From a virus, in the IMG/VR virus record IMGVR_UViG_3300048573_000396, positions 1-29,564 of that record: DNA of 29,564 bases. One strand, 5' to 3'. This document shows, piece by piece, positions 1-29,564 of the stretch (position 1 is its first letter; the number at the start of each line of letters is the position of its first letter). The notes beneath the pieces were generated by a model. The model was not told the DNA's origin and searched no databases. It was given only the letters and a program-made list of their open reading frames with translations. Made by a program: the position numbers and the translations under genes.

Positions 1-349
1 TGGCACTGCAGCTGGTGTAGAGGGGCGACGTTTAGAATGAGACAAAAAATCGCCCTTGAAAAATTGGGCTAAGTGATTGATTTGTTTGAGGATTGTGGCA
101 AATCATGGGGCAAAACAAAAAACGTTTAATTTGATCTATCTTGTGACCAAAATACTGGGGTAGTTGTTGGAAAAATGCCCAGAATATGGCGGTTCTTTCG
201 CTCTTTAATTGACTATTAATTGCCAAAAAGTCGTTCGACGCGTAGAATTTGATTCTGGTTAAGTGGACTGGAAATGCACCAGCCCCAATCGGCTTGTAAT
301 GAGCTGCTTGATTATGAAGAAAATTCTGCGCCCTTCCTTAACCTTCAAT
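1..349. other. AT-rich gene-poor stretch at left edge
   Basis: No convincing gene is seen here. One minus-strand frame is open for 64 codons (226-32) but starts with TTG, has no Shine-Dalgarno and resembles nothing I know. The stretch is much richer in A and T than the phage genes. It holds three imperfect copies of a motif close to ACGTTTAGAATTTGAT, at 28-40, 122-136 and 238-255. Because it lies beyond the last gene of the leftward operon it could contain the left prophage end with transposase-binding repeats, but I cannot locate a terminal TG or a target duplication. No terminator hairpin with a T-run is visible for the leftward operon. Confidence 0.4.
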
Positions 350-1591
350 TCACTTGATTTGACCGACCAGCAATTTATATTTGTTTTTGTCGTTCAAATT
401 GGCTACAGATGCAGAGCCTAGTGACACAACTTGACCAACAAAACGCTTTTCAACTTTTCGATTGAATCTAATTTTTATTGTTGGAATAGTGTTATTGAAT
501 GCGCCTTGAGGAATAATAAAAAGCGATTGCATCTGCTTGTCCCAAAGCACTGCACGGTAGTTCCTGAGATGCTCGGGCAAAGCATCCATCCATTCATCTG
601 GCCATACTTGTTGTGGCGCAGATATGCTCTTAGTGATTCCAGATAAATGCGTAGTTTTTCTGTCAACCACCACAATTGCCGTCGACTCTATCAATATGCT
701 GGACATATCATCGCCTAACGCAGTAACGGTTGCGCCATCTAAAAAACCGACCATTTGGACAGTGCCCCGCGTTTGTTTAATTGATGCTTTAAAGGCTTTG
801 AAATTGGTGTTTAAGACGGTTTGAAAGGCGGGGGTGATCGTCTTGTCGGTCATTTTTCCGCGTAATTCGAGCGGTAGTTTGGCTAGTTTCTCGCCTAATG
901 CTAGCTCTGGGGTGATCCAGCTTTGGCCTACGTTGTGATCCCAGCCTTGGTCGATGCCTTCGGGAACTATGTCTTTGGCTTGGCCGTCTTTGCCTGTGAT
1001 GGTGCGGGTTTTGGCTTGGAATGGCTGGGCGATTTGCAGGTTGTTGGTGTCAAGCTCGGCTTGGCCATAGGCTCTGACGGTGCAGCGGCAGCCCCAGCCG
1101 TTGGGTGGGTAGTGGGTTTTCCAAAAGCTGTCGGTAATGGGGTAAATCAGGCCAGCCCACTGGCGGTGCTGGGGGCGCACGCGGGAATCGCCAGCGGTGC
1201 GGTATTGCAGGTATGGGCGGCGATCGGCATTTGCTATGAGCTGCTGCCAGCGGCCTGCCATGTGGGCGCTGCGCATGTTGGTGTTGAAAATAATGCTGGT
1301 GCGCCAGCCGCGTTTGCCTTTGTACGCCCAGCCGTGTTGGGCGACGATACGGTCAAAGTCTTTGCGAAAGCTGGTGATGGTACCGCCGTTGGCCAGCGCG
1401 TCTTTTAAAGCGCTGTGCATGTCGCTCACGACGCTGATATTGGTTGCGCCTGCGATGGTGAAGACTTTGGCATGGACTGCGCCTGCCAGATCGTCTGAGC
1501 GCATGGTGGTTTCAGGAAGCTTGGCACTGAGGTAGTTGATGGCTTCGGAGAATTTGACTCCGAAGGCGCTGGCTGGGGCTTTATCAGCCAT
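350..1591 (-). CDS. Mu gpF-like minor head / head morphogenesis protein
   Basis: A 413-residue protein of the Mu gpF (phage Mu protein F-like, SPP1 gp7-related) family, which joins the portal and is needed for head assembly. The diagnostic core lies near residues 120-185: a RRP...Q.R.AGDSR segment, FWKTHYPPNGWGCRC, then TVRAYG. Its start overlaps the preceding membrane-protein gene by 8 bases, so it is the last gene of the leftward operon. The last 150 or so residues, encoded by roughly 350-830, are visibly more AT-rich than the core and contain short beta-strand-like blocks typical of extra C-terminal domains on MuF proteins. That part may be a nuclease-type effector domain; this is inference. 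The core assignment is firm. Confidence 0.85.
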   Translation of the reverse strand: MADKAPASAFGVKFSEAINYLSAKLPETTMRSDDLAGAVHAKVFTIAGATNISVVSDMHSALKDALANGGTITSFRKDFDRIVAQHGWAYKGKRGWRTSIIFNTNMRSAHMAGRWQQLIANADRRPYLQYRTAGDSRVRPQHRQWAGLIYPITDSFWKTHYPPNGWGCRCTVRAYGQAELDTNNLQIAQPFQAKTRTITGKDGQAKDIVPEGIDQGWDHNVGQSWITPELALGEKLAKLPLELRGKMTDKTITPAFQTVLNTNFKAFKASIKQTRGTVQMVGFLDGATVTALGDDMSSILIESTAIVVVDRKTTHLSGITKSISAPQQVWPDEWMDALPEHLRNYRAVLWDKQMQSLFIIPQGAFNNTIPTIKIRFNRKVEKRFVGQVVSLGSASVANLNDKNKYKLLVGQIK

Positions 1592-1859
1592 GGTTTGGCC
1601 GATCTGCGGGCTTGAGCCAGCCTAGGTAGAAACCACGGCCATAGCTGATGGTGAAACCGCAAGTTACTGCGAACATGCCCCACTGGCTGGCGGTGAAGGT
1701 GGAGTAGAACCAAAAGGGCTGACCGAACAGGCCGATGATGCTGGCCCAGCGGCGCAGGCGGGCGTTTGGGTCTTGGTTGACCCATGCGGCAAGCACGCCT
1801 GTGACACCGATTAGGGTTTGGCTGATTACGGCGGGGGTGATTAGGGAGAGGTCGATCAT
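1584..1859 (-). CDS. Small membrane protein, function unknown
   Basis: A 91-residue protein with two or three hydrophobic segments (about residues 5-26, 38-55 and 58-75), so probably an inner-membrane protein. I do not recognise the family with confidence. Its ATG overlaps the stop of the methylase gene (ATGA), and its 3' end overlaps gpF by 8 bases, so it is translated as part of the portal-to-F operon. It belongs to a four-gene block not normally found between portal and F in Mu-like phages. It could be a superinfection or lysis-related membrane factor, or a partner of the gpF C-terminal domain; the sequence does not decide. Confidence 0.6.
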   Translation of the reverse strand: MIDLSLITPAVISQTLIGVTGVLAAWVNQDPNARLRRWASIIGLFGQPFWFYSTFTASQWGMFAVTCGFTISYGRGFYLGWLKPADRPNHG

Positions 1860-2656
1860 GGGCGCTCCAGCGGGTCAAAATTTGTCCACAGGCATTCAGT
1901 TTTGCGGCTGCCAGCTTGGGTGGTGTGCTGGATGTCGGTGCGGTACCAGTCTTTCAAAGCGCTGTCGTAGGCGATGTTGCGGTAACCGCTGAGGATGACT
2001 TTGCCTTTTAGATTATTGACGCACGAGAGCAGCTCGTAGTGTTCGGCTAGGCCGAAGGGCTGGTGGTAGACCTGCTTTTCCCGAAAATTGAGGGTGGATT
2101 CAACATAGGGTGGATCGACATAAAAGAGCGCGTCTTTTGCGTCTAGCACTAGCATGATTTTGACTGCGTCGATCTGCTCTATTTGAACATTTTTGAAGCG
2201 CTCAGCGGCAAAGGCTAGGCGATCGCCCATGCCGTTCCACGCCTCAAGGCGTTTGGTGTCGGTTTTACTTGTACGAAAGCCTGTTTTTTGATTCGCTAGA
2301 GATCCGTTGTAACTGAACCAACTGCGCACTAGGAATCGGCGAACTTGCTCCATAGCTGACGCGCTTGGGTCTATTTCGCGTGCGAGGTCTAGCTCTAGAC
2401 GGCTAAATGGCGTGAGCTCCACCAGTTTGATTAGCTTGTGAACCACGGCTGTGCCGCTGCGCAGCAGGCGAAACAGCTGGAGCAGCTCACCAAAAGTGTC
2501 GTTGTACCACTCAATGTCGGTGGGCGGCTTCGCTAACATGACGGCGGCTGAACCGCCGTAGGGTTCGCAGTACAGGCGGTGGGCAGGCATCATGGCGATG
2601 ATGCGATCACGCAGCGAGCCTTTGCTGCCGGGGTATTTAAGGATGGTACGGGTCAT
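1856..2656 (-). CDS. DNA adenine N6-methyltransferase, D12 (Dam) class
   Basis: A D12-class adenine methyltransferase of 266 residues from the chosen start. It shows the class hallmarks in order: KYPGSKG near the N terminus (SAM-binding entry), a YCEPYGGSAAV segment, and the catalytic DPPY at about residues 181-184. Such enzymes transfer a methyl group from SAM to N6 of adenine, and in phages they usually protect DNA from host restriction or alter regulation. The ATG at 2656 overlaps the stop of the ASCH gene (ATGA), and the protein then begins directly with MTRTILKYPG; an in-frame start at 2677 would add seven residues. The target site cannot be read from the sequence. Confidence 0.88.
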   Translation of the reverse strand: MTRTILKYPGSKGSLRDRIIAMMPAHRLYCEPYGGSAAVMLAKPPTDIEWYNDTFGELLQLFRLLRSGTAVVHKLIKLVELTPFSRLELDLAREIDPSASAMEQVRRFLVRSWFSYNGSLANQKTGFRTSKTDTKRLEAWNGMGDRLAFAAERFKNVQIEQIDAVKIMLVLDAKDALFYVDPPYVESTLNFREKQVYHQPFGLAEHYELLSCVNNLKGKVILSGYRNIAYDSALKDWYRTDIQHTTQAGSRKTECLWTNFDPLERP

Positions 2657-2934
2657 AGCAGCTTCATGTGGATGCAAGCGGCCACGCCGCCGCGCTCGCC
2701 GTAGACGGCTTGCCAGTCTAGGGAGGTGGTGGCGGTGGTGCTTTGGGTGAAGGCTGTGATGACGGCTTTTAGGCGGTGGTGTTTGCCGTAGCCTTTGCTG
2801 AGCGTTACCGCGCGGCCTACTGGGCAGGTTTGTTCGTTCCAGCGTTTGCCGTAGGGGCGGTATTCGGTGGTTTTTTTGCCTTCATAGAATTCCTCAAACC
2901 AACGGGAAGTGAGGGGAATGAATAGCGGTTTCAC
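2653..2934 (-). CDS. ASCH-domain (PUA-like) protein
   Basis: A 93-residue protein that looks like a whole ASCH domain: an N-terminal LFIPLTSRWFEEFYEGKK segment, then TTEYRPYGKRW, as in ASCH/PUA-like folds that bind RNA or modified bases. It starts with GTG overlapping the stop of the DUF5131 gene (GTGA) and its stop overlaps the methylase ATG, so the three genes are tightly coupled. ASCH genes next to DUF5131 genes occur in other prophages, which supports a joint role in nucleic-acid or nucleotide modification. The exact ligand is unknown. Confidence 0.7.
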   Translation of the reverse strand: MKPLFIPLTSRWFEEFYEGKKTTEYRPYGKRWNEQTCPVGRAVTLSKGYGKHHRLKAVITAFTQSTTATTSLDWQAVYGERGGVAACIHMKLL

Positions 2935-3920
2935 TCGGGCACCTCGTTATATTCCCGGCCATTCAATAATCTGCCTGCAAAGCGTTTGCCGACTTTTTCC
3001 ATGCCGTAGCTGGCTAAGCCTGGTGCCCATTCACCCCATTGCTTAAAAAAGAACGGTACGCTAGCTGCTTTACACTGATCGTGCAGACTTCGCACCCAGT
3101 CAGGATGCATGGGACGGGCGTTGTGGCCGGATTCTCCACCGACAATTACCCAATCTACAGTCGGCAAAGTGGTTGTTTTTTTAAAACAGTGGATACATTT
3201 TTCATTTTTTTGGAGTGCTCCCATCAATCCAACTTCATCTCTACGAAAACCGCATCTGCATTCAATGGCACGGCCACCTACAAACGGAGTAATGTCTACT
3301 GACCCAAGTAAGGGCTCAATGCTTAAAAAACGCTTTACAGCTGGCGTTTTGAGTAGTTTTTGGATGTCTCGGTCGGCTTCTTCTTGGTTGCAGATCGTGG
3401 CACCTAGCCAGACGTTGTGAGGGATGTTGCCATCGTTCGCGCCATGATGGGTGACATGTAGCGCAGCGGCGATCATCGTGTTTGCATTGCCGATGCGCTT
3501 TGTGAGCAGCAGCCAGTCTAGGTGCGGTGTTTTTTCGATTAATGAAAATAGATCGGCACGCCAGGCAGGGTCGATTGCGTTGTCAAAAACGTCTGCTAGC
3601 GATGCGCAGAATACTCGGGGGCGCTGAGGCTTTAGGAAGCCGTTGGCGAGGCACAGAGCCTCGTTGCCGCCATGCAGTGCTATGCCATGTTCCCAAGCAT
3701 GTTGCAGGATGCCTGCTTGCTTGTTCCATTGAAGAGGTTGCTTCCAGTTTTCTGGACTGGTACGCACGCGGGGCTGTCCTGCCCCCCATTGGATGCCCTT
3801 GGTTCGGGCTGGGGTGCTGACTGCGGCGTAGCAGTTGTCGCAGGCAGGGCTTATTTTGGTGCAGCCGATCCATGGGTTGAAGGTGTGGTCTGCCCATTCG
3901 ATTTTGGTGTTTTTCATCAT
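2931..3920 (-). CDS. DUF5131 / phage Gp37-Gp68 family protein
   Basis: A 329-residue member of the phage Gp37/Gp68 family (DUF5131). The N terminus carries the family signature TKIEWADHTFNPWIGCTKISPACDNCYA, given here as two parts: IEWADHTFNPW and a C-x6-C-x2-C cluster ending in CYA. A central LDWLLLTKR and a VDWVIVGGESG motif follow, as is usual. An extra four-cysteine insert (C-x-C...C-x2-C, about residues 218-245) suggests a bound metal. The family is often described as radical-SAM-like, but the spacing is not the standard C-x3-C-x2-C, so activity is unproven. ATG codons at 3920 and 3917 overlap the portal stop. It sits first in the cargo block and probably acts with the ASCH protein. Confidence 0.82.
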   Translation of the reverse strand: MMKNTKIEWADHTFNPWIGCTKISPACDNCYAAVSTPARTKGIQWGAGQPRVRTSPENWKQPLQWNKQAGILQHAWEHGIALHGGNEALCLANGFLKPQRPRVFCASLADVFDNAIDPAWRADLFSLIEKTPHLDWLLLTKRIGNANTMIAAALHVTHHGANDGNIPHNVWLGATICNQEEADRDIQKLLKTPAVKRFLSIEPLLGSVDITPFVGGRAIECRCGFRRDEVGLMGALQKNEKCIHCFKKTTTLPTVDWVIVGGESGHNARPMHPDWVRSLHDQCKAASVPFFFKQWGEWAPGLASYGMEKVGKRFAGRLLNGREYNEVPE

Positions 3921-5506
3921 GCCACCTTGGTTGCTGCGCCGCGCAGCATGGCGTAGCTTAGGGCGCGGTCTAGGACTTCACGCAGGGCTTCGGGGTCTAG
4001 AGTGCCTGTCATGTCTTCTAGGGCGGTTTGGAATTGGGCTAGGGTTTTGCCGTCGGCTTCAAACTGGGCGAGCATGGCGGCTATGGGGGCGATCATGGTG
4101 TCTTCGATGGCTTGGTCGGCGGCATCGGCGGCTAGCTGCATGGCTTCGTCTTCTGTCATGCCTGCTGCCTTGGCAAACTCAAAGCCTGCTATTCCGTCAA
4201 AAGCTGTGAAGCTGGAGCTGGCAGGATCTGCTGTTTGGATTGCTGTTGGGTCGGGTTGGTTGTCGCTGCCCTGTGCTTGGCTGGGCTTACCCATGGGCAG
4301 CAATGCGTCGGCATCGTTTTCGGCCACGGGTATGCCCAGCTCGTCGAGCATGGCGGATGCGCTGGGGCGTGCGCCCATGTCGGCGGCTAGTTTGTAGGTT
4401 TTGGCGCGGGCTTCGGTGCCTTGGTTTTCTTGGTAGAACTCTAGGGTGGGTGCTGGCACATCGTCGCCAAAATTGAAACGGGTGATCCAGCCAAAGATTT
4501 GGCACATGGACTGGGCAGCGATGTCGCGGTCGGAGTCGTGGATGCTGTTTTGGCGGGTCATTGCGGTGTCGGCCGCTGCGCGGCTGCCCACTTCTAGCTG
4601 TTCGCCGACCATGGCTTGGCCTGTGATGGCTTTGCTCATCTCGCGGTTGCACAACATGATCAGGCGCTCTTGCGGCAGATTGCTGCCGCTGCTGGTGGGG
4701 GTAAGCAGCTCTAGCTTCGTGCCTTCGGGTGCCATGACATAGCCCGCTTCGAGCATGCCTGCCAGTGCCTCGGCGAGTTTGTCTTGGTCGGCCTCGCCAG
4801 TGCCTTGGGGGAACTGGGCGTAGGGCCATGGCAGGCCGTGTCGCTCGCAGTATTTGACAAAGAAGCGCCAGCCCCCTGTTTTGAATGTCCATGCCCAAAA
4901 GCAGGCGGACAAAAGCGCCCTTCCGTAGGGGTTGGTGGCGGTGGCCATATGGCGGCTGATGACGAACTGGTAGGGCTCGACGGGTGCGCCCATGGGGCTG
5001 TTGCGGCTGACCAATAGCGGGTTGCCCAAAGGGTCGAATTTGATGCGACGGCCCGGACGCTCTAGCACCTCTAGTGGCAGGTGGTATTGGCCGCTGTAGC
5101 CCCATATTAGCTCGTGCGGGTTGTAGCCTGTGAGCACGCTGGAGGTCATTTGCCACATGACTTCCAACCAATCGTTGATGTTGTTGGGCTTGGTTTTTGC
5201 TAGCCATTGCTCGCAGCATTCTTTGGCTGCGGTGGCTTTGGCATCGTTGGCCTCGCCACCGCTTTGCACGCGAAATTTATGGCTGCGAAAGCTGCCGCGC
5301 ATGGAACGAATTTCGCCCATGACATGGGGGTCGGCCATGATGCTGGAATAGACCTGCTCGGCTTTGCCCATCTGGCGCAGGATGGGATCGGGATTGGGCA
5401 GGGCTACAAAGCTGCCAAAGTAGCGCTCGGGGTCGGTGTCGGGCCCGGCGATGGGTTTGCCGAGCCAGCCTTTCATGGTTTGAATCAGTCCGCGTAGGGG
5501 GAGCAT
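3917..5506 (-). CDS. Portal protein, Mu gp29-like (DUF935)
   Basis: A 529-residue DUF935 protein, the portal of Mu-like phages. Twelve copies form the head vertex through which DNA is packaged and ejected. Recognisable segments include PDTDPERYFGSF near the N terminus, the SVLTGYNPHELIWGY block, a GRALL..CFWAWTFKTGGWRFF block and KAITGQ. The tail end is rich in Ala, Asp and Glu. The ATG at 5506 is preceded by AAGGAA four bases upstream. It lies directly after the large terminase gene and, unusually, is separated from gpF by four cargo genes. Confidence 0.92.
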   Translation of the reverse strand: MLPLRGLIQTMKGWLGKPIAGPDTDPERYFGSFVALPNPDPILRQMGKAEQVYSSIMADPHVMGEIRSMRGSFRSHKFRVQSGGEANDAKATAAKECCEQWLAKTKPNNINDWLEVMWQMTSSVLTGYNPHELIWGYSGQYHLPLEVLERPGRRIKFDPLGNPLLVSRNSPMGAPVEPYQFVISRHMATATNPYGRALLSACFWAWTFKTGGWRFFVKYCERHGLPWPYAQFPQGTGEADQDKLAEALAGMLEAGYVMAPEGTKLELLTPTSSGSNLPQERLIMLCNREMSKAITGQAMVGEQLEVGSRAAADTAMTRQNSIHDSDRDIAAQSMCQIFGWITRFNFGDDVPAPTLEFYQENQGTEARAKTYKLAADMGARPSASAMLDELGIPVAENDADALLPMGKPSQAQGSDNQPDPTAIQTADPASSSFTAFDGIAGFEFAKAAGMTEDEAMQLAADAADQAIEDTMIAPIAAMLAQFEADGKTLAQFQTALEDMTGTLDPEALREVLDRALSYAMLRGAATKVA

Positions 5507-5542
5507 AGAGTTCCTTGTGGGGTAGGTAAATTGAACGCGGGC

Positions 5543-7168
5543 TTAGTGGCGCTGCGCGGCTTTGCTGGCGCTGCCGATCGTGCTTTTGCCAAAGCGCAGC
5601 TTGGGGATGCCGCCTGCGCGGCTGACAGCAAGCTTCCAGAGCATTTCCAGAGCATCCGGGCCGTCGTCATGGTCGGCTTCTGGCCAGTGGCGCAGCTGTG
5701 TGTTGAGCACGGTGTGGCTTTGGTTAAACAGAATCAAGCCGTTGTTCACGTGGGGGCTGAGTGATTCGATGCGCAGGCTTTTGTCGGTATGGGGGTTGAG
5801 GGCGATAGCGGGCACTGGCACGCCTGCGGCAGCGCTGCGCTTGATCAGCTCGGTGCGAAAGAACTCTTGGAATTGGACGGACTCAATGCCCCAAACTAAG
5901 CAGCCATATGCTTTTTGAAAAGCGATGATCTTGCTGATTTGCAGATCGGGGATCATGCGGGCGACCACGGCCTCCACCACGCTGAGCTTGCCGCTGTTGC
6001 GGTCAAAGCCGCCCACCAGGCAGGCGCAGGGGTCGCGGGATTTGTTGGCTTTGCCTAAGCTGGGGTCGTGGGCACCATAAAAAATCCAGTCGCGGCTGGG
6101 TTGCACCCAGTATTGCATTTGTTGGAAAAAACTGGCTTCGTTGTTGGTGGGATCGTTTTGGTATTCACAATCAAAGGCGTGGTGGTCGCCCGAGCGCAGC
6201 TTCATCAGCTTGCTCAGGGGGCGTACCGACGGCCAACTGACGATGGCACCGGCCAGCATGGCTGCTTGGTGCTGGGTATAAAAAGCATCGGCGATGTCTT
6301 CGCCGTCGTTGATGAAAAGCTCCTCCCATTGTTGCCATAAGTCCATGCGGTCTGGCCAGCGCATGATGGCTTTGAATTTGTGGCGTTTCCACTGGGGGCT
6401 TTTGTGGATGCGGTTGGCTACCGAGTCGTAGTGCAAGATGGTGTTGAGATAAAGCACATCCATGCTGCCGTCGGGTGGGCCTAGGTTGAGCACCACTTTT
6501 TTGAGCCATGCTTCCAGCTTGTCGCGCTGTTCTTTGGAGCGGACGTTTTCGTCGTTTTCGATGTCGTCTAGAAACACCATGTCGGGGCGGTGCGGGCCGT
6601 GGCGCAGGCCGCGCATTTTTTTGCCGCTGCCGAATGCTTGGATTTTGATGTTGTTGGCCGTGAGGATGACCCCGGCATTCCAGATGCGGCCTTGGCCACA
6701 GGCATCGGGGTAGTCCATGGCAAGGCGGGGGTTGCTTTCTAGCTCGACTTTGACGGCCTCTAGCATGGTGGCCGATTGGTCGAAGCTGTCCATGACGATG
6801 GGCATGAAGTGCTTGCGGGCGGTGCAGACCAACCACAGGTTTAGCAGCTGGGTGCCAAGGGTGGATTTGGCCTCGCCGCGCGGGGCTGATAGGTTGATCA
6901 GCTGGCCTGCGCTTTGGTCGATGAGCTTGGGGATGTGGTCGTAAAACCAGCGGTGGAACAGGCTGGGCTCGGACTTGATGTAGTGGGGGAAATAGGTTTT
7001 GCTGAAAAACTCAAAGTCGGTTTGTGACTTGGTGCGGCGCTGGTCGCGGGCGGTGTGATTGGTGGCAAAGCCTTCGACCTCGGCCTCTATGAGGCGGCGC
7101 TGCTCGTCGGCGAAGGCGTGCAGCTCGTCTAAAAAGGCTTTTTCTTTGAGTTGTTTTTGCTTGGCCAT
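5543..7168 (-). CDS. Large terminase subunit, Mu gp28-like
   Basis: The ATPase/nuclease motor that packages DNA into the prohead; in replicative-transposition phages it cuts headful lengths from integrated copies. It has 541 residues. The ATPase part has SAPRGEAKST (residues 94-103, Walker A variant) and MVFLDDIEND (about 197-206, Walker B followed by acidic residues). The RNase H-like nuclease part has GAHDPSLG near residue 368 and a later DGPDALE motif near the C terminus. It lies between the small terminase gene and the portal gene, the standard position. No strong Shine-Dalgarno precedes the ATG, so coupling from the upstream gene is likely. Confidence 0.93.
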   Translation of the reverse strand: MAKQKQLKEKAFLDELHAFADEQRRLIEAEVEGFATNHTARDQRRTKSQTDFEFFSKTYFPHYIKSEPSLFHRWFYDHIPKLIDQSAGQLINLSAPRGEAKSTLGTQLLNLWLVCTARKHFMPIVMDSFDQSATMLEAVKVELESNPRLAMDYPDACGQGRIWNAGVILTANNIKIQAFGSGKKMRGLRHGPHRPDMVFLDDIENDENVRSKEQRDKLEAWLKKVVLNLGPPDGSMDVLYLNTILHYDSVANRIHKSPQWKRHKFKAIMRWPDRMDLWQQWEELFINDGEDIADAFYTQHQAAMLAGAIVSWPSVRPLSKLMKLRSGDHHAFDCEYQNDPTNNEASFFQQMQYWVQPSRDWIFYGAHDPSLGKANKSRDPCACLVGGFDRNSGKLSVVEAVVARMIPDLQISKIIAFQKAYGCLVWGIESVQFQEFFRTELIKRSAAAGVPVPAIALNPHTDKSLRIESLSPHVNNGLILFNQSHTVLNTQLRHWPEADHDDGPDALEMLWKLAVSRAGGIPKLRFGKSTIGSASKAAQRH

Positions 7169-7180
7169 GGCTTGCGTTAT

Positions 7181-7684
7181 TTAGTGGCCGCCAAACTCGC
7201 GGGCGATGTCTTGGCTGGCGGATTCGACCAGGGCGATGAATGGGCTGTGCAGCTTGGGGGCACGCTCTTGGATGAGGCCTGTGAGGTAGCGCAGCACGTC
7301 CATGGCGGTGGCTAGGCGGTTGGCATGGGGCGCAGCGCGGCTGGCAGCGGCCAGCGCTTTGCTGAATGAGTCAGACAGTTGCAGGCCGATTTGGGCACGC
7401 TGGGCGGCCTTCATGGTTTTGTCGGCTTTGAGCAGCTTCATGGTTTCTAAAAACTGCTCGCTGAGCTCGCTGAGCACCAGCTTGGTGAGTTCTTCGGCAC
7501 TGCCGCCCGAGAGGGTGCGGGCGGTTTTGGAGGTGTCCCAGTCGTCGCCCGCGTCCACGTCTTGGCGCTTCCAGTTGCGGGCGGTGTTGTAGGGCACGCC
7601 GCAGGCCTGCGCCGCCGTGTTGAGCGGCAAGCCGCCCACGTATTTGGCGCGGACTTTTTGGCGGGTGGACTGGTCGTAGGCCAT
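7181..7684 (-). CDS. Small terminase-type protein, Mu gp27-like (DUF1804)
   Basis: A 167-residue DUF1804 protein, the likely small terminase subunit that recognises phage DNA for packaging. The first 45 residues form a helix-turn-helix of the unspecific-transposase type: ...LPLNTAAQACGVPYNTARNWK. A helical middle (residues 60-120) probably drives oligomerisation. It ends 12 bases before the large terminase gene, as expected for a TerS/TerL pair. DUF1804 as TerS is accepted for Mu-like phages; the exact DNA contact site is unknown. Confidence 0.85.
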   Translation of the reverse strand: MAYDQSTRQKVRAKYVGGLPLNTAAQACGVPYNTARNWKRQDVDAGDDWDTSKTARTLSGGSAEELTKLVLSELSEQFLETMKLLKADKTMKAAQRAQIGLQLSDSFSKALAAASRAAPHANRLATAMDVLRYLTGLIQERAPKLHSPFIALVESASQDIAREFGGH

Positions 7685-7686
7685 GC

Positions 7687-7980
7687 TCAGTGGGCGATGG
7701 GGATGAACTTGATGGCGGCAATGGCTGCTGCGGCAATGAAGCCACTGGCTGCGCCTGCGGCAGCGGCTTTAATGGCTGTGCCGCGCTCGTTCTTTTCTAG
7801 GGTGGATACGCGGTTTTCTACGCCTAAGGTGCGGGCTTCTTGCGCATGGCGCAGATCGTCAATACGGCGGTTGGTGTCGGCATGGTTTTGCTGCAACATG
7901 GTCATCATGGTGTTGAGCTGGCCCTTGATGGTGCCTAGCTCTACCAGCGCAGAGGTGTTGATTTGGTTGGGATCGCTCAT
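7687..7980 (-). CDS. Coiled-coil protein with C-terminal membrane segment
   Basis: A 97-residue protein: about residues 12-66 are heptad-rich coiled coil (LGTIKGQLNTMMTMLQQNH and onward), followed by an Ala-rich hydrophobic segment at about 70-92. This is the layout of XhlA-like or Mu gp26-position proteins, found between lysis and terminase genes. Its ATG overlaps the stop of the DksA-like gene (ATGA) and it ends two bases before the small terminase gene. It may be a lysis accessory or membrane-tethering factor. Family membership is not certain. Confidence 0.6.
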   Translation of the reverse strand: MSDPNQINTSALVELGTIKGQLNTMMTMLQQNHADTNRRIDDLRHAQEARTLGVENRVSTLEKNERGTAIKAAAAGAASGFIAAAAIAAIKFIPIAH

Positions 7981-8216
7981 CGGGTGGCTCCATGGTTGTG
8001 TTCAAAATGGTTTTGGCAAGGGGTGCAGCGGCGGGCGCTGGGCAGGGCCGCGCGGCGCTGGGGCGCTATGGGCTGGCCGCAGGTGGCACAGTCGGCACTG
8101 CCTGCTTGGGCTAGGCTGCGCTGGGCGCTGGCTATGGCATCGGTGGTGACCTGCACGATGGCGCTTTGGGCTCGGTCGGCTAGGTCGCCACGCAGGCGTT
8201 CTTTTGGCTCAATCAT
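7977..8216 (-). CDS. TraR/DksA-type zinc-finger protein
   Basis: A 79-residue protein with a C4 zinc finger typical of TraR/DksA proteins: CATCGQPIAPQRRAALPSAR followed by C-x2-C. The N-terminal half is helical (residues 5-38). TraR-like proteins bind the secondary channel of RNA polymerase and change promoter choice without ppGpp. Members are common in the lysis region of Mu-like phages. It overlaps both neighbours by ATGA junctions. Whether this copy keeps the acidic coiled-coil tip is unclear: the helical part has ERLRGDLADRAQS, which supplies acidic residues but in an atypical place. Confidence 0.8.
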   Translation of the reverse strand: MIEPKERLRGDLADRAQSAIVQVTTDAIASAQRSLAQAGSADCATCGQPIAPQRRAALPSARRCTPCQNHFEHNHGATR

Positions 8217-8896
8217 GGGGTGGCGGGCTTGCGCTGCTGCTGGTGGATGAAGTCGATTAAATGTTGGTGCGCCAGCCGGTTGGCGGCGCAGATGGCGGCG
8301 TTGGCAATGTGGTTGTCGAAGGCGGCATCGAGGGGGATGCCGGAGCTAAGAGCACAGGCGGGCGCGGTGGGGTCAAGAGAGCCGCAGGAATGGGCGGGCT
8401 GGTCAACACCAGTGAGGGCTGAGTTCCACAGCCAAACAGCGCCAGCGCTGAGAGCAAGGCCAGCATCCGCATCCGCTTGAGCCGCCGCGTCCTGCGCAGC
8501 ATCGGGCTGCGCGGCATCGGCCAATGGCGCTGTGCCCAGTGTGCTGCTTGGCACACTGGCGGCTGGAGCAAAACGAGACCGTTGAGCACAACTAGGAAGG
8601 CCAGCAGTAGATACAACCAAAGGGGTGCGGCGGCGTAAAACATGGAACTTCTCCGTTAAGTCATTGAACTGGGTGGTGAGGGCGCGGTCGGCTTCTAGGT
8701 ACGCAGTGGCTGCGGCTTGGCCTTGCGCGGCTTTTTTGTCATAGAGCTCGCGGGCTTTGGTGTCGGCCTTGGCTTGCTTGATTTGCCAGCTGGCATTAGC
8801 GGACTTTTGGCCTGCGAAGTGGCCGCTGGTGAATGCCAATAGGGCCAGCAATAAAGCGCCTGTGAACTGGAGTAAAAGCGTGTTTAAACGGCTCAT
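8213..8896 (-). CDS. Rz-like inner-membrane spanin
   Basis: A 227-residue probable i-spanin that helps fuse inner and outer membranes at the end of lysis. It has one N-terminal membrane segment (about residues 5-25) followed by a long helical periplasmic part with KQAKADTKARELYDKKAAQ. The Ala/Pro-rich second half is partly forced by the overlapping Rz1 frame, and a DAAFDNHIANAAICAANRL end follows. I chose ATG 8896 because it overlaps the transglycosylase stop (ATGA) and has a G-rich Shine-Dalgarno seven bases upstream; ATG 8902 is the alternative. The embedded lipoprotein frame is what identifies it. Confidence 0.75.
   Translation of the reverse strand: MSRLNTLLLQFTGALLLALLAFTSGHFAGQKSANASWQIKQAKADTKARELYDKKAAQGQAAATAYLEADRALTTQFNDLTEKFHVLRRRTPLVVSTAGLPSCAQRSRFAPAASVPSSTLGTAPLADAAQPDAAQDAAAQADADAGLALSAGAVWLWNSALTGVDQPAHSCGSLDPTAPACALSSGIPLDAAFDNHIANAAICAANRLAHQHLIDFIHQQQRKPATP
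8257..8472 (-). CDS. Rz1-like outer-membrane spanin lipoprotein, embedded in Rz
   Basis: A 71-residue frame lying wholly inside the Rz gene in another frame. It begins MRMLALLSALALFGC, a lipoprotein signal with lipobox LFGC, followed by a very proline-rich chain (SPPIPAALLTPPRPPVLLAP), the classic Rz1 composition. The lipid-modified Cys would anchor it in the outer membrane, where it meets Rz. No strong Shine-Dalgarno precedes 8472. The same frame stays open up to ATG 8643, which does have GGAG seven bases upstream and would add a hydrophobic N terminus, giving 128 residues. Which start is used is uncertain; the identity is fairly secure. Confidence 0.7.
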   Translation of the reverse strand: MRMLALLSALALFGCGTQPSLVLTSPPIPAALLTPPRPPVLLAPASPSMPPSTTTLPTPPSAPPTGWRTNI

Positions 8897-9648
8897 GAAC
8901 ATGCCCCCATGCCCCAGCGGCCAGAGGCTGCATAGACGGGCTCTAGGCGGCGCAGGATGCGCTGTGGGTAGGCTTGGTTCTCTGCTTGGTTGGCAGGGGT
9001 GATACCGGGATTAATATTGCACGACTTGCCCAGGCACAGGGCGGGCTCTGGGCTGCGGGCGCGGCGCTTGAGTGCCCAGCCTAGGCCGCCGTTATAAGCA
9101 CTGAGGGCAAAGGCCAGCTGCTCGCAGGCGTTGGCGGCGGGCAGGCGCTGGTGTAGCCAATGGTTGTACACCACCAGGGCGCGGATGGCCCATGTGGGGT
9201 TTAAAGGTGCAGGGCCTGCCAGATCGGGCTGAAGTGTGCCCATCCATGCGGCGGTGGCGGGCATGAACTGGGTGAGGCCGACTGCGCCCACGGGGCTGCG
9301 GGCATCGGTGCGCCAGCCGGACTCTTGGTGTATTTGGGCTGCGAAGCTGGCGCTGGGGGCACTGATGCCCCAGACGCGGCGGGATTCGCGCAGGAGGGTG
9401 GCGCGGTGGGGTTCGGCGGCGCGGGGGATGCTGGATGTGGCCTGACTGGCGGCATGGGCTGTGTGGGCACAGGCGGCTGCAAGCAGCATAGCCGCTATTG
9501 GCAACCACCACAGGCTGGCTATGCCCACCAGTGCCCACACAGCCCACTGGCGCTGCTGGCTGCGGCGCTGGTTGCCATAGATGCGCAGGCGCTTAGCCCG
9601 GTGCTCTTTTTGCCAGACTTGGAACTGGCGCGATGGGTTGAAGGCCAT
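8893..9648 (-). CDS. Lytic transglycosylase endolysin (SLT family)
   Basis: A 251-residue SLT-type transglycosylase that cleaves peptidoglycan for lysis. The catalytic Glu is E109 in QIHQESGW, followed by SPVGAVGLTQFMP, and later FALSAYNGGLGW, all hallmarks of the goose-lysozyme-like fold. Residues 36-67 hold a hydrophobic segment ending in AHTAHAA, preceded by a basic stretch, so it is a signal-anchor or a long signal peptide. The ATG at 9648 has AGGAG seven bases upstream. It follows the holin gene by two bases. A signal-anchor-release mode is possible but not proven. Confidence 0.9.
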   Translation of the reverse strand: MAFNPSRQFQVWQKEHRAKRLRIYGNQRRSQQRQWAVWALVGIASLWWLPIAAMLLAAACAHTAHAASQATSSIPRAAEPHRATLLRESRRVWGISAPSASFAAQIHQESGWRTDARSPVGAVGLTQFMPATAAWMGTLQPDLAGPAPLNPTWAIRALVVYNHWLHQRLPAANACEQLAFALSAYNGGLGWALKRRARSPEPALCLGKSCNINPGITPANQAENQAYPQRILRRLEPVYAASGRWGMGACS

Positions 9649-9650
9649 GG

Positions 9651-9980
9651 CTAAGCTCCTAGGCCAATGCAGACTAGGCAGGCGGCGACGATGATGGCAC
9701 GGCGCATCATGGACATGCCGAACTGATTGCCTGCGCAGATTTGCATTTTGGCATCAGTCTCGGCTGCGTCGGTATCGTCGGCAAGTTCTAGGTATTGGTG
9801 GGGGCGGTCATAGGGGAACAAGGCGCGGTCTAGCCAGTAGCCGCCCCAGCCTGCTAGGGCCATGAGGTGTGCCTTGTAGAGCGTGACAGCCCAAAGCGCG
9901 CCAGGGTCAATATGTTGGGCAAGATAGGCCGCGCCAATGAGGACTAGGCTGACAAAAAAGGCAAGGCTTAAACGGGGCAT
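9651..9980 (-). CDS. Putative holin, Mu-like type
   Basis: A 109-residue protein with membrane segments at about residues 4-22, 31-47 and 90-108, placed directly before the endolysin gene, so it is most likely the holin that opens the inner membrane at the lysis time. I place the start at ATG 9980, giving MPRLSLAFFVSLVLIG, because TTGGAG sits six bases upstream; a TTG at 9992 would make that ribosome site part of the protein. It is the first gene of the leftward lysis/packaging operon, just downstream of the predicted late promoter and terminator hairpin. Confidence 0.75.
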   Translation of the reverse strand: MPRLSLAFFVSLVLIGAAYLAQHIDPGALWAVTLYKAHLMALAGWGGYWLDRALFPYDRPHQYLELADDTDAAETDAKMQICAGNQFGMSMMRRAIIVAACLVCIGLGA

Positions 9981-9993
9981 GGCACACTCCAAT

Positions 9994-10023
9994 AAAAAAA
10001 GGGCTACTGCGATCAGAAGCCCT
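9994..10023 (-). terminator. Rho-independent terminator of the repressor operon
   Basis: On the minus strand AGGGCT (10023-10018), a 12-base loop, AGCCCT (10005-10000) and a run of T to 9994. It follows the stop of the last lysogeny gene and precedes the holin. The upstream arm coincides with the predicted start point of the lysis promoter. Confidence 0.85.
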
Positions 10024-10069
10024 GAGTGTGGAGAATGTGCGCCGCTGGGGCGTGGTGAACTAGTTCACC
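10018..10069 (-). promoter_or_regulatory. Predicted activator-dependent late promoter for lysis/packaging operon
   Basis: A perfect 16-base palindrome GGTGAACTAGTTCACC at 10069-10054 is followed leftward by CACACT at 10030-10025 and GGGCT ending at 10018. These elements lie at the same distances as in the two plus-strand copies near 21176 and 28176. With the palindrome centre taken as -43.5, CACACT occupies -12 to -7 and the start is near 10018. The palindrome overlaps the stop codon of the gene before it. Recognition by the Mor-family protein is inference. Confidence 0.65.
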
Positions 10070-10560
10070 GTGGGGGGGTGGATCTCGGTAGATTCGTCTA
10101 GGCAGTAAGCGCGAATGGTGCACCTACAGTAGACATGGGTGCATTGCGCAGGGATGTGATTAAGCCAAAAAATAGACTCGAAGTGTTCGACCTGCCCCGT
10201 TCTATTTTTGCATGCAAGTGGGTCGCGGCTGTCGCCAGCAGCTCTAAATTGCCACAAAGGTCGACGCTGGGTGTTGGCAAGTAACTGAGGCATTCTAAAA
10301 GTCCAATGTGCGTCACGAAGGATTCGGTGGCAGAGCGCCGCGACCATGCGTGCACGGGTAGGCCGATTACCGATACGGAGTGCATATGTTTCGTAAGCAG
10401 GCCAAATCCACCTCTCGCTTGGGCAAACACTGCCCACCAATTTTTCCAGCTCCCTAGTGCTTCCAGATTCAACCGCGCACTTAATGTTAATTGTCTGTGC
10501 AGTCAGAACCGTGGGGATTAAATGTGCCCAAATTTCAGTTTGCTTTAGCTGCTCAGTCAT
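10060..10560 (-). CDS. Stand-alone protein related to the gpF core
   Basis: A 166-residue protein. Its residues about 90-150 match the diagnostic core of the phage's own gpF: QLLANTQRRPLWQFRAAGDS here against QLIANADRRPYLQYRTAGDS there, then FW, a shared H, and CRCTIRAY against CRCTVRAY. The first 85 residues do not obviously match gpF, and there is no C-terminal effector domain. It is the third gene of the repressor operon, so it should be made in the lysogen. Possible roles are interference with head assembly of incoming phages or regulation of gpF; neither is shown. The Shine-Dalgarno is poor. Base composition is closer to its lysogeny neighbours than to the head genes. Confidence 0.65.
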   Translation of the reverse strand: MTEQLKQTEIWAHLIPTVLTAQTINIKCAVESGSTRELEKLVGSVCPSERWIWPAYETYALRIGNRPTRARMVAALCHRILRDAHWTFRMPQLLANTQRRPLWQFRAAGDSRDPLACKNRTGQVEHFESIFWLNHIPAQCTHVYCRCTIRAYCLDESTEIHPPTVN

Positions 10561-10578
10561 GGTTTTTAGCAGCGAGAC

Positions 10579-10989
10579 TTACGGCCAGCAGCTAGCTAGC
10601 GCCGCATCGAATCTGCTTTTGCTTTGCCAATGCTGCCCACTATAAATTGAGAGCACGCCATCGGCTAGATGCGCAGAGGCAAGTTGGCAGGCACGCATTG
10701 CATCATTGTTGCGTGACGAATTGTTGATCTTTTGCATCAGCGGTGTCAAGGTATCAAACATGGCAATTGCAGCCGCAGCATCACCTGTTTTATCGGCTGC
10801 GACGGCCGCATGCCCAGCTTTTGTAAGTGCGCAGCGAGTTGCTCGAATGTCGATGCCTGCGATGCCGTCGCTTGCGCAGTCACTATTCTTCAAAAGAAAG
10901 ATTGACCAAGCAGTCCCAGCCAACGCCATGACTAAAAGCGCGCTGGCAAGAACTTTTTTCACTGGAGATAAGTTAAAAAAGAAACGCAT
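10579..10989 (-). CDS. Membrane-anchored hypothetical lysogeny protein
   Basis: A 136-residue protein that I do not recognise. It has an N-terminal membrane anchor (about residues 11-32, KKVLASALLVMALAGTAWSI) and a mainly helical outer part with four or five cysteines and TPR-like helical spacing. The anchor suggests it faces the periplasm. It begins one base after the repressor stop with a good Shine-Dalgarno (GGGAGTGG, about seven bases upstream), so it is co-expressed with the repressor. This position suits a lysogenic-conversion or superinfection-exclusion gene, but no activity can be read from it. Confidence 0.6.
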   Translation of the reverse strand: MRFFFNLSPVKKVLASALLVMALAGTAWSIFLLKNSDCASDGIAGIDIRATRCALTKAGHAAVAADKTGDAAAAIAMFDTLTPLMQKINNSSRNNDAMRACQLASAHLADGVLSIYSGQHWQSKSRFDAALASCWP

Positions 10990-10990
10990 A

Positions 10991-11671
10991 TCACCACTCC
11001 CGGTTAGAACAAATCACCCGCCCGATTACGGCCACATCGGTATTGTCAGTCATCTTAATGTCGTAGCTGGGGTGTGCGGGGTTCTCGCTGCTGACGCGCA
11101 ATATACCAAGCCCAATGGTCTGCACATATTTCACAACCAATTCGTCGTATTGACGTAGCACATAGGCTAGGCCACTGCGCGGGGTAGTTTCTGCCTTGTT
11201 GACCAAAACCAAGTCGCCGTCGAATAGTTTGGTGGCCATGCTGTCGCCGCTCACTGACATGATCAGCAGCTGCTCCTCGCGCAAGTTGCGTTGCTTGAGC
11301 CACTGCCTAGAAAAAGCCAGCTCCCCAATGGGTTGCTCATCGCCTGGCAATGCACCCGGGCCTGCACTGGCTGATATGTCGTAGCGCTTGATCAGCGCAA
11401 AGCGGTCATCGGCTTGTGAGCGGTTGCCTTTGCGGCCTGTGACGATGTATAAAAAATCCAGCCCCGCCGCATCGCACAGCGAAAGGTATGACACATCGGG
11501 GCTGCGCTCGCCTGCCTCGTAATGGTACTGGGTTGTCTTGCTCACCCGGAGCAGGGTGGCTGCTTCAGCTTGCGTGAGTCTGATGCGGCTTCGCTCTTCG
11601 CGCAGGCGCAGGCCAATAGCTACGTTTGTTGAAACGTGCGTATCAGGAGGCAGTGGCTCGGAGTGATTCAC
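10991..11671 (-). CDS. Phage repressor, HTH plus S24 peptidase domain
   Basis: A 226-residue CI/C2-type repressor that should keep the early promoter silent in the lysogen. Residues 17-75 are an XRE-type helix-turn-helix (LTQAEAATLLRVSKTTQYHY). Residues 138-226 are the S24 self-cleavage and dimerisation domain, with the catalytic serine in SGDSM (S144) and lysine K181 in ELVVKYV. An Ala-Gly pair in SASAGPG (103-104) is the likely cleavage site, so induction by the SOS response is expected. The start is GTG 11671 with no clear Shine-Dalgarno. It is divergent from the early operon across a 205-base control region. Confidence 0.9.
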   Translation of the reverse strand: MNHSEPLPPDTHVSTNVAIGLRLREERSRIRLTQAEAATLLRVSKTTQYHYEAGERSPDVSYLSLCDAAGLDFLYIVTGRKGNRSQADDRFALIKRYDISASAGPGALPGDEQPIGELAFSRQWLKQRNLREEQLLIMSVSGDSMATKLFDGDLVLVNKAETTPRSGLAYVLRQYDELVVKYVQTIGLGILRVSSENPAHPSYDIKMTDNTDVAVIGRVICSNREW

Positions 11672-11677
11672 AGTGAA

Positions 11678-11687
11678 TTAACTGTTA
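11678..11687. repeat. TTAACTGTTA repeat near the repressor start
   Basis: This 10-base sequence is repeated exactly at 11847-11856 on the other side of the control region, just ahead of the early operon. The second copy is part of GTTAACTGTTAAC. The paired copies suggest operators bound by the repressor or by the gp16-like protein. Confidence 0.45.
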
Positions 11688-11772
11688 TGCGTGGCGGGGC
11701 TGTCGATAGTACACCTGTTGAGATCAATTGCCTAGTTATTTAAACAATACGGCTAAGCGCATATAAATATTT

Positions 11773-11814
11773 CAACAAAACGACAAAATAAATGTTGTTA
11801 ATGTCGTTTTGTTG
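11773..11814. promoter_or_regulatory. Inverted repeat, probable early operator
   Basis: CAACAAAACGACA (11773-11785) and its exact reverse complement (11802-11814) are 16 bases apart. The right arm lies between the -35 and -10 elements of the rightward promoter, so a bound repressor would block early transcription. The left arm may lie near a leftward promoter for the repressor gene, which I cannot define well. Confidence 0.65.
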
Positions 11815-11823
11815 GTTTATACT
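11795..11823 (+). promoter_or_regulatory. Early operon promoter, sigma70 type
   Basis: TTGTTA (11795-11800) and TATACT (11818-11823) are separated by exactly 17 bases, a good housekeeping promoter. The start would be near 11830, inside CAGTTAA...TTAACTG repeats (11829-11835 and 11847-11853) that may serve feedback repression. It drives the genes from 11877 onward. Confidence 0.7.
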
Positions 11824-11876
11824 TGTGACAGTTAAATAACTGATAGTTAACTGTTAACGAAAGTGAGTAAAAAAAT

Positions 11877-12086
11877 ATGAAGCAAAGTGTTGTTTCAACA
11901 AATGCACACACAACCAATCTTGGTGCGGCAGCCAAAGCCCGCCTGCAAAAGCGCGGCGTGACCTTGGTTGACTTCGCCAAAAAGAATGGTTTGAAGTTCC
12001 GCACCGTCTCCGAGGTGGTGCGTGGCGTGAATAAAGGCGCACGCGGTGAGGGCCATCGCGCCGCCGTGGCGCTCGGAATGAAATAA
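11877..12086 (+). CDS. Small DNA-binding protein, BcepMu gp16 family
   Basis: A 69-residue protein that matches the BcepMu gp16 type: a helix-turn-helix around GVTLVDFAKKNGLKFRTVSE, then GVNKGARGEGHRAAVALGMK at the C terminus. It is the first gene of the early operon and occupies the place of Ner in Mu, so it probably binds the early control region and limits early and repressor transcription. The ATG lies about 47 bases after the predicted start, with only a weak Shine-Dalgarno. The family match is by eye. Confidence 0.75.
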   Translation: MKQSVVSTNAHTTNLGAAAKARLQKRGVTLVDFAKKNGLKFRTVSEVVRGVNKGARGEGHRAAVALGMK

Positions 12087-12095
12087 GGAATAAAG

Positions 12096-13118
12096 ATGAC
12101 AAAGAAAACCACAGAATTGGCAAATCCGCGCACGTCTGCCGATTTGAGTTTTGGCGAGCAAGACGCAGCAGCGGCCACCCAGCTTGGCATCGTGCTGGGC
12201 GGCACATTGCAAGACCGCATAACGCGTGCGGTGATGGCATACAACATGGCAACCCGCATGGCGGTGGAGGTTGGGTACTTGCTTTTGAGTGTGAAAGCTG
12301 ATCTGCCGCATGGAGATTTTGAAGAGGGCATTCAGTCGCTTGGCCTTGCACCGCGCCGCGCTGCTGATCTGATGCGTATGGCCAAATTTGCGACCGCGCT
12401 GCCCGAAGCTCAGCGTGCTGAGTTGCTTAATCTGCCCAAGTCGAAGGTGTTGGCATTGGCAAGCGCCGATGCCGAGGTGATCGCCGATTTGCTAGATGAA
12501 GGTGATGTGGAGGGTTTGAATGACCTGAGCGTGCGCGAACTGCGCCAGCGCATACGCGACCTGCAAGCCAGCCATACCGACTTGTCGGTAGAGCGTGACA
12601 CGGCGCAGGCTGAGCGGGACGATTTGGCCAAGCGCCTGAAGCGGCGCGATTTGGATGGTGCGGATGCGCGGGTGCCATTGGTGGTGGCTGACCAACGCCA
12701 AGAGGCGGCGGCTTTGCTGCACAAGGCGCAGCTGGCACTGCGGGCGCTGCACCCTCTGGGGGTAGACATTGTGAACCTGCGCGGGCATGACGAGGCTGGC
12801 GAATGGGTAGAGCCGAACCTGCGATTGGTGTTGGCAGGCTTATTGGCCACCCGCGAGGAGCTCGATGGCGTGATTGGTAAATATGCCCAAGCCATGGACG
12901 ATAAACGCAGCCTGATGCAGCCTGCGGATGCGCTGAGTTTTATGGACGATGCCGAGGTGCAGGCGGTGGCGGCTGAATATGCCAACCAGATAGCGCTGCA
13001 TGGGCATGAGGCAGCGCTACGCCAGCACGAGCGCGAGGCGGCGCGGCCAAAGGGCAAGGGTCGGCCTAAGGCTGCACCTGAGCTGGCGGCACCTGCAAGC
13101 AAGACCCGCAAGGCCTAA
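12096..13118 (+). CDS. DUF3102-type early protein
   Basis: A 340-residue early protein. Residues 35-110 carry the DUF3102 signature: VGYLLLSVKADLPHGDFEE, then a ...RAADLMRMAKF block, as in proteins that share this segment with ParB-like KorB neighbours. Residues 155-195 are a coiled coil (LRQRIRDLQASHTDLSVERD). The C terminus is basic (RPKGKGRPKAAPE), which suggests DNA contact. It begins nine bases after the gp16-like gene and ends 29 bases before the transposase gene. A role in early replication or transposition is inferred from position only. Confidence 0.7.
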   Translation: MTKKTTELANPRTSADLSFGEQDAAAATQLGIVLGGTLQDRITRAVMAYNMATRMAVEVGYLLLSVKADLPHGDFEEGIQSLGLAPRRAADLMRMAKFATALPEAQRAELLNLPKSKVLALASADAEVIADLLDEGDVEGLNDLSVRELRQRIRDLQASHTDLSVERDTAQAERDDLAKRLKRRDLDGADARVPLVVADQRQEAAALLHKAQLALRALHPLGVDIVNLRGHDEAGEWVEPNLRLVLAGLLATREELDGVIGKYAQAMDDKRSLMQPADALSFMDDAEVQAVAAEYANQIALHGHEAALRQHEREAARPKGKGRPKAAPELAAPASKTRKA

Positions 13119-13147
13119 GCCTCCCAAACCGACCACAAGGTGAATCC

Positions 13148-14815
13148 ATGGCTGCCCTGCTTAAGCTGCATAACAACGTCTACCAGATGAAGCAAGTGCC
13201 TGCGTTGCTCAATGATGACCCGTGGGCGGTGGCCAGCGAAGAGCAGCGGCGCGTGGCGGGGCTGCGTGAGGAGCTGCTGCGCCCACTGGCGGCACTGGTG
13301 AACAATGGCGTGAGTGTGAAAAAAGTGGTGCGCCTGCTGCTGGCGCAGCTTGGTGCTGGTGCTGCGCACACGCGCTCTAAGCACTTGGCCGCTTGCTTGA
13401 GTGCTGATGATATCAGCGCCCCCACGCTGACGCGCTGGCTGGCAGCTTACCTCAAGGGTGGCAAAAACGCACTGCTGCCCAAGCACACTGGCCGTGTGCG
13501 CCAAGACTATGGCTGGGAGATGCGGGCTGCGGCGCTGTATAACTTGCCGGGTAAGCCGGGGTTTGCGGATGTGGCATCTAAGCTGCGGCAAGACGGCTTT
13601 GCGGATGCCACCGACAGCCGCGTGAAGCGCTACCTGAAGGCCTTGCCTGCTACGCTGGGGGCGATGAGCCCTGCCCGCGTGGGCCCGCACTTGCACCAGC
13701 TCACGCGCCAAAAGTTTCAACGGCGCAGCCTGGACGAGGTGTTGGTGGGCGAGATTTATGCGGGCGACGGCCACACCAGCGACTGCTATGTGGCCAGCCC
13801 TAACACGGGCAAGCCCTATAGGCTGGAGCTTACCGTGTGGATATGCATTAAGAGCAGCTACATCGTGGGCTGGTGGCCCAGCGAGAGTGAGAGCACGGTG
13901 AGCACGATGTTTGCCCTGAGCCATGCCATGCGCCAGCACAACCATGTGCCAGCGTGGGTGTATGTAGACCGCGGCCCGGGCTACCGATCTAAGCTGCTGA
14001 GCGACGAGACCACTGGGTTTTATAGCCGCTTTGACATTGGGCTGATTGGGGCGCTGCCTGGCAACCCGCATGGCAAGGGCTGGATTGAGCGCTTTTTTAG
14101 GACGGTGCGGGACAAGCACGATAAGTTTTTTGCGGGTGGGCAGGTGTATTGCGGGGACGACATGGCCCCCGAGACCAACCGCCGCATGAGTGCTGAGCTG
14201 GCCACGGGCAAGCGTGAGCTGCCTAGCCTGCGCAGCTATATCGACAGCTTTGGCCAGTGGCTGGCGCACTATCACGCTAGCCCGCAAGACAAGCTGGGCG
14301 GGCGCACGCCAGCGCAGGTGTGGGCTGAGCTGACCCCTGTGCCCGTGGAGGTGAGCATGGATGCCATAGCAAGGCCACGCGAGGAATGCACAGTGGCACG
14401 CCAAACGGTGCGCCTGCATAACCGCTTTTATTACGCCGAGGCGCTGGCACTGTATGACGCGAACAAGGTGGATGTGGAGTATGACTTGCACCACGACGGG
14501 CATGTGTGGGTGTTTGACAAAAAAGGCCGCTTTGTGGTGGAGGCCAAGATCACGGGCACGGTGGGTGTGCTGCCCACCAGCCGCCTTGAGGAGGGGCGTG
14601 ACCGCCGCCTGCAAGGGCAGATTAAACGGCTGGAGCGCAAGACACAAGAGGCCAAGGCGCGGCGCAATGACCCGATTGACGCGGCCAGCCAAGGCGCTGC
14701 GCTGGAGGCACTGCGCCCCGCCCTGCCTATGCGTGGGGATGCCACTGAACCCTTAGGCGCAGCGCCAGCTGCCCCCCTGATTGACCTTGATTTAACCAAC
14801 TGGAGAAAAGACTGA
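13148..14815 (+). CDS. DDE transposase, MuA/BcepMu TnpA-like
   Basis: The 555-residue transposase that integrates the phage and replicates it by transposition. The N-terminal 190 residues are helix-turn-helix and end-binding regions. The rve/RNase H-like catalytic domain has D207 (AGDGHT), D274 (YVDRGPGYRS) and E314 (HGKGWIERFF). A Mu-type C-terminal beta-barrel region follows (about 385-475), and the helical C terminus probably contacts the MuB-like partner. It is shorter than MuA (663 residues), consistent with the BcepMu lineage. AAGGTG lies five bases before the ATG. Its stop overlaps the next gene start. Confidence 0.93.
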   Translation: MAALLKLHNNVYQMKQVPALLNDDPWAVASEEQRRVAGLREELLRPLAALVNNGVSVKKVVRLLLAQLGAGAAHTRSKHLAACLSADDISAPTLTRWLAAYLKGGKNALLPKHTGRVRQDYGWEMRAAALYNLPGKPGFADVASKLRQDGFADATDSRVKRYLKALPATLGAMSPARVGPHLHQLTRQKFQRRSLDEVLVGEIYAGDGHTSDCYVASPNTGKPYRLELTVWICIKSSYIVGWWPSESESTVSTMFALSHAMRQHNHVPAWVYVDRGPGYRSKLLSDETTGFYSRFDIGLIGALPGNPHGKGWIERFFRTVRDKHDKFFAGGQVYCGDDMAPETNRRMSAELATGKRELPSLRSYIDSFGQWLAHYHASPQDKLGGRTPAQVWAELTPVPVEVSMDAIARPREECTVARQTVRLHNRFYYAEALALYDANKVDVEYDLHHDGHVWVFDKKGRFVVEAKITGTVGVLPTSRLEEGRDRRLQGQIKRLERKTQEAKARRNDPIDAASQGAALEALRPALPMRGDATEPLGAAPAAPLIDLDLTNWRKD

Positions 14816-15819
14816 TGGACGACACTTTTGATGCAGCGCCAGCGGCGACTGCTGGGGCGGTGTATACGCCGCAGGACACGGGTAAAGCGCAGGCGATTGT
14901 GCGCTGGCTCACCGAGCACGACAAGTCACGTGCTTGGTTGGGCAAAAAGGCGAATTTGCCCAATGGCACGATCAGCCAGATTGTCAATGGCAAGTATGTG
15001 AGCAGCCCGACTAAGCAGCTTGACCAGATGCTGGCTGTGCTACAGGTGGAGGCAGCGCGGATGAAGGATGGCACGCCGGGCTACCACAGGGGCAGTGTGC
15101 ATGGGCTGATGGAGGTGGTGTTTGACCGCACCCGCAAGCACAGCAGTGTGGGGGTGGTGACAGGCTATGTGGGGATTGGGAAGACGCGCTTTGGCAAAGA
15201 ATACCGAGCCTCGCACCCGATGACCCTGCTAGTGGAGACCAACCCCAACATGACACCTGGGGTGCTGCTCAGCGAGCTGCTGGCGCAGCTGAATGTGGCT
15301 GAGCCTGTGGGGCTAGACCGCAAGTTTGGCGAGATTTGCAGGGTGATCAAGGGCACGAATTATTTGATTGTGGTGGATGAGGCGGAGCGCTTGAGCAGTA
15401 ATGCGATGGAATACCTGCGGCGCATCCATGACAAGGCGGAGGTGGGGGTGGTGCTGACGGGCACAGAGAAGCTGACGGCGTTGATAAAAAAGGCGCATGG
15501 GCAGTTTGACCAAATGCGCAGCCGGGTGGGTATGTGGCCCGTGACGATTGAGCGGATCACGCAGGACGACAGCGATGAAATTGCCCGCAAATACTTGGCC
15601 AGTGCGGAGCATGGCCATGGGCTGGAGCTGGCCGATGGGGTGCTCAATGCGCTGTGGGCTTATTGCGCAGGCAGCGCCCGGGTGCTGGTGGAGGCGCTGG
15701 TGCCCGCGCTGCGCGACTATGCCACCGCTGGGCAGCCGATCACAGAGCAACTGGTGGACACGGTGGCGCAGAAGGTGCTGTTTATGGTGCCGCGCAGCAC
15801 GAAGGGGGGTGCGGTATGA
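14815..15819 (+). CDS. AAA+ transposition ATPase, MuB-like
   Basis: A 334-residue AAA+ ATPase that, as in Mu, should bind target DNA and activate the transposase. Residues 25-80 form an N-terminal helix-turn-helix (LGKKANLPNGTISQIVNGKY), as in MuB. Walker A is GYVGIGKT (117-124) and Walker B is LIVVDEAE (184-191), followed by a sensor-like LTGTEKL. The ATG shares one base with the transposase stop (TGATG) and lies after AACTGGAGAAAA, so translation is coupled. Confidence 0.92.
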   Translation: MDDTFDAAPAATAGAVYTPQDTGKAQAIVRWLTEHDKSRAWLGKKANLPNGTISQIVNGKYVSSPTKQLDQMLAVLQVEAARMKDGTPGYHRGSVHGLMEVVFDRTRKHSSVGVVTGYVGIGKTRFGKEYRASHPMTLLVETNPNMTPGVLLSELLAQLNVAEPVGLDRKFGEICRVIKGTNYLIVVDEAERLSSNAMEYLRRIHDKAEVGVVLTGTEKLTALIKKAHGQFDQMRSRVGMWPVTIERITQDDSDEIARKYLASAEHGHGLELADGVLNALWAYCAGSARVLVEALVPALRDYATAGQPITEQLVDTVAQKVLFMVPRSTKGGAV

Positions 15820-15962
15820 GGCGCTACCTGATTCGCATCACGATGCGCGACGGCTCTACGGGCCGCCACCATGGCATTTACCCCAACGGCTTTGCCGCCA
15901 TTGTTTACGCGCTGGAGGCTTTCCCGAATGCCCTGCGGATTAGCTCAAGGAGAATTGTATGA
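15816..15962 (+). CDS. Small hypothetical protein
   Basis: A 48-residue protein starting MRRYLIRITMRDGSTGRHHG and ending RISSRRIV. It looks like a single short beta-alpha fold and resembles small proteins found after the ATPase gene in BcepMu-like prophages; I know no function. Its ATG overlaps the ATPase stop (ATGA) and its stop overlaps the next ATG in the same way, which is strong evidence that it is translated. Confidence 0.7.
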   Translation: MRRYLIRITMRDGSTGRHHGIYPNGFAAIVYALEAFPNALRISSRRIV

Positions 15963-16255
15963 AAACCCTTGCAACGATTATTAAACGCAGCTGCGTGGAG
16001 AGCTGCAACCAAGGCCGCAGTTGTGCTGAATTGGGCGTGTGCCAAAACCGCCTGCCGCCTTGCGATGGCTGCGACACCTTGCACTATTGGCCTACGGGTA
16101 TGACGTACCACCCGTTTGCGCCGGGGGTGATAGATATGGGCGAGGCTGATCGTGCAGAGTCTGTTTTGTGGCCGCGCCTGCCAAACTATGCCTTGGCCAC
16201 AGCCGTGGTGTGCGCGATTGCTTTTGTGTGTGGGCTCTCAGGGTGGCCGCAATGA
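15959..16255 (+). CDS. Cysteine-rich small protein with C-terminal membrane segment
   Basis: A 98-residue protein. The first 40 residues hold six cysteines (C-x3-C-x5-C-x5-C, then C-x2-C), suggesting metal binding, and residues about 77-95 are a hydrophobic membrane segment (YALATAVVCAIAFVCGL). I do not know the function. Cys-rich early proteins of this kind occur in other Mu-like prophages. It is joined to both neighbours by overlapping start and stop codons. Confidence 0.65.
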   Translation: MKTLATIIKRSCVESCNQGRSCAELGVCQNRLPPCDGCDTLHYWPTGMTYHPFAPGVIDMGEADRAESVLWPRLPNYALATAVVCAIAFVCGLSGWPQ

Positions 16256-16533
16256 GCAGCGTGACATCTTCTGTGAAGGCAGCATGGCTGATATTGGTGG
16301 CGCAAACAGGCTACTGGACACTGGCCGAGATCAATGCTGAGCTGCGCATCTTGTGCCCCAAGCTCGCACCAGTGCAGGCGCACCAGTTGGCTGAGCTGGC
16401 GCTTGAGGGGCGGGTGAACCACCGCGCCTCAAGCCTGCCCAATGCCGACACCTACAACGTCGATCAGTCTTGTTATGTGCTTCGCAAGGTCAGGCTCGGT
16501 GAGCTGGGCTTGCTGACTGATGTGGCGGCGTGA
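16252..16533 (+). CDS. Small early protein, possible winged helix
   Basis: A 93-residue protein starting at ATG 16252, which overlaps the previous stop (ATGA). Residues 17-60 (TGYWTLAEINAELRILCPKL, then LAELALEGRVNHR) read like a winged-helix DNA-binding domain with a recognition helix and wing. The next gene encodes a second such protein, so the pair may act together on early or middle promoters. Function is inferred only from this fold pattern. Confidence 0.6.
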   Translation: MSSVTSSVKAAWLILVAQTGYWTLAEINAELRILCPKLAPVQAHQLAELALEGRVNHRASSLPNADTYNVDQSCYVLRKVRLGELGLLTDVAA

Positions 16534-16805
16534 TGCGACCACCACGGGTGAAAAACGACATATTGCGCGTGCTGCTGGAGGAGGGGCAACTGACGGAGCT
16601 GGAGCTGGCCAGCCATGCAAAGGCTTCGGCAGCGGCTACGCGGCATTCGATGGATCAGCTGCGGGAAGCCCGCATGCTGACCAAGGTCAAGCAGCGCAAC
16701 CGCTTTGGGCGCATCGCGCTGCATTACGGCCTGACGGCCAAGGGCATTGCAGAGGCTTTGAAAGCTGAGGCGAATTTAACTTTAACTGGAGAAAACGATG
16801 ACTGA
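16533..16805 (+). CDS. Winged-helix transcription-regulator-like protein
   Basis: A 90-residue protein with an ArsR/MarR-like winged helix: ILRVLLEEGQLTELELASHA, a second helix with RHSMDQLREARML, then a wing around RIALHYGLTAKG. ATG 16533 shares one base with the preceding stop (TGATG). The 3' end overlaps the DUF3164 gene by eight bases and contains the Shine-Dalgarno for it. A local regulator of middle transcription is plausible. Confidence 0.7.
   Translation: MRPPRVKNDILRVLLEEGQLTELELASHAKASAAATRHSMDQLREARMLTKVKQRNRFGRIALHYGLTAKGIAEALKAEANLTLTGENDD
16781..16795 (+). repeat. Repeated translation leader, copy 1
   Basis: TTTAACTGGAGAAAA, containing the Shine-Dalgarno for the DUF3164 gene. 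Identical 15-base copies lie before the sheath and tube genes at 26226 and 27714; a 12-base part (AACTGGAGAAAA) is at 14798-14809. Confidence 0.7.
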
Positions 16806-17415
16806 AGACATGATACCTAAAGGATTTTGGCGGGATGCCACGGGGGCATTGATACCACTGGCGAATATTAAAGCGATTGATAAGGATCGTGATGCGGTGG
16901 TCAAGCAGGTGTGCGATGCAGCCAAGCAGGCACAGGCGGCGTTGGCTGGTTTTAAGCTGGTGGCAACTGATGCGGTGAGCGATTTTGTGAGCCGCAGCTT
17001 GGCCGAATACGATGTGAAGCATGGCGGTAAAAAGGGCAATATTACCCTGCACAGCTTTGATGGAAAATTCAAAATTGTGCGCCAGACGCAGGAGACGTTG
17101 GCCTTTGATGAGCGCTTACAGGCGGCTAAGGCGCTGATTGATGAGTGCATACAGCTTTGGAGCAAGGGCAGTAATGCGCACATAAAGGTGCTGGTGAATG
17201 ATGCTTTCCAAGTGGATAAGCAGGGCAAGATCAGCACGGGGCGCGTGCTGCGCTTGCGCAGCTTGGAGATACAAGACGACAAATGGCAGCGTGCCATGCT
17301 GGCCATAGGCGACAGCATGCGGGTGGCGAGCACTAAGAGCTATATACGCTTTTATGAGCGCGATGATGGCACGGGCGAGTATTTGCCGATTAGCTTGGAT
17401 GTGGCGGCCCTATGA
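16798..17415 (+). CDS. DUF3164 family early protein
   Basis: A 205-residue DUF3164 protein. It has the family opening (PKGFWRDATGALIPLANIK) and a central block with KKGNITLHSFDGKFKIVRQ, and ends in a conserved FYERD segment. These proteins are typical of the early region of Mu-like phages, near the transposition genes; their function is unknown. The Shine-Dalgarno is within the repeated leader just upstream. Its stop overlaps the ATG of the last early gene. Confidence 0.85.
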   Translation: MTEDMIPKGFWRDATGALIPLANIKAIDKDRDAVVKQVCDAAKQAQAALAGFKLVATDAVSDFVSRSLAEYDVKHGGKKGNITLHSFDGKFKIVRQTQETLAFDERLQAAKALIDECIQLWSKGSNAHIKVLVNDAFQVDKQGKISTGRVLRLRSLEIQDDKWQRAMLAIGDSMRVASTKSYIRFYERDDGTGEYLPISLDVAAL

Positions 17416-17573
17416 AGTCATACACCACCCTTGCACAACACGCTTACGAGGCGTATTGCAAAGCCGCTGCTCACCAGCCGTTGCCCACTTGGACAGCGCT
17501 GGGTGAAGAGTGCCAAGCCTGCTGGCTGGCGGCTACGCGCCAGATTGTGGCTGAAATGGCGGCGCTGCACTGA
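17412..17573 (+). CDS. Short hypothetical early protein
   Basis: A 53-residue protein beginning MKSYTTLAQHAYEAYCKAAA, mostly helical. I do not recognise it. The ATG overlaps the DUF3164 stop (ATGA), and it is the last frame before the terminator, so it is probably the end of the early operon. Confidence 0.6.
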   Translation: MKSYTTLAQHAYEAYCKAAAHQPLPTWTALGEECQACWLAATRQIVAEMAALH

Positions 17574-17615
17574 GGCCTGCCCAAGCTATTAAAAAAATGT
17601 CTCCCTGATCTGGTT

Positions 17616-17668
17616 CGCAGCTTGGCTGCGCTGGACTTACCCCGGAGGTTGTTGGCCGGGGCTTTTTT
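17616..17668 (+). terminator. Early operon terminator with a preceding hairpin
   Basis: CCCCGG (17640-17645), a ten-base loop, CCGGGG (17656-17661), then six T: a rho-independent terminator. Just before it is a second stem CGCAGC-TTG-GCTGCG at 17616-17630. The two may act together, or the double hairpin may be the 3' part of a short RNA. Confidence 0.8.
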
Positions 17669-17711
17669 AAAGCGCTTATTGCAGAGTTTTTTAACAAAGG
17701 ATGAAATAACT

Positions 17712-18065
17712 ATGACCCCCGGTAAAGATGTGATTTATGCGATAGCACGGGTGCAAATGACACGGCGCTACACCTACTACGACCGCCCCACGGGTGGGCC
17801 CGATGTGCCTGTGGACTTGACGGGCTATACAGCGCGGCTGGTGGTGGGCAAGCTGGGCGCAGCGCCAGTGGTTGACCTGAGCACGGGCAATGGCGCTATC
17901 AGCATCATGCCGCTGGCGGGGGTGGTGGATGTGGCTTTTAGCCGCGCTGCGCTGGATGTGCCGCCTGGTGAATACCACTACCAGCTGGTGCTGACCAGTG
18001 CGGGCGGCTTGGACTATCCGCTCTTGAAAGACAGATTTGTGGTGGATGCGGGGGTGGCGCTGTGA
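17712..18065 (+). CDS. Probable beta-sandwich virion protein
   Basis: A 117-residue protein starting MTPGKDVIYAIARVQM, with a DLTGYTARLVVG block and a final PLLKDRFVVDAG. This is the all-beta layout of small phage baseplate or tail-tip associated proteins, where the DLTGY...R segment recurs. No enzymatic motif is seen. I chose ATG 17712, after AAAGGATG, rather than an earlier in-frame codon that would run through the terminator. It heads a five-gene block between early genes and gemA. Confidence 0.55.
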   Translation: MTPGKDVIYAIARVQMTRRYTYYDRPTGGPDVPVDLTGYTARLVVGKLGAAPVVDLSTGNGAISIMPLAGVVDVAFSRAALDVPPGEYHYQLVLTSAGGLDYPLLKDRFVVDAGVAL

Positions 18066-18304
18066 GCAGCAGTGGGCACAACGCAGTGGTGGTGGTGCAG
18101 GCAGCGCCTGTGCAGGTGCTGCGCATAGAGGCCAATCGCACGCTGGTGGTGGATGGCAGCGCCCCCGCGCAGGTGGTGCAGGTGGCAGCGCCGCCCGCCA
18201 CCACGGTGGTGCTGGCGCGGGTGGAGGCGGTGCGGGTGCTGAGTGTGGCGCAGCAGGGTCCTGAGGGCGGGCTGGGCGACATAGATGGCGGCACATTTTT
18301 TTAA
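18062..18304 (+). CDS. Small Val/Ala-rich hypothetical protein
   Basis: An 80-residue protein with a valine-rich repeated beta pattern (VVVVQAAPVQVLRIEANRTL, then AQVVQVAAPPATTVVLARVE) ending in GPEGGLGDIDGGTFF. The GPEG ending resembles the collagen-like or tail-tip ends seen in phage fibre-associated proteins. GTG 18062 overlaps the previous stop (GTGA). Function is unknown; a structural role is inferred. Confidence 0.55.
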   Translation: MSSSGHNAVVVVQAAPVQVLRIEANRTLVVDGSAPAQVVQVAAPPATTVVLARVEAVRVLSVAQQGPEGGLGDIDGGTFF

Positions 18305-18346
18305 GTGAACTGATTTTTAACTTTTGATTAACCAAGGAGAACGACG

Positions 18347-18802
18347 ATGCCACGCATCCAACTTAAACGCGGCCTGAAGGCCAATTTGCCCAGTGCGGCC
18401 ATGCTTGCGGGCGAGGCGCACTTTACCACCGACAGGGGCACTCTGCATGTGGCTACCAGCGCGGTGGCCAAGCTGCCTGTGGTGCCTGCGATTGATGATT
18501 TGGTGGCGCTGCCTGCCATTGACGGGGCAGCGGATTTGCTGCTGATACACGATGCAAGTGAGGTGTCTGGGCAAAAAGAAAAACGCATGACGTTTGATGC
18601 TTTTAAGGCGGCGCTGAACATACCTGCGGGCAGCACGGACGAAAAAGTGGCGGTGGTGGCAGGCGGCACGGCTGGCTACCTGTGGGGCACGAATGGCACG
18701 GATGGCCTGCTGCGCATGAATGTGAGCATGGCAGTGAGCAAAGACGCGGGAAATGGCTTTGTGACGCTGGCGGTGGGTGATGTGGATCTGGGGACTTTTT
18801 AG
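18347..18802 (+). CDS. Tail-fibre-like protein with N-terminal attachment motif
   Basis: A 151-residue protein. Its N terminus, RIQLKRGLKANLPSAAMLAG then EAHFTTDRGTLHVAT, matches the short beta-hook module found at the head of phage hyaluronate lyases and Mtd-like receptor-binding proteins. The rest is predicted beta with a TFDAFKAAL stretch often found in fibre proteins. It probably forms part of a virion appendage. AAGGAG lies six bases before the ATG. The next gene has a related N terminus, so the two look like paralogues. Confidence 0.6.
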   Translation: MPRIQLKRGLKANLPSAAMLAGEAHFTTDRGTLHVATSAVAKLPVVPAIDDLVALPAIDGAADLLLIHDASEVSGQKEKRMTFDAFKAALNIPAGSTDEKVAVVAGGTAGYLWGTNGTDGLLRMNVSMAVSKDAGNGFVTLAVGDVDLGTF

Positions 18803-18804
18803 CC

Positions 18805-19245
18805 ATGCCTAGCTTGCGGATTAAACGTGGCACGCGGGCGCAGCTGGATGCGGCGGCTGGGCTGGCGGCGCTGAAGGAGGGCGAGCTGTATTTGCTGACT
18901 GACGAGGCGCGCCTAGCGGTGGGCACGGCAGCGGGTGCTTACCAAGCAGCAGCCAAGCAGGGCGAAGGCGGCGGCACGGCAAGTGCCACGCTGGTGAACC
19001 TGACAGTGGCCACACTGGCGCGTGGCTATGCCGAGGTGGTGGTGGCCAATGCGGCGATTAGCCCAGCGAGCAAAGTGAGTGCATGGTTTGCGCCCGCACT
19101 GGACGCAGAGAACGATTTGGAAGAGCTGGTGGACAGCGGCATGGCGGTGTGGGTGCTGCCAGAGGCGGGGCAGCTGCGGTTTGTGTTAACGGGGAATGGC
19201 GCTTTTGTGGGCGTTTATTCGGTGTTTTATGAGGTGTTGTTATGA
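18805..19245 (+). CDS. Second tail-fibre-like protein, paralogue of the previous
   Basis: A 146-residue protein starting two bases after the previous stop. LRIKRGTRAQLDAAAGL and GELYLLTDEARLAVGT match the same attachment module as the preceding protein, but the C-terminal half is different (ISPASKVSAWFAPALDAEND), a beta domain often seen at the ends of phage structural proteins. It is probably part of the same appendage. Its 3' end overlaps the next gene (ATGA). Confidence 0.6.
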   Translation: MPSLRIKRGTRAQLDAAAGLAALKEGELYLLTDEARLAVGTAAGAYQAAAKQGEGGGTASATLVNLTVATLARGYAEVVVANAAISPASKVSAWFAPALDAENDLEELVDSGMAVWVLPEAGQLRFVLTGNGAFVGVYSVFYEVLL

Positions 19246-20042
19246 GTATTTTTAAGAATTTGTTGGGTGCATTTGTGCCTGTGCGGGAGCGGCGCGAGAG
19301 CGCGGCGACACTGGGCTCTGTGAACGCGGAGCTGGTGCATGACTTGAATGGTGACGAATCTGCTTTGGTGTATCTGAATGCCGCTGCGGGGACGTGGAAT
19401 GCCACGGTGGATTTTTCGGGCAGTGTGGATGGGGTGAACTTTTTTAGTGTGCCTGCTTACCCTTTTAGCCCGGGTTGCACCAGTGCGACGGCTGTGCCTG
19501 TGGCGGCGCAGCCGCTGCTCACTGAGGTTATCAATAGCACCAGTGTGGTGCGGGTTTATGCCCTGCAAACGGGGCAGCTCAAAAAGCTGCGGGTGCGCTT
19601 GCCTGCGTGGACAGCTGGCAATGCTGACGTGACGGTGATTAGCGAAGCACAGGCATCGGTGCATCCGAATGTGGTGCTACAAAAAAGCGGCACGCTGTTT
19701 GTGACGGCTACGGGTGCTGCTGGCGCTGCGGTAACGGCCACGCTGCCTGCGGTGGCTGGGCTGCGCCACTACATAGACTTTGTGCAGGTGCGGCGCATCG
19801 CCACGGCTGCACTCACAGCCGCAGCCACACCCGTGGTGGTGACCACCACTAATTTGCCCGGTAGTCCGGCATTGAGTTTTGGTGCGGATGCGGCTGGCAT
19901 TGGATTGGACAAAGATGGTGCGCTAGACTTTGGCGGCAGCGGGCTGGCGGCGGTGCTTGCGGGCACGGCTACTACGGTGGTGTGCCCGGTCTACGTGGGG
20001 GTGATTTGGCGGGTGAATGTGGCCTATAGGCTGGGGCTGTGA
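19242..20042 (+). CDS. Hypothetical beta-rich structural protein
   Basis: A 266-residue protein rich in Ala, Val and Thr, with two similar-looking beta halves: residues 24-135 (GSVNAELVHDLNGDESALVY and onward, resembling a sandwich fold) and 145-266 (SGTLFVTATGAAGAAVTATL and onward). I recognise it as a common hypothetical of phage structural blocks, without a defined role. The ATG overlaps the preceding stop. It is the last gene before gemA. Confidence 0.55.
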   Translation: MSIFKNLLGAFVPVRERRESAATLGSVNAELVHDLNGDESALVYLNAAAGTWNATVDFSGSVDGVNFFSVPAYPFSPGCTSATAVPVAAQPLLTEVINSTSVVRVYALQTGQLKKLRVRLPAWTAGNADVTVISEAQASVHPNVVLQKSGTLFVTATGAAGAAVTATLPAVAGLRHYIDFVQVRRIATAALTAAATPVVVTTTNLPGSPALSFGADAAGIGLDKDGALDFGGSGLAAVLAGTATTVVCPVYVGVIWRVNVAYRLGL

Positions 20043-20044
20043 GC

Positions 20045-20554
20045 ATGACATCCAAGAGCCCAGCGGCGAAGCGCGATACCAGCGCGATCCACACCATGCG
20101 CAGCAAGCTGGCGCAAACGGAGGACGACTACCGCGCCCTGCTGCACACGCTGGTGGGCAAGCGCAGCTGCTCGGAGATGACGGATGCGCAGCTGGCGGTG
20201 GCGCGCACGCATTATGCCAAGCTGATGGCCCGCAGTGGGCTGGCTACCACGCCAGCTGCTGGCAGCACGCGGCGGGTGGTGGGGGCTAAGCGGCCTGTGC
20301 CTAGCGAGGCCAAGCTGCCGCAGGTGAAGCGGATACGGGCGATGCTGATTAGTCTGGAGCGCAAGCCTAACGAGTATGCCGACGGGATACTCAAGCAGAT
20401 GTATGGCGCAGCTGCGCCTGCCTACTATGAGTGGGCTAGCTCTGCGCAACTGACGGCGCTGGGCAATGCGCTGGCGATGCAGCAGCAGCGCGAGGGGGCG
20501 GACACTGGCGCAGGCCGCGTGGTAAGGGTAGCCGCTGGAGCACAGCAGGCATGA
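20045..20554 (+). CDS. gemA: GemA-type regulatory protein (Mu gp16, DUF1018)
   Basis: A 169-residue GemA/DUF1018 protein; in Mu GemA modulates host gene expression and DNA supercoiling. Typical segments are IHTMRSKLAQTEDDYRALLH and a C-terminal QLTALGNALAMQQ stretch. The chosen ATG 20045 is near the previous stop; GTG 20039 overlaps that stop and would add two residues. It precedes mor, overlapping it by ATGA, so the two are co-translated, as in other Mu-like phages. Confidence 0.82.
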   Translation: MTSKSPAAKRDTSAIHTMRSKLAQTEDDYRALLHTLVGKRSCSEMTDAQLAVARTHYAKLMARSGLATTPAAGSTRRVVGAKRPVPSEAKLPQVKRIRAMLISLERKPNEYADGILKQMYGAAAPAYYEWASSAQLTALGNALAMQQQREGADTGAGRVVRVAAGAQQA

Positions 20555-21069
20555 AGCCCAGCACGCCCCTGCCCACCCTGCGGCTGGCGCACGAGGCGCT
20601 GCCTGCGAGCCTGCGCCAGCTGGTAGACGAGCTGGGCGAGGCGGGTGCGCTGCGCTTTACGGGGGTGTATGGCGGGCAGCGGGTGAGTGTGCCTAAACAG
20701 CCGCTGGCTGAGCACCCGATGCGGGCGGCGCTGGGGGGCATCTTGTTTGAAACACTGGTAGACCGCTGTGCTGGCCTGAGCATGGATGTGCCTAAGTGCG
20801 ACGGCTTTTTGCGGGAGCTGCGCCATGAGCAGGTGCGCCAATACCGCGAGCAGGGGCTGACGATGGATGAGATAGCGGGCGAGACAGGGTATTGCAGGCG
20901 GCATGTGATCAACATACTGCACGGCGAAGCGGGGGTGGACACGCATACGCTGGATATGTTTGCAGAGCCCAAGCCCACTGCCCCGCTGGCTGCGCCGCGC
21001 AGCTATGCAGGGATGGCCAATGACCCTTTTGGAATGGGTGGTAGCATTGGGATGCGTGACCCCGTTTAA
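20551..21069 (+). CDS. mor: Middle/late transcription activator, Mor family
   Basis: A 172-residue member of the Mor/C activator family. Residues 60-85 form the dimerisation part, and VRQYREQGLTMDEIAGETGY-C-RRHVINIL is the helix-turn-helix. Mor and C bind dyad sites centred near -43 and recruit RNA polymerase at promoters that lack a good -35. The window holds three such candidate sites with one shared palindrome, one just downstream of this gene. A C-terminal tail of about 30 residues is low in predicted structure. It is the only Mor/C protein in the window. Confidence 0.85.
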   Translation: MKPSTPLPTLRLAHEALPASLRQLVDELGEAGALRFTGVYGGQRVSVPKQPLAEHPMRAALGGILFETLVDRCAGLSMDVPKCDGFLRELRHEQVRQYREQGLTMDEIAGETGYCRRHVINILHGEAGVDTHTLDMFAEPKPTAPLAAPRSYAGMANDPFGMGGSIGMRDPV

Positions 21070-21148
21070 AACCCGTTCACAACCGCGCACAAGCCCCTGA
21101 ATGATTGGGGTTGCCCACTGGTAGCCCTGCCACACTTTTAAGCCCCCT

Positions 21149-21169
21149 AGCCCCCGCTTGGGGGCTTTT
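21149..21169 (+). terminator. Terminator after mor
   Basis: GCCCCC-GCTT-GGGGGC (21150-21165) followed by TTTT. It ends the gemA-mor transcript and lies seven bases before the palindrome of the next promoter. Confidence 0.85.
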
Positions 21170-21175
21170 GCTTTT

Positions 21176-21227
21176 GGTGAAGTATTTCACCATGCCGCTG
21201 CGCGCTTAAAACGCGACAGTAGCGGCT
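21176..21227 (+). promoter_or_regulatory. Predicted activator-dependent promoter for head/tail operon
   Basis: GGTGAAGTATTTCACC at 21176-21191, then GACAGT at 21215-21220 and GCT ending at 21227. The spacing is the same, without gaps, as in the copies at 10069-10018 and 28176-28227. If the palindrome is centred at -43.5, the start is 21227, one base before the ATG of the protease gene. Confidence 0.7.
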
Positions 21228-22466
21228 ATGACAACCCAAGCCGCCCCTAGCACTGCCCCCAGCACCTCCAAGCCTAGCCCACTGGCGGGGTGGATAGAAG
21301 TGTTTAAGGCGGGGGCGCATACCGACAGCGCTGGCAAGCGGATGAGCTTTGCGGTGGCTGACCTGGAGCAGATGGCGGCGAACCATGCGCTGGGGGCTGC
21401 GCCTGCGGTGCTGGGCCATCCTAAGCATGATGACCCAGCTTATGCGTGGGTGGATGGCTACAAGGTGGATGGCAGCTCGCTGTATGCCAAATTTAACGAC
21501 ATTAACCCGGCCTTTGATGCGGGGGTGGCCAGCGGGGCTTACCGCAACCGATCGGTGAGTGTGTATAAGGATGCGGCGCAGGGCTGGCGGGTGCGGCATG
21601 TGGGCTGGCTGGGTGCAGTGCCGCCCGCGATTGATGGGCTGAAGCCGCTGGCCTTTGCTGCGCCGGATGCGGACTGCTTTGAGTTTGCTGCGCCGGGCTA
21701 TAGCTTGGTGTGGGGGCTGGAAAGTGTGGGCAAGCTGCTGCGCGGGCTGCGCGAGCAAATGATCGCCAAAGACGGCCTAGAGGCTGCTGACAGTGCCCTG
21801 CCGCAGTGGCAGATAGATGGCGCGATGGAGTCTGCCGCCACGGCGCGGCGCGAATTTGATGAGGCTGAGCCTAGCCGTGCGCTGGGGCGGCTGTATGCCA
21901 GCCCTGACCTAAATTTACAACCCGATGGAGCAACTATGACGATTACCCAAGAGCAGCTGGATGCTGCCCATGCTGCGGCTGTGGCCGCTAAAGCGGAAGC
22001 CGATGCGGCCAAGGCAGATGCGGCCACAGCGCGCGCAGACTTTGCCAAGGCGAACACCGACCTAGCGGCGCTGCGCAGCGCTGAGCAGGCTACGCGCATT
22101 GGCGGCCAAGTGGAGCGCTGGAAGGCGGCTGGCAAGCTGACAGCGGCTGAGGCGGCTGGCATGGCGGAATACATGGTGTCGCTCGAAGCGGTAAGCACCA
22201 GTGAATTTGCCTTTAGCAAGGCCGATGGCAGCGCGGGCAAGCTGACCCCGTACCAGTTTCATATAGCGTCGATTGATGCGCGTGCGCCGAGCATCAAGCT
22301 GGGGCAGCAGGGTGCGGCCGATGACGGTGGGGCGCTGGATGTGGGTGATGCGGCTGCTATTGCGGCGAGCGCACGCAGCTTTATGGCCAGCGAGCAGGCG
22401 GCGGGGCGTGTGGTGAATATCGCCATGGCGGTAGACCATGTGACCAAGGGCGCGGCTGGGGCTTGA
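21228..22466 (+). CDS. Head maturation protease and scaffold, Mu gpI-like
   Basis: A 412-residue protein of the Mu gpI family. The protease half (about residues 20-155) begins after a Ser/Pro/Thr-rich leader with GWIEVFKAG, and includes VLGHPKHDDPAYAWVDG and GAYRNRSVSVY, the segments conserved in the family. The second half is Ala-rich coiled coil and acts as the scaffold. The protease trims the scaffold after prohead assembly. No Shine-Dalgarno precedes ATG 21228, and the predicted transcript starts one base before it, so initiation would be leaderless. Confidence 0.88.
   Translation: MTTQAAPSTAPSTSKPSPLAGWIEVFKAGAHTDSAGKRMSFAVADLEQMAANHALGAAPAVLGHPKHDDPAYAWVDGYKVDGSSLYAKFNDINPAFDAGVASGAYRNRSVSVYKDAAQGWRVRHVGWLGAVPPAIDGLKPLAFAAPDADCFEFAAPGYSLVWGLESVGKLLRGLREQMIAKDGLEAADSALPQWQIDGAMESAATARREFDEAEPSRALGRLYASPDLNLQPDGATMTITQEQLDAAHAAAVAAKAEADAAKADAATARADFAKANTDLAALRSAEQATRIGGQVERWKAAGKLTAAEAAGMAEYMVSLEAVSTSEFAFSKADGSAGKLTPYQFHIASIDARAPSIKLGQQGAADDGGALDVGDAAAIAASARSFMASEQAAGRVVNIAMAVDHVTKGAAGA
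21936..22466 (+). CDS. Internal in-frame scaffold protein (Mu gpZ-like)
   Basis: A second start within the protease gene, in the same frame. ATG 21936 has GATGGAG with GGAG at 21927-21930, five bases upstream, and begins MTITQEQLDAAHAAAVAAKA. The 176-residue product is the coiled-coil scaffold half alone, as in Mu, where the I gene also yields the separate scaffold Z. The strong internal Shine-Dalgarno contrasts with the lack of one at the full-length start. Confidence 0.75.
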   Translation: MTITQEQLDAAHAAAVAAKAEADAAKADAATARADFAKANTDLAALRSAEQATRIGGQVERWKAAGKLTAAEAAGMAEYMVSLEAVSTSEFAFSKADGSAGKLTPYQFHIASIDARAPSIKLGQQGAADDGGALDVGDAAAIAASARSFMASEQAAGRVVNIAMAVDHVTKGAAGA

Positions 22467-22507
22467 TGCCGCAGCGGGGCTGATTTAACTTAAACAGGAG
22501 TATTGCG

Positions 22508-22885
22508 ATGAGCAACTTGATTCGACAGAACCCGGGCTATGTGGCTGCGGCGGCGATGGCGGCGTTTGCGGTGATTAAGCCCGGCGCGGTGGATGGCGCA
22601 TGCCTGCCTGCCACGGCAGCCACTGACTTGCTGCTGGGTGTGAGCGATGGGCTGGCTAAAGATGTGGGCGAGATGGTGGATGCGCCGAGCGCGGGGGTGG
22701 GCGAGGTGCGCTTGGGTGCGGCGGTGACCCGTGGCCAGAAGCTGACGGCGGATGCCAGCAGCAAGGCAGTGCCCTGCGCACCAGGCGCGGGGGTGAACCA
22801 CCACTACTTTGGCGTAGCGCTGCAAAGCGGTGTGGCCGATGACGTGGTGTTGTACCAGGTGGGCTTGGGCGTGATGCAGGGCTAA
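22508..22885 (+). CDS. Capsid cement/decoration-like protein (DUF2190 type)
   Basis: A 125-residue protein between scaffold and major capsid genes. It has the DUF2190-like pattern: GEVRLGAAVTRGQKLTADAS, then KAVPCAP and VALQSGVADDVV, as in small beta-barrel head decoration proteins. It probably stabilises the capsid by binding its outside. AGGAG precedes the ATG. Confidence 0.75.
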   Translation: MSNLIRQNPGYVAAAAMAAFAVIKPGAVDGACLPATAATDLLLGVSDGLAKDVGEMVDAPSAGVGEVRLGAAVTRGQKLTADASSKAVPCAPGAGVNHHYFGVALQSGVADDVVLYQVGLGVMQG

Positions 22886-22937
22886 GGCTTTGCCTGTCAC
22901 ACAAGTGTATTAACAAATTTTGAACTGGAGTTGAACC

Positions 22938-23876
22938 ATGGCTAAAGCCCCTTTTGTGATTACCCCCGAGCTGTGCGCGGTGGGTGTTGGCTACAAAAAT
23001 GCCAAGATGATTGCCGACGATGTGTTGCCACGTGTGCCGGTGAGCAGTGAGTCGTTTAAATACCAAAAATTCCCGATGGGGGAGTTTTTTACGGTGCCTG
23101 AGACCCGCGTGTCGCGCAAGGGGCAGCCTAACCAGGTGGAGTTTAGCTCGACCGAGGTGAGCGATTCGGTGGAAGACTATGGGCTGGATGCGCCTGTGCC
23201 GAATAAAGACATTAAGAACGCGGCGGCGCAGGCCAAGCAGACTGACCCGCGCAAGCGTGCAGCGATGGGGCTGATGGATTTGATAGAGCTGCGCCGCGAG
23301 GTGCGTGCGGCTAGCTTGGTGTTTAACGCGGCCAGCTACAACGGTGCTAACCAAGCCACACTGAGCGGGACTGGCCAATGGAACGACTACACCAATAGCA
23401 ATCCGCAAACGGCGATTATGGATGCGCTGGACACGATGATCATGCGCCCGAATATCGCGACCTTTGGCCGCGCGGCTTGGACAAAGATTAGCCAGCACCC
23501 CAAGTTGTGCAAAGCGGTGTATGGCAATAACACGGATGCGGGGGTGATCAGCCGTGCAGCGTTTGCCAACCTGCTGGAGCTGGACGATGTGTATGTGGGC
23601 GAAGGCTGGGTGAATACGGCCCGCAAGGGACAGCCTGTGAACATGGTGCGGGTGTGGGGCAAAAACGCTGCGTTTTTGTACCGCAACATGAATGCGGACA
23701 CGGAGTATGGCATGACCTTTGGCATGACGGCGCAGTGGGGCGAGCGCGTGGGCGGGGAAATTGAAGATGCGGACATTGGCATATATGGCGGCGTACGGGT
23801 GCGTATGGCTGAGTCGGTGAAAGAGCTGGTGACGGCGAACGACTTGGGCTATTACTTTCAAAACTGCGTGGCGTAA
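22938..23876 (+). CDS. Major capsid protein
   Basis: A 312-residue major head protein of the BcepMu-like type, distinct from Mu gpT. It begins AKAPFVITPELCAVGVGYKN and has an E-loop-like MGEFFTVPETRVSRKG segment, a helical RKRAAMGLMDLIELRREVRA stretch and a beta-rich C terminus. It forms the HK97-fold shell. GGAG lies seven bases before the ATG. It is followed by a weak terminator that may set the high capsid level. Confidence 0.88.
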   Translation: MAKAPFVITPELCAVGVGYKNAKMIADDVLPRVPVSSESFKYQKFPMGEFFTVPETRVSRKGQPNQVEFSSTEVSDSVEDYGLDAPVPNKDIKNAAAQAKQTDPRKRAAMGLMDLIELRREVRAASLVFNAASYNGANQATLSGTGQWNDYTNSNPQTAIMDALDTMIMRPNIATFGRAAWTKISQHPKLCKAVYGNNTDAGVISRAAFANLLELDDVYVGEGWVNTARKGQPVNMVRVWGKNAAFLYRNMNADTEYGMTFGMTAQWGERVGGEIEDADIGIYGGVRVRMAESVKELVTANDLGYYFQNCVA

Positions 23877-23894
23877 AAAACCGCTGGTGAAACG

Positions 23895-23915
23895 GGGGGC
23901 TTGCGCTCCCTTTTT
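23895..23915 (+). terminator. Weak terminator or attenuator after the capsid gene
   Basis: GGGGGC-TTGC-GCTCCC with one G:T pair, followed by TTTTT. It lies in the 62-base gap after the major capsid gene, where partial termination would give more capsid than tail transcript. Confidence 0.6.
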
Positions 23916-23938
23916 GTAAACATTGACTGGAGTGGATG

Positions 23939-24313
23939 ATGGCTAAATTACTGGTACTGGTGGCTTGCATAGCCCTGAGCAGAGTGGAACACGACGGGGT
24001 GAAGTATGGGCCCGGCGAGGTGGCGGGGGCGCGTTTTGAGTGCCTGCCCGAGCAGGCCGATGCGCTGGAGGCGGTGGGTGCGGTGGCGCTGGCCGAAGGC
24101 TATGTCAATGTCGCTGCGGTGGCTTTGGTGCAGGCGGGCACTGGTGTGGACGCTGCGGCTGATGCGGCTGCGGCGCTGGCCGAAGCGCAAGCGGAGCGTG
24201 ATGCGGCGCTGGTGGAGCTGGAGGCGCTGCGTGCGCAAGCGGCAATGGCTGCGACGGCTACTGGTGAAGTGGCGACCGCGACCGCGCCTGCCCCTGCGGC
24301 TAAAAAGCGCTAA
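23939..24313 (+). CDS. Small head-region protein, DUF7210-like
   Basis: A 124-residue protein. The N-terminal half has VEHDGVKYGPGEVAGARFEC and a QADALEAVGAVALAEG block, as in small beta-fold proteins that follow capsid genes. The C-terminal half is an Ala/Glu coiled coil (ALAEAQAERDAALVELEALR) with a basic KKR end. I place the start at ATG 23939, six bases after GGAG; ATG 23936 is too close. Function is unknown. Confidence 0.65.
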   Translation: MAKLLVLVACIALSRVEHDGVKYGPGEVAGARFECLPEQADALEAVGAVALAEGYVNVAAVALVQAGTGVDAAADAAAALAEAQAERDAALVELEALRAQAAMAATATGEVATATAPAPAAKKR

Positions 24314-24324
24314 GGTAGCCTGCC

Positions 24325-24882
24325 ATGGCCTATGCCACGCCCGCGCGGGTGATTCAAGAGTTTGGGCTTGCCGAGGTGACCCAGCTTTTGGCTGACGAGG
24401 AGCAGCTGCTGACTGGCCAGCTGCTGCTGGACGCGCTGGCTGTGCAGGGCACAGGATTTTGGACGGGCGAGCCCAGCGAAGCGGAGCGCAGCGCTGCCAG
24501 CGCGGCAGCGGCCAAGCTGCTGCGCAAGCTGGAGACCACCAGCAATATGATGGATGGCTACCTGCGCAGCGCGGTGCGCCTGCCGCTGGCCCCCGCTGAT
24601 GCGAATGCGGGGACGCTGGAGGAATGCTGCTGCGCCCTGGTGCGCTGCGGCTTGGCCGATGACACGGACAATGCCACCGAGCGCATGGATGCTGGCTGCG
24701 CTACATGGCGCACTTGGCTCAAAGATGTGGCACGCGGGGTGGTGCAACTGGTTGGCAGCACGGGCGAGGCGGTGGCGGCTAACCCCAAGAGCGGTACACG
24801 CACTGGGCAGGCAGCCACTGGCTTTGACTGGGCCAGGCATGCGGGCTGGACGCAGGGCGCTGCGCAGGGGATGTGGCCATGA
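24325..24882 (+). CDS. Head-tail connector-type protein, Mu gp36-like (DUF1320)
   Basis: A 185-residue DUF1320 protein. The N terminus YATPARVIQEFGLAEVTQLL and the central DGYLRSAVRLPLAP block are typical. In Mu-like phages it lies between capsid and tail genes and is thought to be part of the head-tail interface. The end overlaps the next gene by ATGA. Confidence 0.85.
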   Translation: MAYATPARVIQEFGLAEVTQLLADEEQLLTGQLLLDALAVQGTGFWTGEPSEAERSAASAAAAKLLRKLETTSNMMDGYLRSAVRLPLAPADANAGTLEECCCALVRCGLADDTDNATERMDAGCATWRTWLKDVARGVVQLVGSTGEAVAANPKSGTRTGQAATGFDWARHAGWTQGAAQGMWP

Positions 24883-25322
24883 GCGGCACGACGATGCACA
24901 TGACGTTTGCGGATGCGGCCATTGGCCAGCACCTTGCCCGCTTGGCGCAGCTGGATGCGGGGCACTTTGGAGCGATCAAGCGCGAGATTGGCGAGTTTAT
25001 GGTGGCGGACATCCAAGATAACTTGGATGGGCAAAAGCTGTTTGACGGCCGCGCCATGCCGCAAAGCGCAGCGGCGATTCAACGCACTGGCAAAACACTG
25101 ATTAAAGACCACCACCTGTATGACAGCTATGTGTTCCAAGCTGTAGACCAAGGCATAGAGCTGGGCAGCGAAAAGGTGTATGCCCGCATCCACCACGAAG
25201 GCGGCATGGCGGGGCGTGGGCACAAGACAAAAATAGTGGCGAGGCCTGTGATGGGCATGGGGATGCGGCAGGAGCGGGGGCTGGGCGACTTGCTGATCAA
25301 CGAGATAAGGGCTTTGCAATGA
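24879..25322 (+). CDS. Virion morphogenesis protein, Mu gpG-like
   Basis: A 147-residue protein of the phage virion morphogenesis family (Mu gpG, P2 gpS tail completion). It includes the typical IGEFMVADIQDNLDGQKLFD and a short ARIHHEGG motif near residues 104-111. It works at the end of tail assembly. ATG 24879 overlaps the previous stop; an earlier in-frame GTG is less likely. Confidence 0.85.
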   Translation: MSGTTMHMTFADAAIGQHLARLAQLDAGHFGAIKREIGEFMVADIQDNLDGQKLFDGRAMPQSAAAIQRTGKTLIKDHHLYDSYVFQAVDQGIELGSEKVYARIHHEGGMAGRGHKTKIVARPVMGMGMRQERGLGDLLINEIRALQ

Positions 25323-25918
25323 GCACGGCCCTGCTCACGCAAGCGCTGGCTTTTGTGCGGGCGCAGTTTACACGGCAGGAGCTGGCTACGGTGCAAGCCT
25401 ATGGCGGCGAATTTAGCAGTGCCGAGGTGGACAAAATAGGATTTAACTGCCCAGCGGTGTTTATTACCGTGCTGGGCTGGGACGGTGCGACGAACAGCAA
25501 GCAGCTTACGGGACGCTATGCCCGCAAACTGCGTATGGCGGCTTTTGTGGTGTGTAAAGCGCCTAAGCGTGAAGCGCGGATGCTTGGGGCGATGCAAATA
25601 GCCGACAAGCTGGCACTGGTGCTGCGCGACTGGGAGCCTGCGAATGTCAGCACCAACCCTTATACGCTGGCCGCGCCAGAAGACGAGCCGAGCTGCGAGA
25701 ACCTGTATACCCGCGCGGTCGACCAACTGGGCTTGGCGGTGTGGCTGGTGCGCTGGGAGCAATGCGTGAAGCCGGAGGCAGGCATACCCCAGCTGGTGGA
25801 CTGGCTGCGGGTGGAGATAGAAGACACGGTTCGCAGCACTGAGCCAGAGCCTGCGCCCGCACCTGTGCTGCCTGACTTGGTGGTGACTGAGGCGATTGCG
25901 TTTGCGCCTATCCCTTAA
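25319..25918 (+). CDS. Tail terminator-type protein, Mu gp37-like
   Basis: A 199-residue protein in the place of Mu gp37. It has QAYGGEFSSAEV, a beta-rich middle and RAVDQLGLAVWLVRWEQ. The last 30 residues are proline- and glutamate-rich. It is thought to cap the tail tube. The ATG overlaps the gpG-like stop (ATGA). Confidence 0.7.
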   Translation: MSTALLTQALAFVRAQFTRQELATVQAYGGEFSSAEVDKIGFNCPAVFITVLGWDGATNSKQLTGRYARKLRMAAFVVCKAPKREARMLGAMQIADKLALVLRDWEPANVSTNPYTLAAPEDEPSCENLYTRAVDQLGLAVWLVRWEQCVKPEAGIPQLVDWLRVEIEDTVRSTEPEPAPAPVLPDLVVTEAIAFAPIP

Positions 25919-25947
25919 TTTTTAACCTGAACCTTTTGGAGTGCCAC

Positions 25948-26175
25948 ATGGCTAAAACTGATATTGACAAAACGACTGCTAGCCCTGCCGCAGCCCCCAG
26001 CTTTGAGGCTGCGCCGCGCATGGGTGAGCTGATTACGGTGCGGGTGGCCACGGGCGTGGCGCTGGTGAATATGGAGACGGGGCTGGACTTTGCGCCGGAG
26101 ACTGACACGCTGCAAACGGTGGGCGTGGTGACGCTGCGCCGCTTGGCCGATGGTGACTTGGTGCGCGTGGCGTGA
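25948..26175 (+). CDS. Small tail-region protein, Mu gp38-like (DUF2635)
   Basis: A 75-residue DUF2635-type protein with ITVRVATGVALVNMETGLDF and TLRRLADGDLVRVA at the C terminus. ATG 25948 is chosen because TTTTGGAG lies six bases upstream; an earlier in-frame start would include that site. The gene sits just before the sheath gene, as in Mu. Function is unknown. Confidence 0.78.
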   Translation: MAKTDIDKTTASPAAAPSFEAAPRMGELITVRVATGVALVNMETGLDFAPETDTLQTVGVVTLRRLADGDLVRVA

Positions 26176-26187
26176 AGCCCGATTGAC

Positions 26188-26231
26188 AACGATTTACACA
26201 AGCGTAAAGAACGATTTAAACAAGCTTTAAC
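26188..26231. repeat. Tandem 22-base repeat before the sheath gene
   Basis: Two adjacent copies (26188-26209 and 26210-26231) beginning AACGATTTA, with 18 of 22 bases the same. The second runs into the repeated translation leader. It probably arose by slippage; no role is evident. Confidence 0.6.
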
Positions 26232-26240
26232 TGGAGAAAA
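26226..26240 (+). repeat. Repeated translation leader, copy 2
   Basis: TTTAACTGGAGAAAA with the Shine-Dalgarno for the sheath gene; identical to the copies before the DUF3164 and tube genes. Confidence 0.7.
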
Positions 26241-26242
26241 AC

Positions 26243-27692
26243 ATGGCCTTGCCTAATTTGCTGAACCTGAACTTTAAAGTGCCGTATGTGGCAGCGAAGA
26301 TTGACTTTAGCCGCGCGGTGCGTGGCCTGCGGGGTATGCCGCGCAGGCTGCTGCTGGTGGGGCACAAGCTGGTGGCGGGCACACTGGCGCTGAACACTAT
26401 CATGACAGTGAGCAATGAGCCTGATGCGATTGCCCGACTGGGCGAGGGCAGCCAACTGCTGGCGATGTGGCGGGCGGCGAACGCGAACCGTGACCTGGGC
26501 CTGCCGATAGATGTGGTGGCGCTGGCGGTGAACGGCAGTGCCACAGCGGCGAGCAGCACGCTGGTGGTGGGCGGTGCGCCTACGGAGGCGGGGGAGGTGA
26601 TGGTGTATGTGCACGGGCGACACGTCGGCCAGCATTGCCACTAAGCTGATTGCGGCGGTGAATGCCAATGCCAAACTACAGGTGGTGGCCAGCGCCGGTG
26701 CGGCTAGCACCATGGTGCTGACGGCTAAGACGCTGGGCCCCACGGGCAATGACATTAACCTGCGCAGCAGCTACTACCCAGACGATGCGCTGGCCGCTGG
26801 CGTGACACTGAGCACCCCGGCTATGGCGGGCGGCGCGGGCAACCCGGATGTGAGCCCACTGGTGGTGGCGATGAGCGGCTACCGCGCCACTGAGATTGTG
26901 TGCCCGTTTACCGACAGCACGAACATGGCCATACTGGAGGCCGAGCTGGCCACGCGCTGGGCGTATAACAATATGCAGGACGGCATGGTGGTGAACTGCC
27001 TGCGCGGCACGGAGGGCGGCATCAGCGCCCTGCTGACACCGCGCAACAGCCCGCATGTGCATACTATTTGCGTGACCAATGACTGCACCAACCCATGGGA
27101 AACGGCCGCGATGGCGGGAGCGGCGATAGAGAGCAGCGCGGCCACTGACCCTGCGGTGGGGCCGACGGCCAAGCTGCTGGGCTATGCAGGCCCGGTGCAA
27201 GGCCAAGGCTTTGTGGTGGATGCCATGAACAACTTGATGCTCAAAGGCGGTAGCCCTCTGAACATTGCCCCAGACTACACGGGCAGCTTGCTGCGCATGT
27301 TTACCAACTACAAGCTCAGCCCAGGTGGTGCGGCCGATGAGAGCATGGCGCAGATGCCTTGGCTGAAAACGATGAGCTACTGGCGCTGGTTTATTACCAG
27401 TGAGTTCATGAACAAATACAACAACAATGGCTATAAGTTGGGCCAGTATGTGAAGCAGCCGATACCGGGCCAGAAGATTATGACGGTAGATTTGGCGCAG
27501 GAGATTATGCTGGGGCTGTACCAAACGTTTGTGGATGCGGGGATGATGCAAAACTTGGCGTATTACCAAGGCAAGCTGCTGGTTGAAATTGACGCGCCCA
27601 ACGGTAAGCTGAAGATTGTGGAAGAACCCGTGATATTGACACAGCACTACCAGTCTGAGGTGACCAGCTATGTGGTGGCTGGGCAGGTGTAG
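26243..27692 (+). pseudogene. Contractile tail sheath gene, frameshifted (Mu gpL-like)
   Basis: This gene should give the sheath that contracts to drive DNA injection. It is split into two overlapping frames: 26243-26644 (starts MALPNLLNLNFKVPYVAAKI, ends soon after VMVYVHG) and a +1 frame through about 26607-27692 (GDTSASIATKLIAAVNANAK, sheath core, and C-terminal EVTSYVVAGQV). Both halves are sheath-like, and the reading frames must be joined for a working protein. The joint seems to lack about eight residues expected between VYVHG and GDT, so a small deletion (3n+2 bases) near 26611-26618 is more likely than programmed slippage. A sequencing indel cannot be excluded. Confidence 0.8.
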
Positions 27693-27713
27693 CCAGCGCT
27701 TGGGTAAACGATA

Positions 27714-27728
27714 TTTAACTGGAGAAAA
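27714..27728 (+). repeat. Repeated translation leader, copy 3
   Basis: TTTAACTGGAGAAAA with the Shine-Dalgarno for the tube gene; identical to the copies at 16781 and 26226. Confidence 0.7.
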
Positions 27729-27730
27729 TA

Positions 27731-28099
27731 ATGGCAGATTCAAGTTTGTTTCACGTGGACGTGATTGTGGTGGATGGGCAGGCGCTGGCTTTTGAGGACA
27801 GCTCGGGCATGATCAGCGGGGCGGCGGGCTTTGAAAATGAGGCCAAGCTGAGCGCCAGCGGGCCGGACTACACGCTGCGCAAGCGGGTGGCGCGGGTGCT
27901 GAAAGCCAAGCTGCAATACACGGGGGCGGTCACGCCAGACCAGTTTGCGGCAATGAAGGATGTGCAAATCGCGCTGCGCGACACGGTGAGCGGGCGCAAA
28001 TGTGTGGCCGATGGCGCTAGCTTTAAAAGCTTGGGGGATGTGGGCAGCGGCGTGGTGGATGTGGAATTTAACCTGCTGCAAGCGCTGAAATGGCTCTAA
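27731..28099 (+). CDS. Tail tube protein, Mu gpM-like
   Basis: A 122-residue tail tube protein of the Mu type. It contains VDGQALAFEDSSGMISGAAG, KARVLK-like LRKRVARVLKAKLQYTGAV and a C-terminal VVDVEFNLLQALKWL. It forms the inner tube through which DNA passes. The expected partner, the sheath, is just upstream. The repeated leader provides a strong Shine-Dalgarno. Confidence 0.88.
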   Translation: MADSSLFHVDVIVVDGQALAFEDSSGMISGAAGFENEAKLSASGPDYTLRKRVARVLKAKLQYTGAVTPDQFAAMKDVQIALRDTVSGRKCVADGASFKSLGDVGSGVVDVEFNLLQALKWL

Positions 28100-28133
28100 G
28101 CCACTAGCGGCCTGCGGGCTGCACACGCAACAC

Positions 28134-28169
28134 AAAAGGGCGGGGGCGCACAAACCCCTGCCCTTTTTT
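28134..28169 (+). terminator. Strong terminator after the tube gene
   Basis: Stem 28138-28146 with 28155-28163 (one G:T pair, eight-base loop), preceded by AAAA and followed by six T, so it could work in both directions. It ends the head/tail operon before the third late promoter. Confidence 0.88.
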
Positions 28170-28175
28170 GCGTTT

Positions 28176-28227
28176 GGTGAAGTGCTTCACCACGCCCGCG
28201 CGGGGGGATGTGGTGACACTGGGTGCT
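28176..28227 (+). promoter_or_regulatory. Predicted activator-dependent promoter for tail operon
   Basis: GGTGAAGTGCTTCACC at 28176-28191, GACACT at 28215-28220, GCT ending at 28227. It shares every spacing with the copies at 10069-10018 and 21176-21227, and TGACA(C)T and GCTATGAC with the latter. The predicted start is one base before the ATG of the next gene. Confidence 0.7.
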
Positions 28228-28806
28228 ATGACTGAAACCCCTACGCGCATTGAAGACTTGTACCAATTGGTGGTGCCCGATGGCCTGCCTATGCAGGTGG
28301 ATGGCCAAACCATTTATTACCGCACGCTGCGCCTGCGCGAGACCACGGTGGGTGATGAGCGCAAAGCCGAGGCTATGAGCGAGCGGGCTATGCTGGTAAA
28401 TGGCGGCTACAAACTGCTGGTGAGTGAGAGCAACTTTAAGCATGCGCTGAATATGCTGCATATAGAGTCTTTTGCCTGCGATGGCCAGACGATCGGGCTG
28501 GGGCTGATAACGCTGGAGCTGTATGACAAGCTGAGCGCGCGGGATTTGGAGCTGGTGGAGCAGCGCATATTTTTGCTTACACTGGCTGCTGAGGTGCGCT
28601 ATGGCAATATGGCGCTGGCTGAGTTTGAGGGAATTATGGCGGGCATGGCCACCCAGAAAGCAGCGCCGCCCCCACAGCCCGTGGGCCAGACTGCGGCAGT
28701 GGGAGAGCCTACTGGCCTCGCTGAGTCTGGCCCTGCAATGCTCGCCGACTACGCTGGAGACGCTGCCCACGGGCAGACTGGTGGCGCTGGCCAAACAGGT
28801 GTTTAA
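28228..28806 (+). CDS. Tail assembly chaperone, Mu gp41-like
   Basis: A 192-residue protein of the tail assembly chaperone class that precedes the tape measure gene. The core (about residues 5-135) includes GQTIYYRTLRLRETTVGDER and NFKHALNMLHIESFACDGQT. The end after residue 148 is low-complexity and Gly-rich, as expected of the unshifted form. The start is ATG 28228, giving MTETPTRIEDLYQ, with no clear Shine-Dalgarno and a predicted leader of one base. A second frame overlaps its 3' end and would be joined by frameshifting. Confidence 0.82.
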   Translation: MTETPTRIEDLYQLVVPDGLPMQVDGQTIYYRTLRLRETTVGDERKAEAMSERAMLVNGGYKLLVSESNFKHALNMLHIESFACDGQTIGLGLITLELYDKLSARDLELVEQRIFLLTLAAEVRYGNMALAEFEGIMAGMATQKAAPPPQPVGQTAAVGEPTGLAESGPAMLADYAGDAAHGQTGGAGQTGV

Positions 28807-28825
28807 AAGCCCTGCAAAGCCATAA
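28673..28825 (+). CDS. Frameshift extension of the tail chaperone
   Basis: A +1 frame (equal to -2) relative to the chaperone. It encodes about 50 residues including WESLLASLSLALQC and SPTTLETLPTGRLVALAKQV, which look like a real chaperone C-terminal domain. A run of five C at 28669-28673 (CCG CCC CCA in the chaperone frame) is the candidate slippery site: a +1 slip at CCC, or a -2 slip as in Mu gp41-42. The joined product would be about 198 residues. No separate good start exists for this frame. Confidence 0.65.
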   Translation, partial: HSPWARLRQWESLLASLSLALQCSPTTLETLPTGRLVALAKQVFKSPAKP

Positions 28826-28854
28826 ATAACGCCGTTTAAAGCCATTAAAACACC

Positions 28855-29564
28855 ATGCGCGAACTCAAACTGCGGTATTTCATCGAGCTGGCCAGCAACA
28901 TTGGCGCTAAGGCCCGCACCGAAGCGCAGGCACTGGAGCAATCGCAAAAGGCTATGCAAGACGCGGTGGGCAAAACTGGCCAAGCGGTGGGCAGGCTGGA
29001 CTCGGCCTTTATGCGCTTTGCAGCCAACAGCGCTACCGAACGGCAAATTGGTTATATGCAGCGCTTGGGCCATGGCATAGACGCTGCGGCCAGCAAAATG
29101 CGCACACTGGGGACGCTGACTGCCAAGGGGCTGGAGAAAGCCCCGGGGGCTATAGCAGGAGCGGCGGCTGGGTTTTATGTGGCCAAGGCGGCGATAGACA
29201 AGCCGATGGACTACAGCCTAAAGCTTGGGCATATGAGCAACACCGCTTTCTCCAAGCGCGATACGGTCGGGCGCATTGCGGGCAAGGCTGAGCTGAACGA
29301 GGCGATTATGTCGGCCATACTGCCCGACTCCAATGGCAAAGGCGGTGGTGGGACGCGGGATGAAGCTGCTGCTGCGCTGAATGAGCTGCTTGGCTCTGGT
29401 GTGGTTGATTTTGATGAGTCAAAAGCACTGCTACCGAAGCTGATGTCGGGTGCCAGTGGCACGGGCGCGACTGCGCAGCAATTGAGCATGATTGCCCTGC
29501 GTGCGAAGCAAAACATGCGCATCCCTTTGGCTGATGTTGGCGAATTACTTGACGAGGCCAACAC
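28855..29564 (+). CDS. Tape measure protein, 5' part (cut by the window)
   Basis: An open frame of at least 236 residues with no stop before the window ends. It starts MRELKLRYFIELASNIGAKA, followed by a helical and Ala-rich stretch (KGLEKAPGAIAGAAAGFYVA), as in tape measure proteins that set tail length. The region after residue 100 has KLGHMSNTAFSKRDTVGR and an NAEL-like helical part. The gene lies directly after the chaperone and its frameshift extension, as in Mu. The Shine-Dalgarno is weak. Confidence 0.8.
   Translation, partial: MRELKLRYFIELASNIGAKARTEAQALEQSQKAMQDAVGKTGQAVGRLDSAFMRFAANSATERQIGYMQRLGHGIDAAASKMRTLGTLTAKGLEKAPGAIAGAAAGFYVAKAAIDKPMDYSLKLGHMSNTAFSKRDTVGRIAGKAELNEAIMSAILPDSNGKGGGGTRDEAAAALNELLGSGVVDFDESKALLPKLMSGASGTGATAQQLSMIALRAKQNMRIPLADVGELLDEAN

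Follow-up and report, generated by a model that had tools for sequence, protein, structure and literature searches.

The tail sheath gene (the homologue of Mu gene L) of a Mu-like phage of the TJ1/KS10 group has, with good if incomplete confidence, been broken by a recent 29-bp frameshifting deletion in the window analysed here, i.e. the whole 29,564 bases of IMG/VR record IMGVR_UViG_3300048573_000396. The deletion allele comes from this one record only, and it is most likely an ordinary loss-of-function deletion (less likely an assembly error), not a new kind of gene. An earlier reading of the sequence alone had already taken the gene to be broken across two frames, and both the ORFs and their matches to consecutive parts of the sheath family phrog_165 bear this out. 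The two frames are:

26243 to 26644, plus strand: N-terminal sheath fragment of 133 aa, made of sheath residues 1-125 and 8 out-of-frame residues (RHVGQHCH), followed by a stop.
26607 to 27692, plus strand: C-terminal sheath fragment of 361 aa, in a frame open from 26601 with its first ATG at 26607, matching sheath residues 134-492.

The first frame is sheath-like up to GEVMVYVHG and then continues as RHVGQHCH to the stop, and the second picks up the sheath at MCTGDTSASIATKLI (from DTSAS). Thus, the ORF translations hold both the loss of sheath character past VMVYVHG, in the frame that ends at 26644, and the resumption at MCTGDTSASIATKLI that the sequence-only reading had described, and the difference between the ORF starts (26607-26243 = 364 = 3n+1) agrees with its frame change of +1; the two frames overlap. 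Within phrog_165, the first ORF matches positions 10-128 (7.7e-24) and the second positions 134-466 (1e-70), so that both N- and C-terminal parts belong to the Mu-type sheath family; a single uninterrupted ORF of approximately 490-500 codons is not present in the window (133 + 361 aa). The N-terminal fragment also matches phrog_5292, and Pfam gave no match for either piece. The window copy is, therefore, a broken member of the Mu-type (phrog_165) tail sheath genes.

By its gene content the window reads as a fragment of a Mu-like transposable phage, a fragment since the record, which is identical in extent to the window, ends within the tape measure gene. The minus strand carries genes for a MuF-type head protein, portal, terminase, endolysin and repressor, and the plus strand those for transposase, transposition protein, late activator, protease, capsid, neck, sheath, chaperone and the start of the tape measure; the sheath gene lies in the Mu-type position, between the neck/terminator genes and those of the tube, chaperone and tape measure. 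The closest named relative is Curvibacter phage TJ1, with which the window shares its gene order. No relative was found in a scan of genome contigs and no near match in the plasmid collection, and the sole match in the phages collection is 49 bp long and lies elsewhere in the window than the sheath.

Some further features of the window may be recorded here. A small 166-aa protein (10060-10560, minus strand) has a MuF-like match (phrog_220, 1.3e-5) and is also a second match of the TJ1 MuF-type protein, the full MuF-type gene lying at 350-1591. Between the MuF-type and portal genes (1856-3920, minus strand) are a DNA methyltransferase gene and a phrog_2045 gene (function unknown), where TJ1 has only small ORFs. 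At 28168-28825 (plus strand) the tail chaperone ORF is overlapped by a 74-aa ORF in the +1/-2 frame, which is possibly the extension produced by a Mu-type -2 frameshift; in phage KS10 no slip site was found (PMC2628397).

The strongest evidence on the nature of the break comes from a sister contig, IMGVR_UViG_3300046093_000209 (8,919 bp), which was obtained by scanning viral contigs with the second ORF. It aligns over its full length to window positions 20614-29503, without a mismatch in the 8,890 shared bases and with a single gap, of 29 bp, and encodes the sheath as an intact single ORF of 492 aa. Residues 1-125 of the window sheath are 100% identical to the sister protein, in which ten residues absent from the window, QRISVAASTA, stand between YVHG and DTSAS. 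The small deletion of 3n+2 bases that had been proposed is thus recovered by alignment to the sister contig as a loss of 29 bp, with no other change, and the number of missing residues, previously put at about eight, is corrected to ten. Two features define the site:

26618 to 26619, no strand: deletion junction, at which 29 sister-contig bases are absent; the placement is unambiguous and the exact break is without microhomology.
26612 to 26617, plus strand: GCACGG, the left copy of a 6-bp direct repeat, whose second copy lies in the sister contig at a distance of exactly 29 bp downstream, immediately ahead of the far end of the deletion.

The sister contig stops 61 bases short of the end of the window record, and 29503-29564 contains no repeated 15-mer.

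The long form of the gene is ancestral, and the window form derived, since relatives carry the missing stretch in one open frame. Indeed, 24 of 25 further IMG/VR loci cover the break site, all 24 in a single frame and with no stops; TJ1 and KS10 also span it in one frame; and TJ1, KS10 and the IMG/VR relatives (49-74% identical) keep counterpart residues, e.g. ERVSVGVTTA in TJ1. In each of the 60 phage records listed as matches of the intact sheath, the match is in one piece. A conserved two-frame structure with a slip site in related phages, which the sequence-only reading had named as the finding that would speak against it, was sought and not found among the 24 further IMG/VR loci and the listed phage records. 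As the relatives that cover the site are all single-frame, the split is not a conserved frameshift. The absence of any substitution in the 8,890 shared bases suggests that the event is recent, or that it arose in the laboratory or during assembly. With a near-identical allele that is intact and otherwise the same, and with the long form being ancestral, the window gene has the features of a recent deletion pseudogene. As a separate observation, two short PHROGs families cover the N-terminal part only (phrog_5292, 129 positions) or the C-terminal part only (phrog_11048, 157 positions) of the sheath, which suggests that sheath genes are broken or split in further records too; naturally split sheaths, sought via phrog_5292, were discarded, all 18 records searched with this family having open frames of 481-562 aa there.

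The same comparisons bear on programmed +1 frameshifting at GGG-CGA, by which the two frames would be fused into a sheath lacking ten residues. A step after the GGG codon does give YVHG-DTSAS, and CGA is rare in the window phage (6 of the 232 arginine codons counted); however, a gene expressed by a programmed frameshift would be recognized by a conserved two-frame layout and slip site, neither of which was found in the relatives compared, a whole strand would still be absent from the fusion, and a tail takes up a great number of sheath copies (138 in phage T4; PMC3004832), likely far above the yield of weak slippage. We regard this explanation as highly improbable.

A more serious competitor of a real deletion, although still an unlikely one, is an artefact of assembly, amplification or library construction, in which the source DNA would be intact and the 29 bases would have been lost in a chimeric read, during whole-genome amplification or by graph simplification. 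The otherwise identical sister contig indicates that an all but identical phage has the gene intact, the window is an uncultured IMG/VR record, and a short repeat near the break would favour amplification chimeras as well. On the other hand, the accuracy of the rest of the record argues for a real allele: 8,890 bases agree exactly with a second contig, and all other genes compared are in frame. Each TJ1 protein matches the window in one frame, the sheath excepted. In a scan with 7,372 ORFs of relatives, 47 were split between frames of the same strand at the sheath junction, and no comparable split was found in any other window gene; the other split entries come from single or few queries, except those at position 5460 (24 queries), which, from their coordinates, we read as stop-to-stop ORFs over the terminase/portal boundary, the first piece being a shadow frame of the terminase. 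The window is thus not generally error-ridden. Furthermore, a clean loss of 29 bases is unlike a homopolymer-type error, and no repeat is of a length that could mislead an assembler. Collapse of a repeat, considered separately, was rejected, the longest repeat touching the break being 11 bp, so that a misassembly of this type is not expected. Given the accuracy of the rest of the contig and the lack of any repeat of assembler size, we consider a real allele to be clearly, but not overwhelmingly, favoured over an artefact.

If the deletion is real, it was probably generated by slipped replication or short-homology misjoining near the GCACGG direct repeat. A 6-bp run at a lag of 29 within 10 bp of the break is reached at 1.1% of the gene positions at that lag; however, since the exact break lies two bases past the repeat and without microhomology, an origin by slippage is only suggestive. 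A hairpin-driven deletion was discarded, as the region folds no better than shuffled sequences (z = 0.56).

Translation from the normal start would then yield the 133-aa truncated product, with the remainder of the gene in another frame. The consequences may be appreciated on a model of the intact sister protein, built from 22 sequences (mean pLDDT 78.3, 94-96 around the break site) in place of a poor model from 7 sequences (55.3). It is modelled as a Mu-type sheath, its best PDB matches being the phage Mu chains 9khy and 9ki1. In this predicted structure (pLDDT 94-96) the lost residues 126-135 span a whole beta-strand (126-132), which adjoins strand 117-123. The Mu sheath is built of domains I-III together with an N-arm and a C-arm, and adjacent subunits are interlocked through their arms (PMC11915804). 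A sheath cut off after residue 125 would be without roughly its last three quarters, the C-arm included, and, therefore, should not polymerise normally. Most likely, a genome with the deletion allele would have no working contractile sheath, and the phage would probably be defective unless an intact copy came to its aid, such as the one, identical elsewhere, that is present in the same collection (IMG/VR).

Whether the downstream frame might be translated on its own depends on one more feature:

26593 to 26601, plus strand: Shine-Dalgarno-like stretch GGAGGTGAT, 5 bp before ATG 26607, which also forms Gly-Glu-Val-Met codons and is unchanged in the intact copy.

Of the 673 plus-strand ATGs, it is, by coincidence, ATG 26607 that pairs best with the anti-Shine-Dalgarno sequence (-18.7 kcal/mol, rank 1), and translation of the C-terminal piece from it is plausible. 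It could be proposed that this piece, starting at ATG 26607 behind GGAGGTGAT, from the strong internal ribosome-binding site at 26593-26609, pairs with the N-terminal one and that the two-piece sheath still assembles; besides the first-ranked pairing, the overlap of the two frames, the use of two proteins, TssB and TssC, in T6SS sheaths (PMC9230969) and, in our own reading of the model, the position of the break in the outer insertion domain, the most variable part between sheaths (PMC11915804), are in keeping with such an arrangement. However, in the intact sister copy the equivalent ATG is out of frame and opens only a 23-aa ORF, and, since the Shine-Dalgarno stretch is found there too, with nothing but this short ORF to serve, it is best seen as a by-product of the codons. 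Furthermore, the split is unique to the window record, with no split relative and no pair of co-conserved proteins of the TssB/TssC type, a beta-strand kept by the relatives is absent from both pieces, and there have been no substitutions since the deletion and, therefore, no sign of selection. An assembling two-piece sheath is thus held to be very improbable, and a plain loss-of-function deletion is preferred.

The significance of the finding is mostly one of housekeeping: the record merits annotation as having its sheath gene disrupted, and the collection also contains the same phage with this gene intact. In addition, a pair of viral contigs set apart by a single indel over nearly 9 kb is a clean case, useful for checking the reality of short-deletion alleles in viral assemblies.

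Among known systems, gpL (gp39) of Escherichia phage Mu (PDB 9khy/9ki1) is of the same family and fold as the intact copy (phmmer 8.3e-44; Foldseek 1.0e-37 and TM 0.72 for the modelled sister sheath) and occupies the same place in the late operon, but it is encoded in one unbroken frame, whereas the window sheath is cut by the 29-bp deletion. The same holds for the sheath of Curvibacter phage TJ1 (QDB70142.1), which is 73.6% identical over 492 aa to the intact sister copy, with the same flanking gene order, and for gp37 of Burkholderia phage KS10 (49% identity over 490 aa, same operon layout), their genes being unbroken at 491 and 492 aa, respectively. The TssB/TssC pair of the T6SS shares with the window only the fact that two coding frames jointly cover a sheath: it is a conserved two-gene system, whereas here a lone gene is interrupted, in a single record, and has lost residues. 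Loss-of-function indels of phage and prophage structural genes likewise show one frameshifting deletion in a phage sequence that is otherwise intact, and the present case differs from them only in the gene affected.
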